Shown here piece after piece: positions 1 to 64,000 of a stretch of 64,000 nt of DNA (positions within the stretch are counted from its first letter, which is position 1; each line of letters begins with the position of its first letter). Below the pieces are notes generated by a model that made no database searches, was not told the origin of the DNA, and worked only from the letters and a program-made list of their open reading frames with translations. The DNA is from Bacteroidota bacterium (GTDB lineage Bacteria > Bacteroidota > Bacteroidia > Chitinophagales > Chitinophagaceae). The translations under genes and the position numbers were made by a program. The stretch lies in contig VGFK01000001.1 of NCBI GenBank assembly GCA_016868895.1, forward strand, positions 397,006 to 461,005, read 5' to 3'.

Positions 1-1231
1 AGATCAGGATGGGCTTTACGCGGTGGAGGACCAAATAGTTGGCAAACAAGATCGAGGTTGCAAACATGCACAATGTGATGGCCAATCCATAGGCCGCTTC
101 CATGCTGTGTGAGTTTTTAAAATAGAATACAATGCAGCAGCAGCCTACGAATAAAAGGGCATTGATGGAAGGAATGAAAATTTGTCCCCTTTCTTCCGTT
201 GGATAAACGATTTTGAACTTCGGCCAGAGATTGAGTCGCATTGCCACGCTCACCAACGTGAATGAACCGCTGATCATGGCCTGGCTGGCGACAATAGCTG
301 CGGCAGTCGCAATGATGATCCCCACCAACAGAAACGCATGGGGCATGATGGCAAAGAATGGGTTCTGCAATGCCTCTGCTTCAGGGTGGGTGGACAGAAA
401 TTCGGGACTTGTCATCAGGGTGCTGTTGGCATAGAGTTTGCCCTGGTGCTGGAGCAGGTACGCTCCTTGTCCCAAGTAATTCAGGATCAAACTTGTCTTC
501 ACCCAGATCCAGGTGATGCGGATGTTCTTTCGGCCACAGTGACCCAGATCAGAATAGAGGGCTTCCGCACCGGTAGTACACAGGAAGACCGCACCCAACA
601 GCCAAAAACCCTGGGGATAGGTGGTCAGGATATGAATTGCATAATAGGGGTTGAAGGCCTTGAGCACAGAAAAATTTCCGGAGAGTTGATACAGTCCCAA
701 CACCGCCAGCATTGCAAACCAGATGAACATGATGGGACCAAACATTTTTCCAATGGATGCTGTCCCAAATTGCTGCATGAAGAACAAGGCCGCCAGGATC
801 CCCAAAACAATGTAGACGATTTCCATTTCAGTAATGGCTGAAAACCGGGGCAGCTGTTGCAGACCCTCGATGGCAGATGTGACAGAGATGGGGGGGGTAA
901 TGATACCCTCGGAAAGCAGTGCTGCTCCTCCAATCATGGCAGGAAGGAAGAGCCATTTGCGCCTTCTTCTGACCAATGTATAGAGGGAAAAAATACCCCC
1001 TTCCCCTTTGTTGTCGGCTTTAAGGGTTAGGATGACGTATTTGACAGTTGTCTGCAGGGTGAGTGTCCAAATGATACAGGAAATACCTCCCAAAATCAGT
1101 TCTTCGCTGATGACGCGTCCGTTGATGATGGCACTGAAAACGTAAAGCGGGGAAGTTCCAATATCCCCGTAGATGATCCCGAGGGCGATGAGTAACCCTG
1201 CTGCGGTGACCTGATTGATGTGTTTACCCAC
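1..1231 (-). CDS. kup: Kup-family potassium uptake protein, C-terminus cut by window edge
   Basis: Integral-membrane K+ uptake permease. The minus strand reads open from a GTG at 1231 to the window edge, giving about 410 of the usual 600-650 residues. Near the N-terminus it carries the Kup signature IIYGDIGTSPLYVFSAI, then KADNKGEGGIFSLY, SEGIITPPISV and CTTGAEALYSDLGHC, all characteristic of the family, embedded in long hydrophobic stretches. An in-frame TGA lies about 30 bases upstream of the GTG with no in-frame ATG between, so GTG is the best start; no clear Shine-Dalgarno is seen. A TACCTTTG promoter element lies at 1263-1270 on the same strand. The C-terminal cytoplasmic part lies outside the window. 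Confidence 0.93.
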   Translation of the reverse strand, partial: MGKHINQVTAAGLLIALGIIYGDIGTSPLYVFSAIINGRVISEELILGGISCIIWTLTLQTTVKYVILTLKADNKGEGGIFSLYTLVRRRRKWLFLPAMIGGAALLSEGIITPPISVTSAIEGLQQLPRFSAITEMEIVYIVLGILAALFFMQQFGTASIGKMFGPIMFIWFAMLAVLGLYQLSGNFSVLKAFNPYYAIHILTTYPQGFWLLGAVFLCTTGAEALYSDLGHCGRKNIRITWIWVKTSLILNYLGQGAYLLQHQGKLYANSTLMTSPEFLSTHPEAEALQNPFFAIMPHAFLLVGIIIATAAAIVASQAMISGSFTLVSVAMRLNLWPKFKIVYPTEERGQIFIPSINALLFVGCCCIVFYFKNSHSMEAAYGLAITLCMFATSILFANYLVLHRVKPILI

Positions 1232-1256
1232 TGAAATCTGAATTTGCCAGTCGTTG

Positions 1257-1310
1257 GCCGATCAAAGGTAGGCGGAATTTAAGTTTGTTTTAAATAATAG
1301 TTTGATCGGC
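1257..1310. promoter_or_regulatory. Divergent promoter region with perfect 10-bp inverted repeat
   Basis: The arms GCCGATCAAA (1257-1266) and TTTGATCGGC (1301-1310) are perfect reverse complements separated by 34 AT-rich bases, between kup and the divergent gene at 1332. The left arm overlaps a Bacteroidota-type -7 element on the minus strand (TACCTTTG, 1270-1263), placed about 30 bases before the kup GTG. The right arm overlaps a weaker TAGTTTGA on the plus strand. It could be a shared operator or simply duplicated core-promoter sequence; neither has been tested. Confidence 0.5.
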
Positions 1311-1331
1311 ATGAAGTAATTTTAGTGAACA

Positions 1332-2882
1332 ATGCGGAGCGTCATGCATAACATCATTTTCGTCGGACTGCTACTGATGGGTAACCTGGGTAGCAGCGCC
1401 CAGAAAATCAGCTACTCGGAGGTGGATCGCGACGATTACCGGGAGATGAATTTCGAGATCATCGGAAAAATGGGCAGCAATATCAATATCTATAAAAATT
1501 ACAAGAATCGACACGATATATCCATATACGACAACGAGATGCAACTCAAGAATCGGGTGAAATTTGATTTCATGCCCGAACGAGTATTTACCGTTGATTT
1601 TGTATCCTATGGCGACTTTGCCTACATGTTGTACCAGTACCAAAAACGAAACATTGTTTCCTATGCGATGGTCAAGATCAACCAAGAAGGCAAACTCATG
1701 ACCGACCCGGTAGACCTGGATACATCGCATGCGAGTGGATCCAACGACAGCAAGGTATACACGATGATTACCAGCGATGACAAGAAAAAAATTTTGTTGT
1801 TCAAAATCAGGAGGATGAACGACAGAAATTTTCAGATCACCACCATGCTGTACAATCAGGACATGCAGTTGCTCAAGCGAAGCAGTTTCTATTTCAATTT
1901 GCCGGATAAGGATGGAGTATTTACAGACTTTGTGGTGGACAATGACGGAGACCTGGTGTTTGGACGCTGCTCCCGTTCCGGTTCAAGAGAGTTCATCAAC
2001 AAAGTAGACCTCATGTTCAAGCCGGCTCTTTCTGATTCGCTCGAACACATTCCCATTACCTTAAACGATAAAACACTGGACGAAGTCAAACTCAAGTTTG
2101 ACAACTACAACAAACGCCTAATCGTCAATTCTCTGTTCTACCAACAACGAAGGGGAAATGTAGAAGGGCTGTATGCATTGGTGTGGGACAAAAAACAACA
2201 TGCGCTTCTGTCAGAAAGCAGTTTGATGTTTGACGATAGCCTGCGATTTGATGCAAAAGGCGATGATGGATCGATCAAAACAGCATTCAACGATTACTTC
2301 ATCCGAGATGTCTTGCCGTTGCAGGACGGCAGTTACGCTGTGGCAGCAGAACTGTTTTACTCCTCCAGCCGTAACAATGCATGGAACCGTTTTGATTACC
2401 TCTACGGAGGATACGGTGGCTTCATTTCACCCTATGATATGTGGTACAACTACCCCATCAGCAGGATGTACGGCATGGGCTGGTACGACCCTTTCAACCG
2501 TTTTGGTCCACAAAACAACATCGTGCGGTACGTATCGGAGAATATCATGGTCTTTCTTTTCAATGAGCAGGGAAAACTGAAATGGAGCAACACCATTCGC
2601 AAAAGCCAGTACGACGACAACAACGATTCATTCTTATCTTATCAACTCTTCAATACCGGCAGTGAAGCGCGTTTTCTGTTCAATCAGCGGGAACGCAGGG
2701 ATTTATTTCTGAATTCAGCAACCATAGATGCAGACGGTAAATTGAAACGACAGCCTACCATGAAAAACCTTGATCGGAATTATGATTTTATGCCCAAGTT
2801 TGGTAAACAGATCGGACTGCGTCAAGTCATTATTCCCTGCGTATACAAGAACTATATCTGCTTTGCCAAATTGGAATTATAA
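1332..2882 (+). CDS. Secreted protein of unknown function
   Basis: I do not recognise the family. The 516-residue product starts with a plausible Sec signal peptide (hydrophobic IIFVGLLLMGNLGSSAQ, cleavage expected after Ala-Gln around residue 24); Met5 is an alternative start. The mature part is rich in Asp, Asn, Tyr and Arg and has alternating hydrophobic segments that suggest a beta-rich fold. No transmembrane helix follows the signal and I see no catalytic motif, cysteine cluster or C-terminal sorting tail. It is followed after 6 bases by a membrane protein gene on the same strand, suggesting co-transcription. Periplasmic or outer-membrane location is inference from the signal sequence. 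Confidence 0.75.
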   Translation: MRSVMHNIIFVGLLLMGNLGSSAQKISYSEVDRDDYREMNFEIIGKMGSNINIYKNYKNRHDISIYDNEMQLKNRVKFDFMPERVFTVDFVSYGDFAYMLYQYQKRNIVSYAMVKINQEGKLMTDPVDLDTSHASGSNDSKVYTMITSDDKKKILLFKIRRMNDRNFQITTMLYNQDMQLLKRSSFYFNLPDKDGVFTDFVVDNDGDLVFGRCSRSGSREFINKVDLMFKPALSDSLEHIPITLNDKTLDEVKLKFDNYNKRLIVNSLFYQQRRGNVEGLYALVWDKKQHALLSESSLMFDDSLRFDAKGDDGSIKTAFNDYFIRDVLPLQDGSYAVAAELFYSSSRNNAWNRFDYLYGGYGGFISPYDMWYNYPISRMYGMGWYDPFNRFGPQNNIVRYVSENIMVFLFNEQGKLKWSNTIRKSQYDDNNDSFLSYQLFNTGSEARFLFNQRERRDLFLNSATIDADGKLKRQPTMKNLDRNYDFMPKFGKQIGLRQVIIPCVYKNYICFAKLEL

Positions 2883-2888
2883 TCTCCC

Positions 2889-3848
2889 GTGATCACCCTT
2901 TTCCGAAACAACCATCCCATCGCACTGATTTTATTGGTGCCGTTGGCATTGCTTTCCTTTTGGAATTTTTCATCCCAGCCCATCCCAAGCCCCGCATTAC
3001 CCACTTCGATGCTGCACAACGAACTCGGCGACTTGCTCGATTTCATAGATACCAATAGCTTTTGGGGCATTTTTTTCAAACTGCTGTTGCTCCTTTCGAT
3101 GGCGTTGTATCTGAATAAACTGGTTACCGATAATAAGCTGATGGACCGGTCAGGATATGTACCTGCAATGACGTTTTTAGTTTTCAGTGCACTGCTGCCC
3201 AATTCGCTTTCAATCCTAACACTTTTGATAAATGGGCTGGTGTTGGTGGCCATTCGCCTTCTCATTCAAGTATACAAACAAGATCGCCCAAACAACAATT
3301 TGGTATCGACCGGATTCTGTATGGGGCTGGTTACAGGGTTGATTGCAGCGCATTTGATGTTTTATGTTTGGATGGTCATCGCCATTTTGATCATGCGACC
3401 TTCTTCAATCAGAGAGTGGCTGATTGCTACGATTGGATTTTTTCTTCCTTTTTACTTTTTGGCTTCTATCCAGTATTTAAACGACAAACTGGATCTTGCA
3501 GCCCTGCTACCGGAGCTGCACATCTCCTGGAAATTGCCTGAACTGTCCAAGTCGGCAATCCTCAACAATGCCCTGATTGTCTTCCTGCCCATTATCGGGA
3601 TGATGGCCTTCAACCAGCAGATGAATAAAATGGTCATCTTGGGAAGGAAGTCCTATCTCATTGTCTTTGTCCTTTATTTGGCCCTGCTGGTTGTAATGGG
3701 AACGGATCCGGAACATGTTCAGGCATTGACGGGACTGGCACTGATCCCTGCCGCTTTTCTTTTCGCACCATTTTTTATGGTATTTCGCAGGGAATTCATT
3801 CCCAACCTTGTGGCACTTTCCCTTTTGGCACTTTCCCTGTTCCAATAG
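2889..3848 (+). CDS. Multi-pass membrane protein, DUF6427-like
   Basis: A 319-residue, very hydrophobic protein with roughly eight to nine predicted membrane segments (for example residues 12-28, 58-73, 96-125, 135-165, 172-190, 225-242, 250-270 and 280-305). The N-terminal MITLFRNNHPIALILL followed by a multi-helix core resembles the Bacteroidota family DUF6427, whose function is unknown; the match is from memory. The start is GTG, 6 bases after the upstream stop. No catalytic motif is evident. It may be co-transcribed with the secreted protein before it; purQ follows after 58 bases with its own promoter-like element. Confidence 0.75.
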   Translation: MITLFRNNHPIALILLVPLALLSFWNFSSQPIPSPALPTSMLHNELGDLLDFIDTNSFWGIFFKLLLLLSMALYLNKLVTDNKLMDRSGYVPAMTFLVFSALLPNSLSILTLLINGLVLVAIRLLIQVYKQDRPNNNLVSTGFCMGLVTGLIAAHLMFYVWMVIAILIMRPSSIREWLIATIGFFLPFYFLASIQYLNDKLDLAALLPELHISWKLPELSKSAILNNALIVFLPIIGMMAFNQQMNKMVILGRKSYLIVFVLYLALLVVMGTDPEHVQALTGLALIPAAFLFAPFFMVFRREFIPNLVALSLLALSLFQ

Positions 3849-3882
3849 TCCTTTTCCCGGGGATACATTGCCCGAAACCTCA

Positions 3883-3890
3883 TAAATTTG
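3883..3890 (+). promoter_or_regulatory. -7 promoter element before purQ
   Basis: TAAATTTG matches the Bacteroidota -7 consensus TAnnTTTG and ends 16 bases before the purQ ATG. No TTG is found at the expected 17-23 base distance upstream, so the -33 half is weak. Inferred from consensus only. Confidence 0.45.
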
Positions 3891-3906
3891 CGCAAAACTG
3901 AACAGC

Positions 3907-4590
3907 ATGAAATTCGGCGTGATTGTTTTTCCGGGTTCTAACTGCGACAGAGACATGATCGGTGCCCTGAGAGATGATCTTGGGCTGGAGGTGATTGAGT
4001 TGTGGCACAAGGACAAGGATCTTTCTGCGTTCACTCCGAATGACTGTATCATACTCCCCGGAGGGTTTTCCTTCGGAGATTACCTTCGGTGCGGAGCCAT
4101 CGCCCGCTTCAGCCCTATGATGCAAGCCACCATCGCTTTTGCCAACAAAGGAGGAAAAGTGCTCGGCGTGTGCAACGGATTCCAGATCCTCTGTGAATCC
4201 GGACTACTTCCCGGTGTCTTGCTGCAAAATGCCAATCAGCAATTCATCTGCAAAAACGTGTTTCTGATGGGTGCTGAAGAAACTCTTCTGAAAATTCCAA
4301 TTGCTCACGGTGAAGGAAGGTACCACGCCGACCAGCAAACAATGGATGCGCTGCTGAACAATAACCAAGTGATTTACCGGTACTGTGATCAAGATGGGAA
4401 CATCACCGATGCAGCCAATCCTAATGGAAGCACCCACAACATAGCAGGTATTTGCAATGCCACCCGAAATGTGTTTGGGATGATGCCCCACCCGGAAAGA
4501 GCTTGCTCATCCGCCTTGAACAATACCGATGGGAAACACGTTTTCAATACGCTGTTGCTTCACCACACCACTGAACTGATCCATGCGTAA
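3907..4590 (+). CDS. purQ: Phosphoribosylformylglycinamidine synthase subunit I
   Basis: Glutaminase subunit that feeds ammonia to PurL in the fourth step of de novo purine synthesis (FGAR to FGAM); cytoplasmic. The 227 residues match the normal PurQ length. The class I amidotransferase triad is present: nucleophile Cys89 in [18 protein letters not shown], and His195 and Glu197 in GMMPHPERA. The N-terminal [14 protein letters not shown] and [16 protein letters not shown] are typical of PurQ. The existence of a separate subunit implies a small-type PurL with PurS elsewhere in the genome; neither is here. Neighbours are unrelated to purine synthesis. Confidence 0.97.
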
Positions 4591-4600
4591 TAAATATACG

Positions 4601-5062
4601 ATGAAATCCACGCTGCTGCTTGCCGCAATTCTGATATGCCCTTTCTTCATTCAGGCACAGACAGGATCAGCGAAACAAGTGAAATGGACCTTTGCATCTA
4701 AAAAGCTGGCCGACAAAAAATATGAACTCAGCATGATGGCTACCATTGCAGGCAGTTTTCATTTGTATGCAATCAATGCAGGAGTAGAGGGGCCGGTTCC
4801 AACGACCATTAGTTTTACTCCCAATCCTTTACTTGCGTTACAGGGAAAAATCACAGAACAAGGGAAAAAAATCACAAAGGTTGAAGAAGTCTGGGGGGGC
4901 AAAGTCCACTTCTTTGAAAAAACAGTCAATTTTGTTCAGATTGTTACCACCAAGTCCACCGTGAAAACCAACCTCAACGGCAAAATAGAATTCATGGTGT
5001 GCAACGACGAAGTGTGTCTGCCTCCCTCTGAAATCGTTTTTAAAATTCCCGTAGGTGGCTAG
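4601..5062 (+). CDS. Free-standing DsbD N-terminal (alpha)-like redox domain, secreted
   Basis: A 153-residue periplasmic protein with signal peptide MKSTLLLAAILICPFFIQAQ. I chose the ATG at 4601 because it places the signal correctly and avoids overlapping purQ; an in-frame ATG exists at 4583. The mature part resembles the immunoglobulin-like alpha domain of DsbD, and near the C-terminus carries CNDEVCLPP, which corresponds to the redox cysteine pair of that domain. The gene ends 4 bases before dsbD, whose own N-terminal domain lacks these cysteines, so the two products may work as a relay: membrane DsbD reduces this domain, which reduces periplasmic substrates. That division of labour is inference. 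Confidence 0.82.
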   Translation: MKSTLLLAAILICPFFIQAQTGSAKQVKWTFASKKLADKKYELSMMATIAGSFHLYAINAGVEGPVPTTISFTPNPLLALQGKITEQGKKITKVEEVWGGKVHFFEKTVNFVQIVTTKSTVKTNLNGKIEFMVCNDEVCLPPSEIVFKIPVGG

Positions 5063-5066
5063 TACC

Positions 5067-6989
5067 ATGCGCATCGTATCGGTCATTCTTCTACTTGTAT
5101 TGTTTGGATCCCCATCCATTGCTCAAGAAACTCCGATTGCATGGAAAGCTACTAGCACAAGAGTAAAGGACAATTCATATCGGCTTCAGTTTACGGTAAC
5201 CAATCCCGAACAATGGCAGATTTATAGTCCCACCGCCGACTTCGACGGAATACCTGCAGGAGGATTGCAGTTGCCGGATAGCTCCATTCGTGTGATTGCT
5301 CCGCTGCAAGCACTGGAAAAAGGAAATCGCATCAACAGCCAACTTTTTCCTGAAAAGGAATACACCGTATACACGAACGAACTGACCTTAACGACAGAAA
5401 TTGAATTTACTGAAGCGGTACCTGCTGAGATGGAGGTTGGACTGATGTATACGTATGGCAAAAATGAAGCGTTTTTCCCCGGAGAAGTCGCCACGCTGAA
5501 CATATCATTTGAAGGTGGCGCCTCTAAAGCAGGTGCAATCAAATTAGAAAAACTAAGTAGCGCTCCACTCAATACCTGCGGAGGCGAAATCAAAACAGAA
5601 GAGAAAGGAAGCATATTCACGATTTTTCTATTGGGACTTTTAGGAGGATTGTTTGCGCTCTTGACTCCATGCGTATTCCCAATGGTCCCCCTTACCGTTT
5701 CCTATTTCACTAAACACAACGACAATAAAAAAAGAGGAAGGCAACTGGCCATACTGTATGGACTTTTTATTTTCCTGATATACGTTTCTTTTTCGATTCC
5801 ATTTCACTTGGCCGGAAATGTTGATCCAACCATTTACAATGAGATTGCAACCAATGTGTACCTGAATGTTGCATTCTTTCTGATCTTTCTGTTTTTTGCA
5901 ATTTCTTTTTTTGGATATTATGAAATCACACTGCCCGGCGCGCTTGCGAATTCCACTAATGCCCGTCAAGGTTCAGGTATACTCGGTGTGTTTTTCATGG
6001 CGCTGACCCTGGCCATCGTTTCCTTTTCCTGCACGGGTCCCATCCTGGGAACATTGTTGGTAGGAACGGCCACCGAAGGAGCATGGCCGCTGACTGCCGG
6101 ATTAGCAGGATTTGGCGTTGCATTGGGTTTGCCATTTGGCCTGTTTGCCTTGTTCCCCCAATGGCTGAACTCACTACCCAAAAGCGGCAGCTGGCTCAAT
6201 ACAGTGAAGGTTGTATTGGGATTCATTGAACTGGCGTTGGCATTAAAATTTTTATCGAATGCCGATCTGGTTTCCCATTGGTCCCTCATCAAACGTGAAG
6301 TATTTTTTGGGGCATGGATCCTGATTTTCCTGGGGCTCACGGCGTATTTAATGGGGTGGATACGATTTCCCCACGATAACCCGAACGAATCCGTAAGCAA
6401 ACCAAGAAAAGTACTCGCCGCTGCAGTACTGTTGTTTACGGTATACATCGCTCCGGGTGTGACCAACACCCGGATGGCCAATATTTCACTGGTCAGTGGA
6501 TTTCCTCCTCCGCTTTGTTACAGCATCTACGCTCATCCGGTGAATTGCGAAGAGCCCCTCAAAGATTTCGATGCAGCTGTGGAAAAAGCAAAAAAAGAGA
6601 ATAAACCGATATTGATCGACTTTACTGGGTGGGCTTGTGTGAATTGCAGAAAAATGGAAGAAAATGTATGGACCCAGCCCAATGTGCAAGCATTAATGGC
6701 GAAATACATTTTGGTATCCCTCTATGTCGATGATAAACAGCTGCTGCCGGTGGACCAGCAATTTTCGTATACTACCCAATCTGGGGCACGCGTTTCAGTA
6801 AAATCAGTAGGCGATAAATGGAGCCTGTTCCAAACCGAAAACTTCAATGCTACTTCGCAACCCTGGTATGTGGCCATGACAGCCGATCAACAATTGCTGA
6901 CAGCCCCCGTTGGGTACGTTCCCGATCCTGTGGCATATGCTGAATGGCTTTCGTGCGGACTGAACGCATTCGATTCAGGCAAAAAATAA
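5067..6989 (+). CDS. dsbD: Thiol:disulfide interchange protein DsbD
   Basis: Moves reducing power from cytoplasmic thioredoxin across the inner membrane. With the ATG at 5067 (a GTG at 5055 would overlap the upstream gene) the product has 640 residues: signal peptide 1-20, an alpha-like domain about 21-155, a CcdA-type membrane domain about 180-460 with redox cysteines in LTPCVFPMVPLTVSYF (Cys202) and SFSCTGPILG (Cys322), and a C-terminal thioredoxin-like domain with GWACVNCRKMEENVW (Cys524, Cys527). The alpha-like domain contains no cysteine: the position of the redox pair reads YGKNEAFFPGE. It is directly downstream of a small protein that keeps the pair, presumably one operon. Confidence 0.93.
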   Translation: MRIVSVILLLVLFGSPSIAQETPIAWKATSTRVKDNSYRLQFTVTNPEQWQIYSPTADFDGIPAGGLQLPDSSIRVIAPLQALEKGNRINSQLFPEKEYTVYTNELTLTTEIEFTEAVPAEMEVGLMYTYGKNEAFFPGEVATLNISFEGGASKAGAIKLEKLSSAPLNTCGGEIKTEEKGSIFTIFLLGLLGGLFALLTPCVFPMVPLTVSYFTKHNDNKKRGRQLAILYGLFIFLIYVSFSIPFHLAGNVDPTIYNEIATNVYLNVAFFLIFLFFAISFFGYYEITLPGALANSTNARQGSGILGVFFMALTLAIVSFSCTGPILGTLLVGTATEGAWPLTAGLAGFGVALGLPFGLFALFPQWLNSLPKSGSWLNTVKVVLGFIELALALKFLSNADLVSHWSLIKREVFFGAWILIFLGLTAYLMGWIRFPHDNPNESVSKPRKVLAAAVLLFTVYIAPGVTNTRMANISLVSGFPPPLCYSIYAHPVNCEEPLKDFDAAVEKAKKENKPILIDFTGWACVNCRKMEENVWTQPNVQALMAKYILVSLYVDDKQLLPVDQQFSYTTQSGARVSVKSVGDKWSLFQTENFNATSQPWYVAMTADQQLLTAPVGYVPDPVAYAEWLSCGLNAFDSGKK

Positions 6990-7009
6990 GGGGATCGTTT
7001 CCGACCCCC
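6981..7009 (-). terminator. Intrinsic terminator for the ECF sigma gene
   Basis: On the minus strand GGGGTCG, loop GAAA, then CGATCCCC (one bulged base) is followed by TTATTTTTT. It lies about 25 bases past the sigma-factor stop and overlaps the last bases of the convergent dsbD. Confidence 0.75.
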
Positions 7010-7033
7010 TGTTATGCATGAGAAAACCAACTG

Positions 7034-7618
7034 TTACAGTGCTACTTGATGCTCCACCATCATTTTTCGAAGATTCATCAGTCCATACCGCATCCTACCC
7101 AAAGCAGTATTGATGCTGCAATTTGTTTTTTCTGCGATTTCTTTGAAACTGAGATTGGCAAAATGCCTGAGTACAATGACCTCGCATTGGTCTTGAGGAA
7201 GCATATCCAACATCTGCCTTACTTTTTCATGGCTCTGTGAGCGCATGATGGTTCCTTCCGCCTCTTCTTCAGAGAGATTGATTGTTTCAAATATATCATA
7301 GTCATCCCCACCGCTGGTCATTACGGGCCCGCGTTTTACCTTACGGAAATGATCCACACACATGTTGTGTGCAATACGAAGGGCCCAAGGAAGGAATTTT
7401 CCCTCATCGGTATAATTACCGCAACGAAGCGTATCGATGATCTTGATGAATACTTCCTGGAAAATGTCTTCTGCCAGGCTCTTGTCTTTCACTAGGAGAA
7501 CAATAGAGGTGAAAATTCTGTCTTTGTGCCGGTTAATCAGAAGCTCAAGAGCGTTGGAATCTCCGTTGACAAATTGCTGAATCAGTTCTTGATCAGTTAG
7601 GTTGGTTACGGGTCTCAT
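7034..7618 (-). CDS. ECF-family RNA polymerase sigma factor
   Basis: A 194-residue sigma-70 family protein of the RpoE/ECF type. Region 2 spans about residues 25-95 (LLINRHKDRIFTSIVLLV, AEDIFQEVFIKI, FLPWALRIAHNMCVDHFRK) and region 4 about 130-185 (LPQDQCEVIVLRHFANLSF, then KEIAEKTNCSINTALGRMR, the helix-turn-helix). Only a 40-residue acidic linker (EEEAEGT) separates the two, as in ECF sigmas. No anti-sigma gene is adjacent: upstream is uvrA on the opposite strand and downstream is convergent dsbD, so its signal cannot be inferred from context. It is monocistronic with its own terminator. Confidence 0.93.
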   Translation of the reverse strand: MRPVTNLTDQELIQQFVNGDSNALELLINRHKDRIFTSIVLLVKDKSLAEDIFQEVFIKIIDTLRCGNYTDEGKFLPWALRIAHNMCVDHFRKVKRGPVMTSGGDDYDIFETINLSEEEAEGTIMRSQSHEKVRQMLDMLPQDQCEVIVLRHFANLSFKEIAEKTNCSINTALGRMRYGLMNLRKMMVEHQVAL

Positions 7619-7832
7619 AAAATGGTTTTTTATTGGATTGGATCCGTTTGCTGTTGCGGTGGTTAATCGCTATTGCATGTCAAAACTCCAGAAGAACAGA
7701 AGAGGTGCAAAATATTTACAACAGAATTTTTTTGGATTACGTAAAAAAAATTAGTGCCCTTACGTGTTCATTTGTCAACGTAATGTTAACAGCATCGTAT
7801 ATCTACGTGCACCCCGTAAATGCTTTTGAAAG

Positions 7833-7840
7833 TATATTTG
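7833..7840 (+). promoter_or_regulatory. -7 promoter element before uvrA
   Basis: TATATTTG matches TAnnTTTG and ends 9 bases before the ATG at 7850. Its position inside the longer open frame that begins at 7820 argues that 7850 is the true start. The expected transcript leader would be only a few bases long. Confidence 0.5.
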
Positions 7841-7849
7841 CAATCTCTT

Positions 7850-10663
7850 ATGCCAAAACCCGCACCAGTAAAGGAAAAGAAAGCAGTGCTCGATCGTGCA
7901 AATCGTTCGGATGATATTTTCATTCAAGGAGCACGCATGCACAACTTACGGAACGTATACGTAAAAATACCTAGGGGAAAACTCACGGTTGTTACGGGTG
8001 TTTCCGGGTCCGGAAAGTCATCACTGACCATCGATACTCTGTTTGCAGAGGGACAAAGACGCTATGCAGAGAGTTTGAGTGCCTATGCGCGACAGTTTTT
8101 GATGCGCATGGACAAGCCCGATGTGGACCATATTGCAGGATTATGCCCTGCTGTTGCCATTGAACAAAAAGTCATCACCCGAACACCGCGCTCCACAGTA
8201 GGCAGCATGACCGAGATCTATGATTACCTGCGGTTGTTATATGCACGTGTTGGCAAAACCATTTCTCCTATTTCCGGAAACGTGGTAAAAAAAGAAGATG
8301 TACACGATGTGATCCAACGCATGCAATCGTACACAGCAGGAGATAAACTTTTTTTACTGACAGCCTTCCCCATGGGCAGCAATCGCAACCCTTCGGAAGA
8401 ATTGACCATTTTAATGCAAAAAGGATTCTCGCGCATATTCGATGATCGCACCGGTGAATTGCAGCAGATTGAAGACCTCCTCGAAGAAAAAAAATGGAAA
8501 CCATCAAAGGAATCCTACTTGCTCATTGATCGGTTTGTTCAAAAGGGCTTTGACGAAGAAGAGCTCCACCGCATTGCAGACTCGATAACCCTTGCATTCT
8601 ATGAGGGAGAAGGCCGACTCTTCCTCAAACGAAACGCTACCAAGCCCGTCTCGTTCTCCAATCGATTTGAACTGGACGATATGCGGTTTGAAGAGCCGGT
8701 TCCAAATCTTTTCTCTTTTAATAACCCCTATGGTGCCTGTCCCCTTTGCGAAGGGTATTCTCAAGTCCTGGGTATTGATGCTGACCTGGTCATTCCAGAC
8801 CAGCGACTGAGCATATTTGATGGAGCCGTCGCCCCTTGGAAAGGAGAAAAGATGGTGTGGTGGAAAGATCAATTTATCAAAGGAGCCCGACACATCGATT
8901 TTCCAATCCATAAACCTTATTCAGCCCTCACTGCAGCTCAAAAAGACCTGCTCTGGAAAGGACATAAGCAGGCATATGGCATCAACGACTTTTTCAAAGA
9001 AGTGGAAGACAACCTGTACAAAGTCCAGTACCGGGTTTTACTTTCCCGCTACCGAGGAAGAACAACCTGTACATCCTGCAACGGATACCGTCTCCGAAAA
9101 GAGGCCCTATACGTTAAGATCAACGGCACTCACATCGGCGAGTTGTGCAATATGCCGGTAACCGATCTGGTGAATTGGTTCACACGTTTGCAACTGACCC
9201 AGCATGAGAAAAAAATTACCAAGCGCGTATTGATAGAAATTGAGCAACGGCTGGCAACGCTCTTGGATGTGGGACTCGGATACCTGACACTTGATCGACT
9301 GGCCAATAGCCTGAGTGGTGGTGAAAGTCAACGCATCCAACTCACCCGCTGTCTGGGTAGTAACCTTACAAATTCACTCTATATATTAGATGAGCCTTCA
9401 ATTGGATTGCACAGCAGGGATACCGAACGATTGATCAAGGTGTTGAAAAACCTGCGTGACCTGGGCAATACTGTAGTGGTGGTCGAGCACGATGAACAAA
9501 TGATGCGGGAGGCGGATCATGTTATAGATATGGGACCGCTTGCCAGTCACCAGGGTGGAGAAGTCGTTGCTGAAGGTAATTTCTCAACACTGCTGAAATC
9601 TAAAAAAAGTCTCACTGCTGCTTATTTGCGTGGAGAACTTCGCATCGAACGTCAGCATCCCATCCGAAAGAGTACATCTTCCATAACCATCCATGGTGCT
9701 CATGAACATAATCTGCAGAACCTTGACGTCACGATTCCTCTGGGTGTATTGACCGTAATCAGCGGAGTGAGCGGAAGCGGAAAAACCACGCTGGTAAAAA
9801 AAATCCTTCATCCCGCATTGCAAAAACACATGACCGGTGTCGGAGATCGCCCCGGCCTGCACGACTCTTTATCCGGAGCACTGGACAAAATAAAACAAGT
9901 TGAACTGGTCGATCAAAATCCGATCGGAAAATCTTCCAGAAGCAACCCGGTAACCTATGTAAAGGCGTGGGACAGTGTTCGGGATGTGTACTCGAGCCAG
10001 GGACTGAGTAAAATCAGGGGCTTTCAACCGCGTCATTTCTCTTTCAATGTCGATGGCGGACGATGCGACACCTGTAAGGGCGAAGGTGAACAAACGGTAG
10101 AAATGCAATTCCTGGCAGACGTCCACCTGGTTTGTGAAAGCTGCAACGGAAAACGATTCAAGGATGAAGTGCTGGAAGTCGAATACAATGGAAAAAACAT
10201 CCATGATGTATTGGAGATGAGCGTAGACGAAGCCATTGAATTTTTTAAATCAGAAAAAGATATTCCGCTGCGGCTAAAACCACTGCAGGATGTTGGACTG
10301 GGATACATCAAACTCGGACAATCCAGCGGAACGCTTTCCGGAGGCGAAGCCCAGCGCGTAAAACTGGCCAGCTTTCTGGGAAAGGGGAAAGGCCACCAGG
10401 AAAAAATCATATTCATATTTGATGAGCCCACAACCGGATTGCATTTTCATGATATCAACAAATTATTGGCCTCTTTCAATGCCCTGCTGGACCTGGGACA
10501 CAGCATTGTAGTCATTGAACACAACCTGGATGTGATCCGCACCAGTGACTGGCTGATAGAACTGGGTCCAGAAGCAGGAGAAGGCGGTGGACAACTGGTC
10601 TATGCAGGAGTTCCTGAAGGAATCAGAAAGATTAAGCACAGCAGAACGGCTCCATTCCTCTAA
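7850..10663 (+). CDS. uvrA: Excinuclease ABC subunit A
   Basis: DNA damage sensor ATPase of nucleotide excision repair; dimeric, loads UvrB. The 937 residues (start at 7850, MPKPAPVKEK) match UvrA. Two ABC ATPase modules are present: Walker A GVSGSGKSSLTIDTL near residue 45 with signature LSGGESQRIQLT, and Walker A GVSGSGKTTLVKK with signature LSGGEAQRVKLAS. The C-terminal zinc finger is intact (CDTCKGEGE ... CESCNGKRF). The zinc module in the first half is incomplete: ACPLCEGYS is present but the usual preceding CxxC is missing (SNRFELDDMRFEEP instead). It is divergent from the sigma-factor gene; an upstream in-frame ATG at 7820 overlaps the promoter element. Confidence 0.97.
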   Translation: MPKPAPVKEKKAVLDRANRSDDIFIQGARMHNLRNVYVKIPRGKLTVVTGVSGSGKSSLTIDTLFAEGQRRYAESLSAYARQFLMRMDKPDVDHIAGLCPAVAIEQKVITRTPRSTVGSMTEIYDYLRLLYARVGKTISPISGNVVKKEDVHDVIQRMQSYTAGDKLFLLTAFPMGSNRNPSEELTILMQKGFSRIFDDRTGELQQIEDLLEEKKWKPSKESYLLIDRFVQKGFDEEELHRIADSITLAFYEGEGRLFLKRNATKPVSFSNRFELDDMRFEEPVPNLFSFNNPYGACPLCEGYSQVLGIDADLVIPDQRLSIFDGAVAPWKGEKMVWWKDQFIKGARHIDFPIHKPYSALTAAQKDLLWKGHKQAYGINDFFKEVEDNLYKVQYRVLLSRYRGRTTCTSCNGYRLRKEALYVKINGTHIGELCNMPVTDLVNWFTRLQLTQHEKKITKRVLIEIEQRLATLLDVGLGYLTLDRLANSLSGGESQRIQLTRCLGSNLTNSLYILDEPSIGLHSRDTERLIKVLKNLRDLGNTVVVVEHDEQMMREADHVIDMGPLASHQGGEVVAEGNFSTLLKSKKSLTAAYLRGELRIERQHPIRKSTSSITIHGAHEHNLQNLDVTIPLGVLTVISGVSGSGKTTLVKKILHPALQKHMTGVGDRPGLHDSLSGALDKIKQVELVDQNPIGKSSRSNPVTYVKAWDSVRDVYSSQGLSKIRGFQPRHFSFNVDGGRCDTCKGEGEQTVEMQFLADVHLVCESCNGKRFKDEVLEVEYNGKNIHDVLEMSVDEAIEFFKSEKDIPLRLKPLQDVGLGYIKLGQSSGTLSGGEAQRVKLASFLGKGKGHQEKIIFIFDEPTTGLHFHDINKLLASFNALLDLGHSIVVIEHNLDVIRTSDWLIELGPEAGEGGGQLVYAGVPEGIRKIKHSRTAPFL

Positions 10664-10733
10664 CCAGCCTGCTGTTCTGAATCATTTTTTCTGTATCTTG
10701 ATGATTCAAATTTCATCGATTAAAATAAGCCAT

Positions 10734-11642
10734 ATGAATCGGTCAAGAAGAGCTTTTTTACGCAACGCGGCCATGCTGACCGCTGGTGCTACCCTCGCTA
10801 ACCATTCCCTTTTTGCACTCGGTAAAAAAGGAGAACTAACGGGTATCCAATTGTATTCCATTCGCACCGACATGAGCAAGGATCCAATGGGTACATTGAC
10901 CAAGTTGTCCAAAATGGGATACAAGCATGTTGAACATGCCAATTACATCAACAGGAAGTTTTATGGATGGACAGCCAAGGAATTCAAAAAACTACTCGAT
11001 GATCTTGGTATGTCCATGCCCAGTGGCCATACTGTGATGACCAGCAAGCACTATGATGCTTCAAAGAAAGACTTTGCAGATGTTTGGAAATATACTGTAG
11101 AAGACGCTGCAGCGATGGGACAACTCTACGTGATCAGCCCCTCCATGGAAACCAACACCCGCCGCGACCTCAATGCACTTAAAGCATTCATGGAAGTTTT
11201 CAACAAATCCGGAGAACTCTGCCAGAAATATGGAATGAAATTCGGGTACCACAACCACGATTTTGAATTCAATGAAAAATTAGGAGATCGCACCCTGTAC
11301 GATATCATCCTTGGTGAGACGGATCCTAAATTGGTGATGCAGCAATTGGACATTGGCAACATGATCAACGGTGGTGCTAAGGCGCTGGACATCATGCAGG
11401 CTTATCCCGGTCGATTCGAATCCATGCACGTAAAAGACGAGATCCTTGCCAAAGAAGGACACGAAAAATATGAATCCACCATTTTAGGAACAGGCATCGT
11501 GCCGGTGAAGGAAGTCATCGACCTGGGCCGCAAATGGGGAACCAAACACTTCATCATTGAACAGGAATCCTATCAGGGAAGAACTCCACTGGATTGTGTG
11601 GAAGAAGACCTCACCATCATGAAGAAATGGGGATATAAATAA
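10734..11642 (+). CDS. Tat-exported sugar phosphate isomerase/epimerase family protein
   Basis: A 302-residue xylose isomerase-like TIM-barrel protein. I chose the ATG at 10734 because it begins MNRSRRAFLRNAAML, a classical twin-arginine signal (SRRxFL) followed by a hydrophobic stretch and Ala-rich cleavage region near residue 30. The mature part carries family-typical ELTGIQLYSIRTDM, KYGMKFGYHNHDFEF and QLDIGNMINGG, where the His, Glu and Asp side chains would bind a divalent metal. Such exported members are common in Bacteroidota; the substrate is unknown. It follows uvrA after 70 bases and has its own terminator at 11650, so it may be monocistronic. Confidence 0.88.
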   Translation: MNRSRRAFLRNAAMLTAGATLANHSLFALGKKGELTGIQLYSIRTDMSKDPMGTLTKLSKMGYKHVEHANYINRKFYGWTAKEFKKLLDDLGMSMPSGHTVMTSKHYDASKKDFADVWKYTVEDAAAMGQLYVISPSMETNTRRDLNALKAFMEVFNKSGELCQKYGMKFGYHNHDFEFNEKLGDRTLYDIILGETDPKLVMQQLDIGNMINGGAKALDIMQAYPGRFESMHVKDEILAKEGHEKYESTILGTGIVPVKEVIDLGRKWGTKHFIIEQESYQGRTPLDCVEEDLTIMKKWGYK

Positions 11643-11649
11643 TAGAGAG

Positions 11650-11673
11650 GCCGGTTATTCAACCGGCTTTTTT
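11650..11673 (+). terminator. Intrinsic terminator after the isomerase gene
   Basis: GCCGGTT, loop ATTC, AACCGGC is a perfect 7-bp stem followed by six T. It begins 7 bases after the upstream stop codon and runs into the last codon of the convergent anmK. Confidence 0.9.
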
Positions 11674-12748
11674 ATGGATGACCCATCCACAATGCACCGC
11701 CAATACTGGACTGTCGCGCGCCGGTAACCGAAGACAATACTGTTTCTTCTTCCCTCCAACGCAACACTCCCAATAAGGCCATGATCAATGCTTCTTTGTA
11801 GAGGACAGTAGCTTTATCGGGTACTACCGCTTCAACTCCATGAGCAGCTGAATAGTGACGGATGCGATCCAGTAAATATCCATTGAGTGCCCCCCCTCCC
11901 GTAATCAGCATGGATGAAGCATTGGAAGTAGCGACTGCATTTCCGACCTGTTGCGCAATGTGTTCGGTATACGTTGCCAATGCATCCGCACTGGATATTT
12001 TCATCGCTTCAATCATTGGAAACAACTGATCCACACCAAACGAATTGTCCAGCGACTTTGGAAAAGGTGCTGCATAAAAAGGCAATGCATTCAATTGATT
12101 CAACAGCTCAGCATGAATGGTTCCGGTTCGGGCCATGTGACCATCATCATCGTAGGCTTTTCCTTCTTTATTCGCCAGAAGATTCAGCACCCGATTAGCA
12201 GGACATACATCAAATGCAACATAATTTCCGTCGGCACTACGCAGGGAGATATTGGCGATTCCCCCGATATTCAACAGGCAGGCGTGATCGGAAAACAATA
12301 ATTTTTCACCCATGGGCACTATGGGTGCGCCTTGTCCACCCAGCGCAACATCCATGGCCCGGAAATCGGACACTACCGGAAGAGCCGTTTCAGCTGCAAT
12401 GGCAGACCCATCTCCAATTTGAACGGTAAAGACTCCAGGCTCATGAAAAACAGTATGGCCGTGAGAGGCCAGAAGTCCCACTTTGTACTCCAACCCATTT
12501 TCCTGAATGAACCGGTTGACCACTTTCCCGACATAGTGACCGTAATCAGCATGCAACCGCATGAAGTCTCGAGCATTTAACGACGAGGCTGTTTGCAAAC
12601 GACTCAACCACTCGTCTTCATAGGAATAACACTCGGCAACCTGCAACGTGTAGGTCCATTTCCCTCCCTGTTCTTCCAACAGAACATAGGCCAGATCAAT
12701 GCCGTCCAGCGAACTTCCGCTCATGATGCCTATCACTCGATATAACAT
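11672..12748 (-). CDS. anmK: Anhydro-N-acetylmuramic acid kinase
   Basis: Phosphorylates and opens 1,6-anhydro-MurNAc to MurNAc-6-phosphate during recycling of cell-wall fragments; cytoplasmic. The 358 residues are near the family's usual length of about 350-390. Seen are the N-terminal GIMSGSSLDGIDLAYV, SHGHTVFHEPG, the nucleotide and sugar region LLNIGGIANISL, FDVCPANRVLNLLAN and the late LITGGGALNGYLLDRI, all AnmK hallmarks of the ASKHA fold. It is divergent from upp with a 42-base shared promoter region. MurQ and other recycling enzymes are not in the window. Confidence 0.95.
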   Translation of the reverse strand: MLYRVIGIMSGSSLDGIDLAYVLLEEQGGKWTYTLQVAECYSYEDEWLSRLQTASSLNARDFMRLHADYGHYVGKVVNRFIQENGLEYKVGLLASHGHTVFHEPGVFTVQIGDGSAIAAETALPVVSDFRAMDVALGGQGAPIVPMGEKLLFSDHACLLNIGGIANISLRSADGNYVAFDVCPANRVLNLLANKEGKAYDDDGHMARTGTIHAELLNQLNALPFYAAPFPKSLDNSFGVDQLFPMIEAMKISSADALATYTEHIAQQVGNAVATSNASSMLITGGGALNGYLLDRIRHYSAAHGVEAVVPDKATVLYKEALIMALLGVLRWREEETVLSSVTGARQSSIGGALWMGHP

Positions 12749-12756
12749 GGATTATC

Positions 12757-12784
12757 CCTATTTTAGTGCTTCCGCAAAAATAGG
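12757..12784. promoter_or_regulatory. Overlapping divergent promoters of anmK and upp
   Basis: CAAAAATA (12775-12782) reads as TATTTTTG on the minus strand, a full -7 match, 26 bases before the anmK ATG. TATTTTAG (12759-12766) is a near match on the plus strand, 24 bases before the upp ATG. The two elements form the arms of an imperfect inverted repeat, CCTATTTT ... AAAAATAGG. Inferred by consensus. Confidence 0.5.
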
Positions 12785-12790
12785 CATTGT

Positions 12791-13441
12791 ATGATCACCA
12801 ATCTAAGCGAAAAACATTCTCTGGTCAGCAATTGGATTGCAGAGCTGCGTGATGTAAGCATTCAGACGGATCGCATGCGATTCAGAAAAAATATTGAACG
12901 CATTGGTGAAGTAATTGCATATGAAATCAGCAAAACACTTCCGTGGGAAGAACGCGAAGTCACCACCCCATTGGGCATTGCAAAAGAGAAAATGCTGACC
13001 CAACAACCCGTCCTGGCGACCATCCTCCGAGCCGGTATGCCATTACACAACGGAATGCTCCACTATTTTGATAAAGCAGATAACGCGTTTATAGCTGCCT
13101 ACCGTAAACACCATCGGGATGGCAGTTTTGAGATCAGCCTCGAATATTTATCCTGTCCATCGCTGGAAAATCGCACCTTGATTCTATGCGACCCTATGCT
13201 GGCCACCGGAGCATCGTTAGTCAAAACAATTGAATACCTCAGAAGAGAAGGAACGTTCAACTCCCTTCATATTGCATGCGTCATAGCGTGTACAGAGGGA
13301 CTGGAATTCCTGAAACGGCATGAACCTACTGCACACATCTGGTGCGGGGCCATCGACGAAGAACTTACCGCAAAGGGATATATTGTACCGGGACTGGGTG
13401 ATGCTGGAGATCTTGCGTACGGAGAAAAATCACAGTCCTAG
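12791..13441 (+). CDS. upp: Uracil phosphoribosyltransferase
   Basis: Salvages uracil with PRPP to UMP; cytoplasmic. The 216 residues match the family. The PRPP-binding loop reads LILCDPMLATGASLVKTIEY and the C-terminal uracil-binding segment reads YIVPGLGDAGDLAYGEK. The earlier LATILRAGMPLHNGM is also typical. The segment that commonly reads GDAGDR has Leu in place of Arg. It converges with the SLC13 transporter gene 3 bases downstream. Confidence 0.95.
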   Translation: MITNLSEKHSLVSNWIAELRDVSIQTDRMRFRKNIERIGEVIAYEISKTLPWEEREVTTPLGIAKEKMLTQQPVLATILRAGMPLHNGMLHYFDKADNAFIAAYRKHHRDGSFEISLEYLSCPSLENRTLILCDPMLATGASLVKTIEYLRREGTFNSLHIACVIACTEGLEFLKRHEPTAHIWCGAIDEELTAKGYIVPGLGDAGDLAYGEKSQS

Positions 13442-13444
13442 TCA

Positions 13445-14905
13445 CTACGGATGTATGCGCATCACCAGTGGCAGCACCACATACGAAGTGAGCACAATCA
13501 GCGCAATCGAAATAAGATTCAATACAAATCCTGCGCGCATCATTTCTCCCAGTTTAATGTGACCAGTTGAAAATACAATGGCATTCGGCGGAGTACCCAT
13601 GGGCATCATCGATGCACAGCTGGCGGCCAGCGTCATCGGAATTCCCAACAGCAATGGATCAACATCGATGGCCACTGCAATGCCCGTCACTACAGGAGCA
13701 AATACAATCACCTGTGCCACATTGCTCATTACTTCGCTGATGAAAATTGCAATAATAACAATTACGGCAATGAGTACCAACAGGGAGCTTCCGGTAAACC
13801 CGGCCAACCATTGTCCGAGGGCGCTAATGATACCGGCCTTTTCAAGAGCGGCGGCCAGCGTAATCCCACCACCAAATAGCAGTAAAATACCCCAAGCCAT
13901 TTTTGATGTATCCGACCAAACCAGTATCCTCTGTTTTGTATCAAATGAACTTCCGGAAGGAACAATGAACATCAGCAGTGCACCAAATACGGCGATCATG
14001 TTGTCATCCAGTCGTACAACCTCCAATTGATTGATCAGGTCACGGGTAATCCACAAGAGAGCCGTTGTCAGAAAAATAATCAAGACCCGCTTTTCTGGAG
14101 TAGTCATCGGACCCAACGCTTTTAATTCATCCCGAATCAGGGATTGCATGTCATTGCTGGAATCAATTCGACTGGGAAACATCCAAATCAGTACCCCATA
14201 GAGCGCAAAAAATAACAACAGCGCTACCGGTAAACAAACAATCATCCAGCCTGCAAACGAAATATCAACACCATATTCTTTGCTGATGAATGAGACATAG
14301 GCTACATTGGGAGGAGTTCCAATGATGGTCGCTATTCCTCCGAAATTGGAAGCATAGGCGATGGAGAGCATCATGCAGACAGCAAAATGCCGGAGTTGAG
14401 GATTGTGCTCGTTTTTAGCCGTGACCACGGTGATCACGGAAGCAGCTATAGGAAGCATCATCATGGTAGTAGCCGTATTGCTCAACCACATGCTGATGAA
14501 CCCAGTAGCCAGTATGAATCCTAAAATGATCCTGTTTCCGTTGGTCCCAGTAAACTGCACAATGGTCAAAGCGATGCGCTTATGCAGGTTCCATTTTTCA
14601 ATTCCCAATCCGATCATGAAGCCGCCCATGAACAGAAACACCACTTCATTGGCATACGGTGCAGCAGCTTCACCCAATTTTGCAATCCCCAGCAGCGGAA
14701 ACAAGACCAATGGCAACAATGCAACTGCAGGCATGGGTAAGGCTTCAGCAATCCACCAGGTGATCATGAGGACAGCTGTCGCCAAAACCCGATTGGCCTG
14801 TTCTCCCAACGCAAACGGGTCAAGCACCCAAACCAGCAGAAAAAGCAACGGACCACTGGCCAGCTTGAGCCAGGACATCCCTATTTTTTCATTCTTCTTT
14901 TCCAT
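13445..14905 (-). CDS. SLC13/DASS-family sodium:anion symporter
   Basis: A 486-residue inner-membrane transporter with about 11-12 hydrophobic helices. It carries the family features WWIAEALPMPAVALLPLV near residue 50, the paired Ser-Asn-Thr motif SMWLSNTATTMMMLPIA near 160 and the second SEVMSNVAQ near 400, followed by ASCASMMPMGTPPNAIVF and the first-half equivalent GTPPNVAYVSF. These repeat elements bind Na+ and a dicarboxylate or sulfate-like anion in the family; the substrate cannot be assigned from sequence alone. It is divergent from the EI24 gene with 41 bases between, and converges with upp. Confidence 0.92.
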   Translation of the reverse strand: MEKKNEKIGMSWLKLASGPLLFLLVWVLDPFALGEQANRVLATAVLMITWWIAEALPMPAVALLPLVLFPLLGIAKLGEAAAPYANEVVFLFMGGFMIGLGIEKWNLHKRIALTIVQFTGTNGNRIILGFILATGFISMWLSNTATTMMMLPIAASVITVVTAKNEHNPQLRHFAVCMMLSIAYASNFGGIATIIGTPPNVAYVSFISKEYGVDISFAGWMIVCLPVALLLFFALYGVLIWMFPSRIDSSNDMQSLIRDELKALGPMTTPEKRVLIIFLTTALLWITRDLINQLEVVRLDDNMIAVFGALLMFIVPSGSSFDTKQRILVWSDTSKMAWGILLLFGGGITLAAALEKAGIISALGQWLAGFTGSSLLVLIAVIVIIAIFISEVMSNVAQVIVFAPVVTGIAVAIDVDPLLLGIPMTLAASCASMMPMGTPPNAIVFSTGHIKLGEMMRAGFVLNLISIALIVLTSYVVLPLVMRIHP

Positions 14906-14946
14906 TGAATCCGTTTGGGTGAAGATAAATCATTTGTGTATTTTGG

Positions 14947-15738
14947 ATGACGCGAAAACTCAGGATGCTAAGAGAAATTGTAATTGCTATACAATCGTAT
15001 TTTGCCGCACATGCTTTTATTAAAAAACATAGTCTGTGGCGCTGGATCATCGTGCCGGGTTGCGTGTATGCTATCCTCTTTGCAATCAGCATGTATTTCT
15101 TTTCACGCTCGGTAAATGCTGCGATTGAATGGCTGACCATCGAAACAGGATTGCAAGTCTGGATCAATAAATTGCAAAACAGCTGGATCGGTTTCTTATT
15201 TACCGTTGGAGGCATCATGTTCTGGCTCATCATGATGCTCTTCTACTTTTCATTTTTTAAATACATCTGGTTGATTTTAGGCTCTCCTGTATTTTCGTAC
15301 CTCAGTGAACGAACCGCATCCATTATAGAAGGAAAGGAATTTGATTTCAGGTTGAAGCAGTACCTGGCAGATGTAGCGCGCGGTATCAAGATGGCCGTAC
15401 GCAATACGCTGTGGCAAGCTGTTTACTTGTTTTCTATTTTATTGCTGTCGCTGGTTCCCTTCATTGGATGGATCGCCCCATTCATCGCGCTATTGATTGA
15501 ATGTTACTACTACGGTTTTTCAATGCTTGACTATACCTGTGAGCGAAATAAAATGAATGTACTCAAGAGCATTGATTTTATTGGAAGACACCGGGGTTTG
15601 GCCATCGGTAACGGAATGGTGTTTTATTCAATGCACTGCATTCCACTCCTGGGCTGGGTACTTGCCCCTGCGTACGCCGTGATTGCAGCCACCATCAGCC
15701 TACAGGAAAATAAAGATGAATTCATGCGTGAATTATGA
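14947..15738 (+). CDS. EI24/CysZ-like membrane protein
   Basis: A 263-residue membrane protein with about four to six helices (for example residues 30-55, 78-105, 155-185 and 220-245), matching the EI24/CysZ domain: LGSPVFSYLSERTASIIEG near residue 115, LLSLVPFIGWIAPFI near 175 and a final AYAVIAAT segment. CysZ members move sulfate, but many Bacteroidota EI24 proteins have no known role. A near-match promoter element TATTTTGG lies just before the ATG; Met7 is an alternative start. Its stop overlaps the ATG of the next gene (ATGA), indicating translational coupling with a methyltransferase. Confidence 0.85.
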   Translation: MTRKLRMLREIVIAIQSYFAAHAFIKKHSLWRWIIVPGCVYAILFAISMYFFSRSVNAAIEWLTIETGLQVWINKLQNSWIGFLFTVGGIMFWLIMMLFYFSFFKYIWLILGSPVFSYLSERTASIIEGKEFDFRLKQYLADVARGIKMAVRNTLWQAVYLFSILLLSLVPFIGWIAPFIALLIECYYYGFSMLDYTCERNKMNVLKSIDFIGRHRGLAIGNGMVFYSMHCIPLLGWVLAPAYAVIAATISLQENKDEFMREL

Positions 15739-16439
15739 AAACGAAAAGCACAGTACTGCTGATCCCCATCATGATTGCAGAATCAGGAGAAAGCCATCTG
15801 CCCATGATCTTTACCGAATCAATTCGTTCGTGCTCGATTTTCTTTGCTGAAAACATAAAGACCGCTCGCAGGGCATTTCGAAAAATGGATCGTTCGTTTC
15901 CAATTGATGATAAAGAGTGGATTGAAATAGGAAAATCAGAAGAAGCTTCTGCAGCATTATTCAGGAGCAAACTGGCAGAAGATGCGACCATCGGGATCGT
16001 AAGTGAATCCGGGTGTCCGGGCATTGCGGATCCCGGACAAATACTAGTCGGCATCGCCCAAGCGCTTGGCATCAAGGTGGTCCCTATTGCAGGACCCAAT
16101 TCCATTCTGCTGGCCCTCATGGCAAGCGGACTGAATGGTCAACTTTTTTCATTTCACGGGTACCTGCCGATTGATCGGACCAAACGGCAACAAGCCATTC
16201 AGTCTCTGGAACATGTCAGTCGAACAGCCGGAACATCCAACATCTTCATCGAAACTCCTTACCGCAATGCAGTGATGCTCGAAGCCTTGCTGGCCGTTCT
16301 GCATATAGAAACTCGGCTATGCATCGCAGTAGACATTACTGGAGAACAGGAATGGATCCGTACAAAATCGGTAGGCGACTGGAAAAAAAATATACCCGAA
16401 CTCCCCAAATCACCGGCGATCTTCATCATCGGCCGTTGA
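15735..16439 (+). CDS. RsmI-like SAM-dependent methyltransferase
   Basis: A 234-residue tetrapyrrole-methylase-fold protein related to RsmI, the 16S rRNA cytidine 2'-O-methyltransferase. Seen are SESGCPGIADPGQILV, the SAM-binding loop region, IAGPNSILLALMASGL, and FSFHGYLPIDRTKRQQAIQ. It is shorter than typical RsmI (about 270-290), lacking the N-terminal LYVVxTPIGN motif, where it reads VLLIPIMIAESGES, and the C-terminal tail. It is therefore likely the RsmI-paralogous methyltransferase of Bacteroidota, substrate not established. It overlaps the preceding gene by 4 bases and converges with the M28 peptidase gene. Confidence 0.85.
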   Translation: MKTKSTVLLIPIMIAESGESHLPMIFTESIRSCSIFFAENIKTARRAFRKMDRSFPIDDKEWIEIGKSEEASAALFRSKLAEDATIGIVSESGCPGIADPGQILVGIAQALGIKVVPIAGPNSILLALMASGLNGQLFSFHGYLPIDRTKRQQAIQSLEHVSRTAGTSNIFIETPYRNAVMLEALLAVLHIETRLCIAVDITGEQEWIRTKSVGDWKKNIPELPKSPAIFIIGR

Positions 16440-16443
16440 ACGT

Positions 16444-17814
16444 CTATAATCCGTATTGACTGACGAGATAGACCATTGCCGCCATGACGACAGTCCCCAA
16501 GTTCAACTCCCGTTCACTGACTGCTTCAAACACATCCGTTTTGGCATGGTGCAAATCCATGTAGCGCTGAGAATCCGGATTCAGTCCGATCAAAGCAGTC
16601 CCCAAAGGACGCAGGGGACCAATATCGGCACCGCCTCCTCCTTCGTTGAATTCCAATGCCCCATACGGATGAAACAACGGTTTCCAAGAAAGGATGCGCT
16701 CTTTTTGCGCAGCTGTTGCAGAAAATCCAAAACCACGAGGGGTAAATCCTCCTGCATCACTTTCTAAGGCCATGATGAATTTTTTGTTTTCGGTTTTGGC
16801 AATCTCAGCATATTTATTTCCTCCTCGTAAACCGTTTTCTTCGTTCATGAACATGACTGCACGAATGGTTCGTTTGGGACGAATGCCCAGTGCTTTCATG
16901 ACACGGATCACTTCTATGCTTTGCATGCATCCCGTTCCATCATCGTGCGCGCCTTCAGCCAAATCCCAACTGTCGAGGTGACCCCCAACGGTTATGATTT
17001 CATTGGGGAATTCCGTTCCCTTGATCTCGCCTACCACATTGTACGACAAAACATCTTCCAGCATTTTGCAATTGGTCTTGAAATAAATCTGCTTGACAGA
17101 CTTTTTCGCCAATGCATCGCTGAGTTGCACGGCACCATTGGTGCTGATGGCTACTGCAGGAATTTGCGGAAACTGCTCATCGTAACGGGTGGCTCCGGTA
17201 TGCGGGTGATCATCCAGTACCGGAGAGAGCGTACGCACAATCACCCCCACAGCGCCCAATGCTGCTGCGCGGGAAGGTCCCTGTGAACGATATACTCCAG
17301 CTTCACCATAGGCCCGAAAGGTATTGATGTACCGAGGGTCCATTCGATAATTATAAAACACAATCTTTCCCTTTACTCCCTCCTTCCCTAAGGCATCGAG
17401 TTCCTTAAAATTGGTGACTTCGACCACCGGAGCCGTGATGCCTGCCGCCGGTGTTCCAACGGCATTCCCCAATGCCACAATGTTCAACGGAAACGATGTT
17501 CCGTTTTGAAGCAGTGCGCGCCCTACTTCCTTATCGCCCCTCACCCAGTGCGGAACCATGCACGGCTGTAAATAAACCGAATCAGCCCCAGCTTCCCGCA
17601 ACATGCGTGCTGTCTGCTCTACCGCTAAGGCAGCACCCGGAGAACCGGATAACCGCGGACCCACTTTCTTGCACAAGTACTTTAAATTGGAATAGGCCTG
17701 ACCATGCATGAAAATCTCATCAGAAATCTGCTTGATGACCATTGAATCGCTCTGAGCCAAAGAAATAGAAGAAGCCAGTACCAATAGACAGAACATTGAA
17801 AACATTGCTTTCAT
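16444..17814 (-). CDS. M28-family zinc metallopeptidase, secreted
   Basis: A 456-residue exported aminopeptidase or carboxypeptidase Q-like enzyme. The signal peptide is MKAMFSMFCLLVLASSISLA. A PA-type insert about residues 130-245 (GKEGVKGKIVFYNYR, RAAALGAVGVIVRT) precedes the catalytic domain. The co-catalytic zinc motif is visible: VGGHLDSWDLAEGAHDDGTG (His and Asp ligands), MFMNEENGLRG (catalytic Glu pair), ALESDAGG, and a late LHHAKTD with the final His. All metal ligands appear present, so it is likely active in the periplasm or outside. It is divergent from bshA. Confidence 0.92.
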   Translation of the reverse strand: MKAMFSMFCLLVLASSISLAQSDSMVIKQISDEIFMHGQAYSNLKYLCKKVGPRLSGSPGAALAVEQTARMLREAGADSVYLQPCMVPHWVRGDKEVGRALLQNGTSFPLNIVALGNAVGTPAAGITAPVVEVTNFKELDALGKEGVKGKIVFYNYRMDPRYINTFRAYGEAGVYRSQGPSRAAALGAVGVIVRTLSPVLDDHPHTGATRYDEQFPQIPAVAISTNGAVQLSDALAKKSVKQIYFKTNCKMLEDVLSYNVVGEIKGTEFPNEIITVGGHLDSWDLAEGAHDDGTGCMQSIEVIRVMKALGIRPKRTIRAVMFMNEENGLRGGNKYAEIAKTENKKFIMALESDAGGFTPRGFGFSATAAQKERILSWKPLFHPYGALEFNEGGGGADIGPLRPLGTALIGLNPDSQRYMDLHHAKTDVFEAVSERELNLGTVVMAAMVYLVSQYGL

Positions 17815-17898
17815 AAACCATGATTGATTGGATGAACAATCTACTCAAATTTTACTATTTATCCATTTTCTGCTTCTGTAAATGAACCGTATTATCCC

Positions 17899-17906
17899 TA
17901 CTTTCG
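17899..17906 (+). promoter_or_regulatory. Possible -7 element before bshA
   Basis: TACTTTCG matches TAnnTTTG at seven of eight positions, 18 bases before the bshA ATG. No TTG at the expected distance. Weak inference. Confidence 0.3.
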
Positions 17907-17924
17907 TTAATTCAAAAAGCATTC

Positions 17925-19064
17925 ATGAACATCGGTATTGTTTGTTACCCGACTTTTGGAGGAAGCGGTGTGCTGGCAACTGAATTGGGCAAGGCATTGG
18001 CCGATAAGGGACATGCGGTGCATTTCATCACCTACCAACAACCGGTTCGACTCACCGGTTTCAGCGCCAATGTGTTTTTTCACGAAGTACGGGTGCCCAC
18101 TTACCCTTTGTTTGATTTCCCTCCATATGAAACGGCATTGGCCAGTACCATGGTGGATGTGGTAAAAAATAACCGAATCGACCTGTTGCATGTTCACTAT
18201 GCCATTCCACATGCTTCGGCTGCCTATATGGCACAGCAGATTTTAAAAACCGAAGGGATTTCCACCCCGTTCATCACCACGTTGCACGGAACGGATATAA
18301 CGCTGGTAGGAAAAGATAAAACCTATGCTCCGGTTGTTACCTTTTCCATCAACCAAAGTGATGCCATCACGGCGGTATCCGACAATTTGCGACTTGAAAC
18401 ACTGATGCATTTTGCCATCGAAAAAGACATCAGCGTCATTCACAATTTTGTCGACATACACCGTTTTACCAAACGACCCATTGACGCATTCAAAAAAGTC
18501 ATCGCCCCCAATAATGAAAAAATCATCCTGCATGCATCCAATTTCAGAAAAGTCAAACGCATCGCAGATGTGATCTATACCTTCAACAAGATTCGCAGCG
18601 AGATCCCCTCCAAGCTACTGCTGGTAGGCGATGGACCGGAACGACCCATGGCGGAGGAACTCTGCAGGGAATTGGGCATTTGTGAGGATGCACGGTTTGT
18701 GGGAAAGCAACAAGACATGGAAGAAATCTATGCCATCGCTGATCTTTTTCTTCTTCCCTCCGAATACGAAAGCTTTGGTCTTTCTGCCCTAGAAGCCATG
18801 GCAGCAGGCGCTCCGGTGATTGCAACCCAGACCGGTGGGCTACCTGAGATAGTTTCCGATGGAAAAGATGGCTACCTCAGTGAGGTCGGCGATGTTGAAA
18901 ACATGAGTCGCAATGCAAAACGGCTGCTGAGCAATTCAATAGTCCTGGAACAATTCAAAACAGCTGCCCGGAAAAAAGCAGAGATGTTTGACATGAATTC
19001 TATTGTTCCGAAATACGAAGCCCTGTATGAACAGGTCATTGCAAAATCATCAGCGGCGCTTTAA
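17925..19064 (+). CDS. bshA: N-acetyl-alpha-D-glucosaminyl L-malate synthase
   Basis: GT4-family glycosyltransferase that joins UDP-GlcNAc and L-malate, first step of bacillithiol synthesis; cytoplasmic. The 379 residues match BshA. The N-terminal MNIGIVCYPTFGGSGVLATE is diagnostic, followed by HVHYAIPHASAAYMA, ITTLHGTDITLVG and the donor-binding ESFGLSALEAMAAGAPVIA. It indicates that this organism makes bacillithiol as its low-molecular-weight thiol; bshB and bshC are not in the window. The last 15 bases overlap the convergent envC-like gene. Confidence 0.95.
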   Translation: MNIGIVCYPTFGGSGVLATELGKALADKGHAVHFITYQQPVRLTGFSANVFFHEVRVPTYPLFDFPPYETALASTMVDVVKNNRIDLLHVHYAIPHASAAYMAQQILKTEGISTPFITTLHGTDITLVGKDKTYAPVVTFSINQSDAITAVSDNLRLETLMHFAIEKDISVIHNFVDIHRFTKRPIDAFKKVIAPNNEKIILHASNFRKVKRIADVIYTFNKIRSEIPSKLLLVGDGPERPMAEELCRELGICEDARFVGKQQDMEEIYAIADLFLLPSEYESFGLSALEAMAAGAPVIATQTGGLPEIVSDGKDGYLSEVGDVENMSRNAKRLLSNSIVLEQFKTAARKKAEMFDMNSIVPKYEALYEQVIAKSSAAL

Positions 19065-20315
19065 CCAGAGTTCGGGATTGACAAACCGCAGTTCTTCGTT
19101 TACCATGAAGATGATTTCCCCGTCGCCATCAAAATTCTCTCCTGCTCGTCCAATGGTTTGTCCCGTCTCCACCTTTGAACCTTTGCTGACATTCACAGAG
19201 GAAAGATTAAAATACGTTGTAAAGTATTTTCCGTGCTTGATGGTCACCGTCTGGCTTCCCGCCACATCATAAACCGTGGTCACCACACCATCATAAACAG
19301 CCTTGACAGTTGTGCCGCTCTCGGTTTGAATGGTGATGCCGCTATTATCTTCCTCAATACGGGTTCCTTCAATCCGCTGGCGACCAAAACTTGAGGTAAT
19401 GGTTCCGCGATCAACCGGCCAGGGCAAATTGCCGCGGTTGTTTTCAAATCCAACCGATACCTTGGTCACTTCGGGCGTATTCTCCAATACCGTAACCTTG
19501 CGGGCTGCGGTCGGAGTTTCAGCGGGACCCGTTGCGGCACGAGTTGTAGTTGCAGTTGCGGCCGACTTTCGGGCTTCCTCCTCCGCTTTTCTTCGGGCCG
19601 CTTCGATCTCTCTTTTGATGATAGCTGCGATGGAATTCTGAAGGCTGCGCAAAACCTTTTTCTTCGCAGCTACTTCACGGGCAATTTCATTCTCTCGGGC
19701 TTTCAGTTTTGAAACAAACTGGTTCTTTTCTTTTTTTTCTGATTCCAGCAATTCTTTTTGCTTTTGCTGCTCTTCAATCACTTTACTTTTTTCACTTTTA
19801 TTTACACTGAGCATCTCAATGCGCTGACCCAACTCTTTTTGTGTGCGGTTGATTCCCACTACCTGCTCATCGCGGTACTTGCGATAGCTCTTTAAATAAG
19901 CAACCCGCTTTACGGCGTCATTAAAATTGGTTGCAGTAAAAATAAAATTGAGCATATCGTAATTGCTCCTGTTCTTGTACGCGTATTGAATGGTTTTTGC
20001 ATATTGCTTGCGCAGCGTATCCAATTGACGTTCCAAGCGATAGATTTCGCGGTTGTTGCTGAAAATGGTATTATCGATGAGTCGGATCTCATCGTTCAGG
20101 TTATCGATCACAGCATACCGGCTTCGGAGCTTGCGCTCGAGTAACTTGAGTTCAGAAAGGCTGGCTTTGCGGTCTTTGGAAACCTGGTTCTGCGTTTCCT
20201 GAAGGGAAGCAATCTCCTGCTGGATCTCCCGCCTGCGCTTTTCCAATTCTTCCTTGGTTTGTGCCTGTCCGACCAGGCATCCTGTTAACATCAGTAGAAA
20301 AACAATCTGCTTCAT
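19050..20315 (-). CDS. EnvC-like coiled-coil protein with degenerate LytM (M23) domain
   Basis: A 421-residue exported protein, start ATG at 20315 (MKQIVFLLMLTGCLVGQAQ signal peptide). Residues about 20-260 are a long coiled coil rich in Glu, Lys and Arg, with an Ala/Thr-rich hinge near 250-280, then a LytM fold (about 300-421) beginning NSGITIQTESGTTVKAVYDG. The zinc ligands expected of an active M23 peptidase are not all there: the usual C-terminal HxH region reads DGEIIFMVNEELR. As in E. coli EnvC, this suggests an activator of cell-wall amidases in division rather than a hydrolase. It is the last gene of the porU operon, 5 bases after the DUF4292 lipoprotein. Confidence 0.88.
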   Translation of the reverse strand: MKQIVFLLMLTGCLVGQAQTKEELEKRRREIQQEIASLQETQNQVSKDRKASLSELKLLERKLRSRYAVIDNLNDEIRLIDNTIFSNNREIYRLERQLDTLRKQYAKTIQYAYKNRSNYDMLNFIFTATNFNDAVKRVAYLKSYRKYRDEQVVGINRTQKELGQRIEMLSVNKSEKSKVIEEQQKQKELLESEKKEKNQFVSKLKARENEIAREVAAKKKVLRSLQNSIAAIIKREIEAARRKAEEEARKSAATATTTRAATGPAETPTAARKVTVLENTPEVTKVSVGFENNRGNLPWPVDRGTITSSFGRQRIEGTRIEEDNSGITIQTESGTTVKAVYDGVVTTVYDVAGSQTVTIKHGKYFTTYFNLSSVNVSKGSKVETGQTIGRAGENFDGDGEIIFMVNEELRFVNPELWLKRR

Positions 20316-20320
20316 CGTGA

Positions 20321-21136
20321 TCAATACAACACTTTATAGTTCTTAGGAATACTGAAGGGGAAACTTACCGGAGCATCAAATTCAACTTGTTTAAAATCCA
20401 GATTGATCTCCAGTTTATTTTTCTCGGCAAGACTGATGTTTCGGATTTCAGCAAATTGCCGGCCTCCGGCTGGAACATATGAACTGTATGCAAGACTGGC
20501 GGTCCTGCTTCTGGCCATGTCTACATCATCCAGTTTACTGAACAATAAATGCAGGTCCCCTTTTGCAACAGTTAAGTAATGCTTGAAAGACTGGCCGACC
20601 GTCGACAACGAAATCCGATCGCCCTGATCGGAATAGGCGACTACTGAACGATCCAGATAAACCGGATTGCCCATAATCAGATCTTCCAGTGTACCGTAAT
20701 CAAACGGCACCTGGGTAATGCCCTGCAGATAGGAAAGTGGTTTGCGCTGAATGGACCGATTGAGTTTATCCATAATGAAAATACTGTCCGGCGTAATCAT
20801 CACCCGATAGGCCTCTATGTTCAATGCTGCAATAATGGAAACCCAAATGGCACTGTCTTTTTTCATGCGCAAAAACGCATTGAAATCCAATCGTGTATTT
20901 TTATCGTCGGAGTAATCAACCCGCACCTTGGATGCAAACGTGTTGAAGGCCAACCGTTTTTCATTGATGGTTCGAAAAGTGGCACGAACGGACTTTGCAG
21001 AATCGCTGTCTTCTGGCTTCACCACGACCACCACGCTGTCTTTCTTGGCAACGACTGTACTTATTTTTTTGGTCGACCGACACGAAGCCATTAATGCTAC
21101 CCCTGCTACCCCAACTATGATCGCAATTATCCGCAT
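20321..21136 (-). CDS. DUF4292-family lipoprotein
   Basis: A 271-residue lipoprotein starting at 21136 (MRIIAIIVGVAGVALMASC), with lipobox LMASC and Cys19 as the lipidated residue. The mature part has the DUF4292 pattern, including FNTFASKVRVDYSD, WVSIIAALNIEAYRVMITP, SIFIMDKLNRS and a final FPFSIPKNYKVLY; the fold resembles LolA/LolB-type beta half-barrels. In Bacteroidota it is commonly next to an EnvC-like peptidase and near dut, as here. An outer-membrane or periplasmic carrier role is conjecture. It sits 4 bases after ispF-dut and 5 before envC. Confidence 0.86.
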   Translation of the reverse strand: MRIIAIIVGVAGVALMASCRSTKKISTVVAKKDSVVVVVKPEDSDSAKSVRATFRTINEKRLAFNTFASKVRVDYSDDKNTRLDFNAFLRMKKDSAIWVSIIAALNIEAYRVMITPDSIFIMDKLNRSIQRKPLSYLQGITQVPFDYGTLEDLIMGNPVYLDRSVVAYSDQGDRISLSTVGQSFKHYLTVAKGDLHLLFSKLDDVDMARSRTASLAYSSYVPAGGRQFAEIRNISLAEKNKLEINLDFKQVEFDAPVSFPFSIPKNYKVLY

Positions 21137-21140
21137 CGTG

Positions 21141-22055
21141 TTATTTTGTTCCTGTGTGTCCAAATCCTCCCTCGTTTCGCTGGGTCGCATTCAGATCGTC
21201 AGACAACTCCCATTTGATTTTTTCAACCCGTTGAAACACCAGTTGTGCAATTCGATCCCCATCGCTGATCATCTGTGGCTCATTGGAAAGGTTGATGATG
21301 ATTACTTTTATTTCACCCCGGTAATCCGAATCAATCGTTCCCGGTGTATTCAAACATGTAAGACCCTGACGCACTGCCAATCCGCTTCTGGGACGCACCT
21401 GTGCTTCCATTCCCGATGGGATCTCGAGATAGAGTCCTGTTGGAATAAGGGATCGTTCGAGAGGAGAAAGCGTAACCGGGTGTTCGAGAAATGCCCGAAG
21501 ATCCAAGCCCGAAGATCCAGGAGTGGCGTATTCCGGAACTGGATGATGAGAGCGATTAACAATATTGATGGCATGCTGCTGTTGTTCAAGAAGCACAACC
21601 GCATAGGCAACAAGTCCCTCTTCCCTTCCCACAAAGCCCATCTTCTCTGTAGTGGTAGCTTTTATGGAAATAGCTGAAATGGCTATATTTAAAATCGACG
21701 CAATGGTGTCACACATCGATGGAACATGCGGCTTTATTTTGGGAGCTTCCAGGCACAATGCAGCATCCACATGCACAACGGAATACCCGTGTTGTTGAAT
21801 GAGCGCGTGTGTGTTTTGCAAGAGGATCTTGCTGTCGATGCCTTTAAACGTTGGATCGGTATCGGGAAAGTGGGTACCAATATCACCCAATGCCAATGCT
21901 CCGAGCATGGCGTCACAGATGGCATGCAATAGCACGTCGGCATCACTGTGTCCCAATGCACCCTTATGATGCGGAATCTTTACTCCCCCTAACCATAGCT
22001 CACGCCCTTCTACCAGTTGATGAAAATCGATGCCAAATCCTGTTCTGAACGACAT
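21141..22055 (-). CDS. Fused IspF-dUTPase (MECDP synthase / dUTP diphosphatase)
   Basis: A single 304-residue frame joining two complete enzymes. Residues 1-157 are IspF, which forms 2-C-methyl-D-erythritol 2,4-cyclodiphosphate in the MEP isoprenoid pathway: metal ligands Asp10 and His12 (GFGIDFHQL) and His44 (GHSDADVLLH), and the end motif KATTTEKMGFVGREEGL. Residues about 163-304 are a trimeric dUTPase: motif 1 ATPGSSGLDLRAF, motif 2 RPRSGLAVRQG, motif 3 with catalytic Asp GTIDSDYRGEI, motif 4 DRIAQLVF, motif 5 RNEGGFGHTGTK. There is almost no linker. The start is ATG 22055; a TTG at 22073 would overlap porV. Both families form homotrimers, so a trimeric bifunctional particle is possible. 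Confidence 0.93.
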   Translation of the reverse strand: MSFRTGFGIDFHQLVEGRELWLGGVKIPHHKGALGHSDADVLLHAICDAMLGALALGDIGTHFPDTDPTFKGIDSKILLQNTHALIQQHGYSVVHVDAALCLEAPKIKPHVPSMCDTIASILNIAISAISIKATTTEKMGFVGREEGLVAYAVVLLEQQQHAINIVNRSHHPVPEYATPGSSGLDLRAFLEHPVTLSPLERSLIPTGLYLEIPSGMEAQVRPRSGLAVRQGLTCLNTPGTIDSDYRGEIKVIIINLSNEPQMISDGDRIAQLVFQRVEKIKWELSDDLNATQRNEGGFGHTGTK

Positions 22056-22069
22056 GCTGTTTGTTGAAA

Positions 22070-23215
22070 TCAATAATCCGGTTGCGCGAGATCGAACACC
22101 AATCCGAATCGGATGGTATTGGACAATGGGTTTCTGTTTACCCCCGAACCGGATGGGATGAGGTAGGATAGGTTGAACCCGATACTGGAATATTTGAATC
22201 CAGCCCCCAAAGAGAAATACTGACGATTGCCTTTCTCTTTATCCTCGTAGAAATATCCGGCCCTCACTGAAAACTGTTCGTTGTAGGTATATTCTGCACC
22301 TGCAGAGAAATAAAATTCTCTCAGCTCTTCTCCAAAACCGCCCGGAGCATCGCCAAATGAGCTGAACCAGCCGGCTACTACACTCTTGCTTCTGTAGTTG
22401 GCCAATCCAGCACTGTCGCCAAGCAATGGCGGTGTGGGCACCAATAATTTATGGATATCCAGACCAAATGAAAGTTTATTGACTTCGTTGCTGACGCTGG
22501 TGTAGACGGCACCAATGGACAGGTTGGCGGGAATAAAATCTTTTTGCGTCGCATCGCTGGTATAGCTGATTTTGGAACCCAGGTTGGTGAACGCTGCACC
22601 GAGACTGATACCGCTTCCGTCGTCGGATAAGGTATTATAATACAGTCCAATATCGCCAGCTACTGCATTACCGGGTTTGTAGGATACGCCGCTGATGGCT
22701 TGTCCCCCAGCCAAATTAGAGTTGATGTAGCGAAGAGAAACACCCAGACTCAGCCGATCAGAAAGAATTCTGGAATATCCTGCGTCCACTGCCACTTCTC
22801 TGGGACGAAATGAATTCAAGTCATTCCCCAAATTGTCTGTGAACTGAATATTTCCCAAGCTGAAATAGCGCAGTGATCCGGAAATCGCCTGGGTTTCATC
22901 CAGTTTATAATACCCGGCAAGGGATGCCAGGAATACGTCATTCAGTCCCAAGTCCTTCAACCAGGGCGTATAGGTCATTGCAATCCCAGTCGGGTTTTTT
23001 GCAAATGCATATTTTGCTACGTTGTAGAATTGAGAGTTTACATCTGGTGAAGTGGCCACACCCAAGTCGCCCATACCGCCCGCACGGGCATCAGGGGAAA
23101 TTCGAAGAAAGGGGACGGCTGTGGTCACCACATTAATCGAGTTTTGGGCCAATAGTGAAGTGGAAACAAAAAAGATGCAAAAACCAGCAAGAAAGATCCG
23201 GGTAGTCCTTTTCAT
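22070..23215 (-). CDS. porV: Type IX secretion system outer-membrane protein PorV
   Basis: A 381-residue FadL-like beta-barrel with signal peptide ending SLLAQ near residue 24. It matches PorV (LptO), the shuttle that carries T9SS substrates to the PorU sortase: the N-terminal VVTTAVPFLRISPDARAGG followed by MGDLGVATSPDVNSQFYN is diagnostic, then repeating amphipathic strands and a barrel end FGLVFDLAQPDY. It follows porU in the same leftward operon (85-base gap) and lies 14 bases before ispF-dut. The adjacency of porU, porV and gldJ is the conserved arrangement known from gliding Flavobacterium. Confidence 0.95.
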   Translation of the reverse strand: MKRTTRIFLAGFCIFFVSTSLLAQNSINVVTTAVPFLRISPDARAGGMGDLGVATSPDVNSQFYNVAKYAFAKNPTGIAMTYTPWLKDLGLNDVFLASLAGYYKLDETQAISGSLRYFSLGNIQFTDNLGNDLNSFRPREVAVDAGYSRILSDRLSLGVSLRYINSNLAGGQAISGVSYKPGNAVAGDIGLYYNTLSDDGSGISLGAAFTNLGSKISYTSDATQKDFIPANLSIGAVYTSVSNEVNKLSFGLDIHKLLVPTPPLLGDSAGLANYRSKSVVAGWFSSFGDAPGGFGEELREFYFSAGAEYTYNEQFSVRAGYFYEDKEKGNRQYFSLGAGFKYSSIGFNLSYLIPSGSGVNRNPLSNTIRFGLVFDLAQPDY

Positions 23216-23300
23216 TGTAATTGATTGTTTTCTAAAAGGATAAGCGGGTAAAACTGGTACAATAGGCGCTGGTTTATGTGTAAAAATATGAAAATAAATG

Positions 23301-26300
23301 CTAAAGGATTACCAACTTTTGAGAGCGGGTGGTTATAACCCCTGAAGAAGAACGAATCAACAAGGTGCAAATATATAGTCCGGGTGGGAGTCGTGCTCCA
23401 TTATTCATACTACCGTTCCACTCGATGGTAACTGTTTGCAGTCCCGTTTGATTCAGTTGGCGTTGAGACTGGAACACCATACTTCCGGTTATTGAACGCA
23501 CTTCCATGGTAACCAACGCTCCGGAGGTAGGTCCCTCCAGGTTGGCCCGAAGGGAAATAGCACCTTGCGTTGGGTTGGGATACACCTGTAATGAAAGGAT
23601 ATCAACTTGTCGCATCTTCACCACTTCGAATTCCAACAGATATTCAGAAGCATTATTGAGCACGTCCCATGCTTTGATGCGCAAACGGTGTTTACCTTCT
23701 TCCAAATTATTCAGCGGAAATGCAATGCGACCTTCCTTATTTCCATTCAATGGTTCAAATTGATCATTCAAGACATATGCTTCCGCATAGCGCTCATCCA
23801 AAACGGCAGTGATGGAATGACCAATTCCCGAACTGCCGAGATGGATTCCCTCTGCATCACGGAGTCGGACCAACAACAGCGCATTTTCCCTCACTTTTCC
23901 GCCATTGACGAATTGTTCGTTGTTGAGCCAGGCATTGAGGATGGGACCTTTCTTGTCGTTGGTGATTTGTCCACCCCATCCTCCTATCAATAATCCATCC
24001 GACGTTCCTTGTGCTTCTACTTTTCCACCCTCGGCGTAATAATTGATGCGTCCCGCACCAATGGAAAAATCAAGATCGGTTGGCACCACCAATGAGAATG
24101 AAAATGCACCGTTGGTGACCGCCACCCTTCCACTGTAGATCAAATTCTCATCGGATTGAAAGGTAGTAACGGGACTGGAGGGATCATTGGACAGCGTAGT
24201 GATGGCAATGGGTTTATCAAATAGTTTAGGATACACAAATCCATTGAACGAGTTGTCGACCGACCCATCCGGTCGGCATACTTCGCCGGTAAACGTATAG
24301 GCATTATTGGCCTTCAAGGTGTCCACTGACCCACCCAATGGTTTGCCATTCATGGTTCGGGTTTTCACTGTGTATTCAGGAATGGCCAGCTTCAACGCAG
24401 GATCACCCAGGAGCACAAACTTTCGTATGTTGACCAGATCACCTGAGTTACGAACCGTATAATTCTTTGAACGTCGGAGTGCCTCTCCCATTGGAGCATA
24501 GGTTCCATTGGCCTGTTTCATGAAGAGAAACTGTAAAAAATCATTGTTGATTACCCGGTTGCTGGATGCAAATACCAAACGGGTAGTGGTAACCAGTCCA
24601 ATCGCTCCATTCGATCTTCCCACAAACAATTCTTCACCAATGGAAAGATTGGCAGGATTATCAAATGGCGCAAAATCACAGGTAGCCGTAACAAATAAAG
24701 GCAATCGCTTGGCATTGTTCCATTCTGAAAACATCGCGCGTTCAAGAATGACTTCCTGCGCCAATCGACTGCTGCTGCCGTGTCCACTGTAATTCCATAC
24801 CATGGTCCCGCGATTGATACCGCGGTTGATGAACTGATTGACTTCAGGATAACGGCTTCCTCCGGTACCACCGGTTTGCTTGAATGCATCGAGGTATATT
24901 TTTTGAATGTTCCATCCTGGATACCGTTCCGTCAACAAACGGGCATGCAATTCAGCATCATTCAAATGAAGATTGTAATCTTCGTCGTCGGCTAACAATG
25001 AGATGTTATTTTTCCAAGCACCTCGGTCGGTGGAGTCAATGTAATACAGGATCTTGTCGACTGCCAGCCGTGCCTGTTCAAAAGTTCGGGCGGGTATGCG
25101 CCCTACTGCAACATCCAACGTTGCTTGTGGAAAGGTACGGGTGATCGATTCGCCGTCTTCGAGGTATCCAAAATAATCATCGGTTACATAGGTAGCCAAC
25201 GGATCCAAAGAGAAATCACTCTGATAGGAAGGAACAAGATTGGACAACGTACCCGTCTTGCCTTTGAAATCATAGGATGCTCCCCCAAAAAGCAACAGGT
25301 ATTTGGGGCGACGAGATGCATCACCTCCTGCACGATCAAAAAACATCTTGACAAAATTTCGAATCCCCGTGGGATCTGGATTGCCCCCGGCAAATTCATT
25401 CCAGATTTTATCTGTAGTGGCTGTCACCACCTTCAAACCATCCCGATTGCTGTGCAGCTCCGCGATGCGTTTTGCCTGAGACAACAACAGGGGATCGGTT
25501 ACAATGATCATATCCGCTGCTGCACCCGCATGCAGATCCTGATTTTCCACCCCTCCTTCCAAACGAGGCAACTTCATATTTCGGGCATCAAAGCATACAT
25601 ATTCTTTTAGTTGATGAGCATCATCGCTGAATTCCAGCGATGTCCCCACAAGTGTGGTGGTAAGGTTTACAGGCTGAAGTGGATGGCTCACGTCCCATAC
25701 TTGATGATCCGTGCGGGCATTGTCAATTTTAAACTTGATATTCGAAGCACCCACAGATGCGATATCCCGAAAAAACAATTGTGAAGTTCCGCTCACAGCC
25801 AACTTGCGTTTGAAATACAGATCAAACGCATTCAACCATACCTGTGCATTGGAACCCTGACCAATGAATCGATAACCAAGGGTAATGGCCGCTTCTCGCA
25901 ATACCCCTTCTGCCACCCCCTTGCTGGAATTGGCAAACGACTCAATCAAGGTCCCCTGAACTGATGGAGTAGTGTGCTCAAAGAGGTTGGTCCCGTTGAG
26001 TGATACCAAAACCCGGTTGGGCGATTGAAAACTTCTGCCCACCACTTCACTGTTAAAATAATACGTCGACCCCGGAATGATTCCCGGAACCGAGATGGGA
26101 AAATCAAGGGAAGTTGGTTTGCCCGGTTGATTGCTCAGCTCTTCTCCATACCATTCTTTTCCACTATTCAAAAAATTGATGGAATCCAACTCGTGATGAT
26201 AGTGCTCATCAAATGATTGGATGGGTGGTTGCGTCGACGTTTCCGTGGCACGTGAGCTTATTTTTTTTGATGTGGTGCCGGATACCTGAATGAAATAGTA

Positions 26301-26717
26301 CGACTTGTCTGAATAATGGTTTTTTATATAGGTATGCCGGCGAGCAAGGGTATCATAGATCCAGTGGTGGGGACCTTGTCCATAAAAAGAGATGAAATCA
26401 TTTCCATCCAGCACTCCATCCCCACCGTCCATCACCCAGACGGCAGTTTCGGGAAGGTCATCAGGGGATGGCAGGGAATTGTCCTCCGGCAGCTCTCCTC
26501 CTCCCGTTCCAAAAACCCGAATGGTGGCACTCGTGAAGGTCCCGCTAAGGCCCGCATTTCGAAGGAGTTCGGGGGTGATGCGATAGATACCCGGTTCGGT
26601 AACGGATACTTTTATCCATTTCCCGAATGCCAATACCGAAGAAGGGGCATAGGTTTTTTGCCCCCACGCTCCAAGGGTAAGGCCGGATACGGTTAGAAAA
26701 AAGATCCATTTTTTCAT
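23301..26717 (-). CDS. porU: Type IX secretion system sortase PorU
   Basis: A 1138-residue secreted cysteine protease (C25, gingipain-like) that removes C-terminal sorting domains from T9SS cargo at the cell surface. Signal peptide 1-19. The C25 domain spans about 395-780, with catalytic His646 in WNYSGHGSSSRL and Cys680 in FVTATCDFAPFDN. Its own C-terminus has a type A sorting tail (about 1045-1138): LQVYPNPTQGAISL, then LPPGLYICTLLIRSS. Length and order match PorU. A -7 element TAAATTTG lies 13 bases before the ATG. It heads a leftward operon with porV, ispF-dut, DUF4292 and envC, divergent from gldJ. Confidence 0.96.
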   Translation of the reverse strand: MKKWIFFLTVSGLTLGAWGQKTYAPSSVLAFGKWIKVSVTEPGIYRITPELLRNAGLSGTFTSATIRVFGTGGGELPEDNSLPSPDDLPETAVWVMDGGDGVLDGNDFISFYGQGPHHWIYDTLARRHTYIKNHYSDKSYYFIQVSGTTSKKISSRATETSTQPPIQSFDEHYHHELDSINFLNSGKEWYGEELSNQPGKPTSLDFPISVPGIIPGSTYYFNSEVVGRSFQSPNRVLVSLNGTNLFEHTTPSVQGTLIESFANSSKGVAEGVLREAAITLGYRFIGQGSNAQVWLNAFDLYFKRKLAVSGTSQLFFRDIASVGASNIKFKIDNARTDHQVWDVSHPLQPVNLTTTLVGTSLEFSDDAHQLKEYVCFDARNMKLPRLEGGVENQDLHAGAAADMIIVTDPLLLSQAKRIAELHSNRDGLKVVTATTDKIWNEFAGGNPDPTGIRNFVKMFFDRAGGDASRRPKYLLLFGGASYDFKGKTGTLSNLVPSYQSDFSLDPLATYVTDDYFGYLEDGESITRTFPQATLDVAVGRIPARTFEQARLAVDKILYYIDSTDRGAWKNNISLLADDEDYNLHLNDAELHARLLTERYPGWNIQKIYLDAFKQTGGTGGSRYPEVNQFINRGINRGTMVWNYSGHGSSSRLAQEVILERAMFSEWNNAKRLPLFVTATCDFAPFDNPANLSIGEELFVGRSNGAIGLVTTTRLVFASSNRVINNDFLQFLFMKQANGTYAPMGEALRRSKNYTVRNSGDLVNIRKFVLLGDPALKLAIPEYTVKTRTMNGKPLGGSVDTLKANNAYTFTGEVCRPDGSVDNSFNGFVYPKLFDKPIAITTLSNDPSSPVTTFQSDENLIYSGRVAVTNGAFSFSLVVPTDLDFSIGAGRINYYAEGGKVEAQGTSDGLLIGGWGGQITNDKKGPILNAWLNNEQFVNGGKVRENALLLVRLRDAEGIHLGSSGIGHSITAVLDERYAEAYVLNDQFEPLNGNKEGRIAFPLNNLEEGKHRLRIKAWDVLNNASEYLLEFEVVKMRQVDILSLQVYPNPTQGAISLRANLEGPTSGALVTMEVRSITGSMVFQSQRQLNQTGLQTVTIEWNGSMNNGARLPPGLYICTLLIRSSSGVITTRSQKLVIL

Positions 26718-26730
26718 AAAGCCCTGTTAA

Positions 26731-26738
26731 CAAATTTA
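26731..26738 (-). promoter_or_regulatory. -7 promoter element before porU
   Basis: Reads TAAATTTG on the minus strand, a full TAnnTTTG match, 13 bases before the porU ATG. No TTG is found at the proper distance upstream. Inferred. Confidence 0.45.
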
Positions 26739-26771
26739 GCATTTAGTAAACATATTAGGCGACGTAAAGCA

Positions 26772-26802
26772 TTGATTGAATTTAATTTAACACTTACATT
26801 TG
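26772..26802 (+). promoter_or_regulatory. gldJ promoter (TTG-N20-TACATTTG)
   Basis: TTG at 26772-26774 and TACATTTG at 26795-26802 are separated by 20 bases, matching the Bacteroidota vegetative promoter TTG-N17-23-TAnnTTTG. The transcript would start near 26808 and have a leader of roughly 75 bases before the gldJ ATG. Confidence 0.6.
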
Positions 26803-26815
26803 TTACTGTACCCTA

Positions 26816-26849
26816 GAGCAGGTGGGGCAATATCGTGCACCAAATGCTC
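26816..26849 (+). other. Hairpin in the gldJ leader
   Basis: GAGCA-GGTG (26816-26824) can pair with CACC-AAA-TGCTC (26838-26849), nine base pairs with a 3-base bulge and a 13-base loop. It lies between the promoter and the gldJ start. Function unknown; it could affect mRNA stability or translation. Confidence 0.35.
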
Positions 26850-26884
26850 GTTTAAAAAAAGTGATTCTTAAAAATGTGCCAAGC

Positions 26885-28429
26885 ATGAAGAACCTCTTGT
26901 ATGTAACCGCAGTTGTTGTTTTATTTTCAGCCTGTAAGGGTGGACTGCCGTTTGTAAAAAAGAAAATGGAAACATCCTCCGTTACCGGATGGAACTATAA
27001 TGATCGCAACATGGGCGGGTTTTACAAGTCGCCTGTTCAGGAACAATCCACTGGTCCTGGTCTAGTATTCGTACAAGGTGGAACCTATACGATGGGGGCA
27101 GCCGATGAAGATGTGATGGGCGACTGGAACAATGTGCCTCGTCGGGTAACCGTCTCTTCCTTCTACATCGACAAATCGGAGGTTGCCAATATCCACTACC
27201 GCGAATACCTGCACTGGATTGAACGCACGTTTGACGATCCTATGTACGAAAACGTCATCAATGGTGCAAAACCAGACACCTTGGTCTGGAGAAGTGAGCT
27301 TGCTGCAAACGAACCCCTGGTTGAATATTACTTCCGCCATCCTTCCTATAACAATTATCCAGTCGTTGGCGTAAGCTGGAGACAAGCGAATGACTTTTGT
27401 ATCTGGAGAGGCAACCGCGTGAATGAACTCATTCTCGTGCAACGAGGACTTGCCAACCCCAACCAGTTAAAGAACATGCAGGGTCAGGCTGAAGAGAATT
27501 TTACCACCAAATCCTATTTACTGGGACTCTACGCACCTCAGGCTGCTCGTCAAAAGCGGCCAACGCTTTTTGATGAAAATGGCAGACCGCGCAACTATGT
27601 AAAGGTGGAAGATGGAATCTTGTTACCGGAGTACCGCTTGCCCACAGAAGCAGAATGGGAATATGCGGCGTATGGCTATATCAATCAAAACCCAAATGTG
27701 AAAAGAAGAGAGGGAAAGCGTGGAGAAGAGTTGATCATGAACAAACAAGTCTATTCATGGTCGCACAACATCAACGGCATGCGCGACAATCGTTATGGAG
27801 GCTGGCAAGGTAAATACATGGCCAACTTCAAACGCGGAACAGGCGACTACATGGGTATTGCTGGTGGCTTGAATGATAATTCTGCCATTCCAGGACCCGT
27901 AGAAGCCTTCTACCCTAACGGCTTTGGCTTATACAATATGTCTGGAAACGTGAACGAGTGGGTATCGGATGTATACCGCCCCATGTCCAGTCGCGATGTA
28001 GACGATTTCAATCCGTATCGTGGTAATGTGTTTACCCGTCCTGACAAAGATGCCAACGGAGAATATCAGCGCGATAGCCTTGGAAGGGTTAAAACCACAA
28101 AGGTCAGCGACGAAGAAGCCAGAAGCAGAAGAAATTATCAATCCGGTTACGCAGTCAATTATCAGGATGGCGACTCCCTTTCCATGGTCTCTTATAATTA
28201 TGGAAGCAGCACTTTGATCAGCGACAAGTCGCGCGTCATCAAAGGAGGCAGCTGGGACGATCGCGCGTACTGGCTCAGTCCGGGTACCAGAAGGCACATG
28301 GAGGAGGATCAAGCCTCTTCTACCATCGGCTTCCGCTGTGCAATGGACCGTTTTGGCAGCCAGGAAGGAAATGGATTCCGCAATGGAATGCACTTTAGCG
28401 CGCGCCGACAAAACGCGAGAAAGCAATGA
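26885..28429 (+). CDS. gldJ: Gliding motility / T9SS lipoprotein GldJ
   Basis: A 514-residue lipoprotein with an FGE-sulfatase (SUMF1-like) fold, needed for T9SS function and gliding in Flavobacterium. I chose ATG 26885, which gives the lipoprotein signal MKNLLYVTAVVVLFSAC; a GTG at 26822 lies inside the leader. Recognisable are FVQGGTYTMGAADEDVMGDW, FYIDKSEVANIHYREYL, LPTEAEWEYAAYG, LYNMSGNVNEWVSDVY and KGGSWDDRAYWLSPGTRR, the ordered motifs of the fold. Position divergent from porU-porV is the conserved gldJ locus. Its stop overlaps the ATG of a 32-codon ORF, then murF. Confidence 0.94.
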   Translation: MKNLLYVTAVVVLFSACKGGLPFVKKKMETSSVTGWNYNDRNMGGFYKSPVQEQSTGPGLVFVQGGTYTMGAADEDVMGDWNNVPRRVTVSSFYIDKSEVANIHYREYLHWIERTFDDPMYENVINGAKPDTLVWRSELAANEPLVEYYFRHPSYNNYPVVGVSWRQANDFCIWRGNRVNELILVQRGLANPNQLKNMQGQAEENFTTKSYLLGLYAPQAARQKRPTLFDENGRPRNYVKVEDGILLPEYRLPTEAEWEYAAYGYINQNPNVKRREGKRGEELIMNKQVYSWSHNINGMRDNRYGGWQGKYMANFKRGTGDYMGIAGGLNDNSAIPGPVEAFYPNGFGLYNMSGNVNEWVSDVYRPMSSRDVDDFNPYRGNVFTRPDKDANGEYQRDSLGRVKTTKVSDEEARSRRNYQSGYAVNYQDGDSLSMVSYNYGSSTLISDKSRVIKGGSWDDRAYWLSPGTRRHMEEDQASSTIGFRCAMDRFGSQEGNGFRNGMHFSARRQNARKQ

Positions 28430-28524
28430 CGCTTCCCATACTATTTGGAGTCATCGCTGTCATCATCATCATGTACAGAAGGAGAAGAAAAGCCGATCGC
28501 GAGTCTGAATCCAAGAAGGACTGA
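28426..28524 (+). CDS. Possible 32-residue single-span membrane microprotein coupled to gldJ
   Basis: ATG at 28426 overlaps the gldJ stop (ATGA). The 32 codons encode MTLPILFGVIAVIIIMY, an uninterrupted hydrophobic segment of about 15 residues, then RRRRKADRESESKKD. This is the pattern of a tiny bitopic protein with a cytoplasmic positive tail (positive-inside rule). It stops 36 bases before murF and ends before the murF promoter element. Start-stop overlap suggests translational coupling and a role linked to GldJ. It might instead be chance coding in a short intergenic stretch; no homology evidence is available to me. Confidence 0.5.
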   Translation: MTLPILFGVIAVIIIMYRRRRKADRESESKKD

Positions 28525-28548
28525 TCTCATCACGAGCGCTTTTGCTAT

Positions 28549-28556
28549 TATCTTTG
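28549..28556 (+). promoter_or_regulatory. -7 promoter element before murF
   Basis: TATCTTTG matches TAnnTTTG fully and ends 4 bases before the ATG at 28561 and 10 before the ATG at 28567. Transcription would start at or near the first ATG, so the mRNA is leaderless or begins at the second. Inferred. Confidence 0.45.
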
Positions 28557-28560
28557 CTCT

Positions 28561-29847
28561 ATGCTGATGGAGCAACTTTACAATCGCTATCAACAAAGCA
28601 GCGGTATCCAAACGGACACCCGTGCATTAAAACAAGGAGAACTCTTTTTCGCGCTGAAAGGTCCCCATTTCAACGGCAATCTTTTTGCAGCTCGTGCGCT
28701 GGACGAAGGGGCGAGTGCAGTAGTGATAGACGAACCCGTTCTTGAACCTTCCGATCGCGTGTTTCTGTTGCCAGACGCTCTTACTGCACTTCAGCAATTG
28801 GCACATCATCATCGCAAACAATTTTCCATTCCATTTATCGGTATCACCGGAAGCAATGGGAAAACCACAACCAAAGAATTGATACACGCAGTGTTGTCAA
28901 CACAGTTCATCACCTTCACCACCAAAGGAAATCTGAACAATCACATTGGCGTTCCCCTTACGCTGCTGTCGATAAAAAAAGAGGCCCAAATGGCCATCGT
29001 TGAGATGGGCGCCAATCATCAACAAGAAATTGCTGCTTACTGTACCATTGCATTACCCACGCATGGCATCATCACCAACTGCGGAAAAGCCCATCTGGAA
29101 GGGTTTGGAGGAGTGGAAGGCATTCGAAAAGGAAAAGGAGAATTGTACGATCATCTTGCGTCCAGCAACGGAACTGCATTCATCAACAGCGAGCTGGAGT
29201 ATTTGAGGCCCATGGCCATGAATATCCAGCATAAACTATTTTATGGCAATCAGCAGGGAAATGTGCGGACGGAAGTCCTGCATTCCTCATCATTGTTATC
29301 GCTGGAAGTTGTGCATCCTCAATGGGGCAAACAGATCATTTCCACGCAACTGGTAGGTGCGTATAACCGAGCCAATGTAGAAGTGGCACTGTGTGTGGGC
29401 GATTATTTTGGGATTCCGTTTGAAAAAATGAAAGCTGCAATCGAAGCGTATTGTCCCGATAACGCCCGATCGCAACTGATTCAAAAAAGATCCAATACGA
29501 TTGTGTTGGATGCATACAATGCCAACCCAAGTTCCATGTCCGCTGCCATCGATAATTTCAGCAACATGGAAGGAGCCCATAAATGGGTGTGCTTGGGGGG
29601 AATGATGGAACTGGGAGAAGATTCATTGACGGAACATCAGCTCATTGTGCAGCAACTGCAAAAAGGGAAATTTGAAACGGTGATGCTGGTCGGTGGAGAT
29701 TTTTTACGCACTGATCACCCCTTCTTATCCTTTGCCAATGCAGAGGATGCAAAAACCTGGCTGACTGACCATCTTCCGGAACATACGCTCCTGCTCATTA
29801 AAGGAAGCAGAAGCATGAAGATGGAAAAGCTACTCGATGCCCTGTAA
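28561..29847 (+). CDS. murF: UDP-N-acetylmuramoyl-tripeptide--D-alanyl-D-alanine ligase
   Basis: Adds D-Ala-D-Ala to the UDP-MurNAc tripeptide, the last cytoplasmic step of peptidoglycan precursor synthesis. The 428 residues contain the Mur-ligase ATP loop FIGITGSNGKTTTKELI, NLNNHIGVPLTLL, VEMGANHQQEI, AHLEGFGGVEGIRKGKGEL (with the lysine normally carbamylated), LDAYNANPSSMSAAI and IKGSRSMKMEKL. All catalytic elements look intact, so this is probably the true MurF; a second MurF-like domain fused to alanine racemase lies at 43707-46184. Start may be 28561 or 28567. Confidence 0.95.
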   Translation: MLMEQLYNRYQQSSGIQTDTRALKQGELFFALKGPHFNGNLFAARALDEGASAVVIDEPVLEPSDRVFLLPDALTALQQLAHHHRKQFSIPFIGITGSNGKTTTKELIHAVLSTQFITFTTKGNLNNHIGVPLTLLSIKKEAQMAIVEMGANHQQEIAAYCTIALPTHGIITNCGKAHLEGFGGVEGIRKGKGELYDHLASSNGTAFINSELEYLRPMAMNIQHKLFYGNQQGNVRTEVLHSSSLLSLEVVHPQWGKQIISTQLVGAYNRANVEVALCVGDYFGIPFEKMKAAIEAYCPDNARSQLIQKRSNTIVLDAYNANPSSMSAAIDNFSNMEGAHKWVCLGGMMELGEDSLTEHQLIVQQLQKGKFETVMLVGGDFLRTDHPFLSFANAEDAKTWLTDHLPEHTLLLIKGSRSMKMEKLLDAL

Positions 29848-29895
29848 GCGACTTTTGTCACCATTTCTTTTCATCATGATCAGTAACTTGCGCCC

Positions 29896-30312
29896 ATGAA
29901 GCCATCTTATCTCTATTGTGTGCTCAATAATAAATGTCCCCGCTGTCGCAGTGGCAATATTTTCACCTCCCGCAACGCATACAAACCCGGTGAGTTCACT
30001 AAAATGAATGAACAGTGTCCGGTGTGCGGACAACCCACCGAGATTGAAGTGGGATTCTATTACGGAACGGGATACGTCAGTTATGCGCTGACCATTGCCT
30101 TCAGTGTTTCAACGTTCGTTGCTTGGTATGTGATCATCGGCATGTCGCTTGACGACAATCGGTTCTTTTGGTGGATGGGCACCAATGCAGTGCTGATGAT
30201 CGTCATGCAGCCGCTTTTCATGCGGCTCTCCCGCAGCATCTGGCTTTCATGGTTCGTGAAATACGACGAGGATTGGAAGCAGCATCCACTGGATGTTCCT
30301 GAGCGGTTCTGA
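29896..30312 (+). CDS. DUF983-family membrane protein
   Basis: A 138-residue protein with an N-terminal zinc-ribbon-like region (CPRCRSGNIF near residue 14 and CPVCGQPTEIEVGFYYGTGY near 42) followed by two hydrophobic helices (about 60-85 and 92-112) and a charged C-terminus. This is the DUF983 arrangement; function unknown. The four cysteines are consistent with metal binding. It follows murF by 48 bases and precedes the aldolase gene by 52. Confidence 0.88.
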   Translation: MKPSYLYCVLNNKCPRCRSGNIFTSRNAYKPGEFTKMNEQCPVCGQPTEIEVGFYYGTGYVSYALTIAFSVSTFVAWYVIIGMSLDDNRFFWWMGTNAVLMIVMQPLFMRLSRSIWLSWFVKYDEDWKQHPLDVPERF

Positions 30313-30364
30313 TGCGGACAAATCCCCGCTTTTTCCGATATTTGCCACTCCTAAAACAACCACT

Positions 30365-31432
30365 ATGGGCAAGTACAGAGCCGGTGTATTGCATGGCGAA
30401 GAACTCAAAGCGCTATACCAAGATGCAAAAGATCATCAATTCGCACTTCCGGCGGTAAACACAACCGGAACCGATACCATCAATGCAACCCTTGAAGCTG
30501 CAGCGGCAGTCAACTCCCCCGTTATCGTTCAATTTTCAAATGGCGGTGCACAGTTCATCGCCGGAAAAGGAATGCCGAACGATAAACTACAGGCCAACGT
30601 TTCCGGTGCAATTTCCGGTGCATTGCACATTCACAACATCGCACAGCACTATGGCGTACCTGTGGTATTGCACACGGATCATGCTGCAAAAAAGTGGTTG
30701 CCTTGGATCAGTGCGCTGATCGATGCCGGTGAGCAGTACAAAAAAGAAAAAGGCCAACCGCTCTTCAGCTCCCACATGCTGGACCTGAGTGAAGAACCGC
30801 TGGAAGAAAATATTGAAACCTGTGTTCAATTCTACAAGCGGATGGCACCGCTGGGAATGGGCATTGAAATTGAGCTCGGGGTGACCGGTGGTGAAGAAGA
30901 TGGAGTGGATAATTCAGATGTGGAGAATGACAAACTCTATACCCAACCCCAACACGTAGCACATGCCTATGAAGAATTGAAAAAAGTAGGCGAGCTCTTT
31001 ACTGTAGCAGCAGCATTTGGAAATGTACACGGCGTGTACAGTCCTGGTAACGTTCAGCTTCGTCCCGAAATCCTAAAAAATTCCCAGGTCTACATTCAGC
31101 AGCACTTCAATACCGCAGAGAAGCCTGTATTTTTTGTATTCCATGGCGGAAGCGGCTCCCCTCAGCACCAGATCAGAGAAGCCATTGGATACGGTGCCAT
31201 CAAAATGAATATTGATACGGATTTGCAATGGGCCTTCTGGGAAGGCGTTCTTCAGAACTATAAAAAGAATGAAGCTTACCTGCAGGGACAACTGGGTAAT
31301 CCGGAAGGAGCCGACAAACCCAATAAAAAATACTACGATCCACGGGTATGGTTGCGCAAAGGTGAAGAGTCGTTCATCGCTCGATTAAAAACGGCTTTTG
31401 AAGACTTGAATTGCATCAACCGCAATGCCTGA
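30365..31432 (+). CDS. fbaA: Fructose-bisphosphate aldolase, class II
   Basis: Zinc enzyme that cleaves fructose 1,6-bisphosphate to DHAP and glyceraldehyde 3-phosphate. Starting at ATG 30365 the product has 355 residues, beginning MGKYRAGVLHGEELKALYQ, as in the E. coli-type (class IIA) enzymes; the frame stays open further upstream but lacks similarity. Visible are FALPAVNTTGTDTINATLEA, the zinc region VVLHTDHAAKKW, IEIELGVTGGEEDGVDNS, the second zinc His in AAFGNVHGVYSPGNVQL, and VFHGGSGSPQHQIREA followed by IKMNIDTDLQWA. It converges with uxaA 11 bases downstream. Confidence 0.96.
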   Translation: MGKYRAGVLHGEELKALYQDAKDHQFALPAVNTTGTDTINATLEAAAAVNSPVIVQFSNGGAQFIAGKGMPNDKLQANVSGAISGALHIHNIAQHYGVPVVLHTDHAAKKWLPWISALIDAGEQYKKEKGQPLFSSHMLDLSEEPLEENIETCVQFYKRMAPLGMGIEIELGVTGGEEDGVDNSDVENDKLYTQPQHVAHAYEELKKVGELFTVAAAFGNVHGVYSPGNVQLRPEILKNSQVYIQQHFNTAEKPVFFVFHGGSGSPQHQIREAIGYGAIKMNIDTDLQWAFWEGVLQNYKKNEAYLQGQLGNPEGADKPNKKYYDPRVWLRKGEESFIARLKTAFEDLNCINRNA

Positions 31433-31443
31433 TTGTACGTGCG

Positions 31444-33072
31444 TTAAAGAGACACTCCTCTTTTCCAGGGTATAAAATCATCCTGATTCAGTTGTACCGC
31501 TTTGGGAACAACGTGTCCGCTTGCAGCCCTGATGCAGTATTCCAAAATTTCCTCCCCCATCGTTTCGATGGAACGTTCGCCATCCACGATGGGACCGCAA
31601 TCGATGTCGATGATATCCGGCATACGGTGTGCCAGTGCAGAGTTGGTCGATAGTTTTATAGTGGGACATACCGGATTGCCCGTAGGTGTTCCCAATCCTG
31701 TTGTGAACAGAATCAATGTGGCACCGGATGCGGCCTTGCCCGTTGTGGCTTCCACATCATTTCCGGGAGTGCAGACCAGGCTCAAGCCCGGCAGGGTTGC
31801 CGGTTCAGTATAATCCAATACATCCACCACAGGAGATGTGCCTCCTTTTTTACAGGCACCCGCGCTTTTTATGGCATCAGTAATCAGTCCATCGCGAATG
31901 TTACCAGGAGAAGGGTTCATATGAAACCCCGATCCTACCTGCGCAGCTTGTCGACTGTACTCCTCCATCAAGCGAATGAACTTTTCTGCCGTCTGCTGCT
32001 GCACACTCCGATCGATCAATTCCTGTTCAGCTCCACAAAGTTCAGGAAACTCTGCGAGTAGAATTTTCCCTCCCAGTGCCACCAACAAATCAGAGCAGTG
32101 CCCCACAGCAGGATTAGCAGAAATCCCACTGAATCCATCGCTGCCGCCGCACTTGACGCCGATGCAGAGCTTATCCAACCCTGCAGGTTGTCGCTCTTGC
32201 CGATTGATGGCAACCAATCCTTCAAATGTTTTGGCTATTGCTTCTTTGATGAGCTGCTCTTCGCTCTGTGATCCCTGTTGTTCAAAAACCAGGAGTGGTT
32301 TATCGAACAACGGGTTTCGTTTTTTAATGGTTTCGATCATGGAGTTCAACTGCAGGTGCTGGCAGCCCAAACTGAGAATGGTTATCCCTCCCACATTGGG
32401 ATGATCGGCATATGCTGCCAATAGTTGTTCCAATAAAGCAGAATCTTGTCGCGTACCTCCGCAACCACCCTGATGGTTGAGGAATTTGATGCCGTCTACG
32501 TTGGGGAAAATACGACCCGCAGCGCTCAAGTGACGATGATCATCCAACGGTGTTGTTCCGAGATGACGGCTAACGAGTGTGCGCGTGTACGATTTGTATT
32601 TTTCGGTAACGGCATATCCCAATTCATTGTGGAGGGCTTCTCGGATCACGTCCAAGTTGCGGTTTTCACAGAAGACGGTCGGCATGAACAACCAATAATT
32701 GGCCGTTCCAACCCTGCCATCCGAACGGTGATATCCCAAAAACGTTCTGTTGCGCCATGCTGCAACATCCGGTGGCGTCCAATGGGGTTGAACACCGCGA
32801 TAGGCGTAAGGATCCGCAGCATGCTGCAGGTTCTGGGTGGTCATCAATTGTCCCGCTTTCACCTCACAGGTCACCTTGCCCACCAACACTCCGTACATGC
32901 GCACCTCTCCACCGATGTGAAGGTCTTCGGTATAGAACTTATGTTTTGCAGGAATGGATTCCAGCACTGGGTAGGTTTTTCCCTCCCATGAAACTTTCGT
33001 ATTGGCTTCAAGCGATCGAAGAGCGACGATCACGTTGTCGGCAGGATGAACTTTTATAATCAAATTGGCCAT
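31444..33072 (-). CDS. uxaA: UxaA-family altronate/galactarate-type dehydratase
   Basis: A 542-residue dehydratase. Residues 1-90 form the SAF domain (MANLIIKVHPADNVIVALRS ... GVLVGKVTCEVKAG) and about 115-530 the D-galactarate dehydratase/altronate hydrolase domain, with FLGYHRSDGRVGTANYWLF, HQGGCGGTR, LGCQHLQLN, GVKCGGSDGFSGISANPAVG, and the closing TTGLGTPTGNPVCPTIKLS; the cysteines likely bind iron. Altronate dehydratase acts in hexuronate catabolism, giving 2-keto-3-deoxygluconate. Other uronate genes are not adjacent, so the substrate is not certain. It starts just past the tRNA-Ser terminator. Confidence 0.92.
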   Translation of the reverse strand: MANLIIKVHPADNVIVALRSLEANTKVSWEGKTYPVLESIPAKHKFYTEDLHIGGEVRMYGVLVGKVTCEVKAGQLMTTQNLQHAADPYAYRGVQPHWTPPDVAAWRNRTFLGYHRSDGRVGTANYWLFMPTVFCENRNLDVIREALHNELGYAVTEKYKSYTRTLVSRHLGTTPLDDHRHLSAAGRIFPNVDGIKFLNHQGGCGGTRQDSALLEQLLAAYADHPNVGGITILSLGCQHLQLNSMIETIKKRNPLFDKPLLVFEQQGSQSEEQLIKEAIAKTFEGLVAINRQERQPAGLDKLCIGVKCGGSDGFSGISANPAVGHCSDLLVALGGKILLAEFPELCGAEQELIDRSVQQQTAEKFIRLMEEYSRQAAQVGSGFHMNPSPGNIRDGLITDAIKSAGACKKGGTSPVVDVLDYTEPATLPGLSLVCTPGNDVEATTGKAASGATLILFTTGLGTPTGNPVCPTIKLSTNSALAHRMPDIIDIDCGPIVDGERSIETMGEEILEYCIRAASGHVVPKAVQLNQDDFIPWKRGVSL

Positions 33073-33120
33073 GGATGAAAGATAAAGAAATACTTGTCGC
33101 AGGCCACCTGCAAGGGCATG

Positions 33121-33153
33121 AAAAAAGGGTCGGGGCGCTTCGCGCCCCGACCC
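33121..33153 (-). terminator. Strong intrinsic terminator of tRNA-Ser
   Basis: On the minus strand GGGTCGGGGCGC, loop GAA, GCGCCCCGACCC is a perfect 12-bp stem (33127-33153) followed by six T (33126-33121). It starts 3 bases after the tRNA and separates it from uxaA. Confidence 0.93.
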
Positions 33154-33156
33154 TTG

Positions 33157-33244
33157 CGGAGACTGAGGGATTCGAACCCTCGATACCCTTTGGAGGTATA
33201 CACACTTTCCAGGCGTGCTCCTTCAACCACTCGGACAAGTCTCC
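33157..33244 (-). tRNA. tRNA-Ser(GGA)
   Basis: An 88-base type II tRNA. The acceptor arms GGAGACT and AGTCTCC pair perfectly with discriminator G; the D-arm carries GAGTGGTTGAAGG, the anticodon loop reads TGGAAAG-like with anticodon GGA between the CGCC and GTG arms, a long variable arm (TACCTCC...GGGTA region) marks serine, and the T-arm is GAGGGTTCGAATCCCTC. CCA is not encoded. It reads UCC and UCU codons. Confidence 0.96.
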
Positions 33245-33276
33245 GGTTGATGGGCGACAAAATTAATCGTATTCAA

Positions 33277-34038
33277 TCAGACCCTGAAGATTTTTTTAGC
33301 AGTATCGCTTGTAACGGACCTGACTTCTTCACTACTGATTCCTTTTATTTCTGCAATCTTTTCTGCAACATACTGCACATAACTGCTCTCGTTTCGCTTA
33401 CCCCGAAACGGCACAGGAGTAAGATACGGCGCATCGGTTTCCAATACGATGCTGGTCAAGGGAATATCCGCTACCACCTTGGCCATCCCTGCATTTTTGT
33501 AAGTCACTACCCCTCCAATCCCCAAATGAAATCCCATGGCGATCACCCGCTCTGCCTGCCGCAGGTCTCCGCCAAAACAATGAAAAATTCCGCGCGATAA
33601 CCCCTTACCCACTTCGTTTACCAGTGCAATGCACTCTTCTAAACTGCTTCTGGAATGAATCACGATGGGCAAATCCTTTTCCAATCCCCACTCGATTTGC
33701 AACGCAAAGGCCTCAATCTGCTGCTGCTTCCATTCGGTTGAATGGTAATAATCCAGTCCGATTTCTCCAATCGCACAACACTGCTCCGTTTCAAGGTATT
33801 CCCGCGCAATGGACAACTCGGTAGTAAAATCATCATCAACATGGCAAGGATGCAACCCCATCATGGGATGGCAAAAATCAGGGTGGGTACGACAGAGTTC
33901 CAGCAATGCGGGATGTGTGGCACTGTCAATGGCCGGTAAACACACATGCTGTACTCCTGCCAACCGTGCCCGCTGGATCATTTCATTTCGATCCTCATCA
34001 AATTCTTTCGCATAAAGATGAGCATGGGTATCAATCAT
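33277..34038 (-). CDS. tatD: TatD-family metal-dependent DNase/hydrolase
   Basis: A 253-residue TIM-barrel hydrolase starting at 34038 (MIDTHAHLYAKEFDED). The metal ligands are visible: His5 and His7 in THAHL, Glu in CCAIGEIGLDYYH, His in VIHSRSS, His in GIFHCFGGDL and Asp in VLETDAPYLTPVPFRGKRN. TatD proteins are 3'-5' exonucleases or cytoplasmic hydrolases linked to DNA repair and D-aminoacyl removal; the exact role is not settled. It lies 32 bases downstream of the tRNA-Ser 5' end on the same strand and 170 bases from the deacetylase gene. Confidence 0.94.
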   Translation of the reverse strand: MIDTHAHLYAKEFDEDRNEMIQRARLAGVQHVCLPAIDSATHPALLELCRTHPDFCHPMMGLHPCHVDDDFTTELSIAREYLETEQCCAIGEIGLDYYHSTEWKQQQIEAFALQIEWGLEKDLPIVIHSRSSLEECIALVNEVGKGLSRGIFHCFGGDLRQAERVIAMGFHLGIGGVVTYKNAGMAKVVADIPLTSIVLETDAPYLTPVPFRGKRNESSYVQYVAEKIAEIKGISSEEVRSVTSDTAKKIFRV

Positions 34039-34150
34039 ATGGTGAATTATTTTCTTCCGCCGCAAAAATCGATAAAAATCAGTCCACCAGAAAAGGGTTG
34101 TTTTTTAAAATAATCTGTACCTTTCAAGCAGTTTTCATAGGGTACGGATT

Positions 34151-34180
34151 AAAAACGGGCCCGGATTTCTATCCAGGCCC
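34151..34180 (-). terminator. Intrinsic terminator after the polysaccharide deacetylase gene
   Basis: On the minus strand GGGCC-T-GGAT, loop AGAA, ATCC-G-GGCCC gives a nine-pair stem with one mismatch, followed by GTTTTT. It lies about 28 bases past the deacetylase stop and before tatD. Confidence 0.8.
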
Positions 34181-34207
34181 TACCTTTTCAACCATTCAGT
34201 TCCTACC

Positions 34208-34822
34208 CTATAACCCCTTAAACGTATAACCATTCTCTGATCCCATTTTGAGCAGTGCATCCAATGCATGTACCATCCGTTGTTCGGCTTTCTCCGAATC
34301 ATGGAAAAGAATGATGTTCCCATCACTCAGGTGTTGCACGCGGCGGATGCACTGCTCGGCAGTCAGTTGCTGATCATAATCCATGCTCAGCACATTCCAC
34401 ATGACAATGCGATAGCCCATCTCCCGCAATCGAATGGATTGCTCGCGTGTGATTGTACCATACGGAGGACGAAACAACCGTGAATCAATGTACTGTGACG
34501 CCTGCTCCACATCAGATAGGTACGCCGTACGATTGGTCTTCCACCCATTCACATGATGATGAGTATGATTGCCCACACTGTGGCCTTCAGCCAAGATGCG
34601 CGCATAGACTTCAGGGTATTGTTTTACCCGATCTCCAATACAAAAGAATGTTGCCTGCGCATGGGCATTGCGCAACACATCCAACACATGGGACGTGATC
34701 CGAGGGTGGGGACCATCATCAAAGGTGAGAAACAAAGAGCGCGGTGATCCGGTCATGCTCCAGGTGAAATGAGGGAATATCCACTCGACTGCCTTCGGTA
34801 CCTGTGCAGGCCATCGGATCAT
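34208..34822 (-). CDS. Polysaccharide deacetylase (NodB homology domain)
   Basis: A 204-residue CE4-family deacetylase with all five motifs: TFDDGPHPRI (catalytic Asp and metal Asp), HSVGNHTHHHVNG (metal His pair), RPPYGTITREQ, a Trp-Asn segment MWNVLSMDYDQ, and ILFHDSEKAEQRM (final His). There is no obvious cleavable signal, only a short hydrophobic N-terminus. It probably removes acetyl groups from peptidoglycan or another surface polysaccharide; substrate not determined. Its ATG overlaps the engB stop by 4 bases, so the two are translationally linked. Confidence 0.92.
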   Translation of the reverse strand: MIRWPAQVPKAVEWIFPHFTWSMTGSPRSLFLTFDDGPHPRITSHVLDVLRNAHAQATFFCIGDRVKQYPEVYARILAEGHSVGNHTHHHVNGWKTNRTAYLSDVEQASQYIDSRLFRPPYGTITREQSIRLREMGYRIVMWNVLSMDYDQQLTAEQCIRRVQHLSDGNIILFHDSEKAEQRMVHALDALLKMGSENGYTFKGL

Positions 34823-35445
34823 GCTGCTGTATGCTTGATTTCAGAAATGGATTTCAGGATGGCTGCCCTCCCCCTTCCCTTCTCCGCACTGGTGACAAAC
34901 ACTTCGGGTAAGGCCTCCCACGTATTGAGCAGCGCATCCTTGAACTGCTGAACATGGGCACTCACTACCTTCTGGGTTTCCTTATCGCTTTTGGTGAACA
35001 CAATCGAAAACGGAATACCCCATTCTCCCAAACGGTTGATGAATTCCAGATCAATGCGCTGGGGCTCATGTCGCGCATCAATCAATATAAACGTATTGAG
35101 AAGAGTGGTGCGACCCTTCAGGTACTGCTCAATCATTTTCTCCCATTTCTTGCGCTGTCCTACCGATACCTTTGCAAACCCGTATCCGGGGAGATCGACC
35201 AAGTACCAGCTATCCAACTTGGCCCGTTCGTTGTCGCGACTCTCTACCAAAAAATGATTGATCAATTGGGTCTTTCCGGGCGTGGAAGAGGTTTTTGCCA
35301 ATTGCTTCATACCGGTGATCATGTTGATCAAGGACGATTTGCCTACGTTGCTGCGACCAATAAAGGCAAACTCGGGACGATCAGGCTTGGGACAACCATC
35401 CAATGCAGGACTGCTGATCAGATAGGTAGCCTTGACAATGTGCAT
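34819..35445 (-). CDS. engB: Ribosome biogenesis GTPase EngB/YihA
   Basis: A 208-residue Era-like GTPase needed for 50S subunit assembly. G1 is FIGRSNVGKSSLINMI near residue 30, G2 TSSTPGKTQLINHF, G3 DLPGYGFAKVS, G4 FTKSDKETQ and G5 TSAEKGRGRAA, the complete set and order of EngB. Length is normal. It is co-directional with and overlaps the deacetylase, and is divergent from ubiE (61 bases between starts). Confidence 0.96.
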   Translation of the reverse strand: MHIVKATYLISSPALDGCPKPDRPEFAFIGRSNVGKSSLINMITGMKQLAKTSSTPGKTQLINHFLVESRDNERAKLDSWYLVDLPGYGFAKVSVGQRKKWEKMIEQYLKGRTTLLNTFILIDARHEPQRIDLEFINRLGEWGIPFSIVFTKSDKETQKVVSAHVQQFKDALLNTWEALPEVFVTSAEKGRGRAAILKSISEIKHTAA

Positions 35446-35493
35446 GGAGATCTATTTTAATATTACTTTAAGATGGCTTGGGACAGATTTGAG

Positions 35494-35501
35494 TATTTTT
35501 G
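35494..35501 (+). promoter_or_regulatory. -7 promoter element before ubiE
   Basis: TATTTTTG matches TAnnTTTG fully and ends 5 bases before the ubiE ATG at 35507, implying a leaderless or nearly leaderless transcript. Confidence 0.45.
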
Positions 35502-35506
35502 CCGCA

Positions 35507-36250
35507 ATGCCGCAATTTGCCCACGATACCATCGTGCCCGATCGGTCGTCAAATCTACCAAAAAAAGAACAGGTAGCCCGTATGTTCAACTCCATAGCAC
35601 CCCGCTATGACCTCCTGAACAGAACCCTTTCTGCAGGCATCGATGTGGGCTGGAGAAAAAAAGCAATTCGACTGCTGGCTGCCAATCAACCCCAGATGAT
35701 CCTGGATGTGGCCACGGGTACCGGCGACCTGGCCATTACCGCCCACCACCTCCTGCATCCTAAAAAAATTATCGGCATCGACATCTCCACAGGAATGCTG
35801 GAACATGGCAACAAAAAAATTAAAGAACTGGGACTTTCCCAGTCGATTGAGCTGGTGGAAGGCGACAGTGAAGCCATTCAATTTCCTGACGGACATTTTG
35901 ATGCCGTCATGGTGGCATTTGGAGTCAGAAATTTCCAACACCTTGATAAAGGAATAGCAGAAATTCATCGGGTATTGCGGCCAGGCGGACAACTCATGGT
36001 CCTGGAATTTTCACAACCCAAACTCCCCTTCATCAAACAACTCTACGGATTTTACATGAATGTGGTTACACCCGGCATCGGTGGAATCCTTTCAAACAAC
36101 CGTGACGCCTATCAATACCTGAACGATTCTGTTCGAAAATTTCCGGAAGGAACCGCATTCATACAGGTACTGGAACAAATAGGATTCAAAGAAACAACCA
36201 TTAAACGACTAAGCTTGGGCATATGCAGCATGTATACCGGTATAAAATAA
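35507..36250 (+). CDS. ubiE: Demethylmenaquinone methyltransferase
   Basis: SAM-dependent C-methyltransferase completing menaquinone (MenG activity). Starting at ATG 35507 the product has 247 residues; the open frame to 35432 crosses a promoter element and is not expected to be coding. Motifs: RMFNSIAPRYDLLNRTLSAG, SAM-binding ILDVATGTGDLAITA, IDISTGMLEHG, FDAVMVAFGVRNF, and LEFSQPKLPFIKQLYGFYM, all UbiE signatures. The last 28 bases overlap the start of porT, the same order seen in other T9SS-carrying Bacteroidota. Confidence 0.96.
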   Translation: MPQFAHDTIVPDRSSNLPKKEQVARMFNSIAPRYDLLNRTLSAGIDVGWRKKAIRLLAANQPQMILDVATGTGDLAITAHHLLHPKKIIGIDISTGMLEHGNKKIKELGLSQSIELVEGDSEAIQFPDGHFDAVMVAFGVRNFQHLDKGIAEIHRVLRPGGQLMVLEFSQPKLPFIKQLYGFYMNVVTPGIGGILSNNRDAYQYLNDSVRKFPEGTAFIQVLEQIGFKETTIKRLSLGICSMYTGIK

Positions 36251-36990
36251 TCTGTGGACTGATCGCATTGCTGTTCATCCAATCCACTCAGGCGCAACGC
36301 TCACGGGAACTCAATCTTCAATACCACGATGATAAACTCTATTATTTTGGTATTGCACTCGGATACAATTCATCCCATTACAACATTACACATCATACTT
36401 CGTTCATTCAGCCCGATAACCCTGTTCAATTGATCGAATCCCTCAACGCTGGCAGGCTGCACCTGGGCATACTGGCTAATCTTCAGCTGACACGCCATTT
36501 GGACATCCGCGCATATCCCCTGCACCTGGTGTTCAGTGAAAAGAAATTTCAATACAAAGGATTTGCAGGTACTACAGTCGACCAGAACCCTGATCCCATG
36601 AAAGTGGAATCAATCGTCATGAGCTTTCCCATACAAGTACGACTGAAAAGTGAACGCATCGGCAACTTCAGGATCTATGCCATGGGGGGATACAAATTTG
36701 ATTATGATCTGGCCAGCAACGCTGCCTCCAGCAATATTCCCAACTACATAAAAGTCAACCGTACAGATCAGGGAGTAGAGGCTGGTATCGGATGCCAATT
36801 CTTTTTCCCTTATTTCATTCTGTCCCCCGAATTAAAAATCAGTCACGGACTAAAGAATGTGTACGACCGAAACAATCAGCCCTCCCCAACCGAAGTGACC
36901 GACATCATTGAAAGCATGAAAAGCAGAATGATCATGTTCACGCTGCATTTTGAAGGCGGTGGACTCGGAGGAAGAAAGAAAAATCAATAG
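36223..36990 (+). CDS. porT: Type IX secretion outer-membrane protein PorT
   Basis: A 255-residue outer-membrane beta-barrel protein required for T9SS secretion. Signal peptide about 1-24 (ICGLIALLFIQSTQAQ). The mature protein has alternating amphipathic strands, YYFGIALGYNSSHYNI near residue 40, then MSFPIQVRLKSERIGNFRIY and GIGCQFFFPYFILSPELKIS, as in PorT. The position directly after ubiE, overlapping by 28 bases, supports the call. The ATG at 36223 is the only good start near the signal. It converges with the Wzi-like gene, overlapping by 7 bases. Confidence 0.92.
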   Translation: MQHVYRYKIICGLIALLFIQSTQAQRSRELNLQYHDDKLYYFGIALGYNSSHYNITHHTSFIQPDNPVQLIESLNAGRLHLGILANLQLTRHLDIRAYPLHLVFSEKKFQYKGFAGTTVDQNPDPMKVESIVMSFPIQVRLKSERIGNFRIYAMGGYKFDYDLASNAASSNIPNYIKVNRTDQGVEAGIGCQFFFPYFILSPELKISHGLKNVYDRNNQPSPTEVTDIIESMKSRMIMFTLHFEGGGLGGRKKNQ

Positions 36991-38651
36991 TCGTATTCCC
37001 GCCTCTGCATGTTGAGGCGAATCCCAATTGAACCAAACAACGTGGAGCTCCTGCCTGTAAGACTGCGGTATGAAAGATTGGCTTCCACAAACAGGTTTTC
37101 CCGCGGCTCGTAAGCCGTCCACAGGTTGATGTTCCGTCCTTTTCGTTTTTCAGACACAAAATAACTCACGCCTTCACTCAATGCACGGGTTTCGTTGCTT
37201 CTGAAAATATTGTTACCGTAATTCAATCCGCTTGCATCCGTTCCACCGGTCCATCCAATCCACCGCAATTGCATGTACCAGCGCGCTGCGGGTTGATAAC
37301 GCAGCAGCACAATGTTCTCTTTTACATTGGATAGCAGTGGATGCGCAAGCGGCTGATTGAAGTGCGTATAGTTCGCAACCGTATCCACATGCGAATAGGT
37401 AAATGGTCGGATCCAGTTGGCTTCCAGTTGCAGATCCAGGTTGTTTACACCAAACACGTCGATGTATTTGAGTCCCCCCTGAAACGCCCACTTATTGCCC
37501 CACCATCCCTTTTTTTCACGAATGAACCGGGTGTAGAGTTCATCAACCATGACCTGCCCGTATACCTGCATCCGTTTTGCAACATTGGCCTTGAAATCAA
37601 ATCCAATGAAGGAGTTATCGGGACTCCCCACATTCAGCTCGGCTGTCCGTAAAAAAATAATGGGATTGAGGTAATTGATCTCAAACCGATTCATGCGACC
37701 ATAGACCACTCCCTCAAACAAACCGACAGTCAACCATTTCACCGGAGCTACACTCAGGTAATGAATGGCCGCATATTTTTTCCATAACAACGTATCGTTG
37801 CCCACTCCCCTTCGGGTATACTGGGGCTGTAGTTCCATCACGCGACTGCTGTAGTTGAATTTCCAGACCCGTAAATTCAAATTAAGATAGGCATGGCTGG
37901 CCGATTGATCCGTAAAGAACAAACTTCTGTATCCGTTTCCAATGAAGATTTTATCATGCCCCATCTGAACATCCAGGTACTTGGTCGCCTGAACATAGAT
38001 CGAACCTCGCGCATCCATCCAATCGTACGTGTTCTTGTCGTTTACTTTATATACCCCGGCTCCTGGTACGGCACGATAGGTTGCAAACCGCTCTGATGCA
38101 AAATCAGGAACCCGCTCCTGGGTTTCCGTCACATACACCTGTAATCCTATGCGTTTCCCAATTTGCGATCGGACCGCTGCACCCCGAGCATTGATCAAGA
38201 GCATCTGATCGGATTGGTTATCCTTCATGAATTGAAATTGGAGAACCGGATTCACAGAAAGAAAGAAATCCGATTGGTGCACACGAAGCAAATTCGCTGG
38301 GTCCTTATAAACGTTCTTTAAAACAGGATGCTGACTTTGATACGATGCATCCGAGGTAACCGACCACTCCCAATTGTTCAGTTTTGCTCGATCCAGATTA
38401 TACCGATCGATGGCAGATAATCCCAGCGATGCCTCCATTTTTTCCGCTGCTGCCAAACTGTGTGCCCACCATTTTCGGTTGAACGGTTTGAGAGAAGAAA
38501 ACGCCAGATTGGAATCCGTCTGCATTTTGATGTCCAGGCGCTCCATCAAGATGTAATCCTTCGTTCCCTGCTGAAACAACGCGGATTGGGAAAAACCGAT
38601 GAGTGGAAGAACAAAAATGATGCCGAGAAGAAAGCTTTTAATAATTTGCAT
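36984..38651 (-). CDS. Capsule assembly Wzi-family outer-membrane protein
   Basis: A 555-residue beta-barrel. The start at 38651 (MQIIKSFLLGIIFVLPLIG) gives a signal peptide cleaved near FSQ; a frame upstream would overlap pyrC. Downstream are the Wzi-family features: N-terminal helical segment FNRKWWAHSLAAAEKME, SVNPVLQFQF, RGSIYVQATKYLDVQMGHDK, then IGNGYRSLFFTDQSASHAYL and RWIGWTGGTDASGLNYGNNI in the barrel. In E. coli, Wzi anchors capsule; Bacteroidota members are often of unknown ligand. It is divergent from pyrC with 22 bases between. Confidence 0.85.
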   Translation of the reverse strand: MQIIKSFLLGIIFVLPLIGFSQSALFQQGTKDYILMERLDIKMQTDSNLAFSSLKPFNRKWWAHSLAAAEKMEASLGLSAIDRYNLDRAKLNNWEWSVTSDASYQSQHPVLKNVYKDPANLLRVHQSDFFLSVNPVLQFQFMKDNQSDQMLLINARGAAVRSQIGKRIGLQVYVTETQERVPDFASERFATYRAVPGAGVYKVNDKNTYDWMDARGSIYVQATKYLDVQMGHDKIFIGNGYRSLFFTDQSASHAYLNLNLRVWKFNYSSRVMELQPQYTRRGVGNDTLLWKKYAAIHYLSVAPVKWLTVGLFEGVVYGRMNRFEINYLNPIIFLRTAELNVGSPDNSFIGFDFKANVAKRMQVYGQVMVDELYTRFIREKKGWWGNKWAFQGGLKYIDVFGVNNLDLQLEANWIRPFTYSHVDTVANYTHFNQPLAHPLLSNVKENIVLLRYQPAARWYMQLRWIGWTGGTDASGLNYGNNIFRSNETRALSEGVSYFVSEKRKGRNINLWTAYEPRENLFVEANLSYRSLTGRSSTLFGSIGIRLNMQRREYDY

Positions 38652-38673
38652 ATAACTCAAATCCGTTCTGAAT

Positions 38674-40017
38674 ATGGACACGATCATCATCAAAAACGTT
38701 CACCTGGTCAACGAAGGCACCATTACTACAAAAGATGTGCTGATACAGGGACAACGCATCTCTAAAATAAGTGAAGTTATCGACAATCGGTATGCGGCCC
38801 GCGAAATAGATGGATCAGGCAAATACTTGTTTCCTGGCGTGATCGATGACCAGGTACATTTTCGTGAGCCGGGACTTACCCACAAAGCCACGATTCATAC
38901 GGAATCAATGGCTGCAGTGGCAGGTGGCACGACCAGTTTCATGGAAATGCCCAACACCAAACCGGCTGCATTAACGCAGGAATTACTGGAAGAAAAATAT
39001 GCCATCGCTGCCAACAGTTCACCGGCCAATTATTCCTTTTTCATGGGGACCTCCAACGATAATTCGGATGAGGTGCTGCGGACCAATGAACGAAAAAATG
39101 ATATCTGTGGAATTAAAATTTTCATGGGATCATCTACCGGCAATATGCTGGTAGATAATCACCTGACGCTGGATAAAATTTTTAGGGAAAGCGAAGTCCT
39201 GATTGCCACCCACTGCGAAGACGAACGAATCATCAAACAAAAATTACACGAATACCAGCAAGCAGGAAAAATTGCAACTCCTCAAGATCATCCAATCATT
39301 CGCGGTATTGATGCCTGCTTTGAATCTTCCCTCATGGCCGTACAACTTGCCCAACGCAACAATACACGGCTACACATTCTGCATATCTCTACAGCCAAAG
39401 AGTTACAGCTGTTCACCAACATGATCCCGCTGGAACAAAAACGCATTACCTCAGAAGTATGTGTACACCATCTCCATTTTACCTCCGATGATTATGCGCA
39501 GCTGGGGTATAAGATCAAGTGCAACCCTGCAATTAAAGCGCCCGAGCATAAAAAAGCGTTATGGGAAGCATTGCTGGATGATCGACTGGATATCATTGCA
39601 ACAGATCATGCTCCACATACCCTGGAAGAAAAATCAGGCCCATATGAAAAGGCCTATGCGGGACTGCCGTTGGTGCAACACGGTTTGCTGCTGATGTTGC
39701 ACTACCACCAACGTGGCGCCATCTCCCTGGAAAAAATAGCGGAGAAAATGTCACACGCCCCTGCAACCTGTTTTCAGGTGCGTGAACGCGGGTTCATCCG
39801 TGAAGGATATTTTGCCGATCTGGTGCTGGTCGATTTGAACCATGGTACCACAGTAACCAACGAAAATATTCTCTACAAGTGCGGATGGAGTCCGCTGGAA
39901 GGATTTGAATTCCCAGCCAAGATTGAAATGACACTGGTCAACGGACATCCGGTGTATGAAAATGGTCGCGTGGACGCATCCCACAGAGGAATGCGTTTGC
40001 AATTCAACCGGAACTGA
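38674..40017 (+). CDS. pyrC: Dihydroorotase
   Basis: Zinc amidohydrolase that cyclises carbamoyl-aspartate to dihydroorotate in pyrimidine synthesis. The 447 residues have class I architecture: PGVIDDQVHFREPGLTHKAT, GGTTSFMEMPNTKPAA, DICGIKIFMGSSTGNML (with the likely carbamylated Lys), IATHCEDE, LHILHISTAKEL, SEVCVHHLHF and IIATDHAPHTLEEK. The first residue of the expected HxH zinc motif is Gln here (QVH). It is followed after 3 bases by a MutS-like gene. Confidence 0.94.
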   Translation: MDTIIIKNVHLVNEGTITTKDVLIQGQRISKISEVIDNRYAAREIDGSGKYLFPGVIDDQVHFREPGLTHKATIHTESMAAVAGGTTSFMEMPNTKPAALTQELLEEKYAIAANSSPANYSFFMGTSNDNSDEVLRTNERKNDICGIKIFMGSSTGNMLVDNHLTLDKIFRESEVLIATHCEDERIIKQKLHEYQQAGKIATPQDHPIIRGIDACFESSLMAVQLAQRNNTRLHILHISTAKELQLFTNMIPLEQKRITSEVCVHHLHFTSDDYAQLGYKIKCNPAIKAPEHKKALWEALLDDRLDIIATDHAPHTLEEKSGPYEKAYAGLPLVQHGLLLMLHYHQRGAISLEKIAEKMSHAPATCFQVRERGFIREGYFADLVLVDLNHGTTVTNENILYKCGWSPLEGFEFPAKIEMTLVNGHPVYENGRVDASHRGMRLQFNRN

Positions 40018-40020
40018 TTC

Positions 40021-41361
40021 ATGCAGATCGATTCCACCACGCTCTACGACCTTTCGGTCTTTCATCAGGAAAGCGAATACTCCCTTTTGCACAAACTGGA
40101 TTTCACCCAGACGTCCATTGGAAAAGCAGCATTGCAGCGCATCCTTTCTCAACCCTGCTCAGATGTACACGCTATTACCGAGATGCAGAATCTCTTGCGA
40201 TGCTATGAAGGCAGACTCCCCCAATGGCCTTCTCGCATCACCAACGGTACGTTGCTGGTGATTGAAAAATTCCTGGATGATAATCCGGATGAGATTCCAT
40301 CGCATCCAGATGCCTTGCGGTCTATTATTTATGCGTGGTTGCACCCGACCGATTATGCCATGATCGCTTTTTCAATGCGGCAACTCTTTCAATTCATCAA
40401 AGGCTTGAGCGAGATCAATGAGTTTTTTTCCGGACAATCGGTTCCCGATCGACTCACTACTGTGCTACTCCAGGTACACCGAATTCTTGCACATCCAGAC
40501 TTGATTGCCTTAAGTCAAAAAAGAGACGATGCTGCACTGAGCAAAGCCGAAATCCTGTATTACGGGAAACTCTTTCATGTGAGTTTGGTTTCAGAAGTCC
40601 GACTCCTCATGCGACTGTTCGCTGAGCTGGATGCCTGGCATTCCATGGCAATGGCCAATCACCGCTATGCTCTCCACTTCCCCACTTTCAAGACCGAAGC
40701 GGAACCGGTCATTGCTGCAAAAGGGCTTTTTCACCTGCTGATCGATAAACCGGTTGCATACGATTTGACGATGCACCAACAAAGCAATTTTATGTTTCTC
40801 ACCGGCGCGAATATGGCAGGCAAGAGTACGTTGATTAAATCTGTGGGACTCGCCGTATACCTTGCCCATCTGGGAATGGGTGTACCGGCTGCCTCCATGA
40901 CACTTTCCCCGTTTGAAGGCATATTGACCAATATCAATGTGGTGGACAACATTGCAAAAGGAGAAAGTTATTTCTTCAATGAAGTCCGCAGGATCCGCGA
41001 AACCATTGAACGCATCTCTGATGGGAAACGCTGGCTGGTGCTCATCGACGAGCTGTTCAAAGGAACCAATATCCAAGATGCCATGAAATGTTCTGAAGCT
41101 GTAATCCGTGGAATGATCCGCATGCAAAATGCATTATTCATCTTGTCTACGCACCTTTATGAAATTGGAGACCAACTCAAGAGTTTTGAATCCATTTCAT
41201 TTAAATACTTTGAAACACAACTGGTCAACAATGAATTGATCTTCAGCTACCAGTTAAAAGATGGCATCAGCCAGGATCGTATGGGCTACCTCATTCTTCA
41301 AAAAGAAGGAGTAACGGAATTACTCGATAAACTGGGGAGCAATTCATCATCGCACTCTTGA
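40021..41361 (+). CDS. MutS-family ATPase lacking the mismatch-recognition domains
   Basis: A 446-residue protein consisting of a helical lever/clamp-like region (about 1-240) and the MutS C-terminal ATPase (about 241-446). It lacks the N-terminal mismatch-binding domain with the Phe-x-Glu motif and the connector domain, and is about half the size of MutS1. The Walker A reads TGANMAGKST (261-270) where MutS has TGPNMxGKST. Walker B is WLVLIDELFKGTN, followed by the LSTHLYE His switch. Such short MutS-like proteins are common in Bacteroidota; their role, perhaps in recombination or other DNA transactions, is not established. It may be in one operon with pyrC (3-base gap). Confidence 0.88.
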   Translation: MQIDSTTLYDLSVFHQESEYSLLHKLDFTQTSIGKAALQRILSQPCSDVHAITEMQNLLRCYEGRLPQWPSRITNGTLLVIEKFLDDNPDEIPSHPDALRSIIYAWLHPTDYAMIAFSMRQLFQFIKGLSEINEFFSGQSVPDRLTTVLLQVHRILAHPDLIALSQKRDDAALSKAEILYYGKLFHVSLVSEVRLLMRLFAELDAWHSMAMANHRYALHFPTFKTEAEPVIAAKGLFHLLIDKPVAYDLTMHQQSNFMFLTGANMAGKSTLIKSVGLAVYLAHLGMGVPAASMTLSPFEGILTNINVVDNIAKGESYFFNEVRRIRETIERISDGKRWLVLIDELFKGTNIQDAMKCSEAVIRGMIRMQNALFILSTHLYEIGDQLKSFESISFKYFETQLVNNELIFSYQLKDGISQDRMGYLILQKEGVTELLDKLGSNSSSHS

Positions 41362-41449
41362 TTTTTCCTCATAGCCGTCCCGTGAAAATGCGTCAGATAC
41401 CGTAGGTTTTGACCCATTAGGATCAATTAGCAGCGACTATCTTGGATCC

Positions 41450-42997
41450 ATGTTTGTCAAACTTTATGGCAGCGCAATTCAAGGCATAGATGCGTTGACC
41501 ATTACGGTGGAAGTCAACTGGAACGCACAGGGTAGAGACTATTGCATTGTTGGTCTCCCCGACTCATCCATCAAAGAAAGTCTGCAGCGCGTAGAAAGTT
41601 CAATCAAACTCAATCGGTTTGAGATGCCGCGGACGCGGATTTTGATCAACCTGGCGCCGGCCTATATTCGTAAAACCGGAACTGCGTTCGATTTACCCAT
41701 TGCCATTGGGATACTGGCTGCATCCGAGCAGCTGGAGCTTCCAAAAGGGTTTGATACTACGATGCTGATGGGAGAATTGAGTTTGGATGGAGTACTCCGG
41801 CCGATCAGAGGCACATTGGCCATGGCCATCCAGGCACAAAAAGAAGGATTCGATCAATTCATTTTACCCATCGCCAACCAGCAAGAAGCATCGGTCGTCC
41901 ATTCCCTGAATGTAATGGGGATGGCATCGCTGCAGGATGTGGTCGATTTTATACAAACAGGCGTGTATTGTCGTTCATCCAAGCAGAGCACCTTATCAGC
42001 ATCCTCGATTTCTGAGAATGCAGAAGAAGAACAAGATTTTTCGGATGTCCGGGGACAGGATAACATCAAACGAGCCCTCGAGATCGCGGCAGCGGGCGGA
42101 CACAATGCCATCCTCATCGGTCCGCCCGGTGCCGGTAAAACCATGCTGGCTAAACGACTGCCCTCCATATTACCGCCGTTGAGCATAAAGGAGGCGCTGG
42201 AAAGCACAAAAATTCACAGTGTGGCCGGAAAGCTTCCCGAGCATTTGGGCATCATCAGCAAGCGTCCATTCAGAAATCCGCATCATACCATCAGCGATAT
42301 TGCTCTAGTGGGCGGAGGAAACTCACCTCAACCGGGAGAAATATCACTGGCCCACAACGGCGTTTTATTCTTGGATGAGCTCCCGGAGTTCAGAAGAAGT
42401 GCGTTAGAGGTAATGCGACAACCGATGGAAGAACGCAAAGTGACCATTTCGAGAACAAGAACAACGGTAGAATTTCCAGCTTCCTTCATGCTGATTGCCG
42501 CGATGAATCCGTGTCCGTGTGGATACTATAATCATCCGGAGCGCACCTGCAGTTGTCCGCCAGGAGCAGTTTCCCGGTATTTGAGCCGACTCTCCGGTCC
42601 CTTGCTCGATAGAATTGATCTCCATGTGGAAGTCACCCCAATTGGTCTGCAAGAGCTCTCCAGCACAGCCACTTCCACCCGATCAGCGATCATCCGTGAA
42701 CGCGTAATGCAAGCAAGAAAAATGCAACGGGAACGATTGAAAAACGAGAAAACAAGTTATTGCAATGCCCACATGGGCAAGTCAACTTTCAAACAATGGT
42801 GCCGGTTGGAAGATGGCAGTCAACGGATGCTGAATTCCGCCATGCAAAAATTACACTTATCGGCTCGTGCATATGAACGCATCATCAAAGTTGCACGAAC
42901 CATTGCTGATTTATCGGAATGTGAAACAATACAAGCAGAACATCTTGCAGAAGCCATCCAGTACAGGAGTCTTGACAGGGCAGCCTGGGGAATGTGA
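41450..42997 (+). CDS. YifB/ComM-family AAA+ ATPase (Mg chelatase-like)
   Basis: A 515-residue protein with an N-terminal Lon-like domain (about 1-180: GLPDSSIKESLQRVESSIKL, NLAPAYIRKTGTAFDLPIA, MLMGELSLDGVLRPIRGTL), an AAA+ core with Walker A AILIGPPGAGKTMLAKRLPS near residue 220 and Walker B NGVLFLDELPEF near 305, a cysteine-rich segment NPCPCGYYNHPERTCSCPP near 355, and a C-terminal lid. In naturally transformable bacteria ComM is a helicase that aids branch migration. The role in Bacteroidota is less well known. It converges with lspA, 10 bases apart. Confidence 0.93.
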   Translation: MFVKLYGSAIQGIDALTITVEVNWNAQGRDYCIVGLPDSSIKESLQRVESSIKLNRFEMPRTRILINLAPAYIRKTGTAFDLPIAIGILAASEQLELPKGFDTTMLMGELSLDGVLRPIRGTLAMAIQAQKEGFDQFILPIANQQEASVVHSLNVMGMASLQDVVDFIQTGVYCRSSKQSTLSASSISENAEEEQDFSDVRGQDNIKRALEIAAAGGHNAILIGPPGAGKTMLAKRLPSILPPLSIKEALESTKIHSVAGKLPEHLGIISKRPFRNPHHTISDIALVGGGNSPQPGEISLAHNGVLFLDELPEFRRSALEVMRQPMEERKVTISRTRTTVEFPASFMLIAAMNPCPCGYYNHPERTCSCPPGAVSRYLSRLSGPLLDRIDLHVEVTPIGLQELSSTATSTRSAIIRERVMQARKMQRERLKNEKTSYCNAHMGKSTFKQWCRLEDGSQRMLNSAMQKLHLSARAYERIIKVARTIADLSECETIQAEHLAEAIQYRSLDRAAWGM

Positions 42998-43007
42998 GTA
43001 ACCCGGA

Positions 43008-43682
43008 CTAATTTGTCGGGGCTTCCTGCGACTGGGGTTCAGATGGAAAAAAGCGATTTTGAAACATCAATAGTGCAATCACACCTCCTGTAATCGATGC
43101 ATCGGCAACATTGAACACCGGTCGGAAAAACTCAAATGCATCGCCTCCCCAAATCGGCAGCCAGTCCGGAAAACGTCCATCCTGAATGATGGGGAAATAG
43201 AGCATATCGACTACCCTACCGTGTAAAAAACTTTCGTAGCCTCCCCTGAATCCCTCCATCCAAAAAGACCGTGCCATATTTTGCTCATACACATCACTGA
43301 ATTCAAAAACCATACCGTAAAACATGCTATCGATCAAATTACCAAGCGCCCCTGCATAAATAAAGGCGACACACCAAATGTATCCCCTGTGATAATTTTT
43401 CTTGATGATGGAAAGCAAATAATAGGTGCCAAAGGCGACGGCTATCATTCGAAAAACAGTCAACGCAATTTTACCCCAGGAACCACCGAGTTTCCAACCA
43501 TATGCCATCCCTTCATTCTCTACAAAATGCAAACGAAACCAATCAGCAGAAGAGAAAGGAATGAGTTCTTCCCCCATATAAAAATGGGTTTTTACATAAT
43601 ACTTACTGAGTTGGTCGATGAGCAGCACTAAAAAAATCAGAGCAAACGCATGTTTCGGTTTCACCACGATCTGTTTTGGCAA
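43008..43682 (-). CDS. lspA: Lipoprotein signal peptidase II
   Basis: Aspartyl peptidase that cleaves lipoprotein signal peptides in the inner membrane. The 224 residues exceed the usual about 160 because of an insert at roughly 121-190 between catalytic motifs. The catalytic aspartates are visible: Asp118 in GALGNLIDSMFYG and Asp194 in FNVADASITGG; the early FLVLLIDQLSKYYV is the first conserved helix. The long insert (FEFSDVYEQNMARSFWMEGF region) is a known Bacteroidota feature as far as I recall. It is last in the leftward operon gldFG-terC-murF/alr-lspA and processes lipoproteins such as GldJ. Confidence 0.94.
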   Translation of the reverse strand: MPKQIVVKPKHAFALIFLVLLIDQLSKYYVKTHFYMGEELIPFSSADWFRLHFVENEGMAYGWKLGGSWGKIALTVFRMIAVAFGTYYLLSIIKKNYHRGYIWCVAFIYAGALGNLIDSMFYGMVFEFSDVYEQNMARSFWMEGFRGGYESFLHGRVVDMLYFPIIQDGRFPDWLPIWGGDAFEFFRPVFNVADASITGGVIALLMFQNRFFPSEPQSQEAPTN

Positions 43683-43706
43683 AGATAATAAAACGCGGCC
43701 CTGGTT

Positions 43707-46184
43707 CTATGAAATATATACCCTCGGTACCCGCTGGGAAATGCCCGTCATGATTTCATAAGGAATGGTTCCGGCCTCTTTGGCCATCTTCACGATTGAG
43801 CGGTTGATTCCAAAGACTTCAACTTCATCCTCCAATGCAACACCCTTCAGATCGGTGATGTCGATCATGGACATGTCCATGCAAATATTTCCGACTGTTT
43901 TCGCTGCACGTCCATTGACCCACACACTCCCTGATCCGTTGCCCATGGAACGTGGAAAACCATCGGCGTATCCAATGCGAATGGTCGCAATTATTGAGTC
44001 GCGACTCAGGATGGCATTCCTTCCATAACCCACTGAATCACCCGCCTGTACCGGATTGATCTGAGCAATTGTCGTTTTCAATGAAACCGCTTCCGTCAGC
44101 TGTTGATGCGTGCCCGATGGATCAATTCCATACAAACCAATGCCCAATCGGACCATTTCATACTGGGCCTGTGGGTGACGAATGCTTGCGGAAGTGTTGG
44201 CGACATGCCGCAGAAAACCATAACCCAATGATTCCTGAAGCAAGGAACACATCTCATCAAAAGCAGCGATTTGCTGGCGAGTGAATGCATCGTGTCGCTC
44301 ATCTTCTGCTGCAGCTAAATGAGTAAACACAGATCGTATGCGAAACGCTGTATTCAACATGCCACTGGACAGGAAATCCTGCAGTGCAGCAGCATTGAAC
44401 CCCAATCGGTGCATTCCGGTATTGAGCTTGATGTGTATGGGGAAATATTCTATGCCTTCGCGTTGTAAAAATGTTGAGAGCGATTGGGCAATTTCTAGTG
44501 AATATACTTCAGGCTCAAGACCATGCTGCAACAACTCCGGAAATGCATCGCGCTCGGTATTCATCACCATGATGGGTAACCGAATGCCCGCCTTTCGCAA
44601 CTCAACTCCTTCATCGGCATAGGCTACGGCTAAATAATCCACACGGCTGTATTGCAGCAAGTTGGCAATCTCAAAACTTCCCGCTCCATACGAAAAAGCT
44701 TTCACCATGGCCATGATACGGGTATCGGGCTTTAAAGAAGCGCGCAGTAGATTGAGATTGTGTGCCATTGCAGATAAACTCACTTCCAATCGTGTTTGGT
44801 GACGCTTGTCCTGTAAGAGGGCGCTGATGCGCTCTACCTGAAGATCTCTCCGACCCTTAACGAGCACGAGCTGCTCACGAAAAGAAGAGATGCGCAGGTG
44901 CTGCAATGCCTCATCCGTAGACGCATAGTGTTCCACCTGCAAACCCGGATTGGCGGCTTCCGTATACTGCGCTTTGATTTCTGATCCGATGGTAATCAAC
45001 CGCTTCACGTTTTTTGAACGCAAGTACTCCCATACAAGTTGATAGGTTTTAGCCGGATCATTCCCAATTCCAGAAAGATCCGACATGATAACGGTACGTT
45101 CCATCCCAAGATGCTGCATCCCCATGAAATCAAGTGCACTGAAGAGCCCCGTGGCATCTGCATTGTAACTGTCGTTAATGATTTTACTGCCCAGTTGTCC
45201 TTCAACCACTGCAAGCCGCATCGACAACGGAGGAAGTTCCCGCATGCGAGGCACGATCTTTTTTGTTGCCCCCAATACACAACACACCGAAAAACAATGC
45301 ATCGCATTTTGTAGTGCAACCTCATCCGTATACGGAATCTGAAATGCTGCATCTTCCCCGTAGATCGAGAGGTGCACGTTCCGCATTCCATTAAAGGAGT
45401 CAGTCGACACCACCACGATATCCGCATCGCAATCACTGCCCCAACTCACCATGCGCTGTCCCGTTCTGGCATGCATTGCTTTCATTTCTCGCTTCACCAT
45501 GGCATCATCAGAACAAAAGACAACGGTTTCCGCATGCTGAAACAACTGCATCTTTTCCAATAGCTTTTGCCGACGATCCGCAAATCCCTCATTGTGCGCT
45601 TCACCAATATTGGTAAGCAGGCCAATACGCGGCTGAATCATTTCCCATAATCGATTCATTTCGTTGGTCGTGGAAATTCCTGCTTCAAATAAAGCAAGCG
45701 TATCCTCCGACTGTATGGACCACACACTGAGGGGTACACCGATCTGAGAATTGTAGCTGCGGGGACTGCGAACGATTGTGAACGCGTCTTGTAACAAAAA
45801 ATACAACCACTCCTTGACGATGGTTTTCCCATTACTTCCGGTTATGCCAATCACCGGCAGGTCATACTGTAATCGGTGATGGCGAGCAATGTGCTGCAAT
45901 GCATCCAGTACTGAAGGCACAGAGGCAAAAGCGGCATCGCGGTACAGGTGTCCGTCAGGAAGTTGGGAAACAATGAAACAACGCACTCCCGCGCGATAAA
46001 GATCATCGATGTACCGGTGCCCATCTCCACTGCCTGTTTTGAGTGCAAAAAAACAGGTGGTGTCCGGAAAATTCAATTTTCGACTATCCGTCAGCAGATG
46101 CTCTACCCGCAGCCTATCGGTAGTTCCCTGAACACGGGCGTCCAGTATTGCAAACAATTCAGAAGCAGTATACCCGGAGTGCAT
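43707..46184 (-). CDS. MurF-like domain fused to alanine racemase
   Basis: An 825-residue fusion. Residues 1-455 are MurF-like: ATP loop GITGSNGKTIVKEWL (115-127), DSYNADATGLFSALDF and VKGRRDLQVERI. The segment carrying the carbamylated Lys in MurF reads FADRRQKLLEKMQLF, unlike the canonical VAKAKGEI, so ligase activity is doubtful. Residues about 465-825 are a PLP alanine racemase: PLP Lys495 in AMVKAFSYGAGSFE, TRQQIAAFDE, ANTSASIRHPQAQYEM, DSVGYGRNAIL and GYADGFPRSMGN with GNICMDMSMIDITDL. It makes D-alanine. Gene order supports an envelope operon; a conventional murF lies at 28561. Confidence 0.93.
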   Translation of the reverse strand: MHSGYTASELFAILDARVQGTTDRLRVEHLLTDSRKLNFPDTTCFFALKTGSGDGHRYIDDLYRAGVRCFIVSQLPDGHLYRDAAFASVPSVLDALQHIARHHRLQYDLPVIGITGSNGKTIVKEWLYFLLQDAFTIVRSPRSYNSQIGVPLSVWSIQSEDTLALFEAGISTTNEMNRLWEMIQPRIGLLTNIGEAHNEGFADRRQKLLEKMQLFQHAETVVFCSDDAMVKREMKAMHARTGQRMVSWGSDCDADIVVVSTDSFNGMRNVHLSIYGEDAAFQIPYTDEVALQNAMHCFSVCCVLGATKKIVPRMRELPPLSMRLAVVEGQLGSKIINDSYNADATGLFSALDFMGMQHLGMERTVIMSDLSGIGNDPAKTYQLVWEYLRSKNVKRLITIGSEIKAQYTEAANPGLQVEHYASTDEALQHLRISSFREQLVLVKGRRDLQVERISALLQDKRHQTRLEVSLSAMAHNLNLLRASLKPDTRIMAMVKAFSYGAGSFEIANLLQYSRVDYLAVAYADEGVELRKAGIRLPIMVMNTERDAFPELLQHGLEPEVYSLEIAQSLSTFLQREGIEYFPIHIKLNTGMHRLGFNAAALQDFLSSGMLNTAFRIRSVFTHLAAAEDERHDAFTRQQIAAFDEMCSLLQESLGYGFLRHVANTSASIRHPQAQYEMVRLGIGLYGIDPSGTHQQLTEAVSLKTTIAQINPVQAGDSVGYGRNAILSRDSIIATIRIGYADGFPRSMGNGSGSVWVNGRAAKTVGNICMDMSMIDITDLKGVALEDEVEVFGINRSIVKMAKEAGTIPYEIMTGISQRVPRVYIS

Positions 46185-46190
46185 AGACGA

Positions 46191-47177
46191 CTATTCGGTT
46201 GGAACCGGCTTCTTTCGGGGATATTTCATCGAATACACAATCGACCCCAGTAAACAAACCAAAATCACGACCAACGAGACAATAATATCGATATGAATAC
46301 CGAAGTATTCAATCAGCATCTTTATGCCAATGAAGACCAGTACAATGGCAATTCCCTGTTGCAGGTAATCAAACTGATCCACTGCTCCTTTGAGTAAAAA
46401 GAACAGAGAGCGCAAGCCCAGCACCGCAAACACATTTGAAGAGTAAATCACTAAAATATCTTCTGGTGTAAACGGATCTGTCGCCCGCTCCCGAACCAGT
46501 GAAACCACCGTAGGAATTGAATCCAGGGCAAACGCAACATCCACTGCTGCCAGCATCAATACCACCACAGCGAGATTGGTAAAGTAGACCTTACCGTGCA
46601 CGTTGACAAAGTACCGTCCCTTGGGTTCAATCAAGGTGACGCGGAAAAATTTATTGATGAGCCGATAGACTTTTGTCTCACCTGGATCAAATTCAGCATC
46701 GTCTTTTTTAAAAAACAACATGTACCCGGTATACACCAGGAACACTCCAAATACATAGAGGATCCAATGGAAACGATTGATCAGTTCTATTCCCAAGGCA
46801 ATGAATACAATTCGGAATACAATGGCAAGAAGAATGCCGATCAACAGAGCGCGGGCAGCATCGTTTTGCTCGACTTTGAAATACGTGAAGATCAAAATGA
46901 AGACAAAGATATTGTCCACGCTCAACGACCATTCCATGAGGTAGGCAGTAAAGAATTTCGTGGCAATCAACGGACTCTCATCGAACCAGAGAAAAACACA
47001 AAAACCAACCGACAAGCTTACCCAAAAAAGAGTTTGCATCAACGCAGCCTTGATGCTGATCGAGCGATTCTTTTTACTGATCAGTCCAAGATCCACAACC
47101 AGGGCAAGCAACAGGACAATGGAAAACGTGAGGTAAGCAATTTGGGTCGAAGTCATCAACGCAGGATTGAACTGCAA
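46191..47177 (-). CDS. terC: TerC-family membrane protein
   Basis: A 328-residue integral-membrane protein with about seven to nine helices. TerC signatures are SLSVDNIFVFILIFTYFKV near residue 85, VVVLMLAAVDVAFALDSIPT near 205, and SNVFAVLGLRSLFFLLKG near 245. The acidic residues in DNIF and DSIPT are those thought to bind a metal such as manganese; the family was first linked to tellurite resistance and is now viewed as cation exporters. Met8 (47156) is an alternative start. It lies 32 bases after gldFG and 6 before the MurF-Alr gene. Confidence 0.93.
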   Translation of the reverse strand: MQFNPALMTSTQIAYLTFSIVLLLALVVDLGLISKKNRSISIKAALMQTLFWVSLSVGFCVFLWFDESPLIATKFFTAYLMEWSLSVDNIFVFILIFTYFKVEQNDAARALLIGILLAIVFRIVFIALGIELINRFHWILYVFGVFLVYTGYMLFFKKDDAEFDPGETKVYRLINKFFRVTLIEPKGRYFVNVHGKVYFTNLAVVVLMLAAVDVAFALDSIPTVVSLVRERATDPFTPEDILVIYSSNVFAVLGLRSLFFLLKGAVDQFDYLQQGIAIVLVFIGIKMLIEYFGIHIDIIVSLVVILVCLLGSIVYSMKYPRKKPVPTE

Positions 47178-47209
47178 AGATAATCAACCTGCGGCCCTGA
47201 TCCTTGCAA

Positions 47210-49606
47210 TCAGGCATATTTTCTCTTGCGCCAATAATGGTTCACGGCATAGAGAAAACCGAGTACAATCAAGGGCAGAACTAAATTGAGGAGTTGCCAA
47301 AACGATTGATGGGCGTCTAACTGTTCACGATCAAGCAAGCGAAGGCTATACACTTTGCTTCGGGTCGACATGATCCCATCGCCTCCCGTCATGTAAAACA
47401 ACGCATTTGAGATAAAATCCCGATTGGCGTACTGTTGTCGCGTGTACGCATTCACGCCCATGCCCAAGGGACCATCATTTTCGCTGAAGCCATTGATTAA
47501 AATATCTGCGTCAGAAATCACCAAGAGGCTGGTGAACCGTGAAGTGGATTGAAACGGCATGCCCATACCTTCCAATTGCTTCAATTCTTCGGTCGTCAAG
47601 CGATTGGAAAATGCAGAGGTAAAACTTCCCTCCATGAATACCGAAACCGGAAGCGGTCCCCGGTCAAACAACTTAAGATCCTCTTCCGTTTTGATGCTGT
47701 TCCATTCTACCAATGCCGGAGTTTGCAACGAACGGGAATACGCTGAAGTAGAAAGCAATATGTGCTTCTCTGTACCCGGAGCGTTTACCGTATCGATCGA
47801 TTGCGGAAATGAGCTGAGTACAAAATCAAGGTTGCTGGAAATCGGATGCCCGCTTGTGTTGCGCAGCAATGGAGCATAGGGCCATGGCAGCAGCTGTATC
47901 TGCGGTTTTCCACCCATACTCCCTACTACAGAAGGCATTTTATCGCATTCCAGGTCCTGCACTAAATCGCGGTTGATCCTCACACCATATCGAAACAATT
48001 GTTCATCCACATCCAATCCCATATCAAAAGCGACAAACGAACCCTTGCTTCGCTGTAAACTATCCATGCTGGCATAAAGCTGATCAACAGCCCATACAAT
48101 TTTTCCGCCCTGCATCAGGAACTGATCGATCTTCAGCCGCTGGGCTCTTGAAAAAGGAGATGTGGGCTTGACGATGAACAACACATCAAACGCTGAAGGG
48201 ATTGCAGGAACACTATCGATGGGAAGGATGGTAAATGCACTGCCTTTTCGCAAAACATTTTCTACAAGATCATACACACGTACATCCAGCGGTTGACCGT
48301 TGCCGATCAGGTACCCCACAACGGGAAGGGTATCGCGATTCAACTGAACAAGCGACCTGGCCATTTTGAATTCGAGCAATGCCTCTGCGGTGTTGAGCGA
48401 CTCCAACCCATTTGTATTGCTCTGGCCTTCCAGAAAATCAATCGCCACACTTCGATTCCCTTTGGTGAGAATGGCACCGGGAAATACCAGTGATTCTTCC
48501 GTACCCTCTCCTCTTTTTTGCTGGGCCTTCACATTGGTGGGATGAATGCCCATCTGTTGAAGTGAATCAAATAACATCGCTTTTGTGGAATCCGATAATC
48601 CTTCACCGGGCCGCTCAAAGGTTACTGCAAAATTGCCATTGCTCAATGACCGGAAACGATTTCCCATGTCCTCAACCGATTGGGCCAATTGCCTGAATCC
48701 AGCGGGTAATTCTCCATTCAAGTAGACGACCATGCTGACCGGTTCATTGATCGATTGGACCAATTCAGTCGTTGGCGCCGAGAGGGTAAACCGACGCTCT
48801 GCAGTCAGATCAACTCCGAACGGCATCCGATTGGCAAGCACTGAACAGATCAGTAACAGCCCAGAGAGGATGAAGAAGGATTGTATGCGATGCGTGATCC
48901 TGGAAACCGTCAGCGATACGAGAACAACGGTGAGCGTTATGAAATACACTACATCCCGTCCGGCGATGTAGCCTTTGCTGATGCTGTCGTAGTGCGCTTT
49001 TAGTCCCACCAGTGAAACAACATATCCGGTCGCTCCCCAACCCGTCCAGTCTGCAACCAAAGAAAAAAGTACATAGAGGATGTAACACAGAAAAGAGGAC
49101 GCAAGAAATGCACTGATGGCATTTGCCATCAGCATGCTGCACAGGACGCCAACCGAAGCATAGACCATGCACAGAAAAAAGAGTCCGATGTAGGATCCCA
49201 TGACTGCTCCGCTGTCGATTCCGGAAGTGGATAGCTGATGGATGGTCCATACATACATCAGGGTCAGTGCCAATGAAGATACCACTACCAGCAGGACCGC
49301 CGATAGCTTTCCGAGAACGAGTCGACCTGCTCCCAACGGAAGCGATCGCAACAACTCAAATGTTCCATTTCGTTTCTCTTCGCTGAATGAACGCATGGTG
49401 AGGGCAGGAACCAACAAGAGCATCAGATAAGGCGCCCACTGAAAAAATGGATCGAGACTGGCATACCCCGAGTCGAGGATGCTGGTATCGGGTAATACAA
49501 AGAGAACGAGCCCGGTCATCAGTAAAAAAACGGCAATGGACAAATACCCGAGGGGTCCACTGAAATACTGCCTCCACTCTTTGAGAAGAATTGCAATCAT
49601 CTGCAT
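47210..49606 (-). CDS. GldF-GldG fusion protein
   Basis: A single 798-residue frame that joins two gliding ABC-transport components, usually separate. Residues 1-240 are GldF-like: MIAILLKEWRQYFSGPLGYL, MRSFSEEKRNGTFELLRSLP and six hydrophobic helices of an ABC-2 permease. Residues about 245-798 are GldG-like: a helix, then VDLTAERRFTLSAPTTELV, a large extracytoplasmic domain (SMVVYLNGELPAGFRQLAQS, IKPTSPFS-type motif FIVKPTSPFSRAQRLKIDQF), and a final helix LVLPLIVLGFLYAVNHYW. The ATPase partner GldA is not here. Three near ATGs (49621, 49606, 49600) are possible starts; 49600 or 49606 look best. It heads the operon that ends in lspA. Confidence 0.87.
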   Translation of the reverse strand: MQMIAILLKEWRQYFSGPLGYLSIAVFLLMTGLVLFVLPDTSILDSGYASLDPFFQWAPYLMLLLVPALTMRSFSEEKRNGTFELLRSLPLGAGRLVLGKLSAVLLVVVSSLALTLMYVWTIHQLSTSGIDSGAVMGSYIGLFFLCMVYASVGVLCSMLMANAISAFLASSFLCYILYVLFSLVADWTGWGATGYVVSLVGLKAHYDSISKGYIAGRDVVYFITLTVVLVSLTVSRITHRIQSFFILSGLLLICSVLANRMPFGVDLTAERRFTLSAPTTELVQSINEPVSMVVYLNGELPAGFRQLAQSVEDMGNRFRSLSNGNFAVTFERPGEGLSDSTKAMLFDSLQQMGIHPTNVKAQQKRGEGTEESLVFPGAILTKGNRSVAIDFLEGQSNTNGLESLNTAEALLEFKMARSLVQLNRDTLPVVGYLIGNGQPLDVRVYDLVENVLRKGSAFTILPIDSVPAIPSAFDVLFIVKPTSPFSRAQRLKIDQFLMQGGKIVWAVDQLYASMDSLQRSKGSFVAFDMGLDVDEQLFRYGVRINRDLVQDLECDKMPSVVGSMGGKPQIQLLPWPYAPLLRNTSGHPISSNLDFVLSSFPQSIDTVNAPGTEKHILLSTSAYSRSLQTPALVEWNSIKTEEDLKLFDRGPLPVSVFMEGSFTSAFSNRLTTEELKQLEGMGMPFQSTSRFTSLLVISDADILINGFSENDGPLGMGVNAYTRQQYANRDFISNALFYMTGGDGIMSTRSKVYSLRLLDREQLDAHQSFWQLLNLVLPLIVLGFLYAVNHYWRKRKYA

Positions 49607-49712
49607 GCAAGATAACGTCAACCGCAGAAAAAAAACCGAAAAACAATCTTTAAAAACATTGTTCTTGGAGTTTAGCTATAGTAGGTTGCAGATTCACCAG
49701 TTAACATGTGTG

Positions 49713-51977
49713 ATGCGAGGAAGAATTGTGGGAGTGATGCTGATGATTGGGCTTGCGTTATCATGCCAGGCACAGTTGATGCGCATATGGGATGGAGAAG
49801 CAGGAGATAGTGCTTGGCAGAATGCATTAAACTGGCAGCCCAATGGTATTCCTTCTGCTTCGGATACCATTGTATTGAACAATGCACGGGTAGGCAATTC
49901 CTATCAGGTAGTGATGCCCAGCGGAGCCAGCAGATCTGTCATCGCAGTTTTGATCATTGCACCGGAAAATGGAGCGGCCATCACGCTGGAAATTCCTTCA
50001 ACCAACACCGCTGTGCCGGCCCTGCAGTTAGTGGCCCCCGATACCTGCCTGCGCATATACAACAAAGGCACCCTCATGAACCGGTCCACCGCCGGCACCG
50101 GTAACCCTATTTTGCTGACCGGAACCGGGCGCATTGAAAATGGCGGTAAATACATTCATCAAACGCTACGCGGCAATGCGCATATCGTATCCCGACTCAG
50201 TTGGGATTCCAAAAATGTGGAAGGCATTTTGGAGTTTGATGTTCCGGGAAACGGCGGATACATTCTCTCGGTTTCAGCAAGGCAGTTCGGTACATTGGTA
50301 CTCTCTTCAACTGCAGCGGGAAGAAAAACATACAGCGGTAGCGGAAACTCAAAACTCATGATGTGGGGCGATCTGATCATTCAGCCCTCTACAACATTGA
50401 ACCTGACCCTCAACAATCAGGTTGAACTCTACCGCCATTTGTCGGTGGAAGGAAGATGGGTCCATGCACCCTCAGCTTCGGATCCCACGGGAAGAAGGAT
50501 CCTCTTTAGAGGCGACTCTTCCTTTATTCGTATTCCTGGGGCGATGCAATGGGGAAGCAGGAGCAACGGTATTCGATTGGAAAAGGGAAAACTTTACCTG
50601 CGTTCACCTGTACGCTTGGAGCACGACAGTTGCGCGATGGAGATCCTGCCAATGACCCACCTCCATCTCGACACGAATGCAATAACGGGACCAGGTATTT
50701 TTAGCACACAACCCCATAGCCTGATTACGCTTGGAGCATCAATTGGAATTTCCGGAGATACGTTGCACGGAAATGTTCAAACTCAAAAAAAACGAATCAG
50801 CGATTCAACAGGATTTGAATTTACGGGAGTTGGTCGGCATGCCACCGGTAGCGGTTTCCCTGCTACCATCAAAGAGTTGAAACTCTCTTTGCAGGGCGAA
50901 CTGGAAACGGAAAATAATCTCACCGTACTTCAAGGAATGAAAATTGAATCCGGTAACCTGGTCATAAAGGATAGTGCAACACTGTTGCTCAAAGGGGATG
51001 CGATTACAAGCTGCGATACGTGTAGGATCAAAGGGTGGCTGTATAGAAACAACAATCAAATTACTGCAATGAGTTTCCCCATCGGCAATCAGTTTAGAAA
51101 GATTCCGATCGTACTGAAAAAAGAGCAGCCGGATACTTTACTGATCGGAATGAATGCAGTGCAGGTTGACAGTATGGCTACAAAGACTGCAACGTATCCC
51201 CTTCAGCACATCATGGATTCAACGCGTTGGAGCATCGTACGCCAAAGTGATTCAATGGGAAACAAGCAATCAATGGCAATCCCAATGGCCGCATACACTG
51301 ACTCCCACTCGTTACTCAATACCATTGCTCGTTGGGACACCACCCAAAAAAAATGGTTACCCATAGCGGGTACCGGGGGAGCGGGAAATGATACTGTCCG
51401 ATCGGCTCCAACCCATCTGGTATCGGGCACCTATTCACTAGCAGCATTTAACATCATTGCACTGCCGGATCGTTTCATTCACCTTCGAAGCCGTACAACA
51501 AAAAGTGGTTGTGTTTTGATGTGGAAGGTTGATCATCCTTCATCCATTGTCTATTTTTCCATTGAGCGAAAAGCGGGAACAGCATCATTCCAACGCATTG
51601 CTCAGGTCTCACCGACAAACAGGATGGATTACGAATATGCCCTTGCCTGCACGTGGTTCAATGGAGCGACCATCAGGGTTGTTGGTTACGAAGCCACAGG
51701 TGATTCAATTTTATCCAATGAGATGAAGGTCAACACCATTTGGTCTAGCGCCCGACCCTACCCCAATCCTGCATCTGAATTTCTCTGGGTGCCCGTTACT
51801 TCCTCGGCGATTACCGGAATCTGGGCCATTTCAAGTTCAGGCAAACAACTGGAGGTGGGGTATTCAAAATTGGGAGATCAGATCAAGGTATATATTCAGG
51901 ATCTACTGGCCGGAGTGTACCGACTGATGATCTGGGCTGAAGGCCGAATTGAAACAATTCCGTTTGTAAAAAGGTGA
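49713..51977 (+). CDS. Secreted protein with type A T9SS sorting domain
   Basis: A 754-residue cell-surface or released protein. The start at 49713 gives signal peptide MRGRIVGVMLMIGLALSCQA. The middle (about 25-660) is beta-rich with repeating stretches of Ser, Thr, Gly and hydrophobic residues (WDGEAGDSAWQNALNWQPNG, then LNNARVG and LTGTGRIEN), compatible with a beta-helix or sandwich passenger. The last about 85 residues form a Por secretion tail: YPNPASEFLWVPV, GIWAISSSGKQLE and LAGVYRLMIW. It is therefore T9SS cargo removed by PorU. Function of the passenger is unknown. It is divergent from gldFG and ends flush against the next gene. Confidence 0.85.
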   Translation: MRGRIVGVMLMIGLALSCQAQLMRIWDGEAGDSAWQNALNWQPNGIPSASDTIVLNNARVGNSYQVVMPSGASRSVIAVLIIAPENGAAITLEIPSTNTAVPALQLVAPDTCLRIYNKGTLMNRSTAGTGNPILLTGTGRIENGGKYIHQTLRGNAHIVSRLSWDSKNVEGILEFDVPGNGGYILSVSARQFGTLVLSSTAAGRKTYSGSGNSKLMMWGDLIIQPSTTLNLTLNNQVELYRHLSVEGRWVHAPSASDPTGRRILFRGDSSFIRIPGAMQWGSRSNGIRLEKGKLYLRSPVRLEHDSCAMEILPMTHLHLDTNAITGPGIFSTQPHSLITLGASIGISGDTLHGNVQTQKKRISDSTGFEFTGVGRHATGSGFPATIKELKLSLQGELETENNLTVLQGMKIESGNLVIKDSATLLLKGDAITSCDTCRIKGWLYRNNNQITAMSFPIGNQFRKIPIVLKKEQPDTLLIGMNAVQVDSMATKTATYPLQHIMDSTRWSIVRQSDSMGNKQSMAIPMAAYTDSHSLLNTIARWDTTQKKWLPIAGTGGAGNDTVRSAPTHLVSGTYSLAAFNIIALPDRFIHLRSRTTKSGCVLMWKVDHPSSIVYFSIERKAGTASFQRIAQVSPTNRMDYEYALACTWFNGATIRVVGYEATGDSILSNEMKVNTIWSSARPYPNPASEFLWVPVTSSAITGIWAISSSGKQLEVGYSKLGDQIKVYIQDLLAGVYRLMIWAEGRIETIPFVKR

Positions 51978-52325
51978 CTACAATGAAAAACTCTCACCGC
52001 AGGCACAGGTACGGGCTGCATTGGGGTTGATGAAATGAAATCCTTTGCCATCGAGTCCATCTGAAAAATCAAGCATGGTATTGAACAGATACAAAATGCT
52101 TTTACGATCCGTCACCAGTCGCATGCCCTTGTCCTCAAATACCTGATCACCATCCTTGATGGCATTGTCAAAATCCATTTTATAGGTGAGTCCTGAGCAT
52201 CCACCGCTGACCACACTGACCCGGACAAAATAATCTGATCCTTTGCCTTCTTCTGAAAGCAAGCGATCCACCCGCGCCTTGGCCTTTTCGCTGATCTGAA
52301 TACCCTGCATGAGGACTGCTGACAT
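51978..52325 (-). CDS. A-type iron-sulfur carrier protein (IscA/HesB family)
   Basis: A 115-residue Fe-S cluster carrier. The three conserved cysteines are present in GGCSGLTYKM near residue 42 and ARTCACGESF near 107. Length and pattern match IscA/SufA/ErpA; which subtype cannot be told. It is not adjacent to suf or isc genes in this window. A -7 element TAATTTTG lies upstream. It converges without a gap with the T9SS cargo gene (stop codons at 51977 and 51978). Confidence 0.93.
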   Translation of the reverse strand: MSAVLMQGIQISEKAKARVDRLLSEEGKGSDYFVRVSVVSGGCSGLTYKMDFDNAIKDGDQVFEDKGMRLVTDRKSILYLFNTMLDFSDGLDGKGFHFINPNAARTCACGESFSL

Positions 52326-52344
52326 AATTTACTGTGTTGGCACA

Positions 52345-52352
52345 CAAAATTA
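52345..52352 (-). promoter_or_regulatory. -7 promoter element before the Fe-S carrier gene
   Basis: CAAAATTA on the plus strand is TAATTTTG on the minus strand, a full TAnnTTTG match, 19 bases before the ATG at 52325. The opposite strand has a near match TACTTTTA (52365-52372) before the epimerase ATG. Inferred. Confidence 0.45.
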
Positions 52353-52384
52353 CTGAATCCAACGTACTTTTAATTCGTAAGGAA

Positions 52385-52783
52385 ATGCAAAAGATTGAAC
52401 ACATTGCCATAGCGGTAAAGAGCCTGGACACTTCAGTACCCCTGTATGAGAAGCTTCTGGGCACTTTGTGCTACAAAAAAGAGCAAGTGGTTTCCGAAAA
52501 TGTCAACACGGCTTTTTTCAGATCCGGTGAAACGAAAATAGAGCTCTTGGAAAGCACCACCGATTCAGGCGTGATTGCACGGTTCATAGAGAGAAAAGGC
52601 GAGGGATTGCACCATATAGCGTTTGCGGTCGATAACATTGAATCCGAGATCCATCGGCTCAAACAAGAAGGCTTTGAGTTCATTTCTGAGGCCCCCAAGC
52701 GTGGAGCCGATAATAAATTGATCTGTTTTTTGCATCCCAAACACACGACGGGTGTTCTGATTGAACTCTGTCAGGAAGTATAA
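52385..52783 (+). CDS. mce: Methylmalonyl-CoA epimerase
   Basis: A 132-residue vicinal oxygen chelate (glyoxalase-fold) enzyme that interconverts (R)- and (S)-methylmalonyl-CoA. Starting at ATG 52385 it reads MQKIEHIAIAVKSLDTSVPL; the further upstream frame crosses a promoter-like element. Metal-site residues appear in KIEHIAIAV (His), the conserved GEGLHHIAFAVDNIE and TGVLIELCQE (Glu). It works with a methylmalonyl-CoA mutase, a B12 enzyme, elsewhere in the genome. It fits with the B12-dependent RNR in this window. It converges with rnc, one base apart. Confidence 0.93.
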   Translation: MQKIEHIAIAVKSLDTSVPLYEKLLGTLCYKKEQVVSENVNTAFFRSGETKIELLESTTDSGVIARFIERKGEGLHHIAFAVDNIESEIHRLKQEGFEFISEAPKRGADNKLICFLHPKHTTGVLIELCQEV

Positions 52784-52784
52784 T

Positions 52785-53498
52785 CTATCCCAAGCTGAGG
52801 CGTTCCACGGCCTGCTGTGCCGCAATTTGTCCCGCATCTTTTTTATTGAATGCCTTTCCTTCTGCGATCACTTCGCCATCAACCACTGCACCAACCGTAA
52901 AGAGTCGCCTTCCGTTTTCAATTCTTTCCTCCAGGGTTTCAAATTCCAGCAAACGGCCATTGCGGTTGGCCCAACTGAATAATTTATTTTTTTGGTTGAT
53001 TTCTACAGACTCCAGCTCTTCCACAAAGAGATAAGGAAGAATGATTTTTTGCTGCACCCATTGTTTGGCTGCAGCATATCCTTTGTCCACATAAATGGCT
53101 CCCACCACAGCTTCTAGTGCATTTCCAAAAATCTGACTGGTCCGCAATGAGCCGTCGTTGTTGTTGAATGAGGTGATGCGTTTGAGTCCCATTTTTATCG
53201 CAATTTCATTCAGGGTTTGCCGGTTCACCATCTTGCTCCTCATCTCGGTGAGAAAGCCCTCGCCTTTGTAAGGATACTTCATGTACAGATAATCGGCAAT
53301 GATACCCCCAAGGATGGCATCGCCCAGGTATTCGAGTCGCTCGTTGTTTTCACTTGCTTTTTCCTTGACCGAGCGATGCGTGAGTGCAGCAGCGTAGAGA
53401 CCGATCTTGCCGGGATAAAATCCCAGGAGATGCGACAACTGACGCAGGAATTCTTTTTTACTGCGGTTGCTGAATAGATATGTGAGCCTGAATAACAC
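52785..53498 (-). CDS. rnc: Ribonuclease III
   Basis: Double-strand-specific endoribonuclease for rRNA and mRNA processing. The 237 residues have an RNase III domain (about 20-160) with signature NNERLEYLGDAILGG (Glu53, Glu56, Asp60) and FGNALEAVVGAIYVDKG (Glu129), and a dsRNA-binding domain (about 165-237) ending NKKDAGQIAAQQAVERL. The second-site acidic residue before Glu129 that is Asp in E. coli (Asp114) is Asn126 here. It follows acpP-fabF in the same orientation (40-base gap), a common arrangement. Confidence 0.95.
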   Translation of the reverse strand: MLFRLTYLFSNRSKKEFLRQLSHLLGFYPGKIGLYAAALTHRSVKEKASENNERLEYLGDAILGGIIADYLYMKYPYKGEGFLTEMRSKMVNRQTLNEIAIKMGLKRITSFNNNDGSLRTSQIFGNALEAVVGAIYVDKGYAAAKQWVQQKIILPYLFVEELESVEINQKNKLFSWANRNGRLLEFETLEERIENGRRLFTVGAVVDGEVIAEGKAFNKKDAGQIAAQQAVERLSLG

Positions 53499-53538
53499 AA
53501 TGATGTGTTCCCTCGATTAAACTGCAAAGGAAAGTGTA

Positions 53539-54789
53539 TTAAAGATACTTCTTTACAATGACAGAGGCATTGTGGCCGCCGAATCCAAATGTATTGCTGA
53601 GGGCTGCGCGGACGGTTCGCTGCTTTGGCTTCCAGAACGTGAGGTCCAGTCGGGGATCAATCTGATCGTCGTCGGTAAAATGATTGATAGTAGGCGGTAC
53701 GATATCGTGCATGACCGACTTCACACAGGCAATGGCTTCAATCACACCTGCAGCGCCCAGCAGGTGACCGGTCATGGATTTGGTAGAACTGATATTGAGG
53801 TTATAGGCATGGTCCCCAAATACGCTGAGAATGGCCTTGGTTTCTGCGATATCGCCCAAGGGAGTCGCTGTTCCGTGCACATTGATGTAATCTATGTCCT
53901 CCGGTTGCATGTTGGCCTCCAATAGTGAAGCGCGCATCACATTGAGTGCACCTAATCCTTCCGGATGCGGTGCGGTGATATGGTACGCATCGGCTGTGGC
54001 TCCACCTCCGGCAATTTCAGCATATATCGTTGCACCGCGTTTTTTGGCGTGTTCCAACTCTTCCAGGATCAGCGCTCCACTTCCCTCTCCCATCACAAAT
54101 CCATCACGGTCTTTATCGAACGGCCTGGAGGCTGTTTTGGGATCGTCGTTGCGTTCGCTGAGCGCTTTCATGGCATTGAAACCGGCTACGCCTGCATCGC
54201 ACACAACCGCCTCGCTTCCTCCTGCCACCATCACATCGGCCTTTCCGAGTTTGATGTAATGAAAGGCCTCGATCAACGCATGTGTAGAAGAAGCACAGGC
54301 ACTCACTACAGCAAAATTGGGTCCGCGGAACCCGTGCCGCATGGAAATGTGTCCTGCCGCTATATCCAAAATCATCTTGGGAATAAAGAAAGGATTGAAA
54401 CGCGGAGTTCCATCCCCTTTTGCGTAGGCAATGACTTCTTCCTGAAACGTCAGCAATCCACCTATGCCACTTGAAAAGATCACTCCGGTGCGATCGGGAT
54501 CGACCGTGTCTTTGCTGATGCCTGCATTGCGGATGGCTTCATCGCTGGAAACCAGCGCCAGCTGGGTGAAACGATCGATTTTTCTCGCTTCTTTTCTGTC
54601 CAGGTACGCTACAGGATCAAACCCCTTTACTTCGCAGGCAAACCTGGTCTTGAATTTGGATGCATCGAATAATGTGATGTTGTCGGCACCAGAGGTCCCG
54701 GACAACAATCCTTCCCAATAAGCATCAGTCGTATTGCCGATGGGTGTAATGGCACCAATTCCGGTAATGACGACTCGTTTGAGTTCCAT
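53539..54789 (-). CDS. fabF: 3-oxoacyl-[acyl-carrier-protein] synthase II
   Basis: Condensing enzyme that elongates acyl-ACP in fatty-acid synthesis. The 416 residues show the thiolase fold with catalytic Cys165 (VVSACASSTHALIEA), His305 (YINVHGTATPLGD) and His342 (STKSMTGHLLGAAG). The N-terminal KRVVITGIGAITPIGN and the closing ALSNTFGFGGHNAS are typical. It lies 30 bases after acpP on the same strand, so the two are co-transcribed with rnc. Confidence 0.97.
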   Translation of the reverse strand: MELKRVVITGIGAITPIGNTTDAYWEGLLSGTSGADNITLFDASKFKTRFACEVKGFDPVAYLDRKEARKIDRFTQLALVSSDEAIRNAGISKDTVDPDRTGVIFSSGIGGLLTFQEEVIAYAKGDGTPRFNPFFIPKMILDIAAGHISMRHGFRGPNFAVVSACASSTHALIEAFHYIKLGKADVMVAGGSEAVVCDAGVAGFNAMKALSERNDDPKTASRPFDKDRDGFVMGEGSGALILEELEHAKKRGATIYAEIAGGGATADAYHITAPHPEGLGALNVMRASLLEANMQPEDIDYINVHGTATPLGDIAETKAILSVFGDHAYNLNISSTKSMTGHLLGAAGVIEAIACVKSVMHDIVPPTINHFTDDDQIDPRLDLTFWKPKQRTVRAALSNTFGFGGHNASVIVKKYL

Positions 54790-54819
54790 ATGTGGTGTGG
54801 AGGTGGGGGAAATTCCAGT

Positions 54820-55056
54820 TTACTTGGAGTGCTCTTCCAGATAGGTGATGGCTTGACCCACAGTAGTAATGGTTTCAGCCTGCTCATCCGGAATGGAAAT
54901 ATTGAACTCCTTCTCGAATTCCATGATCAGTTCAACCGTGTCCAGAGAATCGGCACCCAGATCGTTGGTGAAAGAAGCTTCTGCTGTTACCTCGTTCTCA
55001 TCGACACCCAGCTTGTCAACAATAATTTTTTTCACTCTTGTTGCAATGTCTGACAT
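54820..55056 (-). CDS. acpP: Acyl carrier protein
   Basis: A 78-residue four-helix carrier. Starting at ATG 55056 ([20 protein letters not shown]), Ser37 in [16 protein letters not shown] takes the 4'-phosphopantetheine. The frame is open to 55125 but that upstream part contains a complete promoter, so the ATG at 55056 is the true start. It leads the operon acpP-fabF-rnc. Confidence 0.97.
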
Positions 55057-55082
55057 GATTGTAGTTTTTTGGTTTGTTGGCG

Positions 55083-55111
55083 CAAAATTAAAGTATTTGA
55101 TTAAAAAACAA
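55083..55111 (-). promoter_or_regulatory. acpP promoter (TTG-N18-TAATTTTG)
   Basis: On the minus strand TTG (55111-55109), 18 bases, then TAATTTTG (55090-55083) matches the Bacteroidota promoter consensus at both elements. It lies 26 bases before the acpP ATG. Confidence 0.7.
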
Positions 55112-55278
55112 GGTCTTTTAAACAAATAATGGAATTATTTAGAACGAAGCGAACATGCATAATTCCATGATTATCAATTGAAAAAACGAAGGTGCTTCAA
55201 AACACGATAAAATGTCAATAAATTTTGAATAGGATGCAGCGTTTTCGGGACTTTAGAATATTTGACTTATCTTGAAAG

Positions 55279-55710
55279 ATGCCATTGAAAATAATCGATC
55301 ACGGAAGCAAGGAATACGAGCAAATGATTGCGCTTCGGATGGATATCCTTCGAAGGCCATTGGGGTTGTCGTTCACCCCGGAAGATCTGGAAAAGGAAAA
55401 GAATGATATCCTGATCGGTGCGTTTGATGATGACGACCTGGTGGCATGTTGCTTGCTGACCAGGCTTTCCACCACTACCTGCAAGCTGAGACAAATGGCA
55501 GTCACCCAGCAAATGCAGCGAAACGGACTGGGCGCTGCCATGATGTATTATGCAGAACGGGTCGCAAAAGGTGCCGGATTCTCAAGCATCGTCATGAATG
55601 CCCGAAAAACGGCAGTAGGGTTTTATGAAAAACTCGGGTACAAAGTCGAGGGTGAGGAATTCACAGAAGTCACGCTCCCTCATTTTTTGATGCAGAAGCA
55701 AATCTTTTAA
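55279..55710 (+). CDS. GNAT-family N-acetyltransferase
   Basis: A 143-residue GCN5-related acetyltransferase. The acetyl-CoA loop is visible as MQRNGLGAAMMYYAER and the strand pair around RQMAVTQQMQ; the C-terminal NARKTAVGFYEKLGYKVEG is the common motif B region. Its acceptor is unknown; the sequence resembles the ElaA/YjaB-like general acetyltransferases. It is divergent from acpP (about 220 bases) and converges with the next gene. Confidence 0.88.
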   Translation: MPLKIIDHGSKEYEQMIALRMDILRRPLGLSFTPEDLEKEKNDILIGAFDDDDLVACCLLTRLSTTTCKLRQMAVTQQMQRNGLGAAMMYYAERVAKGAGFSSIVMNARKTAVGFYEKLGYKVEGEEFTEVTLPHFLMQKQIF

Positions 55711-55726
55711 CGAAGCGGCATTCGTT

Positions 55727-56206
55727 CTACCCTCTCTTCACGTTATTCCTTAAGATTGCGCGTGCCCGATCCAGTTGCTCTTGATCTGTGAATGCGGCTT
55801 TAGGAATCAGAAAAAATGTTTTGCTGTCGAAATACAAATGAAAGAAAGAAGGAGTTTCATAATAATTGCTGAACTCTCTCCAGGCCCAGCTGCGTTGATT
55901 GCCGTTGGTTTCAATAAAGAAATGATGATCTTCTATTCTGACAGCAAATGAATCTTTGAATGTTCTGCTTTTTCGATACACCAATGACGGCAGCCAGATC
56001 CAAAAAGCCACCATCATGGCCATCCAGAGGACCGAACTCATGAGGAAAGGGAGCGGCGTGATCAACTTGAATGCATAAAGCACTGCTGCAAGTATAGCAA
56101 ATACGTTTACCAGGATCATCATCAGTTTGATTTCTCTCCTGGAAATGAAATGGTACCGCAGTGCCTGCAGTACCATTCTTTTTTCATACGATATGTTCAG
56201 CCTCAC
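55727..56206 (-). CDS. YcxB-like small membrane protein
   Basis: A 159-residue protein with two close helices (about 32-50 and 52-75) and a C-terminal cytoplasmic domain (SRTFKDSFAVRIEDHHFFIE ... FYLIPKAAF-type segment TFFLIPKAAFTDQEQLDRA). This arrangement fits the YcxB/DUF family of small bitopic proteins with a PH-like domain; function unknown. It starts 10 bases after nrdJ ends on the same strand, so probably co-transcribed with it. Confidence 0.65.
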   Translation of the reverse strand: MRLNISYEKRMVLQALRYHFISRREIKLMMILVNVFAILAAVLYAFKLITPLPFLMSSVLWMAMMVAFWIWLPSLVYRKSRTFKDSFAVRIEDHHFFIETNGNQRSWAWREFSNYYETPSFFHLYFDSKTFFLIPKAAFTDQEQLDRARAILRNNVKRG

Positions 56207-56216
56207 GGCATCTGAT

Positions 56217-59200
56217 TTAGCTGCATCCCATGCTGTTTCCGCAATTCAGGCACTTGTAGCAGGTGCCGCTTCTCACAGTGATGTGTCCGCAGGTATTGCA
56301 GGCAGGGGCATCGCTTTGCATGCTCTTCATGAATTCCTGGGTACTGCTTTCTGCTTTTACAGCAGCTGCTTTTTGCGTTTTGGAAGCAGGTGTTGCAGCG
56401 GGGGCGCTGGAAGCTACCACGCGTACGTCGGAAAGCTCAGGCTTTTCAGGTGTGTCGTCCCAATCTTCGTTACCGGTATTCATTACTTCGGGCTTATCGA
56501 GCACGTGCACCAGATCGGTACGATCAAGGTATTCGTATGCCAGGCAACGGAATACGAAATCGATGATGGAAGTCGTGGTGCGGATGTTGGGGTGATCGAC
56601 CATTCCCGCTGGCTCGAACTTGGTGAATACAAACTTCTCTACAAACTCTTCCAAGGGTACGCCATATTGGAGTCCCACTGACACTGCAATTGCAAAGCAG
56701 TTCATCAGGCTGCGCAGGGTTGATCCTTCTTTTGCCAGATCGATGAAGATCTCACCCAGTGTGTGATCACCATATTCACCTGTGCGCAAGAAAATGGTTT
56801 GTCCGTTGATTTTTGCTTTCTGCGTAAATCCTCTTCGCTTGGTCGGCAAGGCTTTGCGTTCTACGATACGGGAAAGCTGGCGCTTGAGTTTTGTATCCGG
56901 AGAGGCCTGCATGCGCTTTTGCAATTCATTGAGCAATTCATCAACCGTGAGTTTGCTTACGTCAATGAATGGGCTATCTCCGCTTGCTGCTTCTTCTGTT
57001 TCAACATCGTCTGTTTTCTTACTGTCGCTTTTGTTGCTGAGCGGCTGGCTGAGTTTGGATCCGTCGCGGTACAGCGCACACGCTTTGAGTCCCAACTGCC
57101 AGCTGAGCATATAACAATCTGCAATCTCTTCTATTGTTGCTTCGTTGGGAAGGTTGATGGTCTTGGAAATGGCCCCGCTGATGAACGGCTGTGTTGCACC
57201 CATCATGCGAATGTGTCCGTGAGCATGGATGTAGCGTTCGCCTTTTTTACCGCATTTGTTTGCGCAATCGAACACAGGGTAATCTTCTTCTTTCAGGTGC
57301 GGAGCGCCTTCAATCGTCATGGTACCGCAGACATAATCGTTGGCGGCATCGATTTCAGACGACTTGAATCCGAGTGCCTGCAACAGGCTCCAATCGAAGT
57401 TGAAATACTGTTCGGGTTTGAATCCAAGGCGCTGCAAGCACTCTTCGCCCAACGTATAGACGTTGAATACAAATCCGATTTCAAAAGCAGACTGCACGGC
57501 ATCATCGAGTTTCTTGATCTCTTCAGCAATGAAGCCTTTTTCGCTCAGCGATTGATGATTGACGAACGGGGCACCTGCAAACGTAGCGGCACCTACGGCA
57601 TACTTGATGATGGCATCTTGTTCTGCCTCCGTATAGTTCAGATTGGCCAGGGCCTGGGGAACAGACTGATTGATGATTTTGAAGTAACCGCCGCCGGAAA
57701 GCTTTTTGAACTTCACCAACGCGAAGTCAGGTTCTACACCGGTAGTATCGCAGTCCATCACCAGTCCGATGGTTCCGGTGGGTGCGATTACGGTCGTCTG
57801 CGCGTTGCGGTAACCGTGTTTTTCACCCAGCTCCACTGCATCGTCCCATGCTTTGCAGGCAGCGTTGAGGAGATAGTCGGGACAATCCTTTGCTTTAATA
57901 CCCTGCGGCTTGATGCTGAGTCCCACGTATGCACCGTCGGCATCATAGGCAGCAGCGCGGTGATTGCGCATGACCCTGAGCATGTCATCGCGGTTGTCTT
58001 TGTAGCGGGGGAAGGGGCCGAGGAGTTTGGCCATCTCAGCAGATGTCTTGTAGGAAATACCGGTCATGATAGCGGTTATGGCTCCGGCAATGCCGCGTGC
58101 CTCATCGCTGTCGTAAGGAATTCCACTCACCATCAGCATGCTGCCGAGGTTGGCGTATCCCAGTCCCAACGTGCGGTAATCATAGCTCAATTGCGCAACT
58201 TCCTTACTGGGGAACTGCGCCATGAGCACTGAAATTTCCAGCACAACGGTCCACAATCGCACGGTGTATTCAAATCCTTTTACATCGAAACTGTTGTCAT
58301 CCTCATTGAAGAATTTGCGCAGGTTGGCAGAAGCCAGGTTGCACGCAGTATTATCGAGGAACATGTATTCACTGCAGGGGTTGGAGGCACGGATGGGACC
58401 GCCTTGGGGACAGGTATGCCATTCGTTGATGGTGGTATCGTATTGTGTACCGGGGTCTGCACACCGCCATGCCGCGTAGGCAATCTTGTCCCATAATGCT
58501 TTGGAGGGGACCTTCTTCATGACCCTGCCGTCCATGCGACCAGTCAGCTCCCAATCTTCCCCACTGGCCAGTCGCTCGAAGAACGCATTCGGAATACGAA
58601 CAGAGTTATTGGAGTTCTGTCCACTCACCGTCCGGTACGCTTCCCCTTCATAATCGCTCGAATATCCAGCCGCTATCAAGGCTCCTACTTTCTTCTCTTC
58701 TTCCACTTTCCAATCGATGAAGAGTTCTATCTCAGGGTGATCCAGATCCAGGCAGACCATTTTTGCTGCACGACGGGTAGTGCCGCCACTTTTGATGGCG
58801 CCAGCTGCACGATCTCCAATTTTCAAGAAACTCATCAATCCGGAAGAAGTACCGCCGCCGCTGAGTTTTTCTCCTTCCCCACGGAGGTTGGAGAAATTCG
58901 TGCCTACACCAGATCCATACTTAAAAATCCGGGCTTCACGAACCCACAGGTCCATGATGCCGCCCTCGTTCACCAGATCATCGTCCACACTCAGGATAAA
59001 ACAGGCATGTGGCTGAGGACGCTCATATGCTGAAGTTGATTTTTTGAGCTGCCCGTCATTTTGATCCACATAGTAGTGTCCTTGAGGCTTGCCCTTGATG
59101 CCATAGCTCTCGTGCAAACCGGTATTGAACCATTGAGGAGAATTAGGAACACAGGCCTGATTCAAAATGCAATACACCAACTCTTCGTAAAATACCTGCG

Positions 59201-59549
59201 CATCATCGGAGGATGCAAAGTATCCATAACGCTCACCCCACACTCTCCAGCAATTGGCCATGCGATGCGCCACTTGCTTGGCAGACGTTTCTCTTCCCAA
59301 TGAACCATCGGCTTGCGGCACTCCTGCTTTTCTAAAATACTTCTGCGCAAGAATATCGGTTGCAATCTGGCTCCATTGTTTTGGAACCTCCACGTTGGTC
59401 ATTTCAAACACGACTTCCCCGCTCGGGTTACGAATAACCGACGTGCGGTAATCGTAATCGAACATATCGAAAACATCTTTCTGATCGGATGTGAACTGAC
59501 GCTTGAATTGTAGTCCGTTATTGGTCGTTTCCGTTTTTGCTCCTGACAT
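56217..59549 (-). CDS. nrdJ: Adenosylcobalamin-dependent (class II) ribonucleotide reductase
   Basis: Makes deoxyribonucleotides using adenosylcobalamin rather than a di-iron site. The 1110 residues match the long NrdJ group. Residues about 60-780 form the alpha-like barrel with NSPQWFNTGL, the active-site loop NPCSEYMFLDNTACNLASAN, ANLGSMLMVSGIPYDSDE and VIAPTGTIGLVMDCDTTG; the C-terminus has paired cysteines in CNTCGHITVRSGTCYKCLNC, where thioredoxin-type reduction is expected. A promoter and a palindrome lie upstream. No cobalamin riboswitch is evident. It implies that the organism makes or imports B12. Confidence 0.96.
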   Translation of the reverse strand: MSGAKTETTNNGLQFKRQFTSDQKDVFDMFDYDYRTSVIRNPSGEVVFEMTNVEVPKQWSQIATDILAQKYFRKAGVPQADGSLGRETSAKQVAHRMANCWRVWGERYGYFASSDDAQVFYEELVYCILNQACVPNSPQWFNTGLHESYGIKGKPQGHYYVDQNDGQLKKSTSAYERPQPHACFILSVDDDLVNEGGIMDLWVREARIFKYGSGVGTNFSNLRGEGEKLSGGGTSSGLMSFLKIGDRAAGAIKSGGTTRRAAKMVCLDLDHPEIELFIDWKVEEEKKVGALIAAGYSSDYEGEAYRTVSGQNSNNSVRIPNAFFERLASGEDWELTGRMDGRVMKKVPSKALWDKIAYAAWRCADPGTQYDTTINEWHTCPQGGPIRASNPCSEYMFLDNTACNLASANLRKFFNEDDNSFDVKGFEYTVRLWTVVLEISVLMAQFPSKEVAQLSYDYRTLGLGYANLGSMLMVSGIPYDSDEARGIAGAITAIMTGISYKTSAEMAKLLGPFPRYKDNRDDMLRVMRNHRAAAYDADGAYVGLSIKPQGIKAKDCPDYLLNAACKAWDDAVELGEKHGYRNAQTTVIAPTGTIGLVMDCDTTGVEPDFALVKFKKLSGGGYFKIINQSVPQALANLNYTEAEQDAIIKYAVGAATFAGAPFVNHQSLSEKGFIAEEIKKLDDAVQSAFEIGFVFNVYTLGEECLQRLGFKPEQYFNFDWSLLQALGFKSSEIDAANDYVCGTMTIEGAPHLKEEDYPVFDCANKCGKKGERYIHAHGHIRMMGATQPFISGAISKTINLPNEATIEEIADCYMLSWQLGLKACALYRDGSKLSQPLSNKSDSKKTDDVETEEAASGDSPFIDVSKLTVDELLNELQKRMQASPDTKLKRQLSRIVERKALPTKRRGFTQKAKINGQTIFLRTGEYGDHTLGEIFIDLAKEGSTLRSLMNCFAIAVSVGLQYGVPLEEFVEKFVFTKFEPAGMVDHPNIRTTTSIIDFVFRCLAYEYLDRTDLVHVLDKPEVMNTGNEDWDDTPEKPELSDVRVVASSAPAATPASKTQKAAAVKAESSTQEFMKSMQSDAPACNTCGHITVRSGTCYKCLNCGNSMGCS

Positions 59550-59610
59550 ATCCTGTTGCAGTTAAAAAGTATTCGTTAATGGGTTGTTTTTTTCTTTTAG
59601 GGAAAGAGTA

Positions 59611-59640
59611 CGAAAATATCCTCCGCATTCAACTTTTCAA
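59611..59640 (-). promoter_or_regulatory. nrdJ promoter (TTG-N19-TATTTTCG)
   Basis: On the minus strand TTG (59640-59638), 19 bases, then TATTTTCG (59618-59611) matches TTG-N17-23-TAnnTTTG except for one base. The leader to the ATG at 59549 would be about 55 bases. Confidence 0.55.
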
Positions 59641-59649
59641 GTGTCTAAA

Positions 59650-59668
59650 TATCAACACCCTGTTGATA
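59650..59668. promoter_or_regulatory. Perfect palindrome upstream of the nrdJ promoter (candidate operator)
   Basis: TATCAACA and TGTTGATA are perfect reverse complements separated by CCC, 19 bases in all, ending 10 bases upstream of the nrdJ -33 element. It is the clearest dyad in the 291-base gap between nrdJ and the divergent gene at 59841. TTATCAACA on one strand is one base off the DnaA box TTATNCACA. It is not a close NrdR box match. An operator is inferred. Confidence 0.4.
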
Positions 59669-59840
59669 ACCGCAGCAATCCGCACTGCTATTGAATTTCG
59701 TAATTTTTTCACGCTTTTGTAAAAAAAATTTTGGTTGAATTGGAGAAAATTTTTAAGTACAAAGGTCGATCTGTAAAAAGGTTAAACAAGATGACAACCC
59801 TCATCCCAAAGCACGACCATTATCTTACCTTCGCCTGAAC

Positions 59841-60608
59841 ATGAAGAAAGGAATCATTTCGTTGGTTATTGCTGCAGCAATTGTTGTACAACTTTGTTCG
59901 CTGAACACTTTACAAGCACAGCAATTCCGGCAAAGCGGTTGGTACATGGGAATGAATACATTTCGGTTAAACGATAAATTTATTTTCTTCTTTGATGCGC
60001 AACTTCGATCAACAGATAAGTGGAGGCAATCAGAAACGTTCATATTTCGTCCGGCTGTTGGATATTTGTTAAACAAAAATACCATCATCAGTCTTGGAGT
60101 TGCATCCGTCACCAATTGGAGGACGTTCACCTATTCCGACATTGGAACACCACTCACCATTCGAGACGCGGTAGACGATAACCGCATCTGGCAGCAACTG
60201 ATCGTAAATCAGGCGTTCAGGAATAGAACATTGCAACACCGGTTGCGGTTAGAAGAGCGATGGCTGGGAACACTGACCCGAAATGGCCAAGAACTGGAAC
60301 TGATCGACCGAAAACTAAATGCACGTTTTCGCTATTTCACCCGTCTGATTGTTCCCTTCAAAGAACAATCCCCTTTTACACAAGGCTGGTTTGCGGCATT
60401 GCAAAATGAATTTTTCTTTAATGTGATCGGCAGTGCACATGCAAACAGAAAGTTCTTTGATCAGTCGCGCACATACGGAGGCATAGGATACCGGTTGAGC
60501 AGCAAAGTGGATCTTGAATGGGGATACATGGCGCAATATGTTGTTCAACGCCAATCCCCTCATGTTTTCAACAATATTGCCCAGTTGAGCAGTTTTCTCC
60601 GTTTGTAG
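59841..60608 (+). CDS. DUF2490-family outer-membrane-like protein
   Basis: A 255-residue exported protein with signal peptide MKKGIISLVIAAAIVVQLCS ending near LQAQQ. The mature part shows alternating strands of a small beta-barrel (SGWYMGMNTFRLNDKFIFFF, HRLRLEERWLGTL, DLEWGYMAQYVVQRQ) and matches DUF2490, a family of unknown function. A near-match -7 element TACCTTCG lies at 59826-59833, 7 bases before the ATG. It is divergent from nrdJ. Confidence 0.85.
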   Translation: MKKGIISLVIAAAIVVQLCSLNTLQAQQFRQSGWYMGMNTFRLNDKFIFFFDAQLRSTDKWRQSETFIFRPAVGYLLNKNTIISLGVASVTNWRTFTYSDIGTPLTIRDAVDDNRIWQQLIVNQAFRNRTLQHRLRLEERWLGTLTRNGQELELIDRKLNARFRYFTRLIVPFKEQSPFTQGWFAALQNEFFFNVIGSAHANRKFFDQSRTYGGIGYRLSSKVDLEWGYMAQYVVQRQSPHVFNNIAQLSSFLRL

Positions 60609-60653
60609 AAAAGTTTTCGCACTTTTGCATGTATATTGTAACGGCACCCGTCG

Positions 60654-61415
60654 ATGAACCAAGGCGTATACCATAGCATCATTGAAAACAAAAAAAAGGG
60701 AAAGCGGTCCTTTGCTGTTCTGGTGGATCCCGACAAGACCAGGGTATCCAAAGCAGATGACCTGATTGCCCGATGCATAGATGCGAAAGTCGACTATATT
60801 TTTGTCGGCGGCAGCCTAGTGGTCAGCGACCACCTCGAGGACCTGGTCAAGTACATCAAGAAAGAATGCGACATCCCTGTGCTGCTGTTTCCCGGGAGTC
60901 CATCACAGGTAACCCCTTACGCAGACGCATTGCTGTATCTCTCTTTGATTTCCGGTAGGAATCCGGAGCTGCTGATCGGCCAACACGTGGTTTCTGCGCC
61001 GGTGGTGCGAAAAAGCGGATTGGAAATCATTTCCACCGGCTACATGGTAGTGGACGGAGGAGCACCCACCACCGTCTCCTATATCAGCAATGCCAACCCC
61101 ATTCCGGCCGATAAACATGAAATTGCGGTTTGCACCGCCATGGCCGGTGAAATGCTGGGCATGCGCCAAATTTATATGGACGCCGGAAGCGGAGCCCGAA
61201 CCCCCATTGAAGAATCCATGATTCATGCAGTAGCCACCCAGATCTCCATTCCGCTTATTGTTGGAGGGGGCATCCGCGAGCCGGAAAAGGCCTACCGCAA
61301 CTGCAAAGCAGGGGCAGACATCATTGTCATCGGGAATGCCATCGAAAAGGATCTGTCGCTGATCAAGGAAATGGGGCAGGCCATTCATTCCAGCTCGACC
61401 GTCAGCGTTTCCTGA
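60654..61415 (+). CDS. Geranylgeranylglyceryl-phosphate synthase family protein
   Basis: A 253-residue TIM-barrel prenyltransferase of the PcrB/GGGPS family, which joins a prenyl diphosphate to glycerol-1-phosphate. Seen are FAVLVDPDKTRVSKADDL, YIFVGGSLVVSD, PVLLFPGSPSQVTPYADALL, LEIISTGYMVVDGGAPTTV, IYMDAGSGARTPI and LIVGGGIREPEKAYRNCKAG, matching the archaeal and Bacteroidota enzymes. In Bacteroidota its product and role are less clear than in archaea. A terminator follows. It is separated by 45 bases from DUF2490. Confidence 0.9.
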   Translation: MNQGVYHSIIENKKKGKRSFAVLVDPDKTRVSKADDLIARCIDAKVDYIFVGGSLVVSDHLEDLVKYIKKECDIPVLLFPGSPSQVTPYADALLYLSLISGRNPELLIGQHVVSAPVVRKSGLEIISTGYMVVDGGAPTTVSYISNANPIPADKHEIAVCTAMAGEMLGMRQIYMDAGSGARTPIEESMIHAVATQISIPLIVGGGIREPEKAYRNCKAGADIIVIGNAIEKDLSLIKEMGQAIHSSSTVSVS

Positions 61416-61438
61416 TCGGCCCCTTTCCGATTATTTTT
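61415..61438 (+). terminator. Possible intrinsic terminator after the GGGP synthase gene
   Basis: ATCGG (61415-61419) and CCGAT (61427-61431) pair around a CCCCTTT loop and are followed by TATTTTT. The stem is only five pairs and overlaps the stop codon's last base. Confidence 0.55.
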
Positions 61439-61509
61439 AGTCCCCCATTTTCACAAAAAATTGGTTTCTTTGTACCACAACAATTTTCCTTATCAGTAGA
61501 AAGTAAACA

Positions 61510-61638
61510 ATGAACAAAAACCTGACCTCTCCATCAATAGCAGAAACGGCCATTGCCGCTTCCACGCGTTGGGTTTTTACTGTCCCCTGCGGCACAGTTT
61601 TTTTTAGGCGCCCGACTCCTTTTTTGGTGCGACGTTGA
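61510..61638 (+). CDS. Possible 42-codon Arg-rich leader peptide before the arginine genes
   Basis: ATG at 61510 opens a 42-codon frame, ending in FFRRPTPFLVRR and TGA at 61636. Four of the last ten codons are Arg (AGG CGC, then CGA CGT), and one more is Arg20. It lies in the 305-base gap between the GGGP synthase gene and the arginine operon. A hairpin with a T8 run sits inside the frame and a second hairpin follows. This would suit an arginine-sensing leader, but Arg richness could also be chance; a weak promoter-like TTTCTTTG lies at 61465-61472. Confidence 0.4.
   Translation: MNKNLTSPSIAETAIAASTRWVFTVPCGTVFFRRPTPFLVRR
61579..61605 (+). terminator. Terminator-like hairpin with T8 tract in the arginine leader
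   Basis: ACTGT (61579-61583) and ACAGT (61594-61598) pair around CCCCTGCGGC, in which CC and GG can also pair, and eight T follow (61598-61605). The stem is short, but the T-tract is the longest in the region. Its left arm CTGTCCC is repeated at 61668-61674 in the next hairpin, so alternative pairing with GGGGCA is possible. Confidence 0.4.
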
Positions 61639-61664
61639 TACTCCACTCCTCATCGAGTAAACGA

Positions 61665-61691
61665 CTGCTGTCCCGGCGCGGGGCAATGCAG
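61665..61691 (+). other. Stable hairpin just before the arginine operon start
   Basis: CTGC-TGTCCC (61665-61674) pairs with GGGGCA-AT-GCAG (61680-61691) around GGCGC: ten pairs including one G-T, with a two-base bulge. It ends 3 bases before an in-frame ATG at 61694 and 29 before the preferred start at 61721, so it may hide the translation start or act as part of an attenuator. Confidence 0.5.
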
Positions 61692-61720
61692 CCATGCATC
61701 AATCTTTTCAACCCCACCAA

Positions 61721-62371
61721 ATGGATCAACACTTCAACATATTCATAGCCAGCGCAAACGACTTCAGATTTGCAGATGACATCTGCAGAGAAATGGAAGA
61801 ATCGGCACAAGCAAGAGGCACCGGCATTGCAAAACGAAGTCCCGATTACATCCGAACCAAGATGCAGGAAGGAAAAGCTGTGGTTGCCACGACCGAAAAC
61901 GGAGATTGGGCAGGCTTCTGCTACATAGAAACCTGGAGCCACGGGGAGTATGTTGCCAACTCGGGACTCATCGTGCGACCCAAATTCAGAAAAAGTGGAT
62001 TGGCAAAACTGATCAAACGGAAAATTTTTGATCTGAGTCGATCTACCTACCCGGATGCCAAAATTTTTGGACTCACAACGGGACTCGCTGTGATGAAAAT
62101 CAATTCTGACCTCGGGTACGAACCGGTCACCTACTCGGAACTCACCCAAGACGAGGCATTCTGGGCAGGATGCAAGAGCTGCGTGAACTACGATATCCTG
62201 ATGAGCAAAGATCGGAAGAACTGCATGTGCACGGCGATGCTCTACGACCCAAAGGATCACTACGAACCTGAAGAAACGAAGAAGTTTTTTGAAGAAAACC
62301 GAAAGGGCTTTGAACGACTGTTTCGGATCCGTGAATGGAAACTGCTAAAACCTTTTTTGAAAAATGGCTAA
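61721..62371 (+). CDS. GNAT acetyltransferase of the arginine operon (putative N-acetylglutamate synthase)
   Basis: A 216-residue GNAT protein. I prefer ATG 61721 (MDQHFNIFIASANDF), with 61694 as alternative. The core has GTGIAKRSPDYIRTKMQEGK, WAGFCYIETWSHGEYVAN, then SGLIVRPKFRKSGLAKLIKR (acetyl-CoA site), AKIFGLTTGLAVMKINSDLG, and a C-terminal segment with cysteines WAGCKSCVNYD and NCMCTAMLYDP. A protein of this type stands before argG in many Bacteroidota and probably supplies the first acylation of glutamate. It overlaps argG by 8 bases. The acyl donor (acetyl or succinyl) is not determined. Confidence 0.8.
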   Translation: MDQHFNIFIASANDFRFADDICREMEESAQARGTGIAKRSPDYIRTKMQEGKAVVATTENGDWAGFCYIETWSHGEYVANSGLIVRPKFRKSGLAKLIKRKIFDLSRSTYPDAKIFGLTTGLAVMKINSDLGYEPVTYSELTQDEAFWAGCKSCVNYDILMSKDRKNCMCTAMLYDPKDHYEPEETKKFFEENRKGFERLFRIREWKLLKPFLKNG

Positions 62372-63575
62372 AAAAATTGTCCTCGGTTTCAGCGGCGGGC
62401 TAGACACCACCTTCTGCGCCAAATACCTTTCAGAAGAAAAAGGGTATGAAGTTCACAGCATCATCGTGAATACCGGCGGGCTCTCGGAAGATGAACTCTC
62501 CCGTATTGCTGCCCACGCCCATGCACTGGGTGTTGCTTCGCATACCACCATCGATGCCGTAGAGGGTTACTACACTTCCATCATCCGTTACTTGATTTAT
62601 GGAAATGTACTGAAGAACAATACCTATCCGCTCAGCGTGAGCGCGGAACGCTTGAGCCAAGCCATGCACATTGCCGAACACGTTAAAAAGTTAGGAGCCG
62701 ACGCAGTGGCACACGGCAGCACAGGAGCCGGCAATGATCAGGTACGCTTTGACATGGTCTTCCATATCATGATTCCCGGTGTGGAAATCATTACGCCGAT
62801 CCGGGACCTCAAACTGAGCCGAGAAGAAGAAATTACATACCTCCAATCCAAAGGAGTAAACATGAATGCAGAAAGAGCCATGTACTCCATCAACAAAGGA
62901 TTGTGGGGCACCAGTGTTGGAGGAAAAGAAACCCTCTCATCAAAAGGTATGCTTCCGGAATCGGCCTGGCCCACTCAAATGAACCGCACCGGATCAGAAG
63001 AAGTGGTGCTGCACTTTACTCAAGGTGAGCTAACCGGCATCAACGACACCTCATTTGATCACCCGGCTGCAGCCATACAGCACCTGCAAACCATTGCGGG
63101 CCCATACGGCATAGGCAGAGACATCCACGTTGGGGATACCATCATTGGCATAAAAGGAAGAGTAGGATTCGAAGCCGCTGCCCCCATGGTGATCATCAAA
63201 TCGCATCATGCACTGGAAAAACATGTGCTCACCAAATGGCAACTGCAGTGGAAAGATACCCTGGCACAGTTTTACGGCAATTGGTTGCACGAGGGACAAA
63301 TTCTCGATCCGGTGATGCGCGACATTGAAGCGTTTCTCACCCGCTCTCAGGAAAAAGTAACCGGTAAAGTGTTTGTAATGCTTCAACCCTATCGCTTTCA
63401 CATCATCGGAATTGAATCTCCTCATGACCTCATGAACAGCCGTTTCGGGAAATACGGAGAAATGAACAGCGGATTTACGGGAGAGGATGTAAGAGGGTTC
63501 AGCAAAATATTTGGCAACCAAACCGTGATTTGGAATGCCGTAAACCCCACCCACAACAACGATCATGAAGACTAA
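62364..63575 (+). CDS. argG: Argininosuccinate synthase
   Basis: Joins citrulline and aspartate, using ATP, to argininosuccinate. The 403 residues match ArgG of the shorter-motif type. The ATP pyrophosphatase loop VLGFSGGLDTTFCAKYLSEE is at residue 5, with AHGSTGAGNDQVRFDMVFHI near 115, IKGRVGFEAAAPMVIIKSHH and MNAERAMYSINKGLWGTSVG. It overlaps the upstream GNAT by 8 bases and argC by 11 bases, so the three genes form one translationally linked operon. Confidence 0.96.
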   Translation: MAKKIVLGFSGGLDTTFCAKYLSEEKGYEVHSIIVNTGGLSEDELSRIAAHAHALGVASHTTIDAVEGYYTSIIRYLIYGNVLKNNTYPLSVSAERLSQAMHIAEHVKKLGADAVAHGSTGAGNDQVRFDMVFHIMIPGVEIITPIRDLKLSREEEITYLQSKGVNMNAERAMYSINKGLWGTSVGGKETLSSKGMLPESAWPTQMNRTGSEEVVLHFTQGELTGINDTSFDHPAAAIQHLQTIAGPYGIGRDIHVGDTIIGIKGRVGFEAAAPMVIIKSHHALEKHVLTKWQLQWKDTLAQFYGNWLHEGQILDPVMRDIEAFLTRSQEKVTGKVFVMLQPYRFHIIGIESPHDLMNSRFGKYGEMNSGFTGEDVRGFSKIFGNQTVIWNAVNPTHNNDHED

Positions 63576-64000
63576 CCTACGAGCAGGCATCATTGGATCT
63601 GCCGGTTACACCGGAGGCGAACTCATCCGCATCCTCTTGCACCACCCTGCTGTTTCCATTGCTTTTACGCACAGTAAGAGTCAGGCAGGAAAACCGCTTC
63701 ATGCAGTTCATCAGGACCTGCTGGGTGACACCGAACTTCTGTTTACCGATGAAGTGTCGCACGACATCGACCTGTTATTTCTGTGTCTGGGACATGGAGA
63801 GTCTACTCAATTCCTCAGTCAGCATCATTTCCCTTCGTCGGTGCGGGTGATTGATCTGGCCAATGATTTCCGACTTGCTGATCATGCAACGTTGAACGAT
63901 CGCAGCTTTGTGTATGGACTGACCGAATTGAATGCCCCACTCATTCGTACTGCAAAAAACATTGCCAACCCCGGATGCTTTGCCACCGCTATTCAGTTGG
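63565..64000 (+). CDS. argC: N-acetyl-gamma-glutamyl-phosphate reductase, 5' part
   Basis: NADPH-dependent reductase of the third arginine step. The frame begins MKTNLRAGIIGSAGYTGGEL, the Rossmann loop GSAGYTGGEL, and reaches the catalytic Cys in NIANPGCFATAIQL close to the window edge; 145 codons are visible of about 320-350 expected. DLANDFRLADH and VYGLTELNA are typical. It overlaps argG by 11 bases (ATG within the argG end). argD, argF and argB likely follow outside the window. Confidence 0.94.
   Translation, partial: MKTNLRAGIIGSAGYTGGELIRILLHHPAVSIAFTHSKSQAGKPLHAVHQDLLGDTELLFTDEVSHDIDLLFLCLGHGESTQFLSQHHFPSSVRVIDLANDFRLADHATLNDRSFVYGLTELNAPLIRTAKNIANPGCFATAIQL

Follow-up and report, generated by a model that had tools for sequence, protein, structure and literature searches.

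An In-Frame Fusion of IspF and dUTPase in Two Genera of Chitinophagaceae

Introduction

IspF converts CDP-ME2P to MEcPP and dUTPase converts dUTP to dUMP. In a genome of the Chitinophagaceae (1.75 Mb, 96% complete) the two are encoded by a single open frame next to porV, and the question raised by this locus is whether they are truly one protein, how they came to be joined and what the joining would mean for the cell. The DNA stretch analyzed, called the window here, has a length of 64,000 nt, and all positions refer to it.

The known fusion of IspF is IspDF (IspD–IspF), as described in PMC10663253 and PMC13001223. Its structures come from Campylobacter jejuni (1w55 and 1w57) and Helicobacter pylori (8xhu and 8xkf), and 1w55 and 8xkf were among the fold matches of the present protein. 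The two architectures are alike in that IspF is joined to another housekeeping enzyme and the steps catalyzed are not consecutive. They differ in the partner: in IspDF this is IspD, located N-terminally and acting in the same pathway, whereas here it is a dUTPase, located C-terminally and belonging to a different pathway. No description of an IspF–dUTPase fusion was found in the open-access literature, which is consistent with the sequence-only reading of the window, where the pairing had been considered undescribed.

Results

The Fused Gene and Its Domains

The frame of 304 codons that had been proposed for this position is borne out on the minus strand, where it starts with the ATG at 22055 and its last codon ends at 21144 (ORF 21141..22073). 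The plus strand at 21141-22055 is interrupted by stops. There is no stop between the two domains, which are listed with their neighbors in table 1.

Table 1. Features of the fusion gene and of the surrounding array in the window
Feature	Position	Strand	Evidence or remark
Promoter-like box TAAATTTG	26731..26738	minus	13 nt before the porU ATG
porU (T9SS sortase)	23304..26717	minus	NF033707, 1178 bits (cut-off 420); upstream of porV
porV	22073..23215	minus	NF033710, 465 bits (cut-off 250); directly upstream of the fusion
ispF::dut fusion gene	21141..22055	minus	304 codons and stop TAA at 21141-21143
IspF domain, residues 3-157	21585..22049	minus	PF02542 and TIGR00151 above cut-off
Linker, residues 158-162 (QQQHA)	21570..21584	minus	Occupies the place of the ispF-dut spacer
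dUTPase domain, residues about 163-304	21144..21569	minus	PF00692 and NF001862 above cut-off
lolB-like lipoprotein gene (DUF4292)	20321..21136	minus	PF14125, 141 bits (cut-off 23); downstream of the fusion
M23/EnvC-like peptidase gene	19050..20324	minus	PF01551, 59.6 bits (cut-off 28.7); downstream

The IspF half matches the Pfam family YgbB/IspF (PF02542) over residues 3-156 with 226.4 bits (cut-off 26.7) and the NCBIfam ispF model (TIGR00151) with 212.6 bits (cut-off 116). The dUTPase half matches Pfam PF00692 over residues 172-302 with 106.3 bits (cut-off 22) and the NCBIfam dUTP diphosphatase model (NF001862) with 195.6 bits (cut-off 103), the matches extending to about residues 167-303. 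The IspDF profile (NF006899) gave 224.9 bits, which is below its cut-off of 417 and derives from the IspF part only, and no IspD domain is located in front of the fusion.

In detail, the IspF half contains D10, H12, H44, E137, R144, and E146, all of them invariant in the eight fused proteins presented below. The first four correspond, with a shift of two positions, to D8, H10, H42, and E135 of Escherichia coli, the metal ligands of IspF. All five motifs are found in the dUTPase half, that is, SGLDLRA (182), RPRSGLA (221), GTIDSDYRGE (239), GDRIAQL (266), and GGFGHTG (296). These are the motifs of trimeric dUTPases, including the Asp/Tyr of motif III and the C-terminal Phe motif V. The fusion is real, and it consists of a complete IspF, a linker of about five residues, and a complete five-motif dUTPase, as the sequence-only reading had stated.

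In profile, residues, and fold the IspF half is the same as stand-alone IspF (TIGR00151 and PF02542), to which the fusion adds the C-terminal dUTPase. Similarly, the dUTPase half has the profile, the five motifs, and the fold of trimeric dUTPases (PF00692 and NF001862), but it is placed behind IspF, and in the window neither a start codon nor a promoter box for dUTPase alone was detected. The closest relatives of the fusion are the split ispF-dut pairs of other Chitinophagaceae (e.g., G177 and L115), which are located in the same array. These consist of two frames with a stop, a spacer and, mostly, a TAnnTTTG box before dut.

The Array and Its Genome Context

The fusion is the only IspF match and the only dUTPase match of its genome (E up to 0.01). 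A stand-alone IspD gene is found on contig 2, and a thymidylate synthase gene is present elsewhere in the genome. Since parts of both surrounding pathways are encoded and the fusion is the sole match for both functions, both activities are probably needed.

The placement of the gene between porV and the DUF4292 gene, as earlier suggested, agrees with the profiles of table 1. The DUF4292 protein also matches the LolB1 model NF053559 (153.6 bits; cut-off 50), and the likely start of its gene, judged from the sequence, is the ATG of MRIIAIIVGVAGVALMASC, 4 nt past the fusion stop (the ORF is listed from 21190). The following peptidase scored 104.9 bits with the EnvC equivalog NF008644, below the cut-off of 270, and EnvC is thus used as a label only.

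The TAAATTTG box before porU is a candidate promoter of the array, proposed solely from its position: boxes of the TAnnTTTG type in the whole window amounted to 22 matches, compared with 25.7 expected, so they are not in excess. The other minus-strand box upstream of the fusion, at 23368-23375, is inside porU. With its short leader, TAAATTTG is placed like the boxes before dut in split relatives. In Flavobacterium psychrophilum, a porU promoter with an alternative sigma-factor motif is described in PMC9723704.

Occurrence of the Fusion among Relatives

The fusion is not particular to this genome: an in-frame fusion without a stop is found in seven further genomes. One (G157, locus L113) is a second species of the window genus, with a fusion 84% identical to that of the window. 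The other six (G008, G185, G186, G193, G194, and G195) represent six species of the genus Flavihumibacter.

The split arrangement prevails around them. Among the 80 named loci, which are the best 80 of 547 matches, the genes for IspF, Dut, LolB, and EnvC follow one another in this order and on the same strand in 56, and PorV precedes them in 54 of these. The ispF and dut genes are separate neighbors within this array, nearly always behind porV, in 53 of the best 80. Of the 56 ordered loci, one carries the fusion (L030, Flavihumibacter sp. UBA7668, which corresponds to L126 of G194), two (L039 and L081) have ispF and dut about 2 kb apart, and one (L069) has a shortened dut. The remaining 24 of the 80 have no dut within the sequence stretch, in some cases owing to a contig end. 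In Chitinophaga sp. E66 (CP079103.1, L069 6468-6791), the dut gene beside ispF looks broken; its frame ends early and its best match covers only residues 3-81 of the dUTPase query, as after a frameshift or a sequencing error.

In the window genus, 38 of 41 genomes had a match. Two are fused (the window genome and G157), 20 are split by sequence reading, and 16 were judged split from the match table alone, on separate matches in open frames of less than 300 aa. In one genome of this genus (G139, contig 58, 4412-5519), the dUTPase match beside ispF is on the opposite strand, as in a local inversion or an array rearrangement. In Flavihumibacter, 14 of 15 genomes had a match and all were read from sequence, six being fused and eight split.

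At the family level, 145 of 147 sampled genomes had a match, and only the window genome and G008 are fused among the matches listed. Open frames above 300 aa were tabulated for many relatives, but these read through stops and hence are no sign of fusion. A wide occurrence across the family was rejected after 20 loci with such apparent frames were inspected: none was fused, 19 were split, and one had no dut match in its stretch. Six further loci were also split.

No in-frame fusion outside the window genus and Flavihumibacter was found in the order sample (396 genomes, protein query, E up to 1e-80), the class sample (395 genomes, profile, E up to 1e-75), or the sample of the phylum Bacteroidota (395 genomes, same profile); these samples overlap, and their thresholds favor joined matches and could miss a diverged fusion whose linker is long. 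A locus titled Sphingomonadales bacterium (L020, VHBB01000014.1) contains a PorV-IspF-Dut-LolB-EnvC array of the Chitinophagaceae type and groups among Chitinophagaceae in the trees; it is probably a mislabelled bin.

Number of Origins

The phylogenetic tree of the joined IspF and dUTPase sequences included 105 different rows, eight of them fused, after 17 duplicates and one short row were dropped. Two changes between the split and the fused state are needed on this tree and are forced by its starred branches, although the bootstrap is not fully settled; the two fused groups were joined in 0% of 200 bootstrap trees. The flanking genes (PorV, LolB, and EnvC) were analyzed with a quick method and SH-aLRT support only, on 74 rows with seven fused, the G157 row being 47% filled. 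The fused rows of this tree also form two clades, and two changes are needed and forced by starred branches. The window genome and G157 group with the split G177 as their sister, and the split G197 is the sister of the Flavihumibacter fusions. Close relatives of either fused group still have the two genes apart.

The alternative is one fusion event, with the fused gene later transferred horizontally from one of the two groups to the other. A single fused clade was not rejected by the AU test, either with 105 rows (p 0.25, log-likelihood 20.7 lower) or with 50 rows (p 0.17, log-likelihood 24.2 lower). Moreover, two changes are required, though not forced, on the separate trees of IspF and of dUTPase, and the linkers are similarly short, with about five residues in the window and eight in Flavihumibacter. 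On the other hand, the best trees separate the groups by the above log-likelihood differences, the linker sequences differ, and the flanking genes place the groups in separate clades, as expected for two fusions inherited vertically. A single event is thereby an unlikely, if still the most serious, competitor. Because the trees place the fused groups apart, two separate fusion events, one in the window genus and one in the Flavihumibacter clade, are likely, though not proven.

The Junction and a Probable Promoter Box of dut

Counted between residue 157 (IspF) and residue 163 (dUTPase), the spacer comprises 15 nt in the window and in G157 and 24 nt in four Flavihumibacter fusions (L176, L177, L179, and L030). 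In the nearest split relative, G177, it is 45 nt long and contains a TAA stop, the promoter-like box TATTTTTGC, and a TTG start. In several relatives (e.g., L115 and L142), ispF and dut are in the same frame with an intervening stop.

A TAnnTTTG box was present in 67 of 87 distinct split spacers, compared with 4.95±2.1 in 200 shuffles (maximum 12) and with four of 87 on the reverse strand of the same spacers. Spacers of 30-320 nt were considered, nine rows outside this range were skipped, and identical spacers were counted once; related genomes do not contribute independent spacers, and 20 of the 87 have no box. The box is located 20-42 nt before dUTPase residue 3 in 66 of 91 loci, and in the same register before ispF in nine of 91. 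Among the 66, G does not occur at the second variable base and occurs at the first in five cases.

This is close to the Flavobacterium −7 element, mapped as TAHHTTTG at −12 to −5 in PMC6847099; a sigma-A motif is given in PMC9723704. As the enrichment and the register of the box fit the Bacteroidota −7 element, separate dut genes are very probably transcribed from a promoter of their own within the array.

None of the eight fused genes retains the ispF stop or the promoter box, the TAnnTTTG motif being absent from their coding sequence, and at least six have also lost the dut start codon. The sequence-only reading had explained the fusion by loss of a stop between neighboring genes. That the two were neighbors in one array stands, but the loss of a stop is an incomplete account, as the box and the start were probably lost also (45 nt of spacer in G177 versus 15 nt in the window).

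No TAnnTTTG was found within 300 nt before ispF in the window or in L113. In L126, the box TAATTTTG starts 13 nt before the ispF start, and therefore not every fused gene is clearly without a box of its own.

Repeats are found at some of these loci. L182 of G197, the split locus most closely related to the Flavihumibacter fusions, has an ispF-dut spacer of 198 nt in which a GC-rich repeat (around CCCGTCTGG/GTGGCCACCGCGAA) occurs several times and TAnnTTTG is absent. Upstream of ispF in the fused loci L123, L124, and L126, there are simple repeats of the TTCACC / CTCACGTCT type, through which the open frame continues in phase, giving it a long N-terminal extension.

Selection on the Fused Genes

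Between L002 and L123, the dN/dS ratio (Nei-Gojobori) was 0.032 for IspF and 0.027 for dUTPase, and between L125 and L126 it was 0.017 and 0.041, respectively. For the window compared with L113, synonymous sites were saturated, and pN was 0.078 for IspF, 0.104 for dUTPase, and 0.329 for the linker. Judged from these substitution rates, both halves are under purifying selection after the fusion.

Structure and the Trimer

The IspF and dUTPase families both act as C3 homotrimers; the active sites of IspF are located between subunits, and trimeric dUTPases have a swapped C-terminal arm. Since both families share this symmetry, three chains of the fusion can satisfy both halves, and the stacked IspF–dUTPase trimer suggested by the sequence-only reading is plausible.

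The AlphaFold model of a single chain had a mean pLDDT of 86.4 and a pTM of 0.70, with residues 137-140 below 50. Its input alignment had 50 rows, that is, the eight fused proteins and separate IspF or dUTPase segments from 21 of 97 split loci. The IspF half (model residues 2-159) was superimposed on 5iwx_B with Z 27.6 and rmsd 1.0 over 150 aligned residues, and the dUTPase half (160-289) on 3mbq_A with Z 18.5 and rmsd 2.6 over 130. The best 50 Foldseek rows were all IspF, and dUTPase appeared once in the VIA-align list, at rank 50, because one domain fills the list. Among the sequences of solved structures, none of the best 60 of 109 matches spans both halves in its best stretch.

In published IspF trimers, R142 and E144 (E. 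coli numbering; R144 and E146 of the fusion) form the aperture of a central cavity, F139 is likewise a cavity residue, and the cavity binds isoprenoid diphosphates (PMC2151065). Salt bridges between H5 and E149 seal the cavity floor in E. coli (PMC2151065). The last IspF strand, residues 147-158 of the model, would run from the aperture to the floor, and therefore the C-terminal dUTPase would be situated on the floor side with the aperture open.

The two enzymes might have been joined for a functional partnership, either through proximity of their active sites or through the isoprenoid cavity of IspF regulating dUTPase, or the reverse. Recurrence in two groups and eight species, conservation within the Flavihumibacter clade, and the published ligand binding of the cavity (PMC2151065) speak for it. 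However, adjacency in the array alone accounts for the recurrence, and IspDF shows that fusions of IspF need not link consecutive steps (PMC13001223). Moreover, the two reactions have no known intermediate in common, as discussed below. A partnership of this kind is, in consequence, improbable.

Internal Start Codons and Separate Enzymes

The fused message could also yield two normal separate enzymes, if the protein were cut or translation re-initiated near the linker. The scan for in-frame ATG, GTG, and TTG codons ran from codon 143, as numbered in the window, until beyond the beginning of dUTPase, and seven of the eight fused genes had at least one such codon after codon 150 and ahead of the dUTPase domain. 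In that stretch, the window has only a GTG at 154, with no further ATG, GTG, or TTG until the TTG at 184; L123 has only a TTG at 151, and L113 has none before 184. L125 has an ATG at codon 161. A TTG at codon 166 is shared by L125 and L126; it precedes the conserved V by two codons and falls where the split start of the window genus is located. This place carries no ATG, GTG, or TTG in the window, G157, L002, L122, L123, and L124.

With a single GTG in the window and nothing in L113, a separate start of dUTPase is unlikely in the window group, where hardly any codon could serve as one. Weak starts are hard to judge, since Bacteroidota are described as lacking Shine-Dalgarno sequences (PMC6847099), and some separate dUTPase may derive from internal starts, foremost in L125 and L126. 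As a general account of the fused genes, two separate enzymes in the cell are nevertheless rather improbable, slightly more so than a partnership.

A sequencing or assembly error hiding a stop, which the sequence-only reading had named as its possible refutation and which a single error could produce from same-frame genes like those of L115 and L142, is very unlikely because seven other genomes carry the in-frame fusion, including a species of the same genus with the same 15-nt spacer, and because G177 has 30 nt more of spacer, including a box and a start codon that are absent here.

Discussion

The locus is best explained as a bifunctional enzyme which arose by operon compaction from two C3-trimer enzymes and which operates without substrate channelling; we assign this reading a probability of about 0.8. 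It is based on the frame, the domains, the conserved residues, the recurrence, the split neighbors, the spacer boxes, and the absence of the box in the fused genes.

The ancestral array of the Chitinophagaceae would have been porU-porV-ispF-dut-lolB-envC. Most of the ispF-dut spacer was presumably lost in the lineage of the window genome and, most likely separately, in the Flavihumibacter clade. With the spacer, each of the eight fused genes would have lost the stop of ispF and the box of dut, at least six of them the dut start as well, and the two frames would have become one. In the resulting polypeptide, each half is expected to fold and trimerize as its normal enzyme and to keep its activity.

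The cost would be the loss of separate dut control: as the box, the stop and mostly the start are gone, dUTPase seems to depend on upstream transcription. To our knowledge, IspF and dUTPase share no intermediate. For that reason no channelling is proposed, and with no shared substrate the gain would be at most compaction and a fixed 1:1 output. Probably, the fusion does not constitute a new pathway. Compaction fits the small genome of the window species, but small size is not required, as five of the six Flavihumibacter fusion genomes have 4.5-5.4 Mb (the sixth has 2.6 Mb at 55% completeness).

A more ambitious version of the bifunctional enzyme remains tentative and is considerably less probable than compaction. 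Here, a recurrently evolved enzyme would carry the IspF and dUTPase trimers on one threefold axis, with dUTPase on the floor side and the isoprenoid aperture open. The join itself would be selected, through co-folding, stability, or fixed stoichiometry, and the supply of thymidylate precursors and isoprenoid synthesis would be tied to a secretion-system operon.

The finding places beside IspDF a further pairing, IspF–dUTPase, for which the open-access literature searched gave no report. Annotation that expects a single-domain IspF or dUTPase may mislabel such proteins. The two fused groups and their split relatives offer a near-replicated natural experiment, in which neighboring genes, one of them with an apparent promoter of its own, become one protein.
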